Made by a program: the position numbers and the translations under genes | NCBI GenBank assembly: GCA_024639765.1 | Contig: JAHEHU010000002.1 | Coordinates: forward strand, 1-64,000 | Reading direction: 5' to 3' | Source of the DNA: Eudoraea sp. | Lineage (GTDB): Bacteria; Bacteroidota; Bacteroidia; Flavobacteriales; Flavobacteriaceae | DNA: 64,000 nt | In this document: positions 1-64,000 of the stretch, piece by piece | Layout of the letters: each line of letters starts with the position of its first letter | Position numbering within the stretch: position 1 is the stretch's first letter | Notes under the pieces: generated by a model | The model's database searches: none | What the model was told of the DNA's origin: nothing | What the model saw: only the letters and a program-made list of their open reading frames with translations

Positions 1-328
1 GCCATTCAACAAAGATCCATACATCCTGGTTTAAGTAGTCTTCCAGGCCCAGGTCCAGGGCTTCCAAAGGGTCATTCAATCTATAAAAGTCAAAATGATA
101 CCCTAGAACACCCCCATCCGGATAGTGATATTCATTTACGATCCCAAAGCTGGGGCTACTGGCTTGTTCTGTACCTCCCAGGTGTTTTACTAGCGATTTG
201 ATCAGAGTGGTCTTTCCGGAGCCCATTGGGCCGTTAAAACATATTAATTCTTTGTCCTGAAGCTTGCCTATTAAACTCAAAACTAATTTATTAATGTTAT
301 TTTTTGTATAGATTATTTTCTGTGCCAT
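1..328 (-). CDS. tsaE: tRNA threonylcarbamoyladenosine biosynthesis protein TsaE, partial (C-terminus outside window)
   Basis: Reverse-strand translation MAQKIIYTKNNINKLVLSLIGKLQDKELICFNGPMGSGKTTLIKSLV...SPSFGIVNEY...HFDFYRL...VEW: Walker A plus TsaE-typical motifs; runs off the window edge. Confidence 0.9.
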   Translation of the reverse strand, partial: MAQKIIYTKNNINKLVLSLIGKLQDKELICFNGPMGSGKTTLIKSLVKHLGGTEQASSPSFGIVNEYHYPDGGVLGYHFDFYRLNDPLEALDLGLEDYLNQDVWIFVEW

Positions 329-452
329 TCGTTTTTTTTATATTGTGGAATAAAATGAATTTTGGTTGTCAGCAAATGTATATCCATTCGAACATCAACT
401 AAAGCAATTTTAAATTATAGTTTTTTATTGGGTCATCACTAAAAAAGACATA

Positions 453-1679
453 ATGAAGATCTCTTCAGAGTGGTTTAGGAGCTATAAATTGGATTTAATA
501 CTTGGAGTTATAATTGGAATATCCCCCTTCTTTTTATACTCTCATTTATTGTTTGATGATTCTATTAATACGTTCTCATTTTTTGGATTAAAAATTTCTC
601 ATTATTTAGATAATAACCAAAATTTTGTTTGGCAAATTATGAGCTCAATTATTCCTATTTTTTTATTATCCATTTTATACTTGACTGCAAGTGGCAGATG
701 GAGGTATTGCTTATTATTATTAATCATTATGTATTTTAATAGAATGATATTTAATTTACAAATTGTAGATGACTTTTCGGATGGATTTACAACGCCATTG
801 GGCATTTTATTGAATAAAAATCTATTAAATATTCTTATTATAGTGGATATATTTAGTTTTTCTAAATATCGTAAAAGATCAATTATACTAACTTTCAACA
901 ATCTTTTTAAGAGTCTTATCAATTCCAGATATATTACAACTAATAAAAATTTAATAGATTTTTTAGAACCAAAAGTTGAAACTTCTAATTTCAAATATTT
1001 AACTAAAATCTACTATATTCGGAATATTTTAGACAAACAATTAATATTATTCAGGAAGGATCGAAATAGAAGGTTTCTTTTTGGTGGCATAAGGTTTGAT
1101 TTAGTTGTGGGCATTATATTAGTCATTAATATCTCACTTTGGTTCTTGCCCTACATTATTCCTGAAAATTCACAAACATTAAGAATATTTAAAGATTTTA
1201 CAATTGAAACAAATGGATTTCCAGATGTACATACATTTATTTGGTTTACAGTAAATAAATTTATAATAATAATTCCTCTAATTATTTGGTTTATAAGCTC
1301 TTATTATTGGTGGAAATATGTTATTCTCATCCCTATTTTATTGTATTCGTATCAATTCTGGGAGGCATTTCAAGATGTTGATAATTTAGATGCTATCGGA
1401 AATATTAACGCCGTTCCATATTTAATTTTATTAATGTTGGTTTTAATAGTAATTTCTAAGTTTATGAGGGAGAAGATTCGGATATTAGCCTACTACGAAT
1501 ATTTAGATTTAGAAATTGAAAAGCAAGTGAATGAGTTAGCATGGAAGGGCAATTTCTCCAATGTCAATAGTCAAATTGACAAAAATTCAATAAATGGATC
1601 GAATAAAAATAAGTTAATACAATTCAGACTTGAGTTATTGAAACAAAAACTCATTGATCAACTCGAAGTAAAACTTTAA
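453..1679 (+). CDS. multi-pass membrane protein of unknown function
   Basis: 408 aa ORF with many hydrophobic segments; AT-rich; no recognised family. Confidence 0.75.
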   Translation: MKISSEWFRSYKLDLILGVIIGISPFFLYSHLLFDDSINTFSFFGLKISHYLDNNQNFVWQIMSSIIPIFLLSILYLTASGRWRYCLLLLIIMYFNRMIFNLQIVDDFSDGFTTPLGILLNKNLLNILIIVDIFSFSKYRKRSIILTFNNLFKSLINSRYITTNKNLIDFLEPKVETSNFKYLTKIYYIRNILDKQLILFRKDRNRRFLFGGIRFDLVVGIILVINISLWFLPYIIPENSQTLRIFKDFTIETNGFPDVHTFIWFTVNKFIIIIPLIIWFISSYYWWKYVILIPILLYSYQFWEAFQDVDNLDAIGNINAVPYLILLMLVLIVISKFMREKIRILAYYEYLDLEIEKQVNELAWKGNFSNVNSQIDKNSINGSNKNKLIQFRLELLKQKLIDQLEVKL

Positions 1680-2068
1680 TTGCGTTTTTTGCTTCTAGAA
1701 GATTTTTTTTGGAGTTCTGCTGTTACTTCAATCATTAACCTTTCCAAATCCTTTTGTTGCCTTTCTTTGATCTTGGTTTCAATAATGACCTCAATTTCTT
1801 TTTGTTTCTCCCTGGATAGCTGATCAAAATCCAACGGTTCTTCTTCTTTGTTCTTAAGCATAGTGCCTTCGCCAGTCAGTAACCAAACCACACTAAGTTG
1901 CGGATATACACGAAGTATGTTCTCTATAACATCACTGCCCACCGAGGCATTGTTCTTTTTCATTCGGAGGGTATACCCATTACTGGCGCCAATAGAAAGA
2001 TCAAATTGACGTGCACTTATTCCTGCATGTGAAATGAATTGCATTAAGCGGTCTATGGTTTTGAGCAT
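1676..2068 (-). CDS. XRE/phage repressor-like helix-turn-helix regulator
   Basis: N-terminal HTH-like region (SARQFDLSIGASNGYTLRMKK) followed by SVVWLLTGEGTML, typical of Bacteroidota repressor-like proteins. Confidence 0.75.
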   Translation of the reverse strand: MLKTIDRLMQFISHAGISARQFDLSIGASNGYTLRMKKNNASVGSDVIENILRVYPQLSVVWLLTGEGTMLKNKEEEPLDFDQLSREKQKEIEVIIETKIKERQQKDLERLMIEVTAELQKKSSRSKKRN

Positions 2069-2110
2069 TATCGAGTAAATAGTCTATAAATACTTATGCA
2101 AATATATAAA

Positions 2111-2122
2111 ATTACATGTAAT
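2111..2122. promoter_or_regulatory. perfect 12-bp palindrome ATTACATGTAAT, candidate operator
   Basis: Self-complementary sequence in the intergenic region between divergent HTH genes. Confidence 0.4.
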
Positions 2123-2184
2123 GTTTATTTCAAATCGCTTGAATAAGAAAATTAAGTAGCTGGTTTGAATAACATTATTTGGTA

Positions 2185-2204
2185 ATATAGAAAATATTCT
2201 ATAT
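2185..2204. promoter_or_regulatory. 20-bp inverted repeat ATATAGAA-AATA-TTCTATAT, candidate operator
   Basis: 8-bp perfect arms with a 4-nt spacer, upstream of the HTH gene at 2261. Confidence 0.4.
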
Positions 2205-2260
2205 ATTTATTTCATGATAGTAAGAGTGCATAAGATCACTTCTTAAAAATCCTGATACAG

Positions 2261-2548
2261 GTGAATACAATTAAGACATTAGAGCGTTTGCAAAGGGTTC
2301 ATTCTCTTATTCAAAAAGAGTGTACCGGATCGCCCTACGAATTAGCTTGTAAAATGAACATCAGTGAACGCTCTATTTACAATCTTATTGATTATCTAAG
2401 AGATTATGATGCTGTCATAGGGTATGACAGAGGCCGCAAAACCTACTACTACCAAAATAATTTTAGCCTTTGCTTTCAGATCTCACTCTCTATTGGTGCA
2501 GATGATGAGATCACAGAAGTTCTGGGCGGGTCTTATCTGGATCATTAA
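2261..2548 (+). CDS. small HTH (DeoR/HTH_11-like) DNA-binding protein
   Basis: 95 aa: TLERLQRVHSLIQKECTGSPYELACKMNISERSIYNLIDYLRDYDAVIGYDRGRKTYYY; GTG start. Confidence 0.7.
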   Translation: MNTIKTLERLQRVHSLIQKECTGSPYELACKMNISERSIYNLIDYLRDYDAVIGYDRGRKTYYYQNNFSLCFQISLSIGADDEITEVLGGSYLDH

Positions 2549-2569
2549 TAAGACTACAAGGCATCCAAT

Positions 2570-4114
2570 CTAACGCGGCTCCAGCACTACAAAGGGGATG
2601 ACCATCTCCTCCAGGGAAACACCCCCATGTTGATAGGTATTTCTGTAATAGCTCACATAATGATTGTAATTGTTGGGGTAGGCAAAAAAGAGATCATTCT
2701 TGGCAAAAATAAAAGAACTGCTCATGGTGATATTGGGCAGGTAGATCTTTGCAGGTTCCTTGGCTTCCAAAACATCCTTGGCCTCGTAGGACAAACTTCT
2801 CCCTGTTTTATATCGTAAATTAAGGCTGGTTTCCCGGTCCCCAATCACCTTGGAGGGCTGCTTTACATTAATGGTACCATGGTCTGTGGTGATGATCAGT
2901 TTCATCCCAAGTGTCCTGGCCTTTTGTATGATCTCTAATAAGGGAGAATTCTTAAACCAGCTGACGGTAAGCGATCTGTACGCCTTGTCATTGGATGCTA
3001 ATTCCTTGATGACATCCATCTCGGTCTTTGCATGCGACAGCATGTCCACAAAATTGTAGACAATGACCGTTAGATCGTTCTTTTTTTGACTGTTAAAATT
3101 TTGAACCAGATTTCTGCCTTGTTTTAAGCTACTTATCTTATGGTATTCCCATTCCAGATCTAACCCAAGCCTGGCCAACTGGGCCTCTAAAAACTTATCT
3201 TCAAATAGATTCTTGCCTCCCTCATCCGTATCATTCTTCCACCATTTCGGATATTTCTTCTCCATATCCAAAGGTGTAAGTCCCGAGAAAAGCGCATTAC
3301 GAGCATACTGGGTAGCGGTAGGTAAAATGCTGTAGTAAGGTAGCTCCTTTGTTTTTTTGTAGAATGGGGTAAGTGCATCCTCAAAGGAGATCCACTGGTC
3401 ATATCGCAGGTTATCTATGACCACCAGTAAGGTAGGCTGTTCCTTTAATTCTGGCTTTATCAACTGCTGAAATAAGGTGTGAGACATTACGGGTCCCTCC
3501 TGGTCAGTAAACCATGAGGCATAATTCTTGTCAACAAACTTCCCAAAATGATTATTGGCTTCGGTCTTTTGAGATTCCAATATTTCAAACATCCCCGAAT
3601 CTTCAATCTCTTCGAGCCGTAATTCCCACGAGATCAATTTTTTGTAGAGGTCTGCCCATTCCTCCCAGGTATTCACCATGGAAAGGTCCATGGATATTTT
3701 TCGAAATTCCTGCTGGTAATTGGAGGTGGTCTTTTCGGAGATCAATCGGGAGTGATCCAGTGTTTTTTTAAGAGAAAGTAATATTTGGTTTGGATTTACC
3801 GGCTTTATAAGATAATCCGCGATCTTAGAACCGATAGCCTCTTCCATGATAAACTCCTCTTCGCTCCTTGTGATCATAACCACCGGCAAAGTGGGTTCGG
3901 CATTCTTTATCTCGTTTAAGGTTTCCAAACCGGAGAGTCCGGGCATATTCTCATCCAAAAAAACAATATCAAATCTGGTCTTTTCTATTTCCTCCAATGC
4001 CTCCTGACCGCTTTTACAGGTTACAACAGCATAATTTTTATCCTCGAGGAATAGTATATGGGGCGTTAGCATATCTATCTCGTCATCTACCCACAGTATT
4101 GTAATCTTCTTCAT
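2570..4114 (-). CDS. porX: response regulator with PglZ domain, PorX (type IX secretion regulator)
   Basis: REC domain (WVDDEIDM...VFLDENMPG...IKPV) fused to a PglZ/alkaline phosphatase-superfamily domain. Confidence 0.9.
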   Translation of the reverse strand: MKKITILWVDDEIDMLTPHILFLEDKNYAVVTCKSGQEALEEIEKTRFDIVFLDENMPGLSGLETLNEIKNAEPTLPVVMITRSEEEFIMEEAIGSKIADYLIKPVNPNQILLSLKKTLDHSRLISEKTTSNYQQEFRKISMDLSMVNTWEEWADLYKKLISWELRLEEIEDSGMFEILESQKTEANNHFGKFVDKNYASWFTDQEGPVMSHTLFQQLIKPELKEQPTLLVVIDNLRYDQWISFEDALTPFYKKTKELPYYSILPTATQYARNALFSGLTPLDMEKKYPKWWKNDTDEGGKNLFEDKFLEAQLARLGLDLEWEYHKISSLKQGRNLVQNFNSQKKNDLTVIVYNFVDMLSHAKTEMDVIKELASNDKAYRSLTVSWFKNSPLLEIIQKARTLGMKLIITTDHGTINVKQPSKVIGDRETSLNLRYKTGRSLSYEAKDVLEAKEPAKIYLPNITMSSSFIFAKNDLFFAYPNNYNHYVSYYRNTYQHGGVSLEEMVIPFVVLEPR

Positions 4115-4119
4115 TTAGT

Positions 4120-5382
4120 ATGTATATTTACCCCTTAAAGTATGAAACATTGGCCACCACCAGGAAGCTAAAACTATTTAACGATCCAATTTACGGATTT
4201 ATTAGAATTCCCAGCACAGAACTATTCCGGTTAATAGCACATCCTTATTTTCAGCGATTGCGAAGAATTTCCCAAATGGGGCTGTCCTATTTGGTTTTTC
4301 CAGGGGCACACCATACCAGGTTTCACCACGCACTGGGAAGTATGCATCTTATGCAGCAGGCTATACAAGTACTTCGTTATAAGGATGTTGAGATCACGGA
4401 AGAGGAAGCCAATGGTCTATTAGCGGCCATACTTCTCCACGATATTGGTCATGGGCCGTTCTCCCATGCCATGGAACACAGCCTGGTAGATGGTATTAGC
4501 CATGAGCATATATCGCTCTTATTTATGCAAAGCCTTAACCAGGAGTTTAACGGAAGTTTAACGTCTGCTATTGAAATATTTAAAGGAACCTATCCAAAAA
4601 AGTTTTTGAACCAGTTAGTAGCTAGTCAGCTGGATATGGATCGTCTAGATTATCTCAAAAGGGATAGCTTTTATACAGGCGTAGCTGAAGGGAACATCAA
4701 TTCAGAGCGGTTGATCACTATGCTCAATGTAGTAGACGGGGAATTGGTGATCGAAGAAAAAGGCATCTATTCTGTTGAGAAATTTTTAATTGCCCGGAGA
4801 TTCATGTACTGGCAGGTGTATTTACATAAGACGGGTATTGTGGCGGAACAACTATTGATCCGGGTCTTGCGAAGAGCCAGAGAATTAAGCGCTCAAAATA
4901 TCGTTCTTGCGGCCAGTGACGCCTTATTGTATTTTCTCAAAAATAACATCAGAAAGGATACTATTTCTCATGACATCCTTTTAAAATTTTCAACCCTGGA
5001 TGATATCGATATTTTAGCTGCTCTCAAAAAATGGCAGCATCATGATGATTTTGTGCTGTCTCGTTTAAGCAGGATGATTTTACATCGCGAGTTGTTGCAA
5101 ATCAAGATCAAAAAGAATCCTATTCAACATGAGAAACTTCAGAAACAATTAAAGGAGTGTTCCATTAAATACGATCTTACAGAGGACGAGGCCCGGTATT
5201 TTGTATTTACAGGGACCATAGCCAACATAGCGTATAACAAAGACGAGGAGAACATAAATATCTTAATGGGTAATTCAAAGATCATTGATGTGGCGAAGGC
5301 CTCTGACCACCTCAATTTAAAAGCATTGTCCAAAACAGTGACAAAGCATTATATCTGTTATCCCAAGAAAAGCGTTTCGTAA
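4120..5382 (+). CDS. HD domain phosphohydrolase (dNTPase-like)
   Basis: HHTRFHHALGSMHL and LLHDIGHGPFSHAMEH motifs. Confidence 0.9.
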   Translation: MYIYPLKYETLATTRKLKLFNDPIYGFIRIPSTELFRLIAHPYFQRLRRISQMGLSYLVFPGAHHTRFHHALGSMHLMQQAIQVLRYKDVEITEEEANGLLAAILLHDIGHGPFSHAMEHSLVDGISHEHISLLFMQSLNQEFNGSLTSAIEIFKGTYPKKFLNQLVASQLDMDRLDYLKRDSFYTGVAEGNINSERLITMLNVVDGELVIEEKGIYSVEKFLIARRFMYWQVYLHKTGIVAEQLLIRVLRRARELSAQNIVLAASDALLYFLKNNIRKDTISHDILLKFSTLDDIDILAALKKWQHHDDFVLSRLSRMILHRELLQIKIKKNPIQHEKLQKQLKECSIKYDLTEDEARYFVFTGTIANIAYNKDEENINILMGNSKIIDVAKASDHLNLKALSKTVTKHYICYPKKSVS

Positions 5383-5389
5383 TTTTTCT

Positions 5390-5397
5390 TACTTTTG
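5390..5397 (+). promoter_or_regulatory. Bacteroidota -7 box TACTTTTG upstream of lpxD
   Basis: Matches TAnnTTTG, 33 nt before the lpxD start. Confidence 0.5.
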
Positions 5398-5429
5398 TGC
5401 GACCATAACCAAAGACAAAAATTTATCCT

Positions 5430-6452
5430 TTGAAATTCACAGCCAGTCAGATCGCAGGTATTCTAGAAGGCGAGGTACATGGTAACCCGGAGATATCTGT
5501 GCATAAGCTGGCAAAGATAGAAGAAGGTGTTGAAGGTTCCCTGACTTTTTTAGCCAATCCAAAATATACGCACTTCATCTACAGTACTGAAGCTTCTATA
5601 ACGATAGTAAATAAAGATTTTAAGGCAGAACAACAACTGAATACTACCCTGATCAAGGTAGACGATGCGTACAAATCGTTCTCTAAACTACTCGAATACT
5701 ACAATCAGGTCAAGAATAATAAAACAGGGATAGAAGAACCAGTTTTTATGGCTGAAACTGCCAGTTATGGATCCGACTTTTACCTTGGGGCTTTCTCGTA
5801 TTTGGGGAACAATGTAAAAATTGGGAATAATGTAAAAATATTTCCCAACGTATATATTGGCGATAATGTAACTGTAGGAGATGATGTCCTCATCTATTCG
5901 GGTGCTAAGATCTATTCAGAATCGGTCATAGGCAAGGGCTGTGTTATACATAGTGCTGTTATTATTGGTGCAGACGGATTTGGATTTACCCCCAATTCCA
6001 AAGGGGAATATACCAAGGTGCCTCAAACCGGAAATGTGATCCTTGAGGAAAATGTGGAAGTAGGAGCCGGTACAACTATAGACAGGGCAACTTTGGGCTC
6101 TACAGTGCTTCGTAAAGGGGTAAAACTAGATAATCAAATACAGATCGCTCATAACGTAGAAATTGGGGAGCATACTGCTATTGCTGCACAAACAGGTATA
6201 GCAGGATCAACCAAAATTGGCAAAAATTGTCTGATAGGAGGACAGGTTGGGATCGTAGGGCACATCACCATTGGGGATCGTGTTAAAATTCAGGCACAGT
6301 CGGGAATAAGTCGAAATGTAAAGGATGATGAAGTATTGCAAGGCTCGCCGGCACTGAATTATGGAGACTTTAATAAATCCTACGTGCACTTTAAAAATCT
6401 TAGTAAGATCGTAGGAAAGATAAATGATATTGAAAAAAACAATGGAAAATAA
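5430..6452 (+). CDS. lpxD: UDP-3-O-(3-hydroxyacyl)glucosamine N-acyltransferase
   Basis: LpxD N-terminal domain and left-handed beta-helix hexapeptide repeats; TTG start. Confidence 0.92.
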   Translation: MKFTASQIAGILEGEVHGNPEISVHKLAKIEEGVEGSLTFLANPKYTHFIYSTEASITIVNKDFKAEQQLNTTLIKVDDAYKSFSKLLEYYNQVKNNKTGIEEPVFMAETASYGSDFYLGAFSYLGNNVKIGNNVKIFPNVYIGDNVTVGDDVLIYSGAKIYSESVIGKGCVIHSAVIIGADGFGFTPNSKGEYTKVPQTGNVILEENVEVGAGTTIDRATLGSTVLRKGVKLDNQIQIAHNVEIGEHTAIAAQTGIAGSTKIGKNCLIGGQVGIVGHITIGDRVKIQAQSGISRNVKDDEVLQGSPALNYGDFNKSYVHFKNLSKIVGKINDIEKNNGK

Positions 6453-7845
6453 GTCTATGGCGAAACAGCGTACCATTGCGAAAGAAGTAGAACTTAAAGG
6501 TGTTGGGTTGCATACAGGCGAAAACGTAACCATGAAGTTTCTTCCGGCGCAGGAGAACCATGGATATGCCTTTAAACGGGTAGATCTTGAGGGAGAACCC
6601 ATAATTGAAGCAGATGCCAATTATGTGATCAACACACAGAGAGGAACAAATCTGGAAAAGCGCGGGGTGAAGATTCAAACCTCAGAGCACGTGCTGGCAG
6701 CACTTGTTGGCTTGCAAATAGATAATGTACTCATAGAACTAGATGCTCCGGAACCTCCTATTATGGACGGTTCTTCTAAGTTTTTTGTAGAGGCATTGGA
6801 AAAAGCAGGTATTGTTGAGCAGGAAGTAAACAGAGAAGAATATATAGTAAAGGAGGTCATCAGCTATAAAGATGAAGCCACCGGAAGCGAGATCACCATC
6901 ATTCCCTCGCAAGAGTATCAGGTAACCACCATGGTCGATTTTGGCACCAAAGTTCTAGGTACCCAAAACGCTACTTTGGAGCACCTTTCGGATTTTAAAG
7001 AGGAGATCGCAAATGCCAGGACCTTTAGTTTTCTTCATGAACTTGAAATGCTTTTAGAACACGGGCTTATTAAAGGGGGAGACCTAAACAATGCAATTGT
7101 CTATGTAGATAAAGAGATCTCCGAATCTACCATGAAAAAACTGGAAAAGGCATTTAAGAAAAAGAAACTGTCTGTAAAACCGAACGGAATTCTTGATAAC
7201 CTCACCCTGCATCAACCTAATGAGGCGGCGCGTCACAAATTATTGGATGTGATCGGGGACCTGGCACTCACCGGAACAAGAATACGTGGTAAGGTGATCG
7301 CGAACAAACCCGGCCACTATGTGAATACGCAATTTGCCAAAAAGCTCTCCAAGATTATTAAACTGGAGAAAAGGAATAGCGTCCCGCAATACGATCTGAA
7401 TGAACCACCACTTATGGATATTCATCAGATCATGGCAATGTTACCGCACAGACCTCCATTCTTGCTGATAGATCGTATCCTGGAACTTTCTGACACTCAT
7501 GTTGTGGGTATGAAAAACGTTTCAATGAACGAACCGTTTTTTGTAGGTCATTTTCCCGGAGCTCCCGTAATGCCTGGTGTGCTTCAGGTTGAAGCTATGG
7601 CGCAAACAGGAGGGATCCTTGTGTTGAGCACCGTTCCCGATCCTGAAAATTATTTGACTTTCTTTATGAAGATCGATAATGTAAAGTTCAAACAAAAAGT
7701 ATTACCGGGAGACACCTTAATTTTTCATTGCAGTCTGATAACCCCCATACGAAGAGGAATTTGTCATATGCAGGCGTACGCCTATGCCAACAATAAATTG
7801 GTTTGTGAAGCAGAAATGATGGCACAAATAGCGAAAAAGAAATAA
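6424..7845 (+). CDS. lpxC/fabZ: bifunctional UDP-3-O-acyl-GlcNAc deacetylase / 3-hydroxyacyl-ACP dehydratase (LpxC-FabZ fusion); likely start is an internal ATG
   Basis: LpxC motifs (GVGLHTGE, EHVLAAL, DGSSKFF, HKLLDVIGDL) followed by FabZ (MAMLPHRPPFLLIDRI, GHFPGAPVMPGVLQVEAMAQ). Confidence 0.93.
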   Translation: MILKKTMENKSMAKQRTIAKEVELKGVGLHTGENVTMKFLPAQENHGYAFKRVDLEGEPIIEADANYVINTQRGTNLEKRGVKIQTSEHVLAALVGLQIDNVLIELDAPEPPIMDGSSKFFVEALEKAGIVEQEVNREEYIVKEVISYKDEATGSEITIIPSQEYQVTTMVDFGTKVLGTQNATLEHLSDFKEEIANARTFSFLHELEMLLEHGLIKGGDLNNAIVYVDKEISESTMKKLEKAFKKKKLSVKPNGILDNLTLHQPNEAARHKLLDVIGDLALTGTRIRGKVIANKPGHYVNTQFAKKLSKIIKLEKRNSVPQYDLNEPPLMDIHQIMAMLPHRPPFLLIDRILELSDTHVVGMKNVSMNEPFFVGHFPGAPVMPGVLQVEAMAQTGGILVLSTVPDPENYLTFFMKIDNVKFKQKVLPGDTLIFHCSLITPIRRGICHMQAYAYANNKLVCEAEMMAQIAKKK

Positions 7846-7846
7846 T

Positions 7847-8632
7847 ATGAATCAACCTCTTGCTTACATACACCCCGGTGCAAAAATTGCTAAAAATGTA
7901 GTGGTTGAACCTTTCACAACAATCCATAATAATGTGGTTATTGGGGAAGGAACCTGGATAGGTTCTAATGTAACCATCATGGAAGGAGCCCGGATAGGCA
8001 AAAATTGCAATATATTTCCCGGAGCGGTCATTTCAGCACCTCCTCAGGATCTTAAATATAAAGGCGAAGAAACTACCGTTGAAATAGGAAACAATACTAC
8101 CATAAGGGAATGTGCTACCATAAATAAAGGCACCCTAGATCGCATGAAGACAGTGATAGGCAAGAATTGCCTAATTATGGCCTACTGTCATATTGCTCAT
8201 GATTGCTTTGTTGGGAACAACTGTATTTTCTCCAATAATTCAACACTGGCGGGACATGTTACCATTGGTGATAATGTTGTGCTGGCAGGTCTTGTTGCTG
8301 TACATCAGTTCGTTTCTATTGGGACGCATGCGTTTGTTACGGGTGGATCTCTGGTTCGTAAAGATGTACCCCCTTATGTAAAAGGTGCGAGGGAGCCCAT
8401 GTCTTACGTAGGGATCAATTCTGTTGGCCTTCGCAGAAGAGGGTTTAATTCAGACAAGATCAGGGAGATACAGAATATCTACCGTATTCTTTATCAAAAA
8501 AATTATAACAATTCTCAGGCGGTGCAGATCATAGAAGCAGAAATGGAAGCCACTCCTGAACGAGACGGCATTTTGCAGTTCATTCGAGATTCACAACGTG
8601 GCATCATGAAGGGATACTTTAGTACTAATTAG
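7847..8632 (+). CDS. lpxA: acyl-ACP--UDP-N-acetylglucosamine O-acyltransferase
   Basis: Hexapeptide repeats and LpxA C-terminus (GINSVGLRRRGF). Confidence 0.93.
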   Translation: MNQPLAYIHPGAKIAKNVVVEPFTTIHNNVVIGEGTWIGSNVTIMEGARIGKNCNIFPGAVISAPPQDLKYKGEETTVEIGNNTTIRECATINKGTLDRMKTVIGKNCLIMAYCHIAHDCFVGNNCIFSNNSTLAGHVTIGDNVVLAGLVAVHQFVSIGTHAFVTGGSLVRKDVPPYVKGAREPMSYVGINSVGLRRRGFNSDKIREIQNIYRILYQKNYNNSQAVQIIEAEMEATPERDGILQFIRDSQRGIMKGYFSTN

Positions 8633-8635
8633 ATT

Positions 8636-9202
8636 ATGGCAAATACTTCAGACATTAGAAAAGGGTTGTGCATCCGGTATAACAATGATATTTATAAGAT
8701 CATTGAGTTTTTACATGTAAAACCCGGTAAAGGACCTGCTTTTGTAAGGACCAAGTTAAAAAGTGTAACTACAGGTAAAGTTTTGGATAATACCTTTTCT
8801 TCCGGTCATAAGATCGAAGATGTTCGGGTAGAAACCAGAAGCTATCAGTTTTTGTATGCAGACGGTACCACCTATCATTTTATGAATACGGACGATTACA
8901 ACCAGATCGCCCTTCAGGAGAGTGCATTAGATACACCTCAATTGTTAAAAGAAGGGGAAGTGGTGACCATAATGTTCAATACAGAAGATAGCTTGCCATT
9001 ATCCGTAGACATGCCGGCTAGTGTGGTTCTCGAAGTAACACATACCGAACCGGGCGTTAAAGGAAATACCGCTACCAATGCCAGCAAACCTGCAACGGTG
9101 GAAACCGGTGCCATTATCAATGTGCCACTTTTTATCAATGAGGGTGATAAGATCAAGATAGATACTGATAAAGGGAGCTATATGGAGCGTGCGAAAGAAT
9201 AG
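8636..9202 (+). CDS. efp: elongation factor P
   Basis: EF-P KOW-like N-terminus (FLHVKPGKGPAFVRTKLK) and OB domains. Confidence 0.95.
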   Translation: MANTSDIRKGLCIRYNNDIYKIIEFLHVKPGKGPAFVRTKLKSVTTGKVLDNTFSSGHKIEDVRVETRSYQFLYADGTTYHFMNTDDYNQIALQESALDTPQLLKEGEVVTIMFNTEDSLPLSVDMPASVVLEVTHTEPGVKGNTATNASKPATVETGAIINVPLFINEGDKIKIDTDKGSYMERAKE

Positions 9203-9210
9203 GGTCAATT

Positions 9211-10146
9211 ATGAAATTCCAAACTCCTCAAACACTAAAACAGATAGCCGCTCTCCTGGAGGTATCTTTCGTTGGCAATGAAGACTTCCCGGTCTTGGGA
9301 ATGAATGAGATACACGTGGTGGAGCCGGGTGATATTGTTTTTGTGGATCATCCGAAATACTATGATAAAGCACTGAACTCCAAGGCTACCATAGTGCTCA
9401 TTAATAAAGAGGTGCCATGCCCGGAAGGGAAGGCTCTCTTAATATCTAAGGATCCATTTAACGACTTCAATAAACTGACCAGGCATTTTCGTCCCTATGT
9501 TAGTGCAACAGCTACTATTTCTGCATCTGCCTCTATAGGGAAGGATACAGTAATTCAACCTAATGTCTTTGTAGGCAACCATGTTACGATCGGAGAGGGA
9601 TGCCTCATTCATCCTAATGTTACCATTTACGATCATTGTGTCATTGGAGATCATGTTCAGATACACGCCGGAACGGTTTTAGGTTCGGATGCCTTTTATT
9701 ACAAAAACAGACCTGAAGGTTTTGATAAGCTATTATCCGGTGGCCGCGTGGTGATAGAAGATCATGTTGAAATTGGTTCTTTGTGTACCATTGACAAGGG
9801 AGTTACCGGTGATACCACTATTAGGGAAGGAAGTAAACTGGATAATCAGGTGCACGTAGGGCATGATACTGTGATTGGTAGAAAGTGCCTTATCGCCTCA
9901 CAAACAGGAATTGCCGGTTGCGTGGTGATCGAAGATGAAGTTACCCTTTGGGGTCAAGTAGGCGTAACCAGTGCCGCAACTATTGGAAAAAAAGCTGTGG
10001 TTCTGGCACAAACAGGTGTTTCAAAGTCATTGGCAGGAGGAAAAACCTATTTTGGCAGTCCTGTAGAAGAGGCCAGGGAAAAGCTCAAGCAACTTGCCAA
10101 TGTAAAGAAGATCCCGGATATGATTAAACAAATAAATCAACAATAA
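9211..10146 (+). CDS. LpxD-like N-acyltransferase paralog
   Basis: LpxD-like N-terminal domain plus hexapeptide repeats; second copy in the cluster. Confidence 0.85.
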   Translation: MKFQTPQTLKQIAALLEVSFVGNEDFPVLGMNEIHVVEPGDIVFVDHPKYYDKALNSKATIVLINKEVPCPEGKALLISKDPFNDFNKLTRHFRPYVSATATISASASIGKDTVIQPNVFVGNHVTIGEGCLIHPNVTIYDHCVIGDHVQIHAGTVLGSDAFYYKNRPEGFDKLLSGGRVVIEDHVEIGSLCTIDKGVTGDTTIREGSKLDNQVHVGHDTVIGRKCLIASQTGIAGCVVIEDEVTLWGQVGVTSAATIGKKAVVLAQTGVSKSLAGGKTYFGSPVEEAREKLKQLANVKKIPDMIKQINQQ

Positions 10147-10211
10147 AAGAACGATTGTTTTACAAATCATTAGCAAACCTATATTTTTGTTCTGCGAAAT
10201 AAAAAAAAACC

Positions 10212-11084
10212 ATGAGTGTATTAGTCAATAAGAATTCCAAGATCATTGTACAAGGATTTACCGGAAGTGAAGGTACCTTTCACGCTGAACAAATGATTGA
10301 GTACGGTACCAATGTTGTAGGAGGTGTCACCCCAGGTAAAGGAGGACAGACCCACTTGGATAGACCGGTATTCAATACTGTGGAAGAAGCCGTTAAAAAG
10401 GCAGGAGCAGACACAACTATTATTTTTGTGCCACCGGCATTTGCGGCGGACGCTATAATGGAGGCTGCCAGTGCAGGTATAAAGGTCATTATTACCATTA
10501 CCGAAGGTATTCCGATCGAAGATATGGTGAAGGCATACGACTATATCAAGGATAAAGACTGTACGCTTGTTGGACCTAATTGCCCGGGTGTCATTACACC
10601 GGGAGAGGCCAAGGTAGGTATTATGCCGGGCTTTGTATTTAAGAAGGGTAAAGTTGGGATTGTATCAAAATCTGGTACCCTTACCTACGAGGCAGCGGAC
10701 CAGGTGGTGCGTCAGGGGTTGGGAATTACCACAGCTATTGGTATCGGTGGAGACCCTATAATCGGGACTACCACTAAAGAAGCAGTGGAATTATTGATCA
10801 ATGACCCGGAAACAAGTTGTGTAGTAATGATCGGTGAAATAGGAGGGCAGTTAGAAGCAGATGCGGCCAATTGGTATAAAGCCAGTGGCAGTAAAAAACC
10901 CATCGTTGGCTTCATAGCAGGTGAAACAGCTCCAGCGGGCAGAACCATGGGGCATGCCGGCGCTATTGTTGGAGGGAGTGATGATACCGCCCAGGCCAAA
11001 AAACAAATTATGAGAGATTGCGGCATCCACGTTGTGGATTCTCCCGCAGAAATTGGCAAGAAAGTTAAAGAAGTGCTAGGCTAA
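10212..11084 (+). CDS. sucD: succinyl-CoA ligase alpha subunit
   Basis: [40 protein letters not shown] active-site His region. Confidence 0.96.
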
Positions 11085-11102
11085 AAAACCATATCAATAA
11101 GT

Positions 11103-11132
11103 AAATCCCGATACCATCGGGATTTTTTTTCG
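11103..11132 (+). terminator. Rho-independent terminator after sucD
   Basis: AAATCCCGAT-ACC-ATCGGGATTT followed by a T run. Confidence 0.85.
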
Positions 11133-11151
11133 CCTTACGCCAGACAAAATG

Positions 11152-11159
11152 TATCTTTG
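11152..11159 (+). promoter_or_regulatory. -7 box TATCTTTG upstream of fabG
   Basis: Matches TAnnTTTG. Confidence 0.5.
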
Positions 11160-11186
11160 ATTACAATCTAAAGTATATACATTCAT

Positions 11187-11933
11187 ATGAAACTATTAGA
11201 AGGAAAGAATGTCATTATCACCGGAGCAAGCAGAGGAATTGGGTCTGGTATAGCCAGAGTATTTGCTAATCACGGAGCCAATATCGCTTTTACATACAGC
11301 TCCAGTGAAGGTCCGGCGATAACCCTCCAAAACGAGTTAACGGAAATGGGAGTGAAGGCTAAGGCTTATAAAAGTAATGCGGCAAGTTTTTCTGAGTCTG
11401 AGGCGTTGATCGCTTCCGTATTGGAAGATTTTGGCGGCATAGACGTATTGATCAACAATGCAGGCATTACCAAGGATAACCTTTTAATGCGCATGAATGA
11501 GGACGACTTTGATTCGGTTATTGAGATCAATCTGAAATCTGTTTTTAACATGACCAAAGCTGTACAAAGGACTCTTTTAAAACAAAGACATGGCTCTATC
11601 ATTAATATGAGTAGTGTGGTTGGGGTGAAAGGCAATGCCGGACAGACAAATTACGCGGCTTCAAAAGCGGGAATCATAGGCTTTACAAAGTCTGTGGCCC
11701 TGGAACTGGGATCGAGAAATATTAGGTGCAATGCGATAGCCCCCGGGTTTATTGAGACAGAAATGACTGGAAAACTGGATGAAAAGACGGTTCAATCCTG
11801 GCGGGATGCGATCCCACTGAAAAGAGGGGGAAGTCCGGAAGATGTTGCGAATGCATGTTTATTCCTTGCCTCAGATCTATCGGCGTATGTAACGGGTCAG
11901 GTACTGCATGTTGATGGAGGAATGCTTACGTAG
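11187..11933 (+). CDS. fabG: 3-oxoacyl-ACP reductase
   Basis: SDR: TGASRGIGSGIA, NNAG, YAASKAG. Confidence 0.93.
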   Translation: MKLLEGKNVIITGASRGIGSGIARVFANHGANIAFTYSSSEGPAITLQNELTEMGVKAKAYKSNAASFSESEALIASVLEDFGGIDVLINNAGITKDNLLMRMNEDDFDSVIEINLKSVFNMTKAVQRTLLKQRHGSIINMSSVVGVKGNAGQTNYAASKAGIIGFTKSVALELGSRNIRCNAIAPGFIETEMTGKLDEKTVQSWRDAIPLKRGGSPEDVANACLFLASDLSAYVTGQVLHVDGGMLT

Positions 11934-12020
11934 ACTTACCCCTGGTCATTGAATTGTTTCCTCCAAACGGAGGCCACGGGATATCCGCAAAATAAAATAA
12001 GAGATTAAAAGAAGTGATAC

Positions 12021-14054
12021 ATGCAAACAACTACCCTGGTAGGACTTTTCCTTGCAGCACTTATATCCTTATTACTAGTCTTTTTTCAATACTTCTATAA
12101 AAGTAAAAGAAACAGAAAACTTCAAATTTCCCTGGGGATGCTTCGCTTCATAGGCGTTTTTGGTGTCTTCCTGCTGTTGCTGAACCCAAGCTTTACTAAA
12201 ACCTCCTTGCTTACTGAAAAACAAGATCTTATAGTTCTGCTAGACGATTCTTACTCAATCAAATCTGTGAATGCTGAGCAGCAAATGCAGAGCCTTAGGG
12301 ACCAACTGATCAATAGCGACCAGCTATCGCAAAAGTTCGACCTTTTTGCATACTCTTTTGGAAATGGAATTAAGAATTCCGATAGTTTGTCATTTAATGA
12401 AGGGGCAACGAATATTTCAAAAGCGCTTGCCGACGTACAATCAATTTTCAAAGGAAATAAAGCTACGGCTGTTTTATTATCAGATGGAAATCAAACAGTT
12501 GGGGAAGCCTATGAATTTAAGGGTGCGGCAGCCAACTTTCCTGTGAATACCATTGTAGTTGGTGACACAACTACATATACCGATCTAAGGATCAATCAGG
12601 TAAATGCAAACAGATATTCCTTTTTGGAGAATACCTTTCCATTGGAATTGTTTGTCTCCTACCAGGGAGAGGCACCCATAAAAAGTAAAGTAACCATTCA
12701 ATTAGAAGGGAAATCAGTTTTTAGCGAGATCCTTGATCTTTCGGGAGAAAGGAATTCCAGGAAGATTGTTACTGCTTTAAAATCCCCTACGGTAGGATTC
12801 AAAACAATAGACATTACGCTCGATCCCATCCCGGGAGAGCGAAATACATACAATAACAAAAGACGACTATCAATTGAGGTCATTGATGAAAAAACAAAGA
12901 TCGGTCTTGTTTCCGAGCTAATGCACCCGGATCTGGGGGCCCTTACCAAGGCTATAGAAAGCAACAGCCAGCGTTCAGTTTCTTTGGTGAGTCCGAATAT
13001 ATCAACAGAGCAACTTAGTGAGTACAATGTACTTATTTTGTACCAGCCTACACGATCGTATTCGGGCGTTCTAAAATATGTGCAGGATGCAAAGGTCAAT
13101 ACCTTTACAATTACCGGTCCTAATACAGACTGGAATTTTCTGAACAGGGCTCAAAAAGGAATAGAGCGTACAAGCTTTAATCAGGCTGAAGAGATCCTTG
13201 CTGTTTTAAATCCCACTTTTAGCTTGTTCGATCTTTCGGATTTTTCTGTTGAGGACTTTCCACCATTGCAAGGAAGCTTAGGGGATATACTCATAAGCAA
13301 ACCCTATGAAAGTATCCTGGATCAACAAATAAAGGGCCTTGTTCTTCAAGATCCATTGCTGCCTGTGTTATTTGATGAAACCGGCCGGCATGCCTATCTC
13401 TTTGGAGGGAACATTTGGAAATGGCGTATAGAAAGTTTTAGAAACGATCAGAATTTTGAGAATTTCGATTCCTTTATCAATAAATTGATGCTATATCTCA
13501 GTACGGATCAACAAAGGGAACGACTTTCGGTGACCAATGAATTGATCTATGAGGGAATCATAGAAAAAAAGATAAGGGCCTCTTTTTTTGACGCCACATA
13601 TGTTTTTGACGATAGTGCCAGCTTGAAATTGAGCCTGAAAGGGTTGAATAACGACTTTGTTGATGAACGTATTTTATTCCTGGGAGATTCAGAATATGAA
13701 GCAGACATTAATGATCTGCCTGCCGGTGAATACACTTATACAGTTTCTGTGGAGGGTACGGAGTTTACAAAAAATGGTCGATTTTCTATAGAGGATTTTA
13801 ATATAGAACAGCTTTTTGTTTCGAGTGATTACAAAAAACTGAATCAACTTGCGGAATCCAGTACGGGTCGTTTATATTTTCCAGATGAAATGGAGAACCT
13901 TATGGAAGATCTTTTAACCCAAAACCGCTACCTGCCAACACAAAAAAGCGTTGAAAATGTCGTATCTTTGATCGATTTTCGGGTGGTACTCGGAATTATC
14001 ATTCTGGCATTCACGGCAGAATGGTTTATCAGAAAATATAATGGTTTAATTTAA
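12021..14054 (+). CDS. membrane-anchored VWA-like protein
   Basis: N-terminal TMs, VLLDDSYSIKS MIDAS-like segment, C-terminal TM. Confidence 0.7.
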   Translation: MQTTTLVGLFLAALISLLLVFFQYFYKSKRNRKLQISLGMLRFIGVFGVFLLLLNPSFTKTSLLTEKQDLIVLLDDSYSIKSVNAEQQMQSLRDQLINSDQLSQKFDLFAYSFGNGIKNSDSLSFNEGATNISKALADVQSIFKGNKATAVLLSDGNQTVGEAYEFKGAAANFPVNTIVVGDTTTYTDLRINQVNANRYSFLENTFPLELFVSYQGEAPIKSKVTIQLEGKSVFSEILDLSGERNSRKIVTALKSPTVGFKTIDITLDPIPGERNTYNNKRRLSIEVIDEKTKIGLVSELMHPDLGALTKAIESNSQRSVSLVSPNISTEQLSEYNVLILYQPTRSYSGVLKYVQDAKVNTFTITGPNTDWNFLNRAQKGIERTSFNQAEEILAVLNPTFSLFDLSDFSVEDFPPLQGSLGDILISKPYESILDQQIKGLVLQDPLLPVLFDETGRHAYLFGGNIWKWRIESFRNDQNFENFDSFINKLMLYLSTDQQRERLSVTNELIYEGIIEKKIRASFFDATYVFDDSASLKLSLKGLNNDFVDERILFLGDSEYEADINDLPAGEYTYTVSVEGTEFTKNGRFSIEDFNIEQLFVSSDYKKLNQLAESSTGRLYFPDEMENLMEDLLTQNRYLPTQKSVENVVSLIDFRVVLGIIILAFTAEWFIRKYNGLI

Positions 14055-14067
14055 AAGTAAAGAACGA

Positions 14068-14883
14068 ATGGATAAACTTCCAAAAATTGCATTACCAGTT
14101 GTATTCATCATCATTGTTTTGGTGATCCTCATTTCGAAATCGGCTGTTACTATTGGCTCAGGGGAGGCCGGTGTTTTATATAAGACTTTTTCAGGTGGTG
14201 TAGTAACTGAAGAGGCCCCATTGGGAGAGGGCTTTCACATAGTGGCTCCCTGGAATAAGGTTTTTATCTACGAGGTAAGACAACAAGAAGTATTTGAAAA
14301 AATGCAAGTGCTTTCTTCAAATGGTCTGGAGATAAAATTAGATGCTTCTGCCTGGTTTGAGCCCAAATATGAGGACCTGGGTAAATTGCATCAGGAAAAA
14401 GGTGAAGCATATGTTCAGCGTGTGTTGTTGCCAACTATACGATCTGCTGCCAGAAGTGTGGTAGGACGATATACACCAGAACAATTGTACTCAAGTAAAA
14501 GAGATGCTATTCAGGCGGAAATATACGAAGAGACCAAAAAAATTGTTGATGGGCAGTATATTCAACTCAATGAAGTTTTGGTAAGGGATGTTACCTTGCC
14601 TCCTACGATCAAAGAAGCGATAGAAAGAAAATTAAAGCAGGAACAAGAATCGCTGGAGTATGAATTTAGACTAATTACTGCAGATAAAGAGGCCCAGAGA
14701 CAGATCATTGAAGCACAAGGTAAAGCAGATGCAAACCGAATATTAAGTGCTTCCTTGACAGATAAAATCCTTCAGGATAAAGGAATAGAAGCTACCTTGA
14801 AATTAGCGGAATCGCCCAATGCTAAGGTAGTTGTGGTAGGATCTGGAGATGCCGGATTGCCTTTGATTTTAGGAAATAATTAG
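14068..14883 (+). CDS. prohibitin/SPFH family protein
   Basis: N-terminal TM, SPFH fold motifs (RSAARSVVGRYTPEQLYSSKRDAIQAEIYEE). Confidence 0.9.
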   Translation: MDKLPKIALPVVFIIIVLVILISKSAVTIGSGEAGVLYKTFSGGVVTEEAPLGEGFHIVAPWNKVFIYEVRQQEVFEKMQVLSSNGLEIKLDASAWFEPKYEDLGKLHQEKGEAYVQRVLLPTIRSAARSVVGRYTPEQLYSSKRDAIQAEIYEETKKIVDGQYIQLNEVLVRDVTLPPTIKEAIERKLKQEQESLEYEFRLITADKEAQRQIIEAQGKADANRILSASLTDKILQDKGIEATLKLAESPNAKVVVVGSGDAGLPLILGNN

Positions 14884-14895
14884 TAAGTGTAAATT

Positions 14896-14925
14896 TTTGT
14901 AGAAGAAAAATAAATTCTACATTTG
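14896..14925 (+). promoter_or_regulatory. his operon promoter: TTTG (14896-14899), 18-nt spacer, TACATTTG (14918-14925)
   Basis: Both elements match the Bacteroidota -33 TTTG / -7 TAnnTTTG consensus. Confidence 0.7.
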
Positions 14926-14932
14926 CTCCAAT

Positions 14933-14986
14933 ATGAAAAACAAGAATACACATCATCATTCTGACTCTTGCCCTCAAGCAGGTTAG
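14933..14986 (+). CDS. hisL: his operon leader peptide MKNKNTHHHSDSCPQAG*
   Basis: 17-codon ORF with three consecutive CAT codons, followed by an attenuator and hisG. Confidence 0.85.
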   Translation: MKNKNTHHHSDSCPQAG

Positions 14987-15027
14987 GAAGGTATTGTTGT
15001 ATTACACCATATCCGGACCCGTTTGAG
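14973..15027 (+). promoter_or_regulatory. predicted antiterminator pairing CTCAAGCAGGT (14973-14983) with ACCCGTTTGAG (15017-15027)
   Basis: 10 of 11 positions pair (one G:U, one A-C mismatch); mutually exclusive with the terminator stem. Confidence 0.7.
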
Positions 15028-15054
15028 CAATCAAACGGGTTTTGTTTTTCTTTT
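15017..15054 (+). terminator. his attenuator terminator ACCCGTTTGA-GCAA-TCAAACGGGT + U tract
   Basis: 10-bp perfect stem, tetraloop, followed by TTTGTTTTTCTTTT; 25 nt before hisG. Confidence 0.9.
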
Positions 15055-15078
15055 AAAAGTATTTAAAGTTCGGCAAGT

Positions 15079-15933
15079 ATGAAATTAAAGATAGCGATAC
15101 AGAAATCTGGTCGGTTAAATGAAGACTCTCTCAAGATCCTTAAGGATTGCGGGATCTCTATTGATAATGGCAAAGATCAGTTAAAGGCATCTTCTCGTAA
15201 TTTTCCAATGGAAGTGTTTTATCTAAGAAATGGAGATATACCACAATACCTTAGGGATGGCGTGGTAGATGTAGCTATTATTGGTGAAAATGTCTTGGTG
15301 GAAAAGGGAGAGGACATTAAGGTAGCTGAGAAATTAGGCTTTTCGAAGTGCAGGGTTTCTCTGGCAGTGCCAAAATCATTCCAATATAATTCTATAAAAG
15401 ACCTACAGGGGAAGCGTATTGCAACCTCCTATCCCAATACCGTAGAGAATTATCTTAAAAGCAGAGGGATCCAGGCCGAAATGCACATTATCAATGGTTC
15501 TGTTGAGATCGCTCCGAACATAGGTTTAGCCGATGCTATCTGTGATATTGTCTCTAGCGGAAGCACCCTTTTTAAGAACAATTTAAAAGAGGTGGAGAAG
15601 ATACTGACCAGTGAGGCTGTGTTGGCAGTATCTCCTGAAATAGGAGCTGAGCAAATGGAGGTCCTGGAAAAATTGCAATTCAGAATTCGCTCAGTTCTTG
15701 CTGCCAGGCAATCCAAGTATGTTTTGATGAACGTACCCAATGACAGTCTAGATACTATTATAGAGTTATTGCCCGGCATGAGGAGTCCAACCGTACTGCC
15801 TCTGGCAGAAGAAGGGTGGAGTTCTGTGCATACGGTTATCAATAAAGATACCTTCTGGGAGGTCATAGACGAACTAAGACAGGCAGGCGCCGAAGGAATT
15901 TTGGTTTGCCCAATTGAAAAAATGCTAATCTAA
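15079..15933 (+). CDS. hisG: ATP phosphoribosyltransferase
   Basis: HisG motifs (KLKIAIQKSGRL, ATSYPNTV, DAICDIVSSGSTL) and regulatory C-terminal domain. Confidence 0.96.
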   Translation: MKLKIAIQKSGRLNEDSLKILKDCGISIDNGKDQLKASSRNFPMEVFYLRNGDIPQYLRDGVVDVAIIGENVLVEKGEDIKVAEKLGFSKCRVSLAVPKSFQYNSIKDLQGKRIATSYPNTVENYLKSRGIQAEMHIINGSVEIAPNIGLADAICDIVSSGSTLFKNNLKEVEKILTSEAVLAVSPEIGAEQMEVLEKLQFRIRSVLAARQSKYVLMNVPNDSLDTIIELLPGMRSPTVLPLAEEGWSSVHTVINKDTFWEVIDELRQAGAEGILVCPIEKMLI

Positions 15934-15942
15934 GATCCCGCA

Positions 15943-17238
15943 ATGAATAAGATATTTGATCCAAAACCAAATGAATGGGAGTCGCTACTTGCCAGGCCAA
16001 CGCAAAAGGTTGGTGACATTGAGGCAACAGTAAATGCTATTTTTAAGTCCGTTGGACAAAAAGGTGATGAGGCTTTAAGATCTTATACCGAAAAGTTCGA
16101 TGGTGTAACCGTAGATAACTTTCAAGTAGGAGAGGACGCTCTTACTGGGGCAGAAGAATCAATTTCAGAACCCCTAAAAAGGGCAATTCAAAAAGCCTAT
16201 CAGAATATCAAACGCTTTCATGAAGCGCAAGCAACACCTGTAGTAAAGCTGGAAACATCACCGGGCGTAGAGTGTTGGCAGGAAAAAAGACCCATTCAAA
16301 AAGTGGGATTATATATCCCTGGGGGTACAGCACCTCTGTTCTCTACAATATTAATGTTGGCCATCCCTGCTAAAATTGCTGGTTGCGAGGACATAGTACT
16401 TTGTTCACCTCCAGACAAGAAAGGTGAGTTGCCTGCCGTGGTGCTATATACAGCGAAACTTTGCGGGATAACCAAGGTATTTAAAGTAGGGGGCATCCAG
16501 GCAATTGCTGCTTTAACTTTTGGAACACAGAGTGTGCCTAAAGTCTACAAGATCTTTGGCCCGGGCAACCAATATGTTACCGTAGCCAAGCAGTTGGCTA
16601 CCAGGTACGGCATTTCAATTGATATGCCTGCGGGCCCCAGTGAGTTATTGGTGATGGCAGATGAAACAGCAGAGCCAAGTTTTGTGGCGTCCGATCTTTT
16701 GAGTCAGGCTGAGCACGGCACGGATAGTCAGGTGATCCTGGTGTCTACCTCAAAAAATATCATTGAAAAAGTAGAAAAAGAAGTGGCGCAGCAACTAGAG
16801 GAACTTCCAAGAAAGGAGATCGCACGGAAAGCGATCGCCAATAGTAAACTTATTTTTGTTCCTTCAGATACAGATGCTGTAGCATTGATAAATGAGTACG
16901 CCCCGGAACATTATATTCTCTGTGTGAAAAACGAACAGTATTACCTGGATAATACCACCAATGCAGGTTCTGTTTTTATTGGGAATTATACCCCGGAAAG
17001 CGCAGGAGACTACGCTTCGGGTACTAACCATACCCTACCCACTAATGGTTATGCAAAACAGTACAGCGGTGTAAATTTAGACAGCTTCATGAAAAGCATC
17101 ACCTTTCAAAAGATATCTGAAAAAGGAATACTTTCTCTGGGTGAAACCATTGAAATCATGGCAGCGGCAGAAGGATTAGCGGCCCATAAAAATGCAGTTA
17201 CGCTGCGGTTGAACAAATTAAAGGAAACAGTGAATTAA
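15943..17238 (+). CDS. hisD: histidinol dehydrogenase
   Basis: GLYIPGGTAPLFST, GPGNQYVTVAK, MPAGPSELLV, SAGDYASGTNHTLPTNGYA. Confidence 0.97.
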   Translation: MNKIFDPKPNEWESLLARPTQKVGDIEATVNAIFKSVGQKGDEALRSYTEKFDGVTVDNFQVGEDALTGAEESISEPLKRAIQKAYQNIKRFHEAQATPVVKLETSPGVECWQEKRPIQKVGLYIPGGTAPLFSTILMLAIPAKIAGCEDIVLCSPPDKKGELPAVVLYTAKLCGITKVFKVGGIQAIAALTFGTQSVPKVYKIFGPGNQYVTVAKQLATRYGISIDMPAGPSELLVMADETAEPSFVASDLLSQAEHGTDSQVILVSTSKNIIEKVEKEVAQQLEELPRKEIARKAIANSKLIFVPSDTDAVALINEYAPEHYILCVKNEQYYLDNTTNAGSVFIGNYTPESAGDYASGTNHTLPTNGYAKQYSGVNLDSFMKSITFQKISEKGILSLGETIEIMAAAEGLAAHKNAVTLRLNKLKETVN

Positions 17239-17250
17239 TTGGTTAGATGA

Positions 17251-18315
17251 ATGAGTAAGGAAAAGACATCCTTGAATTTTGACTTGTTTCAACTGGTACG
17301 CGAGAATGTAAAGGCCATGACACCGTATTCTTCAGCCAGAGATGAGTACGTCTCAGATGGTTCCGAAAAGATCTTTATGGATGCCAATGAAAATCCAAAT
17401 GAAAATGGGGTTAATCGTTACCCCGATCCTCAACAAAGATCCCTTAAAGCAACCTTAGCCGCCATTAAAGGGGTTCAGCAAGACCATATTTTATTGGGAA
17501 ATGGCAGTGATGAAGTACTCGACCTTCTTTTCCGTGCCTTTTGTGAGCCTTCTATGGACAATGTAATTACAGTTCCTCCTACCTATGGCATGTATAGTGT
17601 TTTGGCATCACTTAATGCTATTGAGAACAGGAAGGTATTACTAACCTCCTCTTTTTCACTTAATGTCAATGAGATCCTTGCCAACGTTGATAAGAATACT
17701 AAGATAATCTTTCTGTGTTCTCCTAATAATCCCACAGGGAATTGTATCCCCAGAGATCAGATAAAACGGGTGTTGGAAAATTTTCAGGGCCTGGTGGTTA
17801 TAGATGAGGCCTACGTAGACTTCTCAACCGAAGAAAGCTGGTTGGGAGATCTGTCTGACTATAAAAATCTGGTAGTTACTCAAACCTTGTCCAAGGCGTA
17901 CGGCATGGCAGCTATTAGATTGGGATCTTGTTTTGCATCCAAAGAGATCATTGGTATCTTAAATAAGATAAAACCTCCGTACAATGTGAACGAATTAACG
18001 CAAATCAAGGCAAAAGAAAGGCTTCTTCAAAAAAATGATGTGGAGCAGGAGGTTGCCACAATTGTCAAAGAACGAAAAAGACTTGAAACAGCCCTGGGAT
18101 CTATTCCTTTCGTGAAACATATATACCCAAGTGAGGCTAATTTTATTTTAGCAGTAGTTGATGATGCAGCGAGTCGATATGAGCAATTATTAGAGAAGGG
18201 TATAATAGTGAGAAACCGTTCTGGCCAACCCCTTTGTTTAAATACACTGCGGTTTACAGTGGGAACGCCGGCAGAAAACGATAGTTTGATAAGGGTGCTA
18301 AAAGAAGTAATATGA
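17251..18315 (+). CDS. hisC: histidinol-phosphate aminotransferase
   Basis: PLP aminotransferase; [32 protein letters not shown]. Confidence 0.96.
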
Positions 18316-19460
18316 AAACAGTTCAGAAAAAAAAGGTATTGTTCATAGACCGGGACGGGACACTCATTAAAGAGCCTGCTGATGAGCAGATAGACTCCTT
18401 CGAAAAACTAATTTTTTATCCGGGTATTTTCACTTATCTGGGCAAAATAGCCAAAGAACTTTCTTATGAATTAGTAATGGTCACCAATCAGGATGGCTTA
18501 GGAACGGAATCATATCCCGAGGATACTTTTTGGCCGGTACATAAATTCATCATGGCCACAATGGAACAAGAAGGGATCGTTTTTGATAAAGTGTTGATAG
18601 ACAAAACATATCCTCACGAAAATGCCGATACGCGGAAACCGGCAACCGGACTACTAACCGATTATTTTTCCGAGGAGTATGATCTGCAAAACTCATATGT
18701 AATAGGGGATAGACTTACCGATATGGAATTGGCTAAGAACCTAGATGCAAAAGGTATATTAATACAAAATAACCTGAACCTCGGTGTCAATGAGATCACT
18801 GTAGATCAAAAAAAAGTAAGATCAGTTATTGCTTTGGAAACGGGATCATGGGAAGCAATCTATCAATATTTAGTTGGCAAAAACAGAATAGCCTCCCATA
18901 CACGAAACACAAAAGAAACGCAAATTACCATCGAATTGAATTTGGATGGGACGGGCATTTCCGATATTTCAACCGGACTTGCATTTTTTGATCATATGCT
19001 AGATCAATTAGCACGTCATGGCCAATTAGACCTTTCTCTTAAGGTGGCTGGTGATCTGGAAGTAGATGAACACCACACTATTGAAGATACCGCTATAGCA
19101 CTTGGAGAGGTTTTTTACGAAGCACTGGGCTCAAAATTAGGAATTGAGCGCTACGGCTTTTGCCTTCCAATGGATGATTGTCTCGCACAAGCAGCCATTG
19201 ATTTTGGTGGTCGAAACTGGTTGGTGTGGGAGGCAGATTTTAAACGTGAAAAGATAGGTGATATGCCTACTGAGATGTTTTTTCATTTTTTCAAATCTTT
19301 TACAGATGGTGCCAAGGCAAATCTCAATATTAAAGCAGAGGGAACCAATGAACACCATAAGATTGAAGCAATATTTAAAGCATTTGCAAAGGCTATTAAA
19401 ATGGCAGTAAAACGAGACCAGGAAAAGATGATCTTGCCTTCTACAAAAGGTATGTTATAA
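18312..19460 (+). CDS. hisB: bifunctional histidinol-phosphatase / imidazoleglycerol-phosphate dehydratase
   Basis: HAD motif FIDRDGTL plus IGPD motifs ([27 protein letters not shown]). Confidence 0.96.
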
Positions 19461-19463
19461 AAG

Positions 19464-20051
19464 GTGATTATGAAGATCGTGATCATAGACTACGGTGCAG
19501 GAAACATTCAAAGCATTCAATTTGCTTTGCAACGTCTTGGCTATACGGCTACCTTAAGTAGTGATAAAAATACCATACAAGAAGCAGACAAAGTGATTTT
19601 TCCTGGTGTTGGCGAAGCAAGTAGTGCCATGTCTAAATTAAAGGAGAGTGGTCTTGATGTCTTAATTCCCACGCTTACACAACCAGTATTGGGAATTTGT
19701 TTGGGGATGCAGCTAATGTGCAGGTATTCGGAAGAAGGTGACACCTTGGGTCTGGGGATCTTTGATGTAGATGTGTCAAGGTTCACTAACAAGGTAAAAG
19801 TACCTCAAATTGGCTGGAATCAGATCACGAACTTAAAAACACCTCTTTTTAAAGATGTTGCTGAGAAAGAATATATTTATTTGGTTCACAGCTATTATGC
19901 ACCCTTGTGTGAGGAGACCATTGCGGTCTCAGACTATGAACTGTCATATAGCAGTGCCATGTGCAAGGACAATTTCTGGGGAGTGCAGTTTCATCCCGAA
20001 AAAAGCAGTGATGTTGGGGAACGTATTTTAAAGAATTTTGTAACCCTGTGA
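19464..20051 (+). CDS. hisH: imidazole glycerol phosphate synthase glutamine amidotransferase subunit
   Basis: [21 protein letters not shown]. Confidence 0.96.
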
Positions 20052-20070
20052 ACTTAAGAGAAAACCAGTA

Positions 20071-20808
20071 ATGAGGATCATACCGGCCATAGATATTATT
20101 GAAGGGAGTTGTGTTCGGCTATCCAAGGGGGACTACACCACAAAAAAGGTATATAATGAGGACCCGTTGGAAGTTGCCAAAACGTTTGAGGCACATGGTA
20201 TTGAGCACCTGCATTTGGTAGATCTTGATGGTGCCAAGTCTAAACATATAGTGAATTACAAGATCCTGGAACAAATTGCCTCCAAAACATCATTAAAGAT
20301 CGATTTTGGCGGCGGTTTAAAATCAGACGAGGACCTGCGTATTGCCTTCAATTCTGGTGCAAATCAAATCACAGGAGGTAGCATTGCAGTGAAAGACCGT
20401 GAAACCTTCCTTGGGTGGTTATCTCGTTTTGGTACAGAGAAGATCATTTTAGGAGCTGATGCAATGGATGAAAAGATAGCCGTTTCAGGATGGCAGGAGT
20501 CCTCTACAGAGGAGTTGATCCCATTTATACAACGCTATCAGAAAGAAGGAATTAAATACGTTATTTGTACAGACATCAGTAAGGATGGAATGCTTCAAGG
20601 CCCTTCGGTAGTTCTTTATAAAAAAATCTTACAAAAAACAGCTAATCACTCAACTGCCATACGTCTTGTTGCCAGCGGAGGTATTGCAAAATATGAGGAT
20701 TTGAATATTTTGAAGGAGCTTGGATGTGAAGGAGCCATAATTGGCAAGGCCATTTATGAGAACAGAATTAGTTTAAAACAACTCGAAGGATTTATTATAA
20801 AATCATGA
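20071..20808 (+). CDS. hisA: ProFAR isomerase
   Basis: [21 protein letters not shown]. Confidence 0.96.
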
Positions 20809-21326
20809 ATGAGAACAGATCGGATCTGGCCATAGATTTTATGGATAATGCCATTTACAGAATGGAAGAAAGCCTCAGGATGATAGCCAAAAGTACGGCC
20901 ATCTTAACTGAGGAAGAACTATGGAAAAAACCAAATGATGCCTCCAATAGTATTGGAACTATAGTTATACATCTGAAAGGGAATATCACACAGTATATTC
21001 TTTCCGGTTTGGGGGCTAAGGAAGACCTTAGACAACGCGATTTAGAATTTTCCGTTTCGTATAACTATAGTGCAAAAGAACTAAACCAACAGTTACGGAA
21101 GCTTTTGGATGAAGTTAAAATTGTTCTGCATGATTTAAACGCAAATGAATTGACCAAAACCTATTATGTTCAGGGATTTAAATTAAGTGGTCTGGGTATC
21201 ATACTGCATGTAGTGGAACACTTGTCTTATCATACGGGTCAGATCGCCTTTTGGATTAAGGTAATGAAGAACAAAGACCTGGGCTTTTACGAAGGCTTGG
21301 ATCTGAATACTAAAAATGAGAACTAA
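20805..21326 (+). CDS. DUF1572/DinB-like protein embedded in the his operon
   Basis: DinB-like four-helix pattern, [13 protein letters not shown] and [15 protein letters not shown]; overlaps hisA stop and abuts hisF. Confidence 0.8.
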
Positions 21327-22082
21327 ATGCTGACCAAAAGGATCATTCCTTGCCTCGATATTAAGAATGGACGCACGGTAAAGGGAATTAACTTTGTGGA
21401 TCTCCGCGATGCCGGAGACCCTGTTGAATTGGCGCAGCGTTATGCCAAAGAAGGAGCTGATGAACTTGTATTTCTTGACATCTCTGCTACCGAAGAAGAA
21501 CGTAAGACCCTTGCCGATTTGGTTAAAAGGGTCGCTGAAAAAGTAAACATTCCATTTACAGTGGGCGGTGGTATTTCTTCCGTTGAAGATGTGAGTAAAT
21601 TGCTACACAATGGGGCAGACAAGATCTCTATAAATTCATCGGCCGTTAAGAATCCGGAACTGATAAATGACTTGGTTGCAAAATTTGGCTCACAATGTAT
21701 CGTGGTAGCTATTGATGCCAAAAGAGTGAATAAGACATGGAAAGTGCATTTGGTTGGGGGAAAGGTACCTACAGATATTGATCTATTCGAATGGGCCAAA
21801 GAAGTGGAGGAAAGGGGAGCAGGAGAGATCCTTTTTACTTCCATGGACCATGACGGAACTAAGAATGGATTTGCCAATGAAGCACTTGCCCAATTATCCG
21901 AGACCTTAAACATCCCTATTATTGCTTCCGGTGGCGCGGGGAATATGGAGCATTTTGCGGACACCTTTTCGTTGGGAAAGGCAGACGCTGCATTGGCTGC
22001 CAGTGTTTTCCATTTTAAAGAAATTGAGATCCTGGACCTGAAGAATTTTCTAATGGAACGGAATATCCCCATGCGGGTGTAA
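21327..22082 (+). CDS. hisF: imidazole glycerol phosphate synthase cyclase subunit
   Basis: [20 protein letters not shown]. Confidence 0.97.
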
Positions 22083-22111
22083 AAAGTTATCACATCAATA
22101 AAAAGCTAAAA

Positions 22112-22708
22112 ATGAAAGTAGATTTTAATAAAAATAACGACGGACTTGTGCCGGCTATCATTCAAGACGCCCAAACAAAGAATATTCTGATGCTAGGCTA
22201 TATGAATCAGGAAGCACTGAACAGCACATTAGATACAGGGAAGGTCACTTTTTACAGCAGGACTAAAAAACGACTTTGGACCAAAGGAGAAGAAAGCGGC
22301 CACTTTCTAACTGTTAGAGAAATAAAGGTAGATTGTGATCAGGATACCTTACTTGTATCCGTAATTCCTGAGGGTCCTACCTGTCACAAGGGATCCGACA
22401 CTTGCTGGAATACTGAGAACAGCGCATCCTATGGTTTTTTGACGGAGTTGGAAAGTGTTATAGCCAATAGGCAACGTAATGCCACTTCTGAAAAGAGTTA
22501 TGTGGCGTCACTTTTTGAAAAAGGGATCAATAAAATAGCACAGAAAGTAGGAGAGGAGGCTGTAGAAGTGGTAATTGAAGCTAAGGATTCTAATGAGGAA
22601 CGTTTCCTCAACGAGGGAGCCGACCTGCTTTTTCATTATCTGATCTTATTACGAGCCAAAGGAGTTAGCCTTGAAGATGTGGTCAAAGTTTTAGAGGAGC
22701 GCCATTGA
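22112..22708 (+). CDS. hisIE: bifunctional phosphoribosyl-AMP cyclohydrolase / phosphoribosyl-ATP diphosphatase
   Basis: MLGYMNQEAL, SRTKKRLWTKGEESGH, and HisE domain EEAVEVVIEA. Confidence 0.96.
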   Translation: MKVDFNKNNDGLVPAIIQDAQTKNILMLGYMNQEALNSTLDTGKVTFYSRTKKRLWTKGEESGHFLTVREIKVDCDQDTLLVSVIPEGPTCHKGSDTCWNTENSASYGFLTELESVIANRQRNATSEKSYVASLFEKGINKIAQKVGEEAVEVVIEAKDSNEERFLNEGADLLFHYLILLRAKGVSLEDVVKVLEERH

Positions 22709-22741
22709 TCCTTTTTTATGGTTTTTTAGTTGGCACAATAA

Positions 22742-23635
22742 TTACCACCAAACAACAAATAATTTTTCAAAAACCGACACTGTCTTTTTCATCCAAACCA
22801 GGGGTGATCGCTTGTTAGAGAGCAAGGTATTTAATTCTATTAAAACTTCATTATAGGACATCCAAGATACTGTATTACAAGGCATTAATATCCATTCATC
22901 TTTAGAAGGTAAATAGTATTCATAGCCCAGGAAATCAGACGAGGTAAAGGTATCTAAAGAAATCCAGAACCCCGCAAAACAATTAGTGTTCAAGGGATTT
23001 ATAGATATCTTTGAACGCTTGTAGGGTGTAAATAATTGAGCTTTAAAACAAGCTTCTTGCTTTATGTTTTCTGTTCCAATATCAAGCTTTGAAAGTTGTT
23101 CTTTTCCTTCCGCGGTAAATGGAATTTTGAATTGCGTATTTTTTAGTTTCTCCAATTTAGAAAAGAATGTATCATTTCTATTGGGCCCTATCAATTGATA
23201 GACTGGTTCACCGAGGGTGGGATCTATTAAATAAAACTTATAGGTCAATTCTAAATGAAGTATTTGGTTATCTCTATTATCCCTTAAAAGGAAGTCCATT
23301 TCCCCAATGGTCCTATTATCTCTTTTAATAGGGATATTGTGTGCCAGGAGTTCGTAGTATACCTGACCTTTTAGACAATTTTTAAAAAGATGCTCCATTT
23401 TATGCCCCAATCGCAACTTCTCAGGGATGTTAATTTCCAGAACAGCTTTAGGATCGATCTCCGGAAATACAAATTGTTTTATTTCAAATTGCCTTTCAAT
23501 CCATAGTGGTGCCGTGGTAATAAAAGCTTCTAAAAATTTTGAGGTAAGTGTGACCATTGAAACGAAAATAACGCAAACCGTTAAGGTTTCTTTAAAACAT
23601 CCATGCATTTTATGAAATATAGTATTTTTATACAA
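22742..23635 (-). CDS. DUF1853 family protein
   Basis: GEMDFLLRDNRDNQILHLELTYKFYL, typical of DUF1853; start may be internal. Confidence 0.75.
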   Translation of the reverse strand: MYKNTIFHKMHGCFKETLTVCVIFVSMVTLTSKFLEAFITTAPLWIERQFEIKQFVFPEIDPKAVLEINIPEKLRLGHKMEHLFKNCLKGQVYYELLAHNIPIKRDNRTIGEMDFLLRDNRDNQILHLELTYKFYLIDPTLGEPVYQLIGPNRNDTFFSKLEKLKNTQFKIPFTAEGKEQLSKLDIGTENIKQEACFKAQLFTPYKRSKISINPLNTNCFAGFWISLDTFTSSDFLGYEYYLPSKDEWILMPCNTVSWMSYNEVLIELNTLLSNKRSPLVWMKKTVSVFEKLFVVWW

Positions 23636-24780
23636 TGGCTATGAAAACAAGAACAGGCTTTCGTTTTACTACCTATACCGCTCCGGATCAAACTCCGTTT
23701 GAAAAACTTTTTGAGATTTTTCAGGAATTGATCACGCATACTTCCGGTGATGTAGATGAAGCCCTGGATTGGCTTCGTGAACTAGATAAAGAATACGATC
23801 TTACAGACGAGGACTATACTATTGACGACTTTATAGAAGATCTAAAAGCGAAGGGATATTTACGAGAAGAGATTGAACAGGGTGATGGGGGAGAAGGGAA
23901 AGGAGATCCCGGAGAGGGATCTTTATCTATTACCGCTAAAATGGAACGTATCATAAGGCAACGGGCCCTCGATCAGATCTTTGGTAAGATAAAACGCAGT
24001 GGTTCAGGGAACCATAGAACCGGTAAATCCGGGCATGGAGATGAACATACAGGAGATTTCAGGGAGTATCGTTACGGAGATTCTTTAGATAGGATCTCCA
24101 TGACCGAGAGCCTTAAGAACGCGCAGGTAAATCACGGGCTGGATGGCTTCTCCCTTACTGAGGATGACCTGGTTGTAGAAGATACACATCATAAGGCTCA
24201 AATGAGTACCGTACTTATGATAGACATCAGTCACAGTATGATCTTGTATGGGGAAGATAGAATTACACCGGCAAAAAAGGTGGCCATGGCACTGGCGGAA
24301 CTAATAACTACAAGATATCCAAAAGACACCCTGGACATACTTGTTTTTGGAAACGATGCCTGGCCTATACCGATCAAAGACCTTCCCTACCTGAAAGTTG
24401 GGCCCTACCACACCAACACCGTAGCCGGGTTGCAGTTGGCTATGGATATGTTGCGCAGAAAAAAGAATACCAACAAACAGATCTTTATGATCACTGATGG
24501 AAAGCCCAGTTGCCTGCGATTGCCAGATGGTAATTACTATAAAAACAGTGTTGGATTAGACGATTACATTGTGGAAAAATGTTACAATATGGCCAGGCAA
24601 GCACGCAAATTACATATCCCTATTACTACCTTTATGATTGCTCAAGACCCTTATTTAATGCAGTTTGTTCGGCATTTCACAGAGGCGAATAAAGGGAAGG
24701 CACTGTTTACAGGCTTACAAGGCTTGGGAGAAATGATCTTCGAGGATTATGAACAGAACAGACGAAAGAGATTAAAATAA
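23635..24780 (+). CDS. VWA domain-containing protein
   Basis: MIDAS MIDISHSM and ITDGKPSC; precedes MoxR-like ATPase. Confidence 0.88.
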   Translation: MAMKTRTGFRFTTYTAPDQTPFEKLFEIFQELITHTSGDVDEALDWLRELDKEYDLTDEDYTIDDFIEDLKAKGYLREEIEQGDGGEGKGDPGEGSLSITAKMERIIRQRALDQIFGKIKRSGSGNHRTGKSGHGDEHTGDFREYRYGDSLDRISMTESLKNAQVNHGLDGFSLTEDDLVVEDTHHKAQMSTVLMIDISHSMILYGEDRITPAKKVAMALAELITTRYPKDTLDILVFGNDAWPIPIKDLPYLKVGPYHTNTVAGLQLAMDMLRRKKNTNKQIFMITDGKPSCLRLPDGNYYKNSVGLDDYIVEKCYNMARQARKLHIPITTFMIAQDPYLMQFVRHFTEANKGKALFTGLQGLGEMIFEDYEQNRRKRLK

Positions 24781-24808
24781 AATTGCTATACACTAAAGAA
24801 AACATCAA

Positions 24809-26284
24809 TTGTACATGAAATTAGACCACAAGAAAATAAAAACGCTAGGTGCTTTAAAAGCGGCCGGATATACGTCTATTGGAATTAAAGATGAGTTACG
24901 GAATAATTTAAGGCAAAGGATCAAAGAAGGGAAAGATTCTTTTACGGGTGTATGGGGGTATGAAGACTCTGTGATCCCGGAATTAGAGCGAGCCATTCTC
25001 TCGCGGCATAACATTAACCTATTGGGCCTCAGGGGGCAAGCTAAAACTCGTTTGGCAAGACTAATGGTTCATTTATTGGATGAATATATTCCCGTGGTGG
25101 AAGGATCTGAGATCAATGATGATCCCCTGAAACCGATCAGCAGATATAGCAGGCAACTTATTCAGGAAAAGGGAGATGATACACCCATCTCATGGGTGCA
25201 CAGGGATGAACGATTCTATGAAAAACTGGCAACACCAGATGTTACGGTGGCCGATCTTATAGGTGATGTGGACCCAATAAAGGCTGCAAATTTAAAATTA
25301 TCGTATGCAGATGACAGGGTGATCCATTTTGGAATGATCCCCAGGGCTAACCGCTGTATTTTTGTGATCAATGAACTTCCGGACCTGCAAGCCCGCATAC
25401 AGGTTTCTTTGTTTAATATTTTACAGGAAGGTGATATTCAGATCAGGGGCTTTAAATTACGCTTGCCACTAGATATTCAATTTGTGTTCACCGCAAATCC
25501 TGAGGATTATACAAACCGCGGAAGCATTGTAACGCCACTTAAGGATCGAATAGGGTCTCAAATACTGACCCACTATCCCAAGGAGATAGGTACAGCGAGA
25601 AAGATTACCGCACAGGAAGCCATGCTGGATGAGCGCCAAACCAATACTGTTTATGTTCCCAATTTGGCCAAGGACCTCCTGGAACAAATTAGTTTTGAGG
25701 CCCGAATCAGTGAATTTGTAGATGCCAAAAGTGGCGTAAGTGCGCGTACCAGTATAACAGCTTATGAAAATCTTTTAAGTACTGCAGAACGAAGAGCGCT
25801 TTCGCAGGGCATTGAAAAGACCAGTGTTCGCCTCTCAGATTTTATGGGTGTTATACCGGCAATCACCGGAAAAATAGAATTGGTGTATGAAGGGGAACAA
25901 GAGGGTGCAGACGCAGTGGCGCTAATGTTGATAGATGACGCTATAAAAAGTCTCTTTCCAAATTATTTCCCTGCTATTTTAAAATTGGAGCAGAAAGACA
26001 TGGAAGGCCCTTATGATGATCTTATTCTATGGTTCTTTGATAGGGAAGGCATTGAATTGTTAGATGACCAGACAGACGCAGAATATCGAAAAGCGCTAGA
26101 CAGTATTCCTCCATTGCAAGAATTGATTAGCAAGCATCAACCCAAGGTATCCAAAAGCGATTCTTATTTTTTTAAGGAATTTCTGCTTTGGGGATTGGTA
26201 GTGAATAAGAAGCTGAGTAAACACAGATATACCAAAGGTTATAAGCTCAAGGATCTATATGGTGGGTTTATCAGTAAACTCTAG
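24809..26284 (+). CDS. MoxR/magnesium-chelatase-like AAA ATPase
   Basis: GLRGQAKT P-loop, FVINELPDL Walker B-like, FTANPEDYTNRG. Confidence 0.88.
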   Translation: MYMKLDHKKIKTLGALKAAGYTSIGIKDELRNNLRQRIKEGKDSFTGVWGYEDSVIPELERAILSRHNINLLGLRGQAKTRLARLMVHLLDEYIPVVEGSEINDDPLKPISRYSRQLIQEKGDDTPISWVHRDERFYEKLATPDVTVADLIGDVDPIKAANLKLSYADDRVIHFGMIPRANRCIFVINELPDLQARIQVSLFNILQEGDIQIRGFKLRLPLDIQFVFTANPEDYTNRGSIVTPLKDRIGSQILTHYPKEIGTARKITAQEAMLDERQTNTVYVPNLAKDLLEQISFEARISEFVDAKSGVSARTSITAYENLLSTAERRALSQGIEKTSVRLSDFMGVIPAITGKIELVYEGEQEGADAVALMLIDDAIKSLFPNYFPAILKLEQKDMEGPYDDLILWFFDREGIELLDDQTDAEYRKALDSIPPLQELISKHQPKVSKSDSYFFKEFLLWGLVVNKKLSKHRYTKGYKLKDLYGGFISKL

Positions 26285-26293
26285 AAAAACAAA

Positions 26294-26317
26294 CCCCGCT
26301 ACTAGCGGGGTTTTTTT
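26294..26317 (+). terminator. Rho-independent terminator
   Basis: CCCCGCT-ACT-AGCGGGG followed by TTTTTTT. Confidence 0.9.
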
Positions 26318-26362
26318 GTGCTGCCATAGCACATAGGTCTCATGTTTATTTCATGAGGCTTA

Positions 26363-26827
26363 TTATTTATGAACCCTATCGAAACGATATGGGCCAATTC
26401 GTTCTCTTCTATGTTTAAATGTAGCAAAGGTTATGATCATTAAAATGAATTGAAGGCTTAGAATGAAAAGTCCGACCGGTAAAAAAGTAGGAGGGAGCAC
26501 AACATCTGGATACTCAAAATAGCTTAGCAGTATATAAGAGGTTTCCATTATTTTAAACAGGTACACTAAAAAGATAGCGTACATGATGTATTCCAAATTG
26601 CGGGTTATGTTCATATGCAGGTGAGGTTCTTTCTCTAGTTGTCGCAACGCATTTAAAAACCAGACATGGATGATCATAAGCAGTGTAAATATGTAATTGT
26701 CCACTTTCAGAAAGTAGAATTTGTTGGTGTAAAGTCCGTAGAAACTGAAAAATATCAATAACGGTAGAATACTGAAGGAAAGTATAAAGCACTTTTTCCA
26801 TGTGATAAGTTGTAAAAGGTGCTTCAT
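26363..26827 (-). CDS. small membrane protein of unknown function
   Basis: 154 aa with about four hydrophobic segments. Confidence 0.6.
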   Translation of the reverse strand: MKHLLQLITWKKCFILSFSILPLLIFFSFYGLYTNKFYFLKVDNYIFTLLMIIHVWFLNALRQLEKEPHLHMNITRNLEYIMYAIFLVYLFKIMETSYILLSYFEYPDVVLPPTFLPVGLFILSLQFILMIITFATFKHRRERIGPYRFDRVHK

Positions 26828-26992
26828 AAATTTGCTGACTTGGGATTAATTTGATTTGTCGAAATAAGAACGAGTAGTATAAGACCTTTATTTCAATCAA
26901 TTCGGTGAACGGTAAGGAATGTTGAGTATGCTATAAAAAGTGTGGTGAATGCCCTATGTTGCCCTATCAAGGTTTAAGAAAAGATTTCCTTA

Positions 26993-28204
26993 TTACGACT
27001 TTTTCATTGGGAAAAATTTGAAATAGGTAAGACTTCGCCATAACCATTCAAAGGGCCCATAATAAAAATTGCGCATCCACCATGCACTGAACATCATTTG
27101 AAGGGCAATAAAAAGCAGTGCTAATAAGAAAATATAAACATTTGGGATCTGGCCCAGATAACCCAGTCCCCATCCATAAAAAATAAATGTACCGATAATG
27201 CTCTGTATTATATAATTGGTCAGGGCCATTCTGCCGTAAGGAATAAATCGTTCTAACCAACGTTTCATTCTGCCACCTTTAAAGGCCATCATAAATAGGC
27301 TTAGAATGATCATGGTCATGGCCAGGTTATTTATATCCATGGCAGTTAAACCATTCATGGCATACCAATTATCAAAGGTTACATTGGGCCCCAGTTGTGC
27401 GAAGAAAAAGAAACCAATTATGATCGATAAAAGGAATAACCCCAATGAACCATAGAGTAAGCGTTTAATTTGTGTCCCATAATTGAGGAAATTCCTAAAA
27501 AATTGAATGCGACCCACGTACAATCCAAGCAAGAAAAAACCAAATGTTAAGTAGCCTCTGGAAAAGATACCCAATTGAAAATCCATTTTCATTAGATGGC
27601 CATCCCAGGCATTGCTTTTGAATACTTCAAGGAGTGACCCGTCCATCAAGGTGTTATAATAGTGTAATATCAAGGAACTATCTGGTGTAAGTTCACCCTT
27701 AACAAATAGATTATTGGCCTCAAAAAAAATAAAAATAAGATCTCGACCAATTCCAAGAAACAATACCGCACACAGGACCAGTATCCATTTGTTATTCAGC
27801 TTGTAGAAAGGAATCAAAAGAATTCCCAAAAGAGCGTAAATAGTAAGGATGTCGCCTCTATAAAAAAGACTGTGAAAATACCCTATAACCAATAAGATAA
27901 GTAACCGCCATAAAAATCGGCCTCCAAAATTCAAACCTTTTTTTTGTGCTTTGTCCATTTGTATGAAAAAGCTCAACCCAAAAAGAAAAGAGAACAAAGC
28001 AAAAAATTTGCCTCTTAAGAACAGGAAAATAAAACCATCTACGAAATAATCGGCGATACCCTGGTGTGTAGCTTCCATGGTCCCCTCCGGAAAAGGTGCC
28101 GCTATATAATTTTCAACCATATGAACAATGACTATCCCGGCCAGGGCAAAACCTCTTAAGGCATCCACGATTTCGATCCTTTTAGAAGCTTGGATGGTGT
28201 TCAT
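26993..28204 (-). CDS. DUF418 family membrane protein
   Basis: RIEIVDALRGFALAGIVIVHM and C-terminal GRMALTNYIIQSIIG. Confidence 0.88.
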   Translation of the reverse strand: MNTIQASKRIEIVDALRGFALAGIVIVHMVENYIAAPFPEGTMEATHQGIADYFVDGFIFLFLRGKFFALFSFLFGLSFFIQMDKAQKKGLNFGGRFLWRLLILLVIGYFHSLFYRGDILTIYALLGILLIPFYKLNNKWILVLCAVLFLGIGRDLIFIFFEANNLFVKGELTPDSSLILHYYNTLMDGSLLEVFKSNAWDGHLMKMDFQLGIFSRGYLTFGFFLLGLYVGRIQFFRNFLNYGTQIKRLLYGSLGLFLLSIIIGFFFFAQLGPNVTFDNWYAMNGLTAMDINNLAMTMIILSLFMMAFKGGRMKRWLERFIPYGRMALTNYIIQSIIGTFIFYGWGLGYLGQIPNVYIFLLALLFIALQMMFSAWWMRNFYYGPFEWLWRSLTYFKFFPMKKS

Positions 28205-28322
28205 AGGTTTTAATTAATGGAACTTAACAGGCAGTTCACTTAGGCTTATTCTTGGCCCATAGCGAACTTTTGAAATATCCTTTGTTCCCTATTAAAGAGA
28301 ATTATTTGGTTCTAATGGAGGA

Positions 28323-28763
28323 TTAAACGATCCACAGTTTACGCTCAGCCATACGTGCTAAAAATATCAGCAAAACGGCAATGGCAATGACCATTAATGG
28401 AACGATGAAGGCTTGGGTCTGTCCATAAACTTCAGCCGCATTGGTCATAAAAAAACCATATCCAGTTTGCACAAGTACCCCAATAAGGGACATGCCAAGG
28501 GTAGATTTAGCCCATTTTTTTCTCAGTAATAAGCCTACACAACCAGCAGCACCAAACCATACTGCTATAGCGAAGGCGGCGGTTACCCATGCAGGAGTAC
28601 TTTCCATTAATGCGACCTGTTCAGGGGTCATCTCCGCTTTGATCGCCTCTTTCATAAAGGCGTTTCCCAAATAATTCATTACCCCCAACAGGTTCCATAA
28701 TAAAGCCAGTACACTGACAACCCAGAACCAAGCAGGTGGTTTTGTTGTTGGATTTTTACTCAT
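28323..28763 (-). CDS. small membrane protein (four predicted TMs)
   Basis: PPAWFWVVSVLALLWNLLGVMNYL...; hydrophobic throughout. Confidence 0.75.
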   Translation of the reverse strand: MSKNPTTKPPAWFWVVSVLALLWNLLGVMNYLGNAFMKEAIKAEMTPEQVALMESTPAWVTAAFAIAVWFGAAGCVGLLLRKKWAKSTLGMSLIGVLVQTGYGFFMTNAAEVYGQTQAFIVPLMVIAIAVLLIFLARMAERKLWIV

Positions 28764-28938
28764 GATAGTTAGTTTAGTTGTTATACGTCAATTTACCAAA
28801 AAATATTAAATAGCATGTTGGTTCAGAAAGTAAATGGCATCAGAAGATACTCAAAAAAAACTCGCATTTATGAGATTGGTCCATTGCCTGCTCAGTTAAC
28901 ATTTGGAATAGGTATATTTATTAACTTCAAAAGAATTT

Positions 28939-29724
28939 ATGAGTAAGACCAAGTATGCTTATCTAGTTTGGGTACAATACCTGGGTTTCAGATACAGTGG
29001 CTGGCAAAAGCAGCCGGGACAGAAAACCATAGAAGGAATGCTTCTTAAAACATTGAAATTCATTGACCCGGGAAAACAGTACAAAATTTTAGGGGCAGGA
29101 AGGACCGATTCGAAAGTTTCGGCTTTAAAAATGGCATTTCAATTGTTGACACCTGTAGCACCTATTGAAGATATACCGGCCTTCGTTCATGATTTTAACC
29201 AGAACCTTCCATCAGATATTCAAATATTAGGTATGCAGGAGGCAATACCTGAACAGAATATCATACAAGACACAAAGATCAAAGAGTATGATTATATTTT
29301 TTCATTTGGCACCAAGAATCATCCATTCTGCGCACCTTTTATGGCAAATTTCCTGGAGGAATTAGATTTACCCTTAATGATGTGTGCTGCCAAAATATTT
29401 CAAGGGACGCATAATTTTCAAAATTTCACAGCAAGGATTCAGCCCAATACGAAAGTGACACGAACCATAGACCATTGTGAAATCAAAGAAAATAAAGAGT
29501 TCACTGCCAATTTTTTTCCTGATAAAAGTTACATACTTTCGGTTAAAGGAGCAGGATTTATGAGGTATCAGATAAGGATGATGATGGGGGCTTTAGTCCT
29601 TCTTGGCAGGGGAGAGTTGGAGTTCGATTCCCTGAGAAAGGCGCTTAGCACGAATGAAAAAATACTAATACCGTACGTTGCCCCGGGCTCTGGGTTGATT
29701 TTAAAGAACACGGAATTCAAATAG
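28939..29724 (+). CDS. TruA-family tRNA pseudouridine synthase (divergent)
   Basis: YLGFRYSGWQKQPGQKTIEGMLL; catalytic Asp in GAGRTDSKVSA. Confidence 0.85.
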   Translation: MSKTKYAYLVWVQYLGFRYSGWQKQPGQKTIEGMLLKTLKFIDPGKQYKILGAGRTDSKVSALKMAFQLLTPVAPIEDIPAFVHDFNQNLPSDIQILGMQEAIPEQNIIQDTKIKEYDYIFSFGTKNHPFCAPFMANFLEELDLPLMMCAAKIFQGTHNFQNFTARIQPNTKVTRTIDHCEIKENKEFTANFFPDKSYILSVKGAGFMRYQIRMMMGALVLLGRGELEFDSLRKALSTNEKILIPYVAPGSGLILKNTEFK

Positions 29725-29762
29725 CTTTATTTTGTTTATATCTTTAATGAAAGTCTTTATAT

Positions 29763-30851
29763 ATGGCCAAGATGCAATTGCCAATTAAACTTAACAACAA
29801 AAAGAAATCGAAGATCCAGAAGAAATTAGGGAAAGCTCCCGGAACCATTACCTATCTGGGTGACCGCGATGATGCTGTTAGTACCCTGGATGTGATCGAG
29901 TATTCCCAGGATACGCTGGAAGAATATAGTCCGGTGAATGTAGAAACTCTGTTAGGGGAGAAAAGTGATAAAATAAAATGGATCAATCTGATTGGCTTAA
30001 GTGATGAAGGTTTTATCGAGAAATTAGGCAAAGTTTTTCAACTGAATCCTTTAACGCTCGAAGATGCCGTACATACAGAGCAACGACCGAAAATAGATGA
30101 ATACGAGACCTATATTTTTGGCGTATTTAAAATGATGTACCTTGATGAGGAACAGCGAATTGTGGTGGAGCATGTGGCCATTACCCTATTGGAAAACGAG
30201 CTACTTGTATTTCAGGAATTAAAGGAAGATGTTTTTGAATCGGTAAGACAACGCTTAAAAGGGAAACTGGGAAGGATAAGGAGCAGGGGAGCAGACTATT
30301 TGTTCTTCGCATTACTAGATGCCATTATCGATAATTATTTTATGGTACTGGAAAGTATAAGTATGCGGATGGAACTATTAGAAGAAGAGGTCTATCAAAA
30401 ACCAAAACCTAAGACTGCACAAAAAATACAGGAATTAAAAAAAGAGGTATTGCGTATCAGAAGATACATTGCTCCGGTCAGAGAGTTAATAGGAAGACTT
30501 ATCGATACAGAACATCCTTTGATAACCAAGGATACCAAGTTATTTCTTAGGGATGCGCTAGATCATTGCGTTGAGATCAATGAGTCCCTTCAAATATATA
30601 GGGAAATGGTCATGAGCCTCACGGAAATGTACATGAGTAATGTCAGCAATAAAATGAATGAAGTAATGAAGGTTCTTACCATCATGGCCTCTATATTCAT
30701 TCCTCTTACTTTTATAGCAGGTATCTATGGAATGAACTTTGACAATATGCCAGAATTACATATGGAAAATGGTTATTTTGTGGTGCTGGGAGTAATGTTT
30801 GTGATTCTCATCATTATGTTGATATATTTTAAAAGAAAACGATGGATCTGA
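29763..30851 (+). CDS. corA: magnesium/cobalt transporter CorA
   Basis: C-terminal YGMNF motif and two TMs. Confidence 0.95.
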   Translation: MAKMQLPIKLNNKKKSKIQKKLGKAPGTITYLGDRDDAVSTLDVIEYSQDTLEEYSPVNVETLLGEKSDKIKWINLIGLSDEGFIEKLGKVFQLNPLTLEDAVHTEQRPKIDEYETYIFGVFKMMYLDEEQRIVVEHVAITLLENELLVFQELKEDVFESVRQRLKGKLGRIRSRGADYLFFALLDAIIDNYFMVLESISMRMELLEEEVYQKPKPKTAQKIQELKKEVLRIRRYIAPVRELIGRLIDTEHPLITKDTKLFLRDALDHCVEINESLQIYREMVMSLTEMYMSNVSNKMNEVMKVLTIMASIFIPLTFIAGIYGMNFDNMPELHMENGYFVVLGVMFVILIIMLIYFKRKRWI

Positions 30852-30929
30852 GCTAATAAAAGTTAGAACATCCAGAGATTGAAAAACTGCTTTTTTATTA
30901 ATTTGTACCTTACTCTGAAATAGTACTGA

Positions 30930-31787
30930 ATGCCTTTGTGGGGATATCTTATCATCTTTCTTGCCGTAGCTTATTTTATAATAAGCTTATTGGTGTATAT
31001 TTTACAGGATTACCTCATGTTCAAACCCGAAAAGTTGGCGGCAGATTTCCAATTCCATTATGAACATCAGGAGACGGAAGAATACAATATTGAAACCAGG
31101 GATGGAGCCGTTATCAATGGCCTGCGGTTTAAAGCTAAAGAACCTAAAGGAATAGTATTCTATCTAAAGGGCAATTCCAAAAGTATTAAAGGTTGGGGGA
31201 AGTTTGCTGTTGATTTCACCAGACATGGCTACGACGTACTTATGGTTGATTATCGGGGATTCGGCAAAAGCACCGGAAGGCGCACTCAAAAGGCCATAAA
31301 AAGAGATATGCAGGTAGTTTATGACAAAATTAAACAAAAGGTGGATGAGAATTATATCATTTTGTATGGGCGTTCACTTGGTTCCGGATTTGCCGCAAAA
31401 TTGGCCTCTATGAACAATCCCAGGATGCTTATTTTAGATGCTCCTTATTACAGTTTGAAACACATCGCAAAGAAATATATGCCTTTTATGCCTTTATCTC
31501 TTTTGCTTAAATTTCCTATGCCTACCTACAAATGGTTGAAATATGTGAATTGTCCTATACATATAATTCATGGTACAGATGATAATCTTATTCCCTATAA
31601 AACCAGCGTAAGACTATCCAAGATAAAACCTTCGCAAACCACACTTTATACGGTTATAGGAGGCGGGCACAAAAATTTAAATACGTTTGAAGCCTATCAT
31701 AAAATGCTTTCTGATATCATAACTTCAAAACCAAAAAAAATAAATCTGGAGGGATCTAGCATTGATGTAAAACACCATGTATCCTAG
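30930..31787 (+). CDS. alpha/beta hydrolase (copy 1)
   Basis: VDYRGFGKSTG, GRSLGSG nucleophile elbow. Confidence 0.88.
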   Translation: MPLWGYLIIFLAVAYFIISLLVYILQDYLMFKPEKLAADFQFHYEHQETEEYNIETRDGAVINGLRFKAKEPKGIVFYLKGNSKSIKGWGKFAVDFTRHGYDVLMVDYRGFGKSTGRRTQKAIKRDMQVVYDKIKQKVDENYIILYGRSLGSGFAAKLASMNNPRMLILDAPYYSLKHIAKKYMPFMPLSLLLKFPMPTYKWLKYVNCPIHIIHGTDDNLIPYKTSVRLSKIKPSQTTLYTVIGGGHKNLNTFEAYHKMLSDIITSKPKKINLEGSSIDVKHHVS

Positions 31788-32607
31788 CGCTATGCGTAGA
31801 TTCAAAAAGGCCTTACTGGGTCTTTTAGCGGGCATCCTAATATTCTTGACTATGCTTTATTTCTTACAGGAAAAACTAATTTTTTTACCAAGTAAATTGC
31901 CTGCTAATTACAGCTTTTCCTTTGATGAACCCTTTGAAGAATTTTTCCTTACCACAGATGATGGTGCCAAACTGAATGCGCTCCATTTCAAAAGAGAGAA
32001 CCCATATGGGGTTATCCTTTATTTTCATGGGAATGCCGGGGACCTTTCTCGTTGGGGACAAGTGGTGCAAACTTTTGTTAAGTTGAATTATGATGTAGTG
32101 GTCATGGATTACAGATCCTACGGTAAAAGCACCGGTAACTTAAGTGAGATGGCATTGTTGAGTGATGCACAGCTATTTTACCAGTACGTTTTAGCCCGCT
32201 ATAAACAAGAGGATATAATATTATATGGGCGTTCCCTGGGGTCAGCAATGGCTTCTTATTTAGTTTCCATAAATACTCCCTCACTACTAGTTTTGGAAAC
32301 CCCTTTTTATAGTTTGCTCGATGTGGCACAGGACAGATTTCCAATACTTCCGGTGAATTCTTTTTTGAAGTATCATTTTAAGTCGTATCAGTATCTTCAA
32401 TCGGCGAATTGCTCTATTGTAATTCTCCACGGGGATCAGGACCGGGTGGTGCCTATACAATCCTCTGAAAAGTTATACCGCAGCCTGAAAGGCAAGGATG
32501 TTGAATTTATTACTATTGAAGGAGGGGAACACAATAATCTTAGTGACTTTGAGAGCTATGGAGAAGCTATTCATTCTTTATTGGTGTCAGATCGGGGAAC
32601 CGAATAA
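31777..32607 (+). CDS. alpha/beta hydrolase (copy 2)
   Basis: YFHGNAGDLSRWG, GRSLGSA; similar to the preceding gene. Confidence 0.9.
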   Translation: MYPSAMRRFKKALLGLLAGILIFLTMLYFLQEKLIFLPSKLPANYSFSFDEPFEEFFLTTDDGAKLNALHFKRENPYGVILYFHGNAGDLSRWGQVVQTFVKLNYDVVVMDYRSYGKSTGNLSEMALLSDAQLFYQYVLARYKQEDIILYGRSLGSAMASYLVSINTPSLLVLETPFYSLLDVAQDRFPILPVNSFLKYHFKSYQYLQSANCSIVILHGDQDRVVPIQSSEKLYRSLKGKDVEFITIEGGEHNNLSDFESYGEAIHSLLVSDRGTE

Positions 32608-32671
32608 ATAGATCCGGATTGAAGATAAAAAATGAAATTCTTCACACCTCTTGCTAAAAAGTAAATACCGC

Positions 32672-33562
32672 TTAGTTGAATAGGTCGGAAGACAAATATC
32701 GATCTCCACGATCACAAATGATAGAGACAATGACGCCATGGTCTAATTCATTTGCTACTTTGAGAGCAGCTGCTGTAGCGCCGCCACTACTCATTCCGGC
32801 AAAAATTCCTTCCTCTTTAGCAAGGCGTTTTGCCATTTCCCTCGCCTCTTGTTCACTTACTTCAAGGATCCGATCTACCCTGTTGGGGTCAAAGATCTTG
32901 GGGAGATAGGCTTTGGGCCATTTACGAATCCCGGGGATACTTGAATTATCTGTTGGCTGCACCCCAACGATCTCAATTGAGTTCAGTTGTTCCTTGAGGT
33001 ATGCAGATGTACCCATGATTGTACCTGTTGTACCCATTGAGGACACAAAATGAGTAACTGATCCGTTAGTGTCTCGCCATATCTCAGGACCTGTGCTCTT
33101 GTAATGCGCTCTCCAATTATCGGGATTAGAAAATTGGTTGATCATTATATACCCTTCGTCCTTTACTTTCGATTCTGCATAATCTCTGGCTCCTTCAATA
33201 CCATTATCAGCTTTGGTCAGCGTAACACTGGCTCCGTAAGCCCTCATGGTCTGAACACGTTCTACTGTGGCATTTTCGGGCATCACCAGTTCTATGGACA
33301 ACCCGTACAAACTTGCGATCATCGCCAGGGCAATGCCGGTATTGCCACTGGTAGCTTCAATTAATTTGGAATCTTTTGTAAATGTCCCTCTTTCTAATCC
33401 ACTGGCGATCATGTTTAGGGCAGCCCGATCTTTTACGCTCCCGCCCGGGTTTTGACCCTCCAGCTTAAAATACAAACGTACATTGGGATTGGTATTTAAG
33501 GATTTGGATACCACCAAAGGAGTATTTCCAATAAGCGCTGTTAGACTATTTCCCATTATCAT
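32672..33562 (-). CDS. cysM: cysteine synthase B
   Basis: [38 protein letters not shown]. Confidence 0.94.
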
Positions 33563-34340
33563 TTCGTTTGATTTTTATTTCCGGGGAGTGAAATACAGTT
33601 GAATTAGGGGGTACAGACTCCGTTAACCAGGCATTTCCGCCAATGATAGAATTAGCCCCAATTACAGTGTCACCTCCAAGAATAGTGGCGTTGGCATAAA
33701 TGGTAACATTGTTCTCAATGGTAGGATGTCTTTTTGTTTCGCGCAGCTCTTTTGCAACATACAATGCTCCCAAGGTTACCCCCTGATATATTTTTACATG
33801 ATCATGGATCACAGCGGTTTCACCAATGACCACGCCTGTTGCATGATCAATAAAGAATGATTTTCCAATCTGGGCCCCAGGGTTAATATCAACTCCAGTT
33901 TGTCTATGAGCGTATTCGGTCATTAATCTGGGAACCAACGGAAACTTTTTCTTATATAATTCATGTGCCAGTCGGTAAATAGCAATGGCGTAAAACCCCG
34001 GATAGGCCAGGTATACTTCTTCAATAGATAAGGAAGCCGGATCGCAGCTGGCTATGGCCATGGCATCCAGATTAAGTTTTTCCAGAACTGTTGGCAGGGT
34101 CTGCAAGTAATCATTCCAGGCAGATGAACAGGGTTTATGAGGGTCCCAACAAGCCAATTCCACAAGACGATCGAATTGTTTTGCCAATTCCGGTAAATTT
34201 TCTTCAAAAGGTGTTTCTGCATCAAAGAGGGATAGAAAAAGTAGGTTCGTAAACACCTCCGTTTCTTTTTTAAGTCGAAACTTAAGGTTTGGCTGTGTTT
34301 TATGTTCCTTTATTTTCGTAATGATGGCCCGTGTATCCAT
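33546..34340 (-). CDS. serine O-acetyltransferase (EpsC-like)
   Basis: [35 protein letters not shown]. Confidence 0.93.
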
Positions 34341-34433
34341 TTATATTTTTTTCAAAATAAAATTAACCAATAATTAAAAAGGCCCTCTGCTAAAAAGGTT
34401 AACTTTAATATAAATCTGCATAAAATATTCTCT

Positions 34434-35114
34434 ATGGATAAAATTGTTCTAAATGATAAGGCTTTTACCTTTCTCAGGACACTGGCCGACAATAATAATA
34501 GGGATTGGTTCAATGAACATAAGGATAAATACAAATTGCTGGAGAGTGAGGTAAAGGGATTTTATCAGCAGTTAATGGAGAAAATGCGACTCCATGATGA
34601 CATTGAGCGATTGAAAATGTTTCGGATTTATAGGGACGTTCGATTTTCTAAAGACAAAACGCCTTTTAAGACACATTTTGCAGGATCATTTTCCAGAGCA
34701 GGGAACAGACTGCGAGGGGGCTATTACCTGCGGCTTAAACCAGAGGAGACCTTTATTGCTGCCGGATTCTGGGACCCTAACAAGGAAGACCTTTTCAGAA
34801 TAAGAAAAGAATTGGAAATGGATGCCGCAACATTCAGAAAAGTAATCGAAGAACCTCACTTTAGAAAGATCTGGGGGAGCATTTCTGGAGAAGAACTAAA
34901 GACAGCTCCTAAAGGCTTTGACAGGGATCATCCGGACATTGACCTTATTCGTAAAAAGCAATTCATATTTGTGAGGAACTTTAAAGATGACGAAGTATTT
35001 AAGGACGATTTTCAAGAAGTTGTAAACCATTCCTTCAAAAACATACGCCCATATTTTGACCTTATGAGTGATATCCTTACCACTAACCTCAATGGAGAAT
35101 CCTTGTTAGAGTAG
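34434..35114 (+). CDS. DUF2461 family protein
   Basis: RDWFNEHKDKY, IYRDVRFSKDKTPFKTHF. Confidence 0.9.
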   Translation: MDKIVLNDKAFTFLRTLADNNNRDWFNEHKDKYKLLESEVKGFYQQLMEKMRLHDDIERLKMFRIYRDVRFSKDKTPFKTHFAGSFSRAGNRLRGGYYLRLKPEETFIAAGFWDPNKEDLFRIRKELEMDAATFRKVIEEPHFRKIWGSISGEELKTAPKGFDRDHPDIDLIRKKQFIFVRNFKDDEVFKDDFQEVVNHSFKNIRPYFDLMSDILTTNLNGESLLE

Positions 35115-35513
35115 GGGAGCAAGGTCAAACAATTGCACCTGATCTTTTAATCTCTCAATGACCATAGTCATCATACGCTTATTAAGGGCTGAAGAATTTT
35201 GGATATACCCCTCATACTCCTCAACGGTAAACTGCCCAATGATCATTCCCTTGAGAGAATTCCTGAATTTCACATCTTTCTGAACCGCACGTTCAATATA
35301 TTCAAGTCTTTTAGGGAGGTTGAGTTCGTAAAAGGAGTTCTTATGCTTGTTGGTATAATTCCTGAAAGCGGCGATCAAAAGGTTGTTCTGGAATTTGATG
35401 ATGGGCCTTAGTGTCGCATTTTGAAACTGCTCATCCAGGCTCATATCATCTGTTACTTTGGCATTTGGTAATAAGGGCCGAAACCTCAGAAGCTCGGTAG
35501 ATCTATCGTTCAT
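35106..35513 (-). CDS. conserved hypothetical protein
   Basis: 135 aa cytosolic ORF, convergent with DUF2461 gene (9-nt overlap). Confidence 0.7.
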   Translation of the reverse strand: MNDRSTELLRFRPLLPNAKVTDDMSLDEQFQNATLRPIIKFQNNLLIAAFRNYTNKHKNSFYELNLPKRLEYIERAVQKDVKFRNSLKGMIIGQFTVEEYEGYIQNSSALNKRMMTMVIERLKDQVQLFDLAPLL

Positions 35514-35609
35514 CGTTGAAGTTTTATTAAAATTAGAAAATACAAAGAGGGGCTTTCTGTAAAAATGAATTACTTGTTAACGGCGTTATAAACATAATTG
35601 ATCTTACTC

Positions 35610-36131
35610 TTAAAGGAGTTCATTGGCAATATCTTGCCAGGAGTTCATTCTTTCAAAGTGATTGGTATGAATGTTATGAGGGGAAGTAAAGATCATGGAC
35701 CTTCCCTCAAAGTTCTCCAAATTATGACTTCGGTCATCAATGAGTATATCCCCTCGCAAGATCTTCTTGTCACCACAAAGAATCCTGTTTCGCCAATGAA
35801 TAAAAGGGAAATGCTCATCGAGCCATTGGTGCTTTTCCAATAGCGAATTAGGGAATTGCATGGCAGCCGAGGCAATGTAGACTGAATATTTCTTGTTCAG
35901 TTCCTCAAGTATTTCAATACTATCCTGTATGGGCCGCAAATTTCTAAAGAAACCATCTTTATAATAATGTTGCCAGATGGTGTCTTTTCTATCTACTGGT
36001 ACCTTTTGCCATACTTCAAATCCCATACACTCCTCTTTTGTCAGGGATTCATTAAAGCGCTCATTATAATGCTCTATATGGGCAGTATAGGTATCTGCCA
36101 TAACTTCGTCCATGTCTACAAATACGACCAT
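35610..36131 (-). CDS. 5'(3')-deoxyribonucleotidase-like HAD protein
   Basis: VFVDMDEVMADT HAD motif I; DILIDDRSHNLENF. Confidence 0.9.
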   Translation of the reverse strand: MVVFVDMDEVMADTYTAHIEHYNERFNESLTKEECMGFEVWQKVPVDRKDTIWQHYYKDGFFRNLRPIQDSIEILEELNKKYSVYIASAAMQFPNSLLEKHQWLDEHFPFIHWRNRILCGDKKILRGDILIDDRSHNLENFEGRSMIFTSPHNIHTNHFERMNSWQDIANELL

Positions 36132-36342
36132 GTATCTATAATTTTAAGCAATTTCTTAATTTCTTGATGATTAGAGTAGGCCCTTTGGATATGTTTAACA
36201 AATGAAAAAAGGAGTGCAGGCGGCTCAATTTTGAGCAATTGCCAATATTGTCTATCCTGAATTTAATTATTAATAATAATTGTCATGTATTCACCTTATG
36301 AATTAGATAGGTTGGAAAATGTAATACTTTTGTGCAAAATAT

Positions 36343-36747
36343 TTGAAGATGCGATTTAATACTAGAAAATGGGTAAAACCTGAAGATCTGAATGCCAATG
36401 AGACTTTGTTTGGCGGACGTTTGCTTTCATGGATCGATGAGGAAGCAGTTCTTTACAGCATTATTCAATTGGAGAACAAGAAGGTGGTCACCAAGTACAT
36501 GTCAGAGATCAATTTTATGAGTACGGCCCATCAGGGCGACATAGTGGAGATAGGGATAGAGGTTGTTAAATTTGGTAAGTCCTCTCTGGTATTAAAATGC
36601 GAAGCACGCAATAAAATGAACAGGGAAACTATTCTTACTGTAGATAATATCATTATGGTGAATCTTGATCCGGAAGGAAAACCCTTACCTCATGGAAAGA
36701 CCAAGATAGAATATGTGAAAGATCGGCTAGCCGGAGAGGACGATTAG
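36343..36747 (+). CDS. hotdog acyl-CoA thioesterase
   Basis: NANETLFGGRLLSWIDEEAV. Confidence 0.92.
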   Translation: MKMRFNTRKWVKPEDLNANETLFGGRLLSWIDEEAVLYSIIQLENKKVVTKYMSEINFMSTAHQGDIVEIGIEVVKFGKSSLVLKCEARNKMNRETILTVDNIIMVNLDPEGKPLPHGKTKIEYVKDRLAGEDD

Positions 36748-36748
36748 T

Positions 36749-38032
36749 CTAACTCATTTCTTTGGCAACCGCCTGTACCTGGTCCAAAACGCGCAGTAAA
36801 TTTTCACCCCATAATTTGGCTATTTCTTCCTCGGAATACCCGCGTTTTACTAATTCAATGGTTACGTTCAGTGTTTCAGAGGCGTCAGACCAACCTTCAA
36901 TACCACCACCTCCGTCAAAATCTGAACTAATACCTACATGATCAATGCCGATGAGATCTACCATATAATCTATATGATCCACAAAATCCGACACATTAAC
37001 AGCCTCTGGCACATCTGTTCTGGAAGCTGCTAATTCCTTGCCCATGGCCATTACTTTTGGATAGTTTTCCATAAACTCTCCCTGTTGTTGCTTGGTAAGC
37101 GAACGAAATTGAGACCTTTCATACCAGGGAAGGCCAAGAGAATCAGCTACCTGCTTATAAAGTTCCGTCATATATTCTGAGTGGGCCTTATTTTTATCAG
37201 TGTTCAAATAAGAACTGAATGCAACGGTTTGTACAACACCTCCATTCTCCTTCAGCATCATCAATTGTTCATCATCCAGATTTCTGCTGTGATTACATAG
37301 GGCTCTGGCAGAGGAATGCGAGGCGATAATTGGTGCCTTGCTCAATGCTATCATCTGCATCATAGAAGCCTTTGAAGGATGAGAAATATCTATCATAATT
37401 CCTGATCTATTTAACTCATATACAGCTTTTTTGCCTAATTCACTTAAACCATTATATAGCCATATACTATCTGCTTCCCCGGTATTGGAATCTGCAAACT
37501 GACTATGACCGTTATGTGAAAGGGAAACATACCGAGCTCCCAATTTCTGGTATTTCTCAATATTGGAAAGATCTTCTCCCATGGGATAGGCATTCTCAAC
37601 TCCTATCATGGCAACTTTCTTGCCAGATGCATGTATAGATCTTACATCATCTGAGGTGAGTGCAAGTCCGATCTTGTCTGGTGCAATCTCTTCACACAGC
37701 CTGTGAATTGCTTCAAATTTGGACATTGCATTCTCTTCCGCACGCGCATAGCCGGCTGCGTTCAATGAATCCTGACCGGTATAGACGATCAACCAGGCTA
37801 CATCCAGGCCACCTTCTGCCATTTTGGGCAAATTGACCTGTGTTTCCAGACGTTGTGTATAGTTGATACTATCCGTAAAATTTCGGACATTAATGTCATC
37901 ATGTGTGTCTATCGTAATGACAGCTTCATGGATTCTTTTTGCCTTCGCTAGCAGATCTTCATTGTCTTTGTTTTCCGAATCTGCACAGGAGAGGATCGAT
38001 AAAATGCATAAAAATTGGATGAAATACTTCAT
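36749..38032 (-). CDS. membrane dipeptidase (peptidase M19) lipoprotein; start placed at MKYFIQFLCILSILSC
   Basis: DTHDDIN, SHNGHSQFADS, IDISHPS, ISSDFDGGGGIEGWSDAS; lipobox LSC supports start at 38032 rather than 38170. Confidence 0.88.
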   Translation of the reverse strand: MKYFIQFLCILSILSCADSENKDNEDLLAKAKRIHEAVITIDTHDDINVRNFTDSINYTQRLETQVNLPKMAEGGLDVAWLIVYTGQDSLNAAGYARAEENAMSKFEAIHRLCEEIAPDKIGLALTSDDVRSIHASGKKVAMIGVENAYPMGEDLSNIEKYQKLGARYVSLSHNGHSQFADSNTGEADSIWLYNGLSELGKKAVYELNRSGIMIDISHPSKASMMQMIALSKAPIIASHSSARALCNHSRNLDDEQLMMLKENGGVVQTVAFSSYLNTDKNKAHSEYMTELYKQVADSLGLPWYERSQFRSLTKQQQGEFMENYPKVMAMGKELAASRTDVPEAVNVSDFVDHIDYMVDLIGIDHVGISSDFDGGGGIEGWSDASETLNVTIELVKRGYSEEEIAKLWGENLLRVLDQVQAVAKEMS

Positions 38033-38160
38033 TGAACACTTTTTTAGACCTACAAATAAAGCAATTTGACAACACAATACACAGTGTAGGTAACATTTAA
38101 TTGTGAGCCCATCTATAATGGGGGATTTTAGATTGAAATATTCAGACGAAATAGAACCCC

Positions 38161-39924
38161 TTGGAATCAAAAAACCTACTTAGCCATATATCCGAATTAG
38201 AAGCAGCCCTTAACAGTTTCTCTTTTGAAGAATTAAACACTGCCGATGCAGCTCAACTCAAACAATCCTTTGACCAATTTAAAATTAATCTAGAGGAAAG
38301 GATCTGGGGACCTGAACAAAAAAATATTGAGACTACTTCCCAAAATCGAGAGAATGCCAGATCCAGTACTTCGGTTACAGCAGAACAGGCCAGGCATATC
38401 ACCAATATAATCCACAAGTTTGACTCGCCTTTAAACGAGATCGCCTGCTTTTCAGAGCTATTAAAAGAAGGCACGTTGAGTACTTTACAAAAAGAACAGC
38501 TGTATGCCATACAACTGGCATCAAGATCCCTGATGGATCTCCTCAATGACTTCTTAGAGTATTCAAAACTCTTAGCCGGTATGGAGGAATTCAATATGGT
38601 GCCCTTTCATATTCACAACCTCATCAAAGAAGTTGCGTTTTTAAGTAAGACGTTGATTGTGGATAAAAATATCTCCTTTGAAGTAAGACTGGACTCAGAT
38701 ATTCCGTCAAATTTGCTGGGAGACCCTTCGAAACTATCTGAGGTTCTTCTAAGTCTTTTAGGCAACACCATTAAATTCACTGACACGGGAAGTATATTGT
38801 TTAGTACGCACGTAATAGCACTTCACAATAACCAGTGTTCCATAGAATTTATCATAAAGCATACGGCAAACTGTAAGGCCGAAGAAGATCCCAGGCAAAT
38901 CTACCATGTATTTCAGCAAGCAGACCAACATACTTTTACTAAGTACGACAGTGCCGAATCTGGATTAATCATTGTAAAACAGATCGTTGACAAACTTGGC
39001 GGTACAATTTCCATACAAAATCAGCAGAAGGAGGGAACAGAGTTGTCAATGATCCTGGATTTTCCCTTGCTTAAAAAACAAACTATAGAAATGAAAGCAA
39101 ATAAGCAATTAAACAAGAAATCTGTTGATACGTTAAAGGTCCTCGTTTTTGAGGATAATGCCCTTAATCAATGGCTTATAAAAAAACGACTTAAGAGCTG
39201 GGGATGTACATTTTTTATTACCGAACATGCGGTAGAAGGGTTGCAAATATTGGAAGAGGAGATGATAGATGTTGTATTTATGGACCTGCATATGCCAGTG
39301 GTAGATGGCTACGAAATTACCAGACGCATACGGATCAATGAACAAGAGAGAATAGCACAAGTGCCCGTAATTGCCCTAACAGCTGATTTTACAGCCAAGG
39401 ATAAGGATAAAGCAAGCAGGGATGGCATCAATGATTTTATCTTAAAACCATACACGGCTGAGGAACTCCTGGACAAATTGATCCAATACGGATTTTCGAA
39501 CCAGGGGTCAACAATATTTCAAGGGACTGTGAAGGATGACGCGGACCTGCGTCCTAATACGGATGGGTTTACCAAACTCAATCTGAGCGCCGTTTTGGAA
39601 GATTGCATGGGAGAAGTAGAGATGCTGGCGGAACTGGTAGAATTGTACAAAAGGAATGCCCTCGAATTCATTGGTAAAGCCAAGCTGCACCTCCAAAACC
39701 GGGACCTGGAACAATTGCAATTTGCAACCCATAAGATAAAAGCAGGATTGGCGATGATGAAAACCCAGAACCTGCTCATCCTGGTACAACAATTACACGG
39801 GCTTTGCAGTACTGACAAGAATTACGACCAAATGAACTATCTGTATCAACAGTTTGTTAAGGAATATTCATTGGTAGAATTTGCCTTAGACGCTGAAGTA
39901 ACCAGATTAAAGAAAGAGAATTAA
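38161..39924 (+). CDS. cytosolic hybrid histidine kinase-like protein (HisKA, degenerate HATPase, REC, Hpt)
   Basis: H-box IHKFDSPLNEI, REC (FEDN...DLHMP...LKPY), Hpt ATHKIKAGLAMMK; canonical ATP-lid glycine motifs missing. Confidence 0.85.
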   Translation: MESKNLLSHISELEAALNSFSFEELNTADAAQLKQSFDQFKINLEERIWGPEQKNIETTSQNRENARSSTSVTAEQARHITNIIHKFDSPLNEIACFSELLKEGTLSTLQKEQLYAIQLASRSLMDLLNDFLEYSKLLAGMEEFNMVPFHIHNLIKEVAFLSKTLIVDKNISFEVRLDSDIPSNLLGDPSKLSEVLLSLLGNTIKFTDTGSILFSTHVIALHNNQCSIEFIIKHTANCKAEEDPRQIYHVFQQADQHTFTKYDSAESGLIIVKQIVDKLGGTISIQNQQKEGTELSMILDFPLLKKQTIEMKANKQLNKKSVDTLKVLVFEDNALNQWLIKKRLKSWGCTFFITEHAVEGLQILEEEMIDVVFMDLHMPVVDGYEITRRIRINEQERIAQVPVIALTADFTAKDKDKASRDGINDFILKPYTAEELLDKLIQYGFSNQGSTIFQGTVKDDADLRPNTDGFTKLNLSAVLEDCMGEVEMLAELVELYKRNALEFIGKAKLHLQNRDLEQLQFATHKIKAGLAMMKTQNLLILVQQLHGLCSTDKNYDQMNYLYQQFVKEYSLVEFALDAEVTRLKKEN

Positions 39925-39937
39925 ACCCAAACGGATC

Positions 39938-40303
39938 ATGAAAAAGATATTATTGGCAGATGATGATGAATTATTGGCTTCTTTGCTCAACTACCGTTTA
40001 GACAAGGCAGGGTACAAGGTGCATTGGTCCTGTGATGGCAGGGAAGTGAAAGAGGAATTGGAGAAAGAGATACCAGACATCATCGTAAGTGATATTATGA
40101 TGCCTTATTTCTCTGGCCTGGAACTGGTCGATTTTGTAAGGAATACCTTAGAATCAAAGGTGCCAATAATCATAATCTCTTCAGCAGGTAATGAAGAGAA
40201 TGTGCTTTCTGCCTTCGAATTAGGGGCAAATGATTTTATCTCAAAACCCGTGAGTCCATCAGAATTATTAGTACGTGTAACAAGAGAATTAAACAAGGGC
40301 TAG
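39938..40303 (+). CDS. single-domain response regulator
   Basis: ILLADDDELL, VSDIMMP, SKPVSP. Confidence 0.93.
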   Translation: MKKILLADDDELLASLLNYRLDKAGYKVHWSCDGREVKEELEKEIPDIIVSDIMMPYFSGLELVDFVRNTLESKVPIIIISSAGNEENVLSAFELGANDFISKPVSPSELLVRVTRELNKG

Positions 40304-40306
40304 TTA

Positions 40307-42466
40307 TTGATTAGAATAGCATTAACATACCAATCATTTACACTCATAAGTGTTCCAAAGATCCACACGGATCTTTTGTGGGATCTTAGTGTCTTGTTTG
40401 GAAGTTTGTGTTTGCTCTATTTTGCTTTTATATTTTTCTTCAGAAACCGCTTGTCTGCAAAAGCAAAGAACATTAATGATCGCAGGAAACAATTAACCCC
40501 TATCATTAGTAATTTTCTCTTTTATGGCGAAGATGCCAGTAAGGAAGAAAAGTACGAATACGTAGAATTAAAGGTGGAAATGAGGGAGTTTATTAAAGAC
40601 CCCATCAATCGCAGCGTTCTCAAAGAAATCTTGCTGGATCTTCAACGCGACCTTACCGGGGACGCCAGACGACGTTTACTTTCCCTTTATCAGGATTTCG
40701 ATTTACATCTGGATGCCTATCAAAAATTAAATAGCTGGCGCTGGGAGGTTGTTACCAAGGGCATTGTGGAGTTGACCCAGATGCAGGTAGAACAGGCCTA
40801 TACTTTTATCAAGAATTTTATTAATCATAAAAGAAGTGTGATACGTAAACAGGCGCAGATTGCTGCTGTTTCATTAAAACACGAAGGAATCTCCCACTTT
40901 TTGGATACGAACAAATATGCTATTTCAGAATGGCAGCAAATCAAAATATTGGAAATTCTCCGCGATAAGGAAGATTTCATCCCTCCTAATTTTGGAGCCT
41001 GGCTTACATCAAAGAATAAAGATGTGGTGCTCTTCTCACTTAGACTTATTCGTCATTACAATCAGACAGATGCTAATTGTTTAGTAACTGAGCTTTTAAA
41101 ACACAAGGATGATGAAGTTAAGCAGGCCGCTATTGAGTGTATTAAAGAGTTTGGTATTAAAGAAGCTGTTCCGGTTTTAAAGGCAGCATTCAGAAGATCA
41201 AACCGGGCAACCAAAATAGTGATCTTAGATGCTCTGGGAATATTATGCTCAGATGACATTATCCCATATTTGTTTGAGATTTATGAACATGAGAATAATT
41301 TCAATATAAAGAGTAAAGCATTGAGTACCATCAATGTGATAAGTCCAAATACAGTGCTACCTGAGGAGAATTTGGATCCTTCTATTAAAATAGCTGAGGA
41401 GATGCAGGTTGATGAAGAGGTAAGGGACGTTGAAAATCCCGGTGAAATTGATAAAAATGAGATAGTACCACCCCATGAAACAGTAGAAGAAAAAGTAGTG
41501 ATCACGGAAGAGGCAAGCGAATTATTCCTGGAAGATCTTGATGTTTTTGAGTATTGTTTTATGGAAGAGCTGAATGAGATCCTGGACCGTTCAGATATTG
41601 AGGATAATGATATAGAGGCTAAATATTTACCGCTGGATTTCTTACCCATCGTAGTTCAAAAACAACCTAAAATGGCAAAAAAGAAACAAAAAAAGACGTT
41701 AGACCCAGAGCTTACACAATTAGATGTTCGTTTTGAAGAGGTACATCCCGATGAAGGCTTTAGAAGAGAGCTAGAGGATATTCTTAGCAGGGTAGAGGTC
41801 CCGGACCTGGAGGGCAACATCGAAGTAGAATACCTGAATTTTAAATTTCTACCATTCGTAATCAGCGAGGAGGCGGAAGCGGATCAATTACCGGCCTTAA
41901 TCGATGAGATAAATGCCATGGAGGTGAATGGAGTAGAAATCGTCTTGCCTGCATCTGGCGAAGCACTAGATACAAATGAGGCAGAAAAAATAGCTGACAA
42001 AGATCATCAAGAAGAAGAAAATGACACTTGTTCTTTGGTAGACTGGGATGATCTTGAGACCGAAGTAGACGCCATAGCGACAAAAAGCATCGAGAAGCAT
42101 ACTAAGGAAGAAAACATTGAAGAAAGCGATCCTCCTTCTTATGGCTTTAGCATATTCGAAGAACTTTTCCGCCATTGTGATACAGAATCTAAACTTATTT
42201 TGTTAGATGAGATCTTAGACCTTGGCGATGAGAAAGAACTGTGTTTTCTTCAAACCTTATTCAAAGATCCTAACCGTGATGTGCGGAAAAAGGTAAAAAA
42301 TATTGCAAAAAGGCTTACTGAAAAACTAGCTGTTGAACAAACAGCTAATCATACACCAGAGGCCATTGTAAAATGGGCAGATACTGAAAAAAACGGCCGG
42401 TCACTTTCTTTGAATTTTGATCTGGAGAACCTTGAAATTAAAAATGTAAACGACACCAAGAAGTAA
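40307..42466 (+). CDS. membrane-anchored HEAT-repeat protein with acidic linker repeats
   Basis: N-terminal TM; HEAT-like helices (HKDDEVKQAAIECIKEFGIKEAVPVLKAAF); exact start uncertain. Confidence 0.8.
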   Translation: MIRIALTYQSFTLISVPKIHTDLLWDLSVLFGSLCLLYFAFIFFFRNRLSAKAKNINDRRKQLTPIISNFLFYGEDASKEEKYEYVELKVEMREFIKDPINRSVLKEILLDLQRDLTGDARRRLLSLYQDFDLHLDAYQKLNSWRWEVVTKGIVELTQMQVEQAYTFIKNFINHKRSVIRKQAQIAAVSLKHEGISHFLDTNKYAISEWQQIKILEILRDKEDFIPPNFGAWLTSKNKDVVLFSLRLIRHYNQTDANCLVTELLKHKDDEVKQAAIECIKEFGIKEAVPVLKAAFRRSNRATKIVILDALGILCSDDIIPYLFEIYEHENNFNIKSKALSTINVISPNTVLPEENLDPSIKIAEEMQVDEEVRDVENPGEIDKNEIVPPHETVEEKVVITEEASELFLEDLDVFEYCFMEELNEILDRSDIEDNDIEAKYLPLDFLPIVVQKQPKMAKKKQKKTLDPELTQLDVRFEEVHPDEGFRRELEDILSRVEVPDLEGNIEVEYLNFKFLPFVISEEAEADQLPALIDEINAMEVNGVEIVLPASGEALDTNEAEKIADKDHQEEENDTCSLVDWDDLETEVDAIATKSIEKHTKEENIEESDPPSYGFSIFEELFRHCDTESKLILLDEILDLGDEKELCFLQTLFKDPNRDVRKKVKNIAKRLTEKLAVEQTANHTPEAIVKWADTEKNGRSLSLNFDLENLEIKNVNDTKK

Positions 42467-43893
42467 TGGACGGCGGCCTATTCAACATATTGTTAGAATA
42501 TTTGAACATCGTGTTTATGGTGTTCTCGGCCGTATTATTTGCGCTGTACTTCCTTATGGCCTACCTCGCAACCCGTAATTCTATTCATTATAAGAATAAA
42601 AATAGTTTTGGAGATATTTCAAAAACCATGGGGTCACCCTTATCTCCAAGCATAACCATTATTGCACCCGCCTACAATGAAGGCCTAACCATCGTTGAGA
42701 ATGTAAGATCGCTGCTTTCCCTGCAGTATGTGAATTATGAGGTGATGGTGGTGAATGATGGAAGCAAGGATGACACCCTGCAGAAATTGATTGAAGGGTA
42801 TAAACTCGAAAAGATCGATAGAAAGATAGATCCGAAAATAAAGTCGAAACCCATTAGAGGCATCTATAAATCCACACAACGTTCATTCTCTAAACTTACT
42901 GTAGTAGACAAGAGTAATGGCGGTAAGTCAGACGCCCTCAACGCGGGGATCTTTTTATCTGAGAATAAATACGTTGGATGTATAGATGTGGATTGTCTAA
43001 TACAACCCGATGCACTCTTGCATGTGGTAAAATCTTTTTACCAACACTCGGAAAAAAGGGTGATAGCAGTGGGAGGGGTCATAAGAGTAGCCAATTCCTG
43101 TAAAATATCCGGAGGGACACTTGAAGAGATACGATTACCGAAAAATTGGCTGGCAAAATTCCAATTATTGGAATATACCCGTTCTTTTTTATTGGGCCGA
43201 ATGGCGTGGGCAAGAATAGATAGTCTTTTGATCATTTCTGGCGCCTTTGGTTTTTTTGACCGGGAAATTGCAGTGGAAGTGGGAGGCTATGACACCAATA
43301 CAGTAGGGGAGGATATGGAGATCATCTTCAGGATGAGACGACATATGCATGATATAGAAGCACCTTATCATGTTGCCTATATCCCGGATCCGCTTTGTTG
43401 GACAGAAGTTCCTGAAGACATAAAAATATTTATGAATCAGCGGGATAGATGGTCCAGAGGAAATCTGGAAACGCTCTATACACATAAGGATATGTTCTTT
43501 AACCCCAAGTACGGAAGGCTTGGCATGTTAAGTTACCCCTATTGGTTCTTTTATGAATGGCTTGCCCCTATCCTGGAATTCTTGGGAAGCATTGCGGTTA
43601 TCGTAGTTTTTTATTTAGGGATTTTAAATTGGGAGTTTTTTGTTGCCATTACGGCCACTATTTATACGTTTTCTATCATGTTCTCATTTTATGCAATACT
43701 ATGGGAGACATACTCCTATAATCAGTATTCCAAAACGCGTGACATATTAACACTCATGTTATTTGCGATCATTGAGCCCATCGTTTTTCATCCCATAGTT
43801 GTATGGTCATCAGTAAGAGGAAATTACAAGAAATTATTTAAGATAAAATCTGGATGGGGTTCCCAGGTACGAAAAGGATTTGCCAAGGCATAA
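42466..43893 (+). CDS. processive family 2 glycosyltransferase (PgaC/IcaA-like)
   Basis: IIAPAYNEG, DVD, GED and QRDRW motifs with C-terminal TMs. Confidence 0.92.
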   Translation: MDGGLFNILLEYLNIVFMVFSAVLFALYFLMAYLATRNSIHYKNKNSFGDISKTMGSPLSPSITIIAPAYNEGLTIVENVRSLLSLQYVNYEVMVVNDGSKDDTLQKLIEGYKLEKIDRKIDPKIKSKPIRGIYKSTQRSFSKLTVVDKSNGGKSDALNAGIFLSENKYVGCIDVDCLIQPDALLHVVKSFYQHSEKRVIAVGGVIRVANSCKISGGTLEEIRLPKNWLAKFQLLEYTRSFLLGRMAWARIDSLLIISGAFGFFDREIAVEVGGYDTNTVGEDMEIIFRMRRHMHDIEAPYHVAYIPDPLCWTEVPEDIKIFMNQRDRWSRGNLETLYTHKDMFFNPKYGRLGMLSYPYWFFYEWLAPILEFLGSIAVIVVFYLGILNWEFFVAITATIYTFSIMFSFYAILWETYSYNQYSKTRDILTLMLFAIIEPIVFHPIVVWSSVRGNYKKLFKIKSGWGSQVRKGFAKA

Positions 43894-43896
43894 AGT

Positions 43897-46272
43897 ATGC
43901 AAGTAGATATTAACATAGGATCAAAAAGAAAGGGGCTTAAAGACTTTACACGCCTTGTATTGTCTTTTTTCTTTTGTCTGGTCTGCCTGGCCTTTTATCA
44001 AAATACCCGGCTGTACTGGTCTGGTGTATTAGATGGCATTATTAACAAGAGCTTTTTTCTTTTGGTTATCCACCATCTTGGGTTTGCCGCATTAAGCGCC
44101 TTATTTCTTGCATTTTTATTCAACTTTTTGGAACGAATTAAACCAGATCTTGGATTTAAGACCATTGCAATGATCTTATTGATCTTGCTGGTGTCCGAAG
44201 GCTTGCTAACAAACTACTATGTATCGTACTATGAGATTTTAGGAGTAGGGGTTATTGACAGGATCCAAAACAATGATGCGGTGAAAGTCCTTTATGCCAC
44301 GCCCATTGTTATGTTAGGATGTAGCCTTCTTTTGTTTCTGTTCTATAGGCTCACAACTAATATATATAGATTGATCAATAGGATGTACCCGTTCACCATC
44401 ATCCTTTTCAGTCTTTTCCTGGCCACTCTGATCTCTCGTAAAAACCCCATAAATGAAAATAAAACCCAATATCTGGTGTATCATCAGGCACAGAGCTTTT
44501 TAGACTTTAATAAATATGAAGGAAGTGTTGAATATCCTCTATTAAAAGAGCTTGATCCTCCAAATGAGCTGGCAGATTATTTTACTCTTGGCACAAAAAA
44601 ACCAAATTTGGTCTTTATTGTGATCGATGGTGCAGGTTCAGATTTTGTAGGGGAAAAAGCCGTCTACAAAGAGTTTATGCCCTACTTAAACTCCTTATTA
44701 AATGAATCATTGTATTGGCCTCATTTTCTGAGTAATACAGGAGAATCTGTGGCGAGTATTCCATCAATTATCGGATCCTTGCCTTTTGGAGAAAGTGGTT
44801 TTACCAACACTGCGTCCAAGATTAACAGAGAGACCCTTTTTGGACTACTGAAGAATAACGGATACCAAACCTCTTTTAATTATGGGGGAAATAGTTCTTT
44901 AGACAACTTAGGGAAATTCTTATTTGAAGAACAGGTAGATCTATTGGTGAGCAGAAAGGCATATGGCCCTTCATTTTCACAACAAGAGCCCGATGCAGCT
45001 GGCATTTCTTTGGGTTATCCGGACGGGGAATTATTTCGAAAGTGGAATGAGGATTTTCAGAGCACCTATCGTCCAAGACTGGACGTATTTCTTACGTTAA
45101 GTACAAAGAATCCATTCAATATTCCAGAAGATGAGAAATACAGAAGTGAGGTTGAGAATATCCTTAACTCGGAAGGGTTGACAAGCAGGAATAGAAGGCT
45201 GATCAAAAAGAATGATGAGATCTTTGCCAGTTTATTATATGCAGATGAGGCTATCAAAACATTTATGGAACAGTACAGGCGTAAGGCCGAATTTCAAAAT
45301 ACCATTTTTGTGATCACCGGAAGCCATAATCTTACCGATTTGCCACAAACAGATTATCTGGGAAGATATAAGGTACCTCTCATCATCTATAGCCCTCTCT
45401 TAAAAGAACCTGCACGTATTGGTTCCCTGGTGGCTCATACAGATATACTGCCTTCAATAACAGGTTTACTGTATTCTAAGTATGATCTGGCAATTCCAAA
45501 GAACGTTTCATGGTTGGGTGATGGCCTCGTTCACCAGGGCTTTTTTAAAGAAGAGAAAATTATTCCCTTATATAGACACAAGGGAAATATTCAGGAATTT
45601 ATTGAAGGAAATCACTGTGTGTCTGGGTCCTCTTTATATGAGATTGGGGCAGACCTCAGCTTATTCAACCCAAAAAACGAGGACAATGAAAAAAAGATCA
45701 AGGAGGAATTCAAAAGGTTTAAAGCAATTAATAGCTATGTAACCAGGGAGAATAAATTACTGCCGGGAGCAATGGACGAAAAAATAGCACTTGAGGATCC
45801 CGAAAGTAAATCAGATATGGTCTGGATCAATAGTGTATTCAACAGTGATGATTACGATAAGGCATACACTACTGCACGCGATCTTGCTATAGAAGGAAAA
45901 AGGGAACGCGCACTTCTTCTATGCGAGCATATATTAGAAGAGGTTCCCGGACATGCCGATACGGAAATACTCATGGGGCGTATTCATGCATGGAATAAAG
46001 AATATACTCAAGCGGCAACTATTTTGGAAAAAACTATAAAGAAATACCCCGTATATGCGGATGGGTATTCGGCCCTTCTTGACGTCTATTTTTGGGCAGA
46101 CACAAATTACAAAGTAGCCGATGTGAAAGCTTTGATACGCAAGAATCGTATTGAGAATGAAGAGCTGCTCTTGAAGATCAAAAGAGCGGAAGAAAAAATG
46201 AAAAAAGAACAGACATTGTTTGACAGTGGTAATTTAGGCTTCCTCGACTTTGAAGATGATATATATGAGTGA
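43897..46272 (+). CDS. LtaS/sulfatase-superfamily membrane protein with C-terminal TPR-like region
   Basis: N-terminal TMs, NLVFIVIDG...YGGNSSLDNLGKF...YKVPLIIYSP, then TPR-like ERALLLCEHILEEVPGHADTEILMGRIHAWNKEYTQA. Confidence 0.85.
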   Translation: MQVDINIGSKRKGLKDFTRLVLSFFFCLVCLAFYQNTRLYWSGVLDGIINKSFFLLVIHHLGFAALSALFLAFLFNFLERIKPDLGFKTIAMILLILLVSEGLLTNYYVSYYEILGVGVIDRIQNNDAVKVLYATPIVMLGCSLLLFLFYRLTTNIYRLINRMYPFTIILFSLFLATLISRKNPINENKTQYLVYHQAQSFLDFNKYEGSVEYPLLKELDPPNELADYFTLGTKKPNLVFIVIDGAGSDFVGEKAVYKEFMPYLNSLLNESLYWPHFLSNTGESVASIPSIIGSLPFGESGFTNTASKINRETLFGLLKNNGYQTSFNYGGNSSLDNLGKFLFEEQVDLLVSRKAYGPSFSQQEPDAAGISLGYPDGELFRKWNEDFQSTYRPRLDVFLTLSTKNPFNIPEDEKYRSEVENILNSEGLTSRNRRLIKKNDEIFASLLYADEAIKTFMEQYRRKAEFQNTIFVITGSHNLTDLPQTDYLGRYKVPLIIYSPLLKEPARIGSLVAHTDILPSITGLLYSKYDLAIPKNVSWLGDGLVHQGFFKEEKIIPLYRHKGNIQEFIEGNHCVSGSSLYEIGADLSLFNPKNEDNEKKIKEEFKRFKAINSYVTRENKLLPGAMDEKIALEDPESKSDMVWINSVFNSDDYDKAYTTARDLAIEGKRERALLLCEHILEEVPGHADTEILMGRIHAWNKEYTQAATILEKTIKKYPVYADGYSALLDVYFWADTNYKVADVKALIRKNRIENEELLLKIKRAEEKMKKEQTLFDSGNLGFLDFEDDIYE

Positions 46273-47509
46273 TCTAAAGAATATTTTAAAGTATATGTTC
46301 CATGGATTACTTCTATGTGGTTTTCCATTGCTAATGTTCGCTCAGGAAAGCGAATATACAGGAGATCCTGATGCATCACTAAAGCGTGCCATGACGCTTG
46401 CTTTTGACGGGAACAGGGAGGAAGCCAGGGATACCCTCACCAACATATTATCGGCCTATCCCGAGTACACTGATGTTCGCACCCTGTTGGCAAAGACTTA
46501 TAGCTGGGATGGAAATTACGAGGAGGCACGAAAGCAATTTAATCGAATCACCTCTGAAGAAAGGCAGCATACAGAAGTTTGGATTGCCGCAATACGGAAT
46601 GAGGTATTTGCTGAAAACTATTATTTGGCACTGGGATTGGCGAATAAGGCATTGTTGTATTTGCCCCAGGAAGAATCTCTGATACAGCTTAGAAGTGAAA
46701 TCCTAAAGGACCTGCAAGGTATTGCCGAATCATCTTCAGCAACCGGCATGGAGGATAAGAAAGCAGAAGAAAAAAAGTATAAAAATACCATTGCACTTTT
46801 TAGTTCCACGGATGTTTTCGATGTTGTCTACGATCCTATGTTTTACTCGGGTATCGAATACATACACGAGACCTCAATTGGGAAGATCATCCCCAGAATT
46901 AATTACAGTAATAGATTTGATATAGACGGGCTTCAATATGAATTAGATCTATACCCTAAATTCTCAAAATCATTGTACGCCTACTTGAATTATGGCTATA
47001 GTCAATCTGAGATTTATCCAACCCATAGAGTTGGGGGGGACCTGTACGCCAATCTGCCAAAAGGCATTGAAGCGTCTCTTGGAGCCAGATATTTATCCTT
47101 TACCGAGAGTGACGTTGCTATTTACACAGGGTCCATAGGAGTATACAGAGGAAATTACTATCTATCGTTACGCCCCTATATTACTCCACGGAGAAATAGC
47201 ACGACCGGTATTTCCGGCATCCTCATTGCTCGTAAATATCTGAAAGACGCTAATAATTTTATTGGATTTTCAGGAGGGATGGGCTTTATGCCAGAATTCC
47301 GACAGTATCTGGCCAATAGCGTATTAATAGCGGAAACGGTATTGTTCGTAGAGTCGCAACAAGTAATGTTGGAATATCAATTCTCATTTAAAAACAATCC
47401 TTCCCTGTATAGGGCCAATCTGGGAATTACCCGGCAAGAACTTGTTTTTGCTACCGGAAACTATTTTTACGCAGTGTCTGCAGGCTTACGATACCAGGTG
47501 CGTTTTTGA
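46250..47509 (+). CDS. YaiO-family outer-membrane beta-barrel protein with N-terminal TPR-like region
   Basis: Signal peptide, TPR-like N-terminus, aromatic beta-strand C-terminus ending YQVRF. Confidence 0.88.
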   Translation: MKMIYMSDLKNILKYMFHGLLLCGFPLLMFAQESEYTGDPDASLKRAMTLAFDGNREEARDTLTNILSAYPEYTDVRTLLAKTYSWDGNYEEARKQFNRITSEERQHTEVWIAAIRNEVFAENYYLALGLANKALLYLPQEESLIQLRSEILKDLQGIAESSSATGMEDKKAEEKKYKNTIALFSSTDVFDVVYDPMFYSGIEYIHETSIGKIIPRINYSNRFDIDGLQYELDLYPKFSKSLYAYLNYGYSQSEIYPTHRVGGDLYANLPKGIEASLGARYLSFTESDVAIYTGSIGVYRGNYYLSLRPYITPRRNSTTGISGILIARKYLKDANNFIGFSGGMGFMPEFRQYLANSVLIAETVLFVESQQVMLEYQFSFKNNPSLYRANLGITRQELVFATGNYFYAVSAGLRYQVRF

Positions 47510-47652
47510 TTTGACAATAACTACCTCATAAAATGCGTTATATACAACAACTATTTACTAATACACCACAAACTATTGTTGTAAAAAGAAAGAAAATATA
47601 TGTTTACTAAGTAATGAATGAGTCCCAAGTCTCATTAAAAAACCAAACCACC

Positions 47653-47751
47653 ATGTTATACGATACCTACGGTGAGGAGTATTTAAATTTCCTCAAGGAT
47701 TTAAATGAAATTCTAAGTATTAACGAATTAGCCGAACTAGATTACCTATAG
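47653..47751 (+). CDS. micropeptide 1: MLYDTYGEEYLNFLKDLNEILSINELAELDYL
   Basis: 32-aa ORF; paralogous to the next micropeptide (YLNFxxDLNEIL). Confidence 0.7.
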   Translation: MLYDTYGEEYLNFLKDLNEILSINELAELDYL

Positions 47752-47783
47752 ATCTGTCGGTTAAACTGAAAAACCCTATAATT

Positions 47784-47885
47784 ATGGCAAATCCAAATTA
47801 TGACAACGCTGCGTATTTAAACTTCATAGAAGATTTAAATGAAATTTTAAAAGATTTTGAGATCAGCAGACTAAGCTGCTCTTAA
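47784..47885 (+). CDS. micropeptide 2: MANPNYDNAAYLNFIEDLNEILKDFEISRLSCS
   Basis: 33-aa ORF, 32 nt after micropeptide 1, followed by a strong terminator. Confidence 0.7.
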   Translation: MANPNYDNAAYLNFIEDLNEILKDFEISRLSCS

Positions 47886-47909
47886 TTGAATTAGTGTATA
47901 TCGATGAAT

Positions 47910-47939
47910 AGAAAAGGGAGCCAATTGGCTCCCTTTTCT
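47910..47939. terminator. bidirectional terminator AGAAAAGGGAGCC-AATT-GGCTCCCTTTTCT
   Basis: 13-bp perfect inverted repeat between convergent micropeptide and rpoD units. Confidence 0.9.
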
Positions 47940-47958
47940 ATACTGTAATAATACCCTG

Positions 47959-48822
47959 TTATCCCAAATATGCTTTGAGAAGTTTACTACGGGTATTATG
48001 CCTGAGTTTGCGAATGGCTTTTTCGCGAATTTGGCGCACCCGCTCTCTGGTTAGATCAAAGGTCTGTCCTATTTCTGCAAGTGTCATAGATTGTTGATCG
48101 CCTATGCCATAATACAATTTAACAACATCGGCCTCCCGAGGGGATAAAGTGTCTAGCGCCCTGTTGATCTCAGTATTAAGAGACTGTCGCATTAGGCCTT
48201 TATCGGGCTTCGGAGATTCTCCGGAACGCATTACATCATATAGGTTAGAATCCTCACCTTCTTTTAATGGAGCATCCATTGAAACATGACGCCCTGCATT
48301 CTTCATGGATTGCTTTACCTCACTAACGGTCATATCCAGTTCCTGGGCGATCTCTTCCGCAGAAGGTGGTCTTTCATGTGATTGTTCTAAATATGAAAAC
48401 GCCTTTTTTATTTTATTGATAGATCCAATTTTGTTCAAAGGCAGGCGTACTACCCTTGATTGTTCTGCCAACGCCTGTAAAATAGACTGACGGATCCACC
48501 AAACGGCATAAGAAATAAATTTAAACCCTCTGGTCTCATCAAAGCGTTTTGCAGCCTTTACAAGACCAACATTTCCTTCGTTAATAAGATCCGGGAGGGT
48601 AAGTCCCTGATTTTGATATTGCTTTGCTACAGAAACCACAAACCTCAAATTTGCATTTGTCAATTTCTCCAGCGCTAATTGATCTCCAGCTCTTATTCGC
48701 TGGGCTAATTCTACTTCTTCATTAGCAGTGATCAAATCTATTTTACTGATATCCTGCAAGTACTTATCCAAGGATTTTGATTCTCTGTTGGTGACCTGCT
48801 TGATTATCTTTAGTTGCCTCAT
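47959..48822 (-). CDS. rpoD: primary sigma factor RpoD/SigA (short Bacteroidota form)
   Basis: [68 protein letters not shown], region 4 HTH. Confidence 0.96.
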
Positions 48823-49027
48823 ATATACTTTATGGATTTAAATATTACATCCTCTCATTATACACTTTTATTCTGTCTTTTCCAAAAGTACCGCTCCATT
48901 GTTATACATATTTTATGAGAATTTTAGGATTTGTTGGTTATGTTGATGAAATCCCCAGTTCATAGACTGTTTTATGGGATAATTCGGAATGTAAAAAGTA
49001 CCTTTGAACCCTATCCAAGGGATACCA

Positions 49028-49552
49028 ATGAGTAAAATTGCATTAAAAAAGTACCTGGCAGGCCTTAAAAAGAAGGACCTCGAGTTTCAGATCCTTGATC
49101 TTTATGGTCGATTTCCCGTAGTAAAGACATACTATGATTTTGTATTTAATCCTAAAGAGGAAAAACTTATACAAGAGGCCAAAAGAAGAATAGTAAATGA
49201 ATATTTCCCCTTGAAAAGAAAACGAGCAAAGGCGAGGCGCTCTGTTGCGCAAAAATATATCAAGCATTTTACAACCTTGGGAATGGACCCCTTTCTTCTG
49301 GGTGAATTCATGATCTTTAATTTGGAAACTGCCCAGCGATATTCCAAGAACCAAAAAGTGAATGAGGGCTTCTATAAAAGTATGCTGCGGTCCTTTCAAG
49401 AAGCTATGCACCACCTCGTAATCCATTCTTTGGTAAACGATTTTAAAGAGCGGATTTTGAGTTTTTATAGAGGAGCAGAGGAGCAAGAATGGTACTTTCA
49501 GGACGAATTCGGTCAGTTGTTGGAAATGATAGAAATAGATGAACAACCTTAA
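49028..49552 (+). CDS. DUF6155-like hypothetical protein
   Basis: MSKIALKKYLAGLKKKDLEFQILDLYGRF; start moved to internal ATG. Confidence 0.75.
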   Translation: MSKIALKKYLAGLKKKDLEFQILDLYGRFPVVKTYYDFVFNPKEEKLIQEAKRRIVNEYFPLKRKRAKARRSVAQKYIKHFTTLGMDPFLLGEFMIFNLETAQRYSKNQKVNEGFYKSMLRSFQEAMHHLVIHSLVNDFKERILSFYRGAEEQEWYFQDEFGQLLEMIEIDEQP

Positions 49553-49565
49553 TTAGATAGTTAAA

Positions 49566-50495
49566 ATGGCAATAGTGCTTATAAGACAAGATGGTAAATT
49601 AGATCTTTGGAAAAACACCTTTTTGCAACAATTCCCGGAGCTGCCTGTATATCATTATAAGGAAGCACATCCTGAAGAAGAGATCACTATGGCCATTGTC
49701 TGGAAGCATCCAGAAGGGAGCCTTACCAAATATCCCAACCTGGCATGTATCGCCTCTTTTGGAGCAGGGGTCGATTTTATTATGGAAGATACTTCCCGTC
49801 CTCAAAATGTGGATATAACCAGGGTAATTGACCCTGCTCTGGCTGCTGACATGTCCGAATATGTTCTAGCTGCTATTTTAGGATACTTAAAGAACATGGA
49901 TCTTTACAGTCATGACCAGGATCTATCTTCTTGGGAGCCAAAACCGTATACCAGGATTTCAGATCATACCGTTGGGATCATGGGTGCAGGCACTTTGGGC
50001 ATGGCCCTGGCAACAAGTCTGTCACAGCTAGGAATGAAGGTAATAGGTTGGTCCAGGAGCCCAAAAAAAGAAAAGGCCCTGAAAATATATGATGGGACAG
50101 CAGGTAAAGTAGAATTCTTACATAAGAGCACCATATTGGTATGCCTGCTTCCATTAACCAATACTACCAAGGGTATCCTAAATAAAGAGACACTTTCACA
50201 CTTGCCATCAGGGGCATACCTTATCAATGTTGCAAGAGGAGGGCATTTGGTTGAGGAGGATCTGATCCCCCTAATTGATTCAGGTCAATTGTCCGGGGCT
50301 TGCCTGGATGTGTTTCAGGAGGAGCCATTGCCCACCGAACATCCTTTTTGGAAGCATCCTGGGATTAAAATAACACCGCACGTAGCCAGTGTATCCGATC
50401 CGGCATCTGTAGTCCCCCAGCTTGTTGAGAATTACAGGCGCATTTGTGATAAAGAGCCATTACTACACCTGGTAGATCCTCAGAAAGGGTATTAA
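49566..50495 (+). CDS. glyoxylate/hydroxypyruvate reductase A-like D-2-hydroxyacid dehydrogenase
   Basis: GIMGAGTLGMALA, NVARGGHLVEEDL, PHVASVSDP. Confidence 0.9.
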   Translation: MAIVLIRQDGKLDLWKNTFLQQFPELPVYHYKEAHPEEEITMAIVWKHPEGSLTKYPNLACIASFGAGVDFIMEDTSRPQNVDITRVIDPALAADMSEYVLAAILGYLKNMDLYSHDQDLSSWEPKPYTRISDHTVGIMGAGTLGMALATSLSQLGMKVIGWSRSPKKEKALKIYDGTAGKVEFLHKSTILVCLLPLTNTTKGILNKETLSHLPSGAYLINVARGGHLVEEDLIPLIDSGQLSGACLDVFQEEPLPTEHPFWKHPGIKITPHVASVSDPASVVPQLVENYRRICDKEPLLHLVDPQKGY

Positions 50496-50608
50496 AATCA
50501 GATTTCGGGCAATTAATTTCATTTAAGGAAAAAAATCTTCTAGTTTTGCAAAATTGGGGTGTAAGTATCCCCCATTTGCATTGCATAACCCAAATACATT
50601 GACCCTTT

Positions 50609-52120
50609 TTGCAGATATCCACTGAAAATATAGAAAAGACTCTTTACGATTATCAATTACAGGATCTTCACGCCATTTTTGAACACTTGGACCAGGATAA
50701 AGACAATAGCAACTTGCTATATCAACTTCCTACAGGAGGAGGTAAAACAGTAGTTTTTTCTGAGATCACCCGAAGGTTCATAGCGAATAGAAAGAAGAAA
50801 GTGGTGGTGCTTACACATCGGATTGAACTCAGCAATCAGACCTCCAAAATGCTAAAAGGTTTTGGGGTAAAGAACAAGATCATAAATAGTGATGTGAAGG
50901 CTCTGGATGAGGCGGATGAACACATGTGCTATGTGGCCATGGTAGAGACCTTAAATAACCGTTTACAAGAAGGAACCATAACACTAAAGGACGTGGGCCT
51001 GGTCATTATTGATGAAGCACATTATAACTCCTTTAGAAAACTCTTTAAATATTTCGATTCCTCCATTATCTTGGGTGTTACGGCAACCCCTCTTAGCTCA
51101 AATATAAAGCTCCCAATGAAGGATCACTACAAGAAATTAATTGTAGGAGAGTCTATTGAATCCCTCATCGAAAAGAAATTCCTTGCGAAAGCCAACATGT
51201 ATAATTACGATGTAAGCCTGCGATCATTAAAGCTGGGTATCAGTGGAGATTACACGGTTAAGTCGTCAGATGAATTATACGGTAACCAAAACATGCTGGG
51301 TAAATTATTGAGCGCTTATGAGGAAATCGGGAAAGGCACCAAAACACTTATCTTCAATAATGGTATCAATACGTCGCGCTATGTTTATGAGACCTTTAAA
51401 AAGGCCGGGTATAACATACGACATTTAGATAACAAGAATACAGCCACAGAACGGAAGGAGATCCTTGAGTGGTTTTCAACTACTGCAGACGCAGTATTGA
51501 CCTCTGTTAGTATCTTGACCACAGGTTTTGATGAGCCTACTGTAGAGACCATTATTTTGAACAGGGCAACCAGGTCCCTCACCTTATACTTCCAGATGAT
51601 AGGCAGGGGTTCCCGTATACTACCGGATAAGGACGAATTTACAGTGGTTGATCTTGGAAATAATATAGCCAGATTTGGCATGTGGGACGCGCCCATAGAT
51701 TGGCAAGAGATCTTTCACTTTCCCGATTTCTATCTTGAGAATATTAAGAATGATGAGGATATTGAAAGGGAGTTCGTTTATGAAATGCCTCCGGAATTAA
51801 GAGAAAAGTTTGCAAAATCGAAGGAAATAGATTTCAATATTAAGGAAACCTATAAGGAAGTTTTTGCCAAGGGATTAAAATCTAAAACTGTACTGGAAAA
51901 AAGCATCGAACAGCATGCACAAATTTGTTTTGAGAACAGTGAGGATGTTTTTGATGCCCGGATCCTGGCAAAACAACTAAAAGAAGAGATAGAATACAGA
52001 GTACGGCAATATTCATATTGCATCATGAATAATACGAAGAACTATAAAGAGTGGTTGGAGGAAGACTACGAACGTAAACTTCGTTTGCGGATCTCACAAA
52101 AGTTTGCTGCAAGGATGTAA
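50609..52120 (+). CDS. SF2 DEAD/DEAH-box helicase
   Basis: LPTGGGKT, IIDEAH, GVTATP, QMIGRGSR; TTG start; -7 box TAGTTTTG at 50541-50548. Confidence 0.92.
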   Translation: MQISTENIEKTLYDYQLQDLHAIFEHLDQDKDNSNLLYQLPTGGGKTVVFSEITRRFIANRKKKVVVLTHRIELSNQTSKMLKGFGVKNKIINSDVKALDEADEHMCYVAMVETLNNRLQEGTITLKDVGLVIIDEAHYNSFRKLFKYFDSSIILGVTATPLSSNIKLPMKDHYKKLIVGESIESLIEKKFLAKANMYNYDVSLRSLKLGISGDYTVKSSDELYGNQNMLGKLLSAYEEIGKGTKTLIFNNGINTSRYVYETFKKAGYNIRHLDNKNTATERKEILEWFSTTADAVLTSVSILTTGFDEPTVETIILNRATRSLTLYFQMIGRGSRILPDKDEFTVVDLGNNIARFGMWDAPIDWQEIFHFPDFYLENIKNDEDIEREFVYEMPPELREKFAKSKEIDFNIKETYKEVFAKGLKSKTVLEKSIEQHAQICFENSEDVFDARILAKQLKEEIEYRVRQYSYCIMNNTKNYKEWLEEDYERKLRLRISQKFAARM

Positions 52121-52122
52121 CT

Positions 52123-53379
52123 ATGAATGATCCGCTGCAAAAGGTACTGATCATTGGGCTTATTTGGCCAGAGCCAAATGCTACGGCGGCCGGAACACGT
52201 ACCTTGCAGATCATCCAATTCTTTAAGGAACAAGGTTACCACGTTACTTTCAGTTCGGCCTCAACAAAAACGTCTTACAGCACTTCTTTAAATGAACTGG
52301 GGGTAGAGACAGTTCAGATAACCTTAAATCATCCTAGTTTCGATCATTTTATCAAGGAATTGAAGCCTCAGATCGTAGTATTCGATCGATTCCTGACGGA
52401 AGAGTATTTTGGATGGCGCGTGGCGCAACAGCTACCTCAAACTATACGCATAATTGATACTCAGGACCTTCATTCTTTAAGAAGAAGCAGGGAAAAAGCT
52501 ATAAAAGAAGGAACAAGTTTTACTTCTAAGTACTGGCTTGCCCAGGACATCACCAAACGCGAACTCGCAAGTATATTCAGATCCGATATTTCATTGATCA
52601 TATCATTTTATGAGCTGGAATGGTTGCGTTCGCATACACCCATAGATGAATCATTGTTGTGCTATCTGCCTTTTGTAATAAAGGATTCAGAAGCAACAGC
52701 CATGGATGCCGAATTGGCGTTTGAAGACCGCTCAGATTTTGTCTTTATCGGTAATGGGAAACACCCTCCCAATATTGACGCTATCGAGAATCTTAAGACA
52801 TCTATATGGCCTATAATAGAAAAAATATTACCTGAGGTTTCGCTACATATTTACGGTCCATACCTGCCACCTAAAATTGAGGCATTTCACAATCCGGTGG
52901 AGAGATTTTTTGTTCACGGCTGGGTTGAGGATGCAGAGGAAATGATGCGTAAGGCAAGGGTGAACCTGGCTCCCCTCAGGTATGGGGCCGGACTTAAAGG
53001 AAAAATATTTCTGGCAGCTTCCAATGGAACACCTTCCGTTACTACCACCATAGCAGCAGAGGGAACTCACCTGCATACGATGTCTGATCTCATAGGTACA
53101 GATTCTAATGATTTTGCCAAAAAGGCGATTAACCTATATCAGGATGCCGATTTGTGGCAAAGAAGTAAGGAGGAGGGATATAATACGCTCCAAAAGTTTT
53201 TTGGAAAGAAAGAGAACGAACGCAGGTTGATCAATACATTGCAAAACCTCAAAAATGACTTAATGGCACATAGAAATCAAAATATTGTTGGTAGTATGTT
53301 ACTGCATCATAGCATGGCCAGTACTAAGTATTTATCAAAATGGATCACGCTAAAACAAGAAATGGAGAAAGGGGGATAA
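52123..53379 (+). CDS. glycosyltransferase family 1/4
   Basis: FVFIGNGKHPPNIDAI, LAPLRYGAGLKGKI. Confidence 0.9.
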   Translation: MNDPLQKVLIIGLIWPEPNATAAGTRTLQIIQFFKEQGYHVTFSSASTKTSYSTSLNELGVETVQITLNHPSFDHFIKELKPQIVVFDRFLTEEYFGWRVAQQLPQTIRIIDTQDLHSLRRSREKAIKEGTSFTSKYWLAQDITKRELASIFRSDISLIISFYELEWLRSHTPIDESLLCYLPFVIKDSEATAMDAELAFEDRSDFVFIGNGKHPPNIDAIENLKTSIWPIIEKILPEVSLHIYGPYLPPKIEAFHNPVERFFVHGWVEDAEEMMRKARVNLAPLRYGAGLKGKIFLAASNGTPSVTTTIAAEGTHLHTMSDLIGTDSNDFAKKAINLYQDADLWQRSKEEGYNTLQKFFGKKENERRLINTLQNLKNDLMAHRNQNIVGSMLLHHSMASTKYLSKWITLKQEMEKGG

Positions 53380-53447
53380 GATCACAATCCAATTCTTTAA
53401 TAGATTGTTAGGAGCGTATAGATGGCTTATCTTTACAGACCAAAAAA

Positions 53448-54299
53448 ATGTATATGAGTTCAACCATAAAATGGACCACAGCAAGGGAATTTGAAGACAT
53501 TACGTATAAAAAGTGCAACGGAGTGGCGCGTATTGCTTTCAACCGCCCTAATGTTCGGAATGCTTTCAGACCAAAAACTACCAGGGAACTATACGAAGCT
53601 TTTTACGATGCTCAGGAAGATACTTCCATAGGGGTTGTATTATTATCTGCAGAAGGCCCATCCACAAAAGATGGGATCTATTCTTTTTGTAGTGGTGGGG
53701 ATCAGAAAGCCCGGGGCCATAAAGGATATGTTGGAGATGATGGGTATCATAGATTGAATATTCTAGAGGTTCAACGGTTGATCCGTTTTATGCCCAAGGT
53801 AGTGATCGCAGTAGTACCCGGCTGGGCTGTAGGAGGAGGGCATAGTCTGCATGTGGTATGTGACCTTACCTTAGCAAGTAAGGAACATGCACTCTTTAAA
53901 CAAACGGATGCTGATGTGACTAGTTTTGACGGGGGCTATGGTTCTGCCTACCTTGCCAAGATGGTTGGACAGAAAAAGGCTCGTGAGATCTTCTTTTTGG
54001 GGAGAACCTATTCGGCCCAAGAAGCTTATGAGATGGGGATGGTAAATGCCATCATACCGCATGAAGAACTTGAAGACACAGCCTTTTCATGGGCACAGGA
54101 AATACTTGAGAAATCACCTACTTCCATTAAAATGCTAAAATTTGCCATGAACCTTACTGATGATGGCATGGTAGGACAGCAGGTTTTTGCAGGTGAAGCC
54201 ACCAGACTGGCCTATATGACAGAAGAAGCCAAAGAAGGGAGAAATGCCTTTCTGGAAAAACGCAAACCCGATTTTGGGAAAGATAATTGGATTCCCTAA
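53448..54299 (+). CDS. menB: 1,4-dihydroxy-2-naphthoyl-CoA synthase
   Basis: Crotonase fold; FCSGGDQKARGHKGYVGDDG, DADVTSFDGGYGSAYLA, FLEKRKPDF. Confidence 0.95.
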   Translation: MYMSSTIKWTTAREFEDITYKKCNGVARIAFNRPNVRNAFRPKTTRELYEAFYDAQEDTSIGVVLLSAEGPSTKDGIYSFCSGGDQKARGHKGYVGDDGYHRLNILEVQRLIRFMPKVVIAVVPGWAVGGGHSLHVVCDLTLASKEHALFKQTDADVTSFDGGYGSAYLAKMVGQKKAREIFFLGRTYSAQEAYEMGMVNAIIPHEELEDTAFSWAQEILEKSPTSIKMLKFAMNLTDDGMVGQQVFAGEATRLAYMTEEAKEGRNAFLEKRKPDFGKDNWIP

Positions 54300-54330
54300 A
54301 ATAAACTTCATTTAAAATATGGTTCAATTA

Positions 54331-54365
54331 AAAAGGGCCCTGTCTTTTACGATCAGGACCCTTTT
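54331..54365 (+). terminator. Rho-independent terminator after menB
   Basis: AAAAGGGCCCTG ... CAGGACCCTTTT with one internal mismatch. Confidence 0.7.
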
Positions 54366-54522
54366 ACGAGAACACTATATGAAAATGAAAAAATTAACTC
54401 CTTGTTAATTACATAGTAAACCTACGTTACAAATCCAGCCTTTCACAATTATTGTTGTCAAGACTTCTTCTTTTGTGGTGAAAAGACCTTTTTCTGTTAC
54501 GGAATAATGTAAACCAAGAAAA

Positions 54523-55854
54523 TTATTGGATAGCTTGCAGGATTTCTTTGAGGAAGGTGTTGGTATTAAACTGAGGTTCTTCAGCCAAACCCGTTCTTAT
54601 GACTACCAGATCCATAGATGGAATAATAAAAACATGTTGCCCCTGGTACCCATTGGCAGAATACATGTCTCTAGGAACATCAGGAAATTTGCCATTGGCA
54701 TTAAGCCAGAAATGTGCGCCATATACCCCATCAGAATGGCGTGTGGGAGTGGTTATATAAGTGATCCAATTAGGGTCGAACAATTGTTCCCCGTTCCAGG
54801 ATCCCTTATGAAGATATAACTGGCCAAACCGTCCCCAGTCCCTGGTGTTGGCCCAGCCGTAGGAAGAACCGACGAAATTCCCGACTAGATCAGTTTCAAG
54901 GATCATAGAATGCATACCAATTCTGTCTATCAGTGCCTTGTAAGGAAAATTCAGATAATTCTGGTATTTGTCAAACTTGGTTCGCATCAACCCTGAAAGT
55001 AAATTGGAAGTTCCGGATGAGTAGTTCCATACATCGGTAGGCGGGGCCACGACTTCTTTTTTGGCCTGCGAGGCAGCCATGTTAGATTCCATAAATAACA
55101 TCTTAGTAACATCAGAAATAGTAGAATAATCCTCATCCCATGCCAATCCGCTTTGCATCCGCAGCAGGTGGTTTAAAGTGATGTCTCTTCGTTCGTCTTC
55201 CTGCCAGGAGGGAAGGGGCACAGGATCTGCGACCGATAATTTTCCCTGATATTCCAAAATTCCATATAACGTGCCCAAAATACTCTTGGTCATAGACCAT
55301 CCAAGTATTGGGGTGCTTTCATCAAAGCCACTTATATAACGCTCTGCAAGGATATGATCCTTGTAAAGGACCAGTACTGTCCTTGTCTTAACAGTATCCG
55401 CAAATACATGATCCAGCGCCTTTTCGAGTTGCTTGTAATCTACATTTTGAAAGAGCGTATCTACTGCTTTTTCGTGTCCAAAAGGGTAGGGTAGCGCTAT
55501 ATTATTATGAGTTCTCTTTGGTGCTTGCGTGTACAGATCCACATCTATATCACCATTGATCAAAACACATCCCAGTCCGTCCCTGCAAACAGCTTCCCGC
55601 TCCATAAGGCCAAGAACGGCAGCCATGCCCTTCTTTTCGGAAACATCGTATTTGGAGGTTGCCAACTTTACCAAAGGCACATTGTTGTCATTTTCTGCAA
55701 CAGAGCTCAATGTTCTGCCCGCTATATATATGGAAGAGGCCGTGCTTTTGGCAGCAAAACCAGAGATCAAATTCAATTTAGGATACTGCCATGCCACTAC
55801 GGTAATAAGGATAACAATAAGAAGCAGGATGAGTCTTTTTATATTTTTATTCAT
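54523..55854 (-). CDS. serine hydrolase (beta-lactamase class C-like)
   Basis: SMTKSILG (SxxK), WNYSSGTSNLL (YxS). Confidence 0.92.
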   Translation of the reverse strand: MNKNIKRLILLLIVILITVVAWQYPKLNLISGFAAKSTASSIYIAGRTLSSVAENDNNVPLVKLATSKYDVSEKKGMAAVLGLMEREAVCRDGLGCVLINGDIDVDLYTQAPKRTHNNIALPYPFGHEKAVDTLFQNVDYKQLEKALDHVFADTVKTRTVLVLYKDHILAERYISGFDESTPILGWSMTKSILGTLYGILEYQGKLSVADPVPLPSWQEDERRDITLNHLLRMQSGLAWDEDYSTISDVTKMLFMESNMAASQAKKEVVAPPTDVWNYSSGTSNLLSGLMRTKFDKYQNYLNFPYKALIDRIGMHSMILETDLVGNFVGSSYGWANTRDWGRFGQLYLHKGSWNGEQLFDPNWITYITTPTRHSDGVYGAHFWLNANGKFPDVPRDMYSANGYQGQHVFIIPSMDLVVIRTGLAEEPQFNTNTFLKEILQAIQ

Positions 55855-56020
55855 ATGATATATGTAATTTGTAACTTTCTGACCTGGTCATAAAGAAAGG
55901 CTTAACATCCGATCTTCCAGGCAAGAACTTAGAGAGCAAGATAATAGATTTACGTAAGTTAAAAATGGAACAACTGTATTTTATAATCAATGATTGCATC
56001 CTACAGTCACCTCAGTTCAT

Positions 56021-57541
56021 ATGAATAAATACCAAATAGTAAGAGCCTTCACCATTGTCCTTATTTTCTGCGGCCTTGGCAGTTGCCAGAAAGATAAGGA
56101 TCAAAGGGCAGAGGCTTTATTTGAGATGCATTGTGGTAGTTGCCATTTGGTGCCCAAACGAGAGGATCTTCCAAAAGAAATCTGGAAGAAGGAAATTTTA
56201 CCAAATATGGCAGCCAGAATGGGCCTGAGAGAGGACAACTACAATCCCCTCAAAGGACTGTCTTATGAAGAAATGGAGGCCGTTATAAAAACTGGCATTT
56301 ATCCGCTTTCATCCACTATAACGTTGCAAGACTGGCAATTGCTTAAGGAATATATTATCGCCGGCGCACCAGATTCACTTAATTCCCAGGTTAGCCAAAT
56401 TAGATCATCCGAGTTATCAGGTTTTTTTCCAATTCAAATTTCCTTTGACCAGCCAAAACAACGATCCTATACTTATCTTGAATTTAAGCAAGCGTTAAAC
56501 AAGTTGATATTGGGAGATATGGCAGGTGATGTAATGGTCTATGATCTAAAAAACGGTCTTACTGCTAAAGGGAACTATGGAAGCCCGGTAATTTCGTATA
56601 ATGAAGTCTTTAAGGAAACCTTTGTCACTGCTATTGGAAATATCCATCCCAGCGCTATTTCTAAGGGAAATGTATTTAAGATTAGCGGCTCGGATACCCT
56701 ATCTATTTTATCAGCATTGCACAGACCTGTTCATACAGTTACCGAAGATCTAAACGATAATGGAGCAGTTGAATTGGTCATTAGTGAATTTGGAGATCTT
56801 ACGGGTGAATTAACGCTATTTGCATTGAATGAACGTGGTGAATACGATAAAACTATTTTGCTGAATCAACCCGGTACTATCCGTGTGGTTGCACAAGATA
56901 TGGATAATGATGGTCGAAAAGATCTTGTTGCCCTCACTTCGCAGGGTGATGAAAGCATTACAATATTGTATCAAAAGCAAGATCTGTCCTTCGAAGCACA
57001 CAAGGTACTTCGCTTTAGTCCGGTATATGGCAGTAGTTGGTTTGAACTTTTAGATTATGATGGCGATGGGGATCTGGATCTGGTGACTGTTCATGGAGAC
57101 AATGCAGATAAGTCTTATGTGCAAAAACCCTATCATGGTATGCGGTTGCACTTAAATGATGGAAAAAACAACTTTACAGAAGTGTTCTTCTATCCTTTGA
57201 ATGGCGCTACACGGGTAGTAACATCGGATTTTGACAAGGATGGAGACTATGATTTTGGCCTCCTTTCTACCTTTCCCGATTACGAGAATGCGGCTGACCG
57301 ATCTTTTGTATTTTTGGAAAATAAGGATCGCAAGACCTATTCCTTTGAAACGTTTACCACAGAAGCATCCTTAAAGGGGAAGTGGTTTCTGATGACCAGC
57401 GGTGATATGGACGGGGATGGTGATGAAGATATCATTTTAAGCAGTTTTGCGCTTCCCTTTATTCCTGCTCCCAAGGAATATGCCGAACTATGGAAACAAG
57501 AAGCCATCGATCTAATGATCTTGGAAAACAGATATCAATAA
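56021..57541 (+). CDS. FG-GAP/VCBS-repeat lipoprotein with c-type heme motif
   Basis: Lipobox LGSC, MHCGSCH, repeated DxDxDGxxD motifs. Confidence 0.85.
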   Translation: MNKYQIVRAFTIVLIFCGLGSCQKDKDQRAEALFEMHCGSCHLVPKREDLPKEIWKKEILPNMAARMGLREDNYNPLKGLSYEEMEAVIKTGIYPLSSTITLQDWQLLKEYIIAGAPDSLNSQVSQIRSSELSGFFPIQISFDQPKQRSYTYLEFKQALNKLILGDMAGDVMVYDLKNGLTAKGNYGSPVISYNEVFKETFVTAIGNIHPSAISKGNVFKISGSDTLSILSALHRPVHTVTEDLNDNGAVELVISEFGDLTGELTLFALNERGEYDKTILLNQPGTIRVVAQDMDNDGRKDLVALTSQGDESITILYQKQDLSFEAHKVLRFSPVYGSSWFELLDYDGDGDLDLVTVHGDNADKSYVQKPYHGMRLHLNDGKNNFTEVFFYPLNGATRVVTSDFDKDGDYDFGLLSTFPDYENAADRSFVFLENKDRKTYSFETFTTEASLKGKWFLMTSGDMDGDGDEDIILSSFALPFIPAPKEYAELWKQEAIDLMILENRYQ

Positions 57542-57546
57542 TTAGA

Positions 57547-57975
57547 ATGCCACACAAATTCTATATGTGTTTTTTAATCGCTTTTATTGGGCTAACTGCC
57601 GGGTGTATGGAAGAGGAAGAAAAATGGACCTGGGTTCCTTTGGAGGTAACGGCAACTGCCTACAATTCTGTCATCGCCCAAACCAAAAGTATCCCAAATG
57701 TTGCGGCTTGGGGGGATACACTTAGACCAGGCATGAAATGTATTGCTGTGTCAAAAGATCTTTTTAAAAAGGGTTTGAAGAGAAATACACCTGTAAAGAT
57801 CGAAGGATTTGAAGGTGTTTTCCTTGTAAAGGACAGAATGCATTCGAGATGGGAGAACAGGATAGACATCTATATGGGAGAAGATATACAAATGGCCAGG
57901 GAATGGGGGAGAAAGAAGGTTACTATACTCTATGGCCTGCCACTTACAAAATCAGAAGAAAAGACAAAAGAATAG
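57547..57975 (+). CDS. 3D domain-containing lipoprotein
   Basis: Lipobox LTAGC; VTATAYNS...WGDTLRPG...VKDRMHSRWENRIDIYMG. Confidence 0.85.
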   Translation: MPHKFYMCFLIAFIGLTAGCMEEEEKWTWVPLEVTATAYNSVIAQTKSIPNVAAWGDTLRPGMKCIAVSKDLFKKGLKRNTPVKIEGFEGVFLVKDRMHSRWENRIDIYMGEDIQMAREWGRKKVTILYGLPLTKSEEKTKE

Positions 57976-57978
57976 TAC

Positions 57979-58647
57979 ATGAAAAAACGGTTGACATCGT
58001 GTTTTTTTAGCCTATGTGCTGTGTTGTTACTCCTAACTTCCTGTGCAACTACAAGGATTATAGACAGGCCAATCATTTTTAATGAGGAACGGGAGCAACT
58101 TACAAAGGAATATGTAACGGAGCGTTATGGTATTGATACTCCATCTATTACCATAGTTCCTAAGATGATCGTTCTGCATTGGACAGCCATCCCTACCCTG
58201 GAAGGTTCTTTTGATGCGTTTAATGACCCTACTATTCCTCAATGGAGGACCCTCGTGGGCGGTGCGAGCGGGCTCAATGTGTCTTCACATTTTTTAGTAG
58301 CACAGGACGGAACCATCTACCGACTTATGCCAGAAACGGTGATGGGAAGACATGTTATTGGCCTTAACCATTGTGCCATAGGCATTGAGAATGTTGGTGG
58401 TACGGAAGAAACACCATTAACCAAGGCTCAATTGCAAGCCAATATATGGTTGGTGAACTACTTAAGTAAGAAGTACGAAATTGATTATCTCATTGGGCAT
58501 CACGAGTATACTCGTTTTGAAGGACACGAGCTATGGCTGGAAAAAGACGGAGATTACAGAACAGAAAAGACGGATCCGGGAGACATATTTATGTCGAGTG
58601 TTAGAAAAGCTACCAAAAAATATAAGTTTAAACCAGTACCACAATAA
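57979..58647 (+). CDS. N-acetylmuramoyl-L-alanine amidase lipoprotein
   Basis: Lipobox LTSC; VLHWTAIP, SSHFLVAQDGTIYRLMPE, GHHEYTRF. Confidence 0.9.
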   Translation: MKKRLTSCFFSLCAVLLLLTSCATTRIIDRPIIFNEEREQLTKEYVTERYGIDTPSITIVPKMIVLHWTAIPTLEGSFDAFNDPTIPQWRTLVGGASGLNVSSHFLVAQDGTIYRLMPETVMGRHVIGLNHCAIGIENVGGTEETPLTKAQLQANIWLVNYLSKKYEIDYLIGHHEYTRFEGHELWLEKDGDYRTEKTDPGDIFMSSVRKATKKYKFKPVPQ

Positions 58648-58653
58648 CAATGT

Positions 58654-60141
58654 ATGAAAAATAGTACCATTTTATTACTTGCCCTTCTTCTCAGCGGCTG
58701 TTTTCAAGGCGAATCTCAAGGATCTGATATCACAGCATCGCTTTATGAGACCTATGATGAATACAAAGAGCCTCTGCTTTCTAAACGAAGAATAAAACAT
58801 GCAGATATTCAGGCCCTGATCGCCAAGCAAAAAGATAACCCTGCATTAACTATAAAAAAAGTGGGAACTTCCATTGAAGGAAGGGATCTTACCCTTATCA
58901 GCATGGGTTCAGGTCCAACAGATGTTTTTTTGTGGTCTCAAATGCATGGTAATGAACCAACCGCTACCCAGGCGATCTTTGATATTCTTAACTTTTTTCG
59001 AAGTGATGACTTTAAAAGTGAAAAGGCAGCGATACTTGAGAGTTTAACACTGCACTTTCTTCCAATGCTTAATCCGGATGGGGCAGAACTATTTAAAAGG
59101 GAAAACAGACTGGGAATAGATATCAATAGAGATGCCTTGCGTTTACAATCCCCTGAAGGACAGACACTTAAAAAAGTAAGGGATAGTCTCGAAGCCGATT
59201 TCGGATTTAACCTCCATGACCAAAGTACTTATTACAATGCAGAAAGGACTGAAAAACCAGCAACCATCTCATACCTGGCGCCTGCTTATAACTATGAAAA
59301 GGAAATTAATGAACGCAGGGGTAATGCCATGAAGGTCATTGTATTTATGAATAATATTATTCAGCAGTATGCACCCGGTCAGGTTGGGCGCTACAACGAT
59401 GATTTTGAGCCTCGTGCCTTTGGTGATAACATACAAAAATGGGGAACCAGCACTATTTTGATAGAGTCGGGAGGGTATCCGGAAGATCCTGAAAAACAAG
59501 AAATTAGAAAATTGAATTATGTATCTATTCTTTCAGCGATTTATTCTATTGCAAAGGAGAACTATAAACAAATTTCCCTTGATGCCTATGAAAAGATACC
59601 GGAGAATGATCGAAAGTTATTCGATCTTAAGATTATTGGCGCAACATATCCTTTATTAGGCAATAATTATATACTCGATATCGGAATTAATCAGGTGGAA
59701 GTTGACAAGGAAGGCCACGGAGAATTTTGGTATAGCAGCAGGATCATTGATCAGGGAGATCTCTCAACTTATTATGGGTACGAAACCTTCATGGCCGAAG
59801 GTTACACCATTATTCCCGGCAAAGTATATCCTGAAATACTGAATGCGGACATGGTATCTTTGGCAGATCCGCGAGAATTGCTAAAAAAGGGGTATACCTA
59901 TGTACGTGTAAGGAATATTTCAAAAGAGGCCCTTAACTCCCCAATTCCCTTACATCTTTTAAGTCCCGGATATGAATTGCCGGACTTTAGACTGGAAGCA
60001 GGAAAAAACCCCACTTTTCTCTTGCAGAAAGATGGGGATTATAAGTTTGCCGTCATCAATGGATTCTTAATAGATCTTGGTGAGGCAGCTCCGTCTGTAT
60101 TAAACCAATGGGGACGCAAGAATGCGATGATTTTCCGATGA
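58654..60141 (+). CDS. M14 family metallocarboxypeptidase lipoprotein
   Basis: Lipobox LSGC; QMHGNEPTATQ, NPDGAELFKRENRLGIDINRDA. Confidence 0.92.
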   Translation: MKNSTILLLALLLSGCFQGESQGSDITASLYETYDEYKEPLLSKRRIKHADIQALIAKQKDNPALTIKKVGTSIEGRDLTLISMGSGPTDVFLWSQMHGNEPTATQAIFDILNFFRSDDFKSEKAAILESLTLHFLPMLNPDGAELFKRENRLGIDINRDALRLQSPEGQTLKKVRDSLEADFGFNLHDQSTYYNAERTEKPATISYLAPAYNYEKEINERRGNAMKVIVFMNNIIQQYAPGQVGRYNDDFEPRAFGDNIQKWGTSTILIESGGYPEDPEKQEIRKLNYVSILSAIYSIAKENYKQISLDAYEKIPENDRKLFDLKIIGATYPLLGNNYILDIGINQVEVDKEGHGEFWYSSRIIDQGDLSTYYGYETFMAEGYTIIPGKVYPEILNADMVSLADPRELLKKGYTYVRVRNISKEALNSPIPLHLLSPGYELPDFRLEAGKNPTFLLQKDGDYKFAVINGFLIDLGEAAPSVLNQWGRKNAMIFR

Positions 60142-60171
60142 TTTTCCTAATACTTTACAACGCTTTTCGGA

Positions 60172-60339
60172 TTAAAATCCAAAGCTGAAATGTAATTGAT
60201 TACCATTTATGATAATAGCAATTAACATTACGAAAAGGGTCACTACTATTGAAGTGAATACGGACAAAACAAGGCTTTTAAATCCTTTAGATAAGGATCC
60301 TAAGGCACTCTGACTGATAATTTCGTTAATAACATCCAT
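60172..60339 (-). CDS. 55-aa single-TM protein MDVINEIISQSALGSLSKGFKSLVLSVFTSIVVTLFVMLIAIIINGNQLHFSFGF
   Basis: Complete ORF below the 60-aa track cutoff; one long hydrophobic helix. Confidence 0.5.
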   Translation of the reverse strand: MDVINEIISQSALGSLSKGFKSLVLSVFTSIVVTLFVMLIAIIINGNQLHFSFGF

Positions 60340-60465
60340 GATTTCTTTCTTTTACGTTAAACAATTTTTAGTTTTTAGGATGTACGTTAATCGCGATATA
60401 CATTTGGGTTTCTAAGTATATAACAAGGATGATGCCAAAAACCCTACTTCGTGGTTGTAAATAAA

Positions 60466-60493
60466 AGAAGGAGGACCTTTTGGATCCTCCTTT
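60466..60493 (-). terminator. terminator for the VWA lipoprotein gene (read on the - strand)
   Basis: AAAGGAGGATCCAAAAGGTCCTCCTT then a T-rich tract, minus orientation. Confidence 0.75.
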
Positions 60494-60515
60494 GAATGTT
60501 AGGGAACTACCAATT

Positions 60516-61613
60516 TTATTGGCATCCGCCGGAAAATCCGGTGGCGTTGAATTCTGTTTGTACAGCACCCTGTCTGGAGTCGTCAGTAACGGAAATGGCT
60601 AGATTATTAATGCCACTTCCATCCCTTTTGGGGGTACAATACTCAAAAAGATAAAAACTATTGGCCCTTTCAGATACCCTGAAGGAAATGTCATTAAAGG
60701 TAGTTTCCAATTCTTCCTTGTTTCCTGCAAAGACGCTAAATGTCCTGCCAATTTCGGTAAGTACCTCAGTGTCGATCTCGGCACCTAAACCTATAGTGAA
60801 GAAGGAAATGTTAAGATCTGCGTCTTTTACGGCGGTTAATGCATCTGCCTCTGAATACCTTGAGGCCTGGTCCGTTCCATCCGTGAAAATGACCACAGAG
60901 GCAGCGCTGATAGTTGCGTTACTTCTGGCCTCATCTAATAGCCCTTCAGCGATATCGGTCGATTTGATCACTGCTCCGTAAAGATCAGTAGACGGGTCGT
61001 TACTGATATCTTGTGTGATCCCTTCAATGGCCAGTGTTAATTCATCCTTCACAGCTGTCAGGGGTTGTAATAAATGCAACTCGTCCTCCCCATCGAACCA
61101 ATAAATGGCCATTTTAAAAGAATCCTGAGCTTCAACGGGCATCACATTGTTTACGAAACTTACCGAAGCCGACTTTAGTTCATTTAGGCTTCCGCTCAGC
61201 ACACTGGCACTAAGATCGAGAACTAATAGTGTGTTGTTGTTGAATATTTGTGAGTTTGGGGAGATACGGGCAAATGATTCTGAGGTGGAGATGGTGTTAA
61301 AACAATCATCATTCCTGCCTTGTTCATAGATCGTAAACTGATTGGCAGTTAAACCAGCTACAGGACTGCCATTGGCATCAGAAACCTTGAAAAAGATCGA
61401 TACCTTTCCCGGGAGCGTTGTAAATTGGTCCTGTATAGATAGGATAAGTTCATTCTCTCCAAGATCTAAACAATCATCTACAGGTATTCCCTGTCCCAGA
61501 TCACCTAGCTGATTTATATTATACGAAATATCATCATCGGCATTCCCGCAAGACAAAAGGATTGTAAAAAGACAAAACAATGGAGCTATTCTAAAAAAGA
61601 TTTTCATTTTCAT
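60516..61613 (-). CDS. VWA domain lipoprotein
   Basis: Lipobox LLSC; MIDAS DLSAS; VIFTDGTDQ; start placed at an internal ATG. Confidence 0.85.
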   Translation of the reverse strand: MKMKIFFRIAPLFCLFTILLSCGNADDDISYNINQLGDLGQGIPVDDCLDLGENELILSIQDQFTTLPGKVSIFFKVSDANGSPVAGLTANQFTIYEQGRNDDCFNTISTSESFARISPNSQIFNNNTLLVLDLSASVLSGSLNELKSASVSFVNNVMPVEAQDSFKMAIYWFDGEDELHLLQPLTAVKDELTLAIEGITQDISNDPSTDLYGAVIKSTDIAEGLLDEARSNATISAASVVIFTDGTDQASRYSEADALTAVKDADLNISFFTIGLGAEIDTEVLTEIGRTFSVFAGNKEELETTFNDISFRVSERANSFYLFEYCTPKRDGSGINNLAISVTDDSRQGAVQTEFNATGFSGGCQ

Positions 61614-62198
61614 AGTATTAGGTTCAACCTCCAAAACGCAATATTATTCATTTAAGTATGGACTGGGAAATATTTTTTAAAAAGGGTGTGTAGATCATTA
61701 AAATAGGGGTTTTGAATGGAATTGAGAGAACTAATTGGTAAGTCTTCGTTTTTGATATGAAAAAAGAAATAACTCATGACTGTCGTGATCTTATTTACTT
61801 GTTTCTGTAATTGAGGAAGTTATGATCAGGTGAATCTTTTCAAAATAAATGGTTTCATTATATTAGAACCGGGGATGATTGAGGGTGCCAAAATCACCCT
61901 GGTACCATTTACACAAACTAAAACAAAGACTTAAGTTGTATCGCAAATCAAAAAAGATATTTTTAACCTCCAAAGATGGAGAAGGAATCTGTAAAAAGGG
62001 TCCTATTGATTTTTGCTGGCCAGCGCTGCCTTCTTTTAATAGAAAGTAAATAGTACGAATACTGGTTCCCAGAAAGGGATCCTAAGTGGATACGTTTTGT
62101 GGAAGTTTTAATAAAAAAATAGATTGGTTTATGGCGGTTCGCAATAGATTTCAGGAAAAATCACGAGAGAAGGAAGTATCAATTCATAGTTCCTACAA

Positions 62199-62804
62199 AT
62201 GAATATTGCCGCGCTCATACTTGCCGCCGGTAGTTCTTCTCGTATGGGGGAGGCTAAACAACTGTTGCCTTGGTCAAAAACTACCTTATTGGGTAACGCA
62301 ATACAGGTTGCCAATAATTCTACTGTAGATAAGGTGTTCGTCGTTTTGGGTGCAGAAGCTGATAGGATTCAAAAAACACTGGGGCCACAAAGCCAGGAAG
62401 TTATTATTAATAAGAATTGGAAGGAGGGCCTTGGTTCCTCTATTAGTGCAGGTATTTCGGAAATAGAAAAGTCAAAAGATGTCTTCCATGCCATTCTCAT
62501 TCTGTTGGCAGATCAACCTTTTATAGATACCATCTATATAAATTCCTTGGTAGAACATTTCAAGGCAGAAGATGGGAAAATAATTGCTACTCAATACGGA
62601 CCTAACTTAGGGGTTCCGGCGATATTTGATAAAGCCTTATTTTCTGGGTTGCAAGCGCTGAAAGGGGATGAAGGGGCAAGTAAGTTGATAAAAAGTAATA
62701 GCGAGATTTGTTATGGTGTTGATCCTAAAAAAAAGACAACAGATTTGGATACCCCGGAGGACTATGCTATTTTCAAAGCAGTAAATTCAAAAAATAAGAC
62801 ATGA
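62199..62804 (+). CDS. MobA-like nucleotidyltransferase
   Basis: ALILAAGSSSRMGEAKQLLPW, LADQPFID. Confidence 0.93.
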   Translation: MNIAALILAAGSSSRMGEAKQLLPWSKTTLLGNAIQVANNSTVDKVFVVLGAEADRIQKTLGPQSQEVIINKNWKEGLGSSISAGISEIEKSKDVFHAILILLADQPFIDTIYINSLVEHFKAEDGKIIATQYGPNLGVPAIFDKALFSGLQALKGDEGASKLIKSNSEICYGVDPKKKTTDLDTPEDYAIFKAVNSKNKT

Positions 62805-63898
62805 TAAGATCTTTTAAAACATTGCTTTTTATTCTTATGTTGGCTTCCTGTTCTTTTAATCAAAATGCTCAGGAAATGGGTTTTGAAGAATATGACCCTG
62901 CTTCAACCCTTGTAGTGCCGGGGGAAGAGATCACCAAAGCGAAGTTTCCTTTCATTGATGTGCATAGTCATCACTTCAGAATGGCCACACAAGATCTATC
63001 CGGTCTTATTAAAGATATGGATAAGATGAATATGGCCATCATGGTGAACCTGAGTGGTGGATCTGGAGATAATATTAAGAATATCCTTGCCAATATAAAC
63101 GAACATTATCCAAACAGGTTCGTAGTTTTCGCAAATGTTGATTTTGAAGGTGTGGGGAGTCCTGATTGGACTAAAAATGCTGTAAAACAACTAGAGATCG
63201 ATGTTGCCAGGGGAGCAAAAGGGCTAAAAATTTATAAAAGTCTGGGATTGAGATATAAAGATACAGACGGCAATAGACTGGCTATAGACGATGAGCGCCT
63301 TGATCCGATATGGGCCAAATGCGGGGAATTGAATATACCGGTTTTGATACATGCCGCCGATCCAAAGTCGTTCTGGGATCCTATGGATGCTAAAAATGAA
63401 CGATGGCTAGAGCTAAAGACGAGACCCAATAGAAAAAGAAGCGCTACAAACCCGGCACCATGGGAACAGATCATTGCAGAACAACATCATGTCTTTAAAA
63501 AACACCCAAATACTAAGTTTATCAATGCCCATATGGGGTGGTTTGCCAATAATCTGGGCAAATTAGGTGAATTAATGGAGGAAATGCCTAATATGTATGT
63601 GGGCATTGGAGCTATTATTGCTGAACTGGGCAGACAGCCAAGAAACGCACATGCTTTCTTTGTAAAATATCAGGATCGAATTCTTTTTGGAAAGGATAGC
63701 TGGCAACCAAATGAATTTCCAACCTACTTCCGGGTTCTGGAGAGCAATGATGAATATTTTCCCTATTATAAAAAATATCATGCCTTCTGGGCGATGTATG
63801 GGATGCATCTGCCAGATGAAGTGCTTCAAAAAGTGTACTATAAGAACGCCCTAAAATTAATTCCGTCCTTAGATACCGGCTTATTTCCGATTGATTAA
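62801..63898 (+). CDS. amidohydrolase family lipoprotein
   Basis: Lipobox LASC; IDVHSHH, HAADPKSFWDP, INAHMGWFANN; ATGA overlap with upstream gene. Confidence 0.9.
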   Translation: MIRSFKTLLFILMLASCSFNQNAQEMGFEEYDPASTLVVPGEEITKAKFPFIDVHSHHFRMATQDLSGLIKDMDKMNMAIMVNLSGGSGDNIKNILANINEHYPNRFVVFANVDFEGVGSPDWTKNAVKQLEIDVARGAKGLKIYKSLGLRYKDTDGNRLAIDDERLDPIWAKCGELNIPVLIHAADPKSFWDPMDAKNERWLELKTRPNRKRSATNPAPWEQIIAEQHHVFKKHPNTKFINAHMGWFANNLGKLGELMEEMPNMYVGIGAIIAELGRQPRNAHAFFVKYQDRILFGKDSWQPNEFPTYFRVLESNDEYFPYYKKYHAFWAMYGMHLPDEVLQKVYYKNALKLIPSLDTGLFPID

Positions 63899-64000
63899 GT
63901 AGCCTACACTTACTTTAATAAAACGTTCCGACCTTTTGTGCCAACGAAAAGGGTTGTAAACCTTCTGTTTTTAAGGGATTTTGCAATAAATATTGAAAAA

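Follow-up and report, generated by a model that had tools for sequence, protein, structure and literature searches.

Our analysis of the window, a 64,000-nucleotide stretch of DNA from Eudoraea sp., leads us to propose with high confidence that its his operon is preceded by a ribosome-mediated (leader-peptide) transcription attenuator, for which a response to histidine is predicted. The proposal draws on sequence comparison and modelling, namely on the parts of the element, their conservation in relatives, the covariation of the helices and the structures predicted for different ribosome positions.

Leader ORF, terminator and antiterminator upstream of hisG

The window contains a complete his operon on the forward strand (15079–22708), in the order hisG-hisD-hisC-hisB-hisH-hisA-(DinB/DUF1572-like)-hisF-hisIE. 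The first gene, hisG (15079–15933; TIGR00070, 194.7 bits), encodes an ATP phosphoribosyltransferase that is 93% identical to HisG of an uncultured Muriicola and 88% identical to that of Muriicola marianensis, which marks the genome as Muriicola-like within the Flavobacteriaceae; the remaining genes, including a bifunctional hisB, occupy 15943–22708. The DinB/DUF1572-like gene (20805–21326) lies inside the operon, between hisA and hisF, and overlaps the end of hisA.

Upstream of hisG and on the same strand, a 17-codon ORF encoding MKNKNTHHHSDSCPQAG runs from an ATG at 14933 to a TAG at 14984–14986 and carries three consecutive CAT (His) control codons at 14951–14959, exactly as described in the initial annotation. 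Short leader ORFs rich in codons for the relevant amino acid are characteristic of ribosome-mediated attenuators, and this ORF, with HHH among 17 codons 5′ of hisG and conserved in relatives, is of that kind. It is the sole ORF in the window that combines an ATG, three consecutive His codons and a nearby terminator. Among 60 random windows matched in dinucleotide composition, 0.6 ORFs with a His triplet were found per window and none with a terminator; the arrangement of ORF and terminator is far from chance.

Between the leader ORF and hisG, as in known attenuators, lies an intrinsic terminator, which was also found independently by a terminator scan. Its stem consists of ten Watson-Crick pairs formed by 15017–15026 and the 3′ arm TCAAACGGGT (15031–15040), enclosing a GCAA loop and followed by TTTTGTTTTTCTTTT; the U tract spans 15040–15055, its first U closing the stem. 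The perfect 10-bp hairpin noted at the outset is therefore confirmed, and the distance of 25 nt to hisG given with it is approximately right only when the end of the U tract is taken as the starting point, the stem itself ending 38 nt from the hisG ATG. The last leader codons, CTCAAGCAGGT (14973–14983), immediately 5′ of the stop codon, pair at 10 of 11 positions with ACCCGTTTGAG (15017–15027), as had been claimed, with one A.C mismatch and one G.U pair. The segment 15017–15027 is thus the 3′ arm of an antiterminator, of which 15017–15026 doubles as the 5′ arm of the terminator. That the two helices are mutually exclusive alternatives sharing one arm is indicated by this pairing and by the swap tests and folding described below. 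The fold of the region 14920–15060 has a z-score of −5.1.

Predicted promoter and near-leaderless start

The Bacteroidota sigma-A consensus comprises TTTG near −33 and TAnnTTTG at −7 (PMC7366714), and in Flavobacterium psychrophilum the TAnnTTTG box is located at −12 to −5 (PMC9723704). In the window, TTTG at 14896–14899 is a candidate −33 element by this consensus and TACATTTG at 14918–14925 matches the −7 box, from which a transcription start at ∼14930 is predicted. Both lie in the interval between an upstream, co-directional SPFH/Band 7 gene (14068–14883), which ends 49 nt 5′ of the leader ORF, and the leader itself, giving the order SPFH/Band 7 gene, promoter-like TTTG...TACATTTG (14896–14925), leader ORF, terminator and hisG.

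The −7 box is separated from the leader ATG by 7 nt in the window, and 77 of 80 named relatives have a TAnnTTT(G/A) box 6–9 nt 5′ of the leader ATG, mostly at exactly 7. Elsewhere in the Flavobacteriaceae, boxes that could be recognised are often 17–20 nt from the ATG. A spacing of 6–9 nt implies a 5′ untranslated part of ∼3 nt, such that the leader mRNA is predicted, from the promoter motif, to be nearly leaderless, with the start codon ∼3 nt from the transcription start. In F. psychrophilum, leaderless mRNAs account for only ∼5.5% (PMC9723704).

Conservation across Bacteroidota

Upstream regions of hisG were sampled from relatives at increasing distance. A His-rich leader with 2–6 His codons is present in 97 of 98 regions from Flavobacteriales, the exception (L074) being cut by the contig end; 95 of these leaders were recovered by an ATG scan and two (L045 and L051) start with GTG. 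A terminator follows the leader in 94 of the 95 ATG-scan regions under a strict pattern, and the remaining one, L094, shows a hairpin with an irregular stem. Leader and terminator are both found in all 80 named relatives (Maribacter, Zobellia, Arenibacter, Cellulophaga, Allomuricauda, Aquimarina and others). The alignment of these regions bears out the proposal made from the single sequence, with the His run, the terminator and the antiterminator all kept.

The SPFH/Band 7 gene adjoins hisG in 105 of 138 loci tested, and this synteny, together with its orientation and proximity, would be consistent with the hairpin being the 3′ terminator of that gene and the His-rich ORF being coincidental. 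We regard this as highly improbable, as a promoter box separates the gene from the leader, leader and terminator persist where the upstream gene differs (e.g. L012, L018, L022, L028, L116 and L126), and a coincidental ORF would not have kept its His codons in nearly every region examined; nor would the end of such an ORF match each lineage's own terminator, as is observed below.

In the wider phylum, many of the families sampled that have a similar HisG also have His-rich leaders (f18, f19, f20, f23, f29, f37, f42 and f47), which are less clear in families f34 and f36. A leader was not recognised in the sampled families f24, f27, f31 and f38, nor in any sampled family whose HisG is of the other type (PKGS-like start). 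His attenuation is very probably old and widespread in Bacteroidota too. In a few lineages, no clear terminator accompanies the His-rich ORF; in f18 (L208–L211), His-rich leader ORFs lie 5′ of hisG without a strong intrinsic terminator, and the mechanism in this family may differ from that in the window.

Covariation of the helices

The leader of most Flavobacteriaceae has CTCAAGCGAGG at its end, which is complementary to the terminator start ACCCGTTTGAG. Across 31 diverse sequences, 99.7% of terminator cells are paired, with compensatory double changes at 5 of the 10 pairs (0 of 500 shuffles), and 95.1% of antiterminator cells are paired. Within the close family the covariation of the antiterminator is modest, with double changes at one pair and a score reached by 21 of 500 shuffles, because the arm is almost invariant there. 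This signal is too weak to carry the argument and a swap test between lineages was therefore used. For 15 lineages, many with unrelated terminator sequences, the true partners gave −15.53 kcal/mol as against −9.53 kcal/mol (sd 0.84) for swapped partners, with 0 of 5000 swaps reaching the true value; the true partners likewise beat all swaps among 37 non-redundant sequences (−14.01 against −11.66, sd 0.37) and among 94 sequences (−13.54 against −11.91, sd 0.19), relatedness being only partly removed in each of the three sets. In the sequences compared, the strong covariation of the antiterminator thus lies between lineages and not inside the close family. Terminators of unrelated sequence, such as AAGGCTTACC, ACCCCGGC, TCCTACCTG and GGCTGTGGT, are found in other lineages with the leader end altered to match, and matched pairs of leader end and terminator are seen in L038 (GCGGTAGGCT with GGCTTACCGC), L036 (CACCACGGC with GCTGTGGTG) and L220 (GAGCCGGG with CCCGGCTT). 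The compensatory changes that the initial annotation had named as a check are therefore present, in that both helices stay paired as their sequences change.

The element CTCAAGCGAG occupies other reading frames in several species, encoding SSEL or SNEL, or being read as CTC-AAG-TGA, instead of QAR. Its retention across shifting frames indicates that the RNA, and not the C-terminus of the peptide, is under selection. This bears on the alternative that the leader ORF acts on hisG by translation re-initiation, Rho-dependent polarity or a trans-acting peptide. Re-initiation has been put forward as a way in which leader ORFs raise translation downstream (PMC4833913), and the His-rich ORFs of f18 might use one of these three routes. 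For the window such a mechanism appears very unlikely, since 92 nt separate the leader stop from the hisG ATG, compared with a peak at 11–14 nt reported for Bacteroidetes (PMC4833913), the peptide C-terminus shifts frame while the RNA element is constant, and the terminator is conserved with compensatory changes.

A third conserved pairing, P1, brackets the antiterminator arm. The stretch directly 3′ of the leader stop (14987–15003 in the window and the same place in relatives), often AATGTATTG, is strongly conserved and has as its pairing partner the leader's 5′ portion, (ATT)CAATTACAT or AATACACAT; the near-invariance of the stretch may have a further reason beyond pairing, for example a polymerase pause site. 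In the family, true P1 partners (−8.70 kcal/mol) beat all 2000 swaps (−6.65 kcal/mol). In the window, P1 comprises six pairs only, between AATACA (14945–14950) and TGTATT (14998–15003), which form in the minimum free energy structure when the RNA is ribosome-free. Because it encloses the antiterminator arm, P1 could form alongside the antiterminator only as a pseudoknot; without a ribosome, P1 would be expected to favour termination. The initial description of a compact element needing essentially one terminator and one antiterminator is consequently too simple for the family, although P1 is weak in the window's genus.

Predicted structures in different ribosome states and proposed mechanism

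Nascent RNA extending as far as the base 5′ of the terminator 3′ arm was folded in three ribosome states. For the window, the predicted probability of the antiterminator is 0.93–0.98 with the ribosome stalled at a His codon, 0.00 with it at the stop codon and 0.94 in ribosome-free RNA; the medians for 94 relatives are 0.75, 0.00 and 0.21, respectively. The E. coli hisL control switches in the same kind of calculation, its terminator 5′ arm being paired upstream with a probability of 0.63 in the stalled state and 0.05 in the other two, which shows that the method recognises a known attenuator. The geometry first suggested, in which a stalled ribosome leaves the antiterminator arm free and a ribosome at the stop covers it, is reproduced by this constrained folding; at the level of structure prediction, a ribosome at the control codons and one at the stop codon select different structures, as expected for an attenuator. 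The full-length terminator is favoured thermodynamically in every ribosome state (P ∼0.99). Antitermination must then rest on the antiterminator forming first, i.e. the switch is kinetic, as is usual for leader-peptide attenuation. In addition, the folding of the ribosome-free window leader into the antiterminator predicts little default termination, unlike for E. coli hisL.

In the proposed mechanism, RNA polymerase would start at ∼14930 and a ribosome would load very near the 5′ end of the transcript, on the leader ORF. When charged His-tRNA is scarce, the ribosome would stall at the CAT codons and leave 14973–14983 free to pair with 15017–15027 as soon as the latter is made, so that the terminator would come too late and transcription would continue into hisG and onward. 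When His-tRNA is plentiful, the ribosome would reach the stop at 14984 and cover 14973–14983, allowing the terminator to form and transcription to end before hisG.

Relation to known attenuators

The Rfam his-leader scan suggested with the initial annotation did not place the element in that family: there is no His_leader (RF00514) match in the window, nor at E up to 10 in 14880–15090, while the E. coli control scores 131.6 bits against a gathering score of 49 bits. T-box covariance models likewise gave no match in the window at gathering or in 14880–15090 at E up to 10, and Rfam at gathering and permissive thresholds returned nothing credible at this locus. These results also argue against a tRNA- or metabolite-binding riboswitch, such as a T-box, or a protein-binding attenuator, with which the element has the choice between terminator and antiterminator in common. 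Given, in addition, that it is the His codons and helices that stay constant, and that the alignment shows no aptamer-like conserved core, we consider regulation of this type extremely unlikely. The window element is outside Rfam His_leader, and its most fitting place is within the ribosome-mediated class, as an additional his attenuator.

It resembles E. coli hisL (RF00514) in its leader peptide with His codons, the intrinsic terminator before hisG, an antiterminator sharing the terminator 5′ arm, and similar predicted folding with a stalled ribosome as against a ribosome at the stop. It differs in having 3 rather than 7 His codons, 30 rather than 61 nt between the stop codon and the terminator, and an antiterminator 5′ arm located inside the last leader codons instead of downstream of the stop; unlike E. 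coli hisL, it has a leader that begins very close to the predicted 5′ end and, in the window's genus, is without a strong default-termination hairpin. Leader ORFs at or near the 5′ end of the transcript are known from leaderless leader-peptide attenuators, such as Sinorhizobium trpL and mycobacterial leader ORFs, though these belong to other phyla and concern other amino acids, and the start site in the window is predicted solely from the promoter box.

Candidate his attenuators have been described in the Bacillus cereus group, Eubacteriales and Erysipelotrichales (PMC9413887). Like the window element, these Firmicutes candidates have a His-rich leader peptide, a terminator and an antiterminator and fall outside RF00514; they belong to another phylum, and the likeness noted is one of architecture. 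Closer at hand, the main text of the F. psychrophilum study reports strong clues for leader-peptide attenuation before amino acid operons and structured 5′ elements upstream of hisG and pheA, the hisG element being conserved in other Flavobacteriaceae, without an Rfam match and unexplained (PMC9723704). It concerns the same bacterial family and the same gene as the window element; the main text gives no mechanism, sequence or covariation for hisG (PMC9723704). In a 2021 survey of his genes in the superphylum, S. enterica and E. coli are the only organisms for which attenuation is mentioned (PMC8305728). The literature searched, which did not extend to older comparative attenuation work in subscription journals, yielded no account of the base-level mechanism, of the covariation between lineages or of the spread through the phylum. 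The element is thus not wholly unreported (PMC9723704), nor is it limited to the window genome; new relative to this literature are the base-level mechanism, the covariation, the spread in the phylum and the leader start near the predicted 5′ end.

Other amino acid operons and implications

The same genome carries a trp leader, MKTKAVHTWWWNPLRPMS, 5′ of trpE with its own terminator (contig C13). Its promoter box lies ∼5 nt before the ATG, and its end, TGTCGTGA, pairs with TCACGACA in the terminator loop and 3′ arm; the trp leader is conserved in relatives. At 18 of 18 trpE loci examined in relatives, a terminator follows a short ORF containing a run of two or three Trp codons, and his and trp attenuation seem to be the rule in this group. 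No convincing leader was found before either ilvD copy of the same genome, and two thr stretches scanned (homoserine dehydrogenase loci) gave no leader by the criteria used. The two full-length ilvD copies are on separate contigs (C95 and C174) of an assembly with a listed contamination of 4.2%, and one of them may be foreign to the genome.

Leader-peptide attenuation is textbook knowledge from Proteobacteria, the mechanism being most familiar from E. coli, and surveys based on Rfam record amino acid attenuators only where models match. As judged from the comparisons presented here, our results point to control of this type, through unrelated sequences, for the his operon in Flavobacteriales and in several more families of Bacteroidota, which implies a regulatory layer in Bacteroidota that is largely unannotated. 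Classical attenuation requires a ribosome close behind RNA polymerase, and initiation in Bacteroidota is independent of Shine-Dalgarno (SD) pairing; transcription-translation coupling in an SD-independent phylum can therefore be assayed readily with these leaders. We further put forward, tentatively and as somewhat less probable than its converse, that compact, near-leaderless his attenuation is ancestral to much of Bacteroidota, with the antiterminator arm inside the last leader codons and, in the window's genus, ribosome-free transcripts reading through by default and termination needing a ribosome. If true, this would mean tight coupling of transcription and translation in a phylum without Shine-Dalgarno pairing.

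Follow-up and report, generated by a model that had tools for sequence, protein, structure and literature searches.

Sda of Bacillus subtilis, a 46-aa histidine kinase inhibitor, docks on KinA (PMC7430163), and MgrB, at 47 aa, inhibits the histidine kinase PhoQ in a feedback regulation (PMC8404706, PMC10576120). In LytTR regulons such as that of AgrA, a dimeric regulator recognises a pair of direct repeats immediately ahead of the promoter (PMC4227749), while the FopS sRNAs of the RbpB network in Bacteroides are multicopy, paralogous sRNAs with a conserved common segment (PMC11697453). Here, in a window of 64,000 nucleotides from Eudoraea sp. (Flavobacteriaceae), we describe a strongly conserved, uncharacterised pair of micropeptides, A and B, in an unusual regulatory context, with a partial likeness to each of these systems. 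Our main reading, to which we give a probability of roughly 0.38, is that A and B are LytTR-controlled amphipathic-helix peptides that dock on an adjacent HK/HPt-HEAT module and so tune surface polysaccharide.

Peptide A (32 aa, MLYDTYGEEYLNFLKDLNEILSINELAELDYL; 47653..47751, plus strand) and peptide B (33 aa, MANPNYDNAAYLNFIEDLNEILKDFEISRLSCS; 47784..47885, plus strand) lie 32 nt apart, and an earlier note on this DNA had placed both reading frames correctly and to the letter. Its location and sequence for A stand, and only the start of the conserved product had to be fixed: the mechanical ORF begins at ATG 47614 and spans 45 aa, whereas in several relatives the open frame of A comprises 33-34 codons and opens only one or two codons before the equivalent of ATG 47653, which we thus take as the conserved start. 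Both start codons in the window are preceded by A at -3 and -6, a favourable context in Flavobacterium (PMC6847099). The note had also proposed selection at the protein level, and the homologous loci bear this out, with pN/pS of 0.089 for A and 0.24 for B; because synonymous sites are saturated in both genes (pS about 0.85), the true ratios must be lower still. Diversity at codon positions 1, 2 and 3 is 0.15/0.04/0.46 in A and 0.26/0.17/0.49 in B, so that third positions vary most. Homologous ORFs occur in tens of genera and keep their frames free of breaks, the start of B in two uncultured Eudoraea genomes (L063, and L066 near 10097) being the exception; there, a deletion has taken the spacer together with B's start and left A intact, which could be a real loss or an error of assembly in a repeat. 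Annotation often passes over genes of this length. Short ORFs are common, and the gene track behind the earlier note annotated none here, but the pN/pS values, the codon-position pattern, the position of the start codon and the conservation in tens of genera leave a negligible chance that A and B are spurious ORFs or a chance repeat. Judged from these sequence comparisons, A and B are protein-coding microprotein genes under purifying selection. They hardly change across a large marine group and belong to no known family, and so are almost certainly genuine small proteins that have yet to be studied.

Of 400 sampled Flavobacteriaceae genomes, 75 have a strong match (E < 1e-11) to a profile of peptide A, and order-wide and phylum-wide genome draws gave no convincing match beyond this family. 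A pattern search of a species-level collection returned 245 A loci, the best 80 of which include Muriicola, Eudoraea, Robiginitalea, Maribacter, Arenibacter, Cellulophaga, Flagellimonas and Allomuricauda. B follows A at a spacing of 19-46 nt in 76 of the 78 named loci of sufficient reach. The two peptides score 61 against each other in an ungapped BLOSUM62 alignment, a value that none of 5000 shuffles attains (mean 20, maximum 49), and the paralogy that the note had read from a common core is thereby upheld. That A can occur without B is shown by five genomes with a solo A in other neighbourhoods (G029, G282, G089, G109 and G320), about 41-72% identical to the A of the window. Three of these fall outside the A/B clade in a helicase tree whose deeper branches are weak. 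Given these lineages, A is probably older than B, and B is most simply a duplicate of A.

The conserved residues of A would lie on one face of a helix. Positions 3, 6, 10, 13, 17, 20 and 24 are invariant or nearly so, in the 3-4 spacing of a heptad (Y-x2-Y-x3-Y-x2-F-x3-L-x2-I), and their mean entropy is 0.08 bit versus 0.80 elsewhere in the peptide; B has a weaker version of the same spacing. AlphaFold2 models A as one helix over residues 2-31 (mean pLDDT 75), a result that, for a single 32-aa peptide, informs on little more than helix propensity. Both peptides are acidic, with net charges of -9 to -1, and have no membrane segment. The resemblance of their heptads, together with apparent co-transcription throughout the A/B clade, would suit a heteromeric coiled-coil pair in which each peptide is the other's main partner and the cellular target is unrelated. 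We regard this as improbable, because A is kept in the solo-A lineages and in the two Eudoraea genomes with a broken B. The note had recognised no family, and our searches agree: Pfam and NCBIfam gave no match for A and for B only Exo70_N at E 0.098, under the curated cut-off; the A profile against PDB chains gave nothing at E < 1, the best being an unrelated chain at E 1.4; a phage search matched neither peptide, and we reject a phage origin on this ground; and neither peptide string was found in the open-access literature. Type I toxins are out, as the peptides are acidic and lack a long hydrophobic run, and so is a leader peptide or attenuator, as a terminator follows B and the next gene, rpoD, is convergent.

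At most A/B loci, the pair stands at the end of a usual order of genes, running from a hybrid histidine kinase through a response regulator, a HEAT protein, a PgaC-like glycosyltransferase, a sulfatase/TPR protein and YaiO to A, B and the convergent rpoD. In the window, this order consists, on the plus strand, of a hybrid histidine kinase with a receiver and a C-terminal HPt domain (38161..39924; Pfam HisKA, HATPase_c, Response_reg and a weak Hpt), a stand-alone response regulator (39938..40303; Pfam Response_reg and synteny), a HEAT-repeat protein with a C-terminal extension (40307..42466) and, assigned by family matches, polysaccharide genes for the PgaC-like glycosyltransferase, a sulfatase-TPR protein and a YaiO outer-membrane protein (42466..47509); the rpoD-family sigma factor, identified by synteny and family match, lies on the minus strand at 47959..48822. 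The polysaccharide genes have been lost at least four times independently (in Flagellimonas/Allomuricauda, Arenibacter, Robiginitalea SC105 and a Cellulophaga relative), and A and B were kept each time. They are thus dispensable for A/B, and a role bound strictly to the polysaccharide enzymes is rejected, as A and B outlive them. For each of these losses, at least some members retain a kinase/HPt remnant and a HEAT-like remnant directly upstream, usually the HPt domain of the kinase and the C-terminal part of the HEAT protein. In Flagellimonas/Allomuricauda, the sole kinase remnant is a pseudo-HPt protein of about 140-270 aa; in Arenibacter, only a diverged HEAT-like protein is left, with at most 33% identity in the matching parts, a point against our main reading. 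A model of the mini-HEAT remnant shows a small helical repeat with a disordered tail, and a fold search of the PDB with this model found weak helical-repeat matches only, none at E < 1.

The remnants suggest that the kinase's HPt domain and the HEAT protein are candidate partners of the peptides. Across 75 aligned loci, the HPt histidine is H in 54, Q in 19, R in one and G in one, and it is replaced mainly where the operon is gone, by Q in Flagellimonas/Allomuricauda and in G082, by R in Robiginitalea SC105 and by G in G257. Such replacements, mostly by Gln, are seen at loci L076-L133, L159 and L162, in several lineages without the polysaccharide operon. The full-length HEAT protein with its C-terminal extension occurs in 63 genomes, all of which carry A, and in none of the 325 genomes without A, a co-occurrence whose Fisher value of 1e-61 is inflated by shared ancestry; it may be one event on the tree, and its statistical weight is limited accordingly. 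Four genomes without A that we inspected have, between a homologous regulator and a homologous glycosyltransferase, a HEAT protein of about 370 aa without the extension, and three of them also carry the sulfatase and YaiO genes. The acidic linker of the HEAT protein (41500-42000 in the window, and its homologues) repeats a motif such as LPLDFLPIV or LNFKFLPFV, a possible docking motif. A string in the window's HEAT protein that resembles the peptide core, YCFMEELNEILDRSDI, we judge a coincidence, since it is kept only in HEAT proteins of the Muriicola/Eudoraea type. Among the solo-A genomes, G089 has a hybrid kinase with HPt directly upstream of A; the other four, and the A/B genome G404, yielded no homologue of that HPt domain genome-wide, so HPt cannot be the sole partner.

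These same observations bear on the idea that the peptides' target is part of the general housekeeping machinery, such as RNA polymerase or a sigma factor, the ribosome or another widely conserved machine, and that their position between the operon and rpoD reflects nothing but inherited synteny. A matches the neighbouring RpoD in conservation, whereas its upstream neighbours are mostly 40-60% identical; it is kept in genomes without HPt, HEAT extension or polysaccharide genes; and rpoD adjoins nearly all A/B loci, including one (L158) from which everything upstream has gone. Yet A does not adjoin rpoD in the solo-A genomes G029, G282, G109 and G320, the HEAT extension is absent wherever A is absent, and the HPt and HEAT remnants would have to be a coincidence in each of the losses. 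We consider a housekeeping partner somewhat unlikely, and prefer docking on the HK/HPt-HEAT module.

Upstream of A, the promoter-like TTG (47576-47578) and TATGTTTA (47599-47606) that the note had pointed to are present on the plus strand (47576..47606), in an arrangement kept in most relatives; the element is of the type of the Bacteroidota housekeeping sigma factor, whose consensus is TAnnTTTG (PMC9723704). The hairpin that the note had seen after B is likewise there, as a perfect 30-nt palindrome, AGAAAAGGGAGCCAATTGGCTCCCTTTTCT (47910..47939, plus strand), with a strong predicted fold in the downstream region. A consensus terminator scanner did not flag this palindrome. By a simple rule, a hairpin and T-run follow B in 49 of 73 relatives. 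The -33 element is closely preceded by a pair of half-sites of the form [CT]AC[AC]ACA, TACAACA-N14-CACCACA (47543..47570, plus strand), a putative LytTR-type activator site. Upstream of the box in relatives' promoters, 69 of 74 counted start-to-start distances between half-sites are 21 nt. The exact combined motif occurs once in its own genome. The 21-nt direct-repeat pattern occurs 118 times versus 22 for a reversed control in 12 A/B genomes, 17 versus 1 in two solo-A genomes, and 6 versus 5 in four genomes without A; the promoters of the solo-A genes themselves lack the repeat, which counts against our main reading.

The assignment to LytTR comes from a second locus of the Eudoraea genome, where the 21-nt pattern separates a LytTR response regulator (Pfam E 9e-18) from its TPR kinase (L223, on G000:C90, box at 2229). 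Four other genomes carry sites of this kind ahead of related TPR proteins (L228, L235, L243 and L248), and the sites probably reflect autoregulation of that system. With direct repeats about two helical turns apart, upstream of a promoter and common to a LytTR locus, A/B have the sequence features of a LytTR regulon, and we infer LytTR control of the pair from them. The same pattern precedes other genes. Two paralogous 42-aa membrane micropeptides, MEKYTEKHPILNSILTVLNVSLEVILALIALGFIIGLYGLLN and MESNSNKHPILNTILSVLNISLEVLLALIALGFLIGLWGILS, lie behind it in the Eudoraea genome (G000 C159:108045, L191, and C23:56, L187), with relatives in two genomes of the genus (L238 and L262) and no Pfam match over cut-off. 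In several genomes it also stands before LRR proteins of about 300 aa and secreted proteins (L188, L192, L239, L245, L251, L260, L261 and L263), which are candidate members of a regulon.

The transcript leader carries a motif of its own, CCCAAA, in 55 of 78 A/B leaders versus 14 of 892 upstream regions of long ORFs. In the window, its CCCAA lies in the loop of a hairpin, AATGAG-TCCCAAGT-CTCATT (47617..47636, plus strand). The hairpin is confined to part of the lineages: Flagellimonas lacks it, and in Maribacter it is weak or missing. CCCAAA-like motifs also precede the solo-A genes. CCC(A/C)AA is found in 31 of 76 A-B spacers versus 6.2 expected, a count of little weight alone since the reversed motif reaches 30. 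Behind other 21-nt sites are tandem transcripts, terminator-ended and without long ORFs, in which CCCAA occurs 39 times versus 4.9 expected. These predicted transcripts of about 300 nt (L224, L225, L226, L227, L232 and L259 in Flavobacteriaceae genomes, and L229/L230 in G320) each have the direct-repeat promoter and a terminator, and mostly one to three CCCAA, which often sit in hairpin loops; their appearance is that of a family of sponge or seed sRNAs. Rfam gave only sub-threshold noise for the A/B leader and the tandem sRNAs, nothing near gathering score. A covarying leader structure was rejected, the motif being widespread and the hairpin lineage-restricted, with no two-sided compensatory change in the sRNA alignment.

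It is conceivable that the A/B transcript is a dual-function regulatory RNA, with the CCCAAA leader, and the spacer motifs, as its primary activity and the peptides as a secondary product. The tandem non-coding transcripts have the same 21-nt promoter and CCCAAA hairpin loops, and the motif recurs in solo-A leaders and, with the caveat of its reversed form, in the spacers. Against this, A is conserved at the amino-acid level with its synonymous sites saturated, so the peptide itself is strongly selected, and the hairpin is patchy among lineages. We find such an RNA quite unlikely to be the main function. A broader version of our reading would make the A/B mRNA the coding member of an undescribed network of marine Flavobacteriaceae. 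A LytTR regulator would activate tandem CCCAAA-hairpin sRNAs and membrane micropeptides along with A/B, and the two peptides would represent a novel type of helical pair, docking on a (pseudo-)HPt-HEAT module independently of phosphotransfer. Taken as a whole, this is an unlikely proposal.

Returning to docking on the kinase-HEAT module, A and B are probably regulators attached to a surface-polysaccharide signalling pathway. A LytTR-type regulator on the two half-sites would switch on a transcript of about 300 nt, as their conservation and the sites at the LytTR-kinase locus suggest, and CCCAAA in its leader may place it under the same post-transcriptional control as the tandem non-coding RNAs. 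From this one short, independently transcribed mRNA, two paralogous cytosolic micropeptides would be translated, for which selection argues strongly. Each may fold as an amphipathic helix with a fixed face, as the residue pattern and a low-confidence model indicate, and this face would dock on a partner that is itself helical; the likeliest are the HPt/DHp bundle of the adjacent hybrid kinase, the C-terminal repeats of the HEAT protein, or both. Docking would tune the relay, and hence surface polysaccharide output; where the polysaccharide genes and phosphotransfer have been lost, a phosphorylation-independent HPt-HEAT-A-B remnant would stay. The earlier note's reading is supported overall, but it missed this wider context: that the pair is linked to the HK/HPt-HEAT operon, that its promoter bears direct repeats 21 nt apart and that its leader carries CCCAAA. 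The locus matters because A, though so short, is conserved like the adjoining housekeeping sigma factor across widespread marine bacteria, and because its promoter and leader motifs point to an undescribed LytTR-sRNA network. The function of the pair, once tested, could define a new class of small signalling protein and offer a handle on the control of surface polysaccharide in Flavobacteriaceae.

By the tests made here, A and B are not members of the Sda or MgrB families, and the parallels are ones of design. MgrB, like the role proposed for A/B, is a small protein that regulates a histidine kinase, but it is a membrane protein, in contrast to the acidic A and B. The FopS sRNAs resemble the tandem transcripts in their multiple paralogous copies and common segment; no CCCAA motif is named for them in PMC11697453, whereas here the motif is common to sRNAs and the mRNA of a peptide pair, together with a 21-nt direct-repeat promoter. 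The AgrA arrangement resembles that of 47543-47570, whose half-sites are putatively of LytTR type. Sda is a tiny helical protein whose hydrophobic helix face sits on a kinase's helical-bundle signalling domain, and a similar docking may be envisaged for A. Sda is a helical hairpin, whereas A is modelled as a single helix, has a paralogue on the same mRNA and has no PDB sequence match at E < 1, so membership of the Sda family does not follow; by analogy, A and B may nonetheless work like a small kinase-binding protein of this kind.
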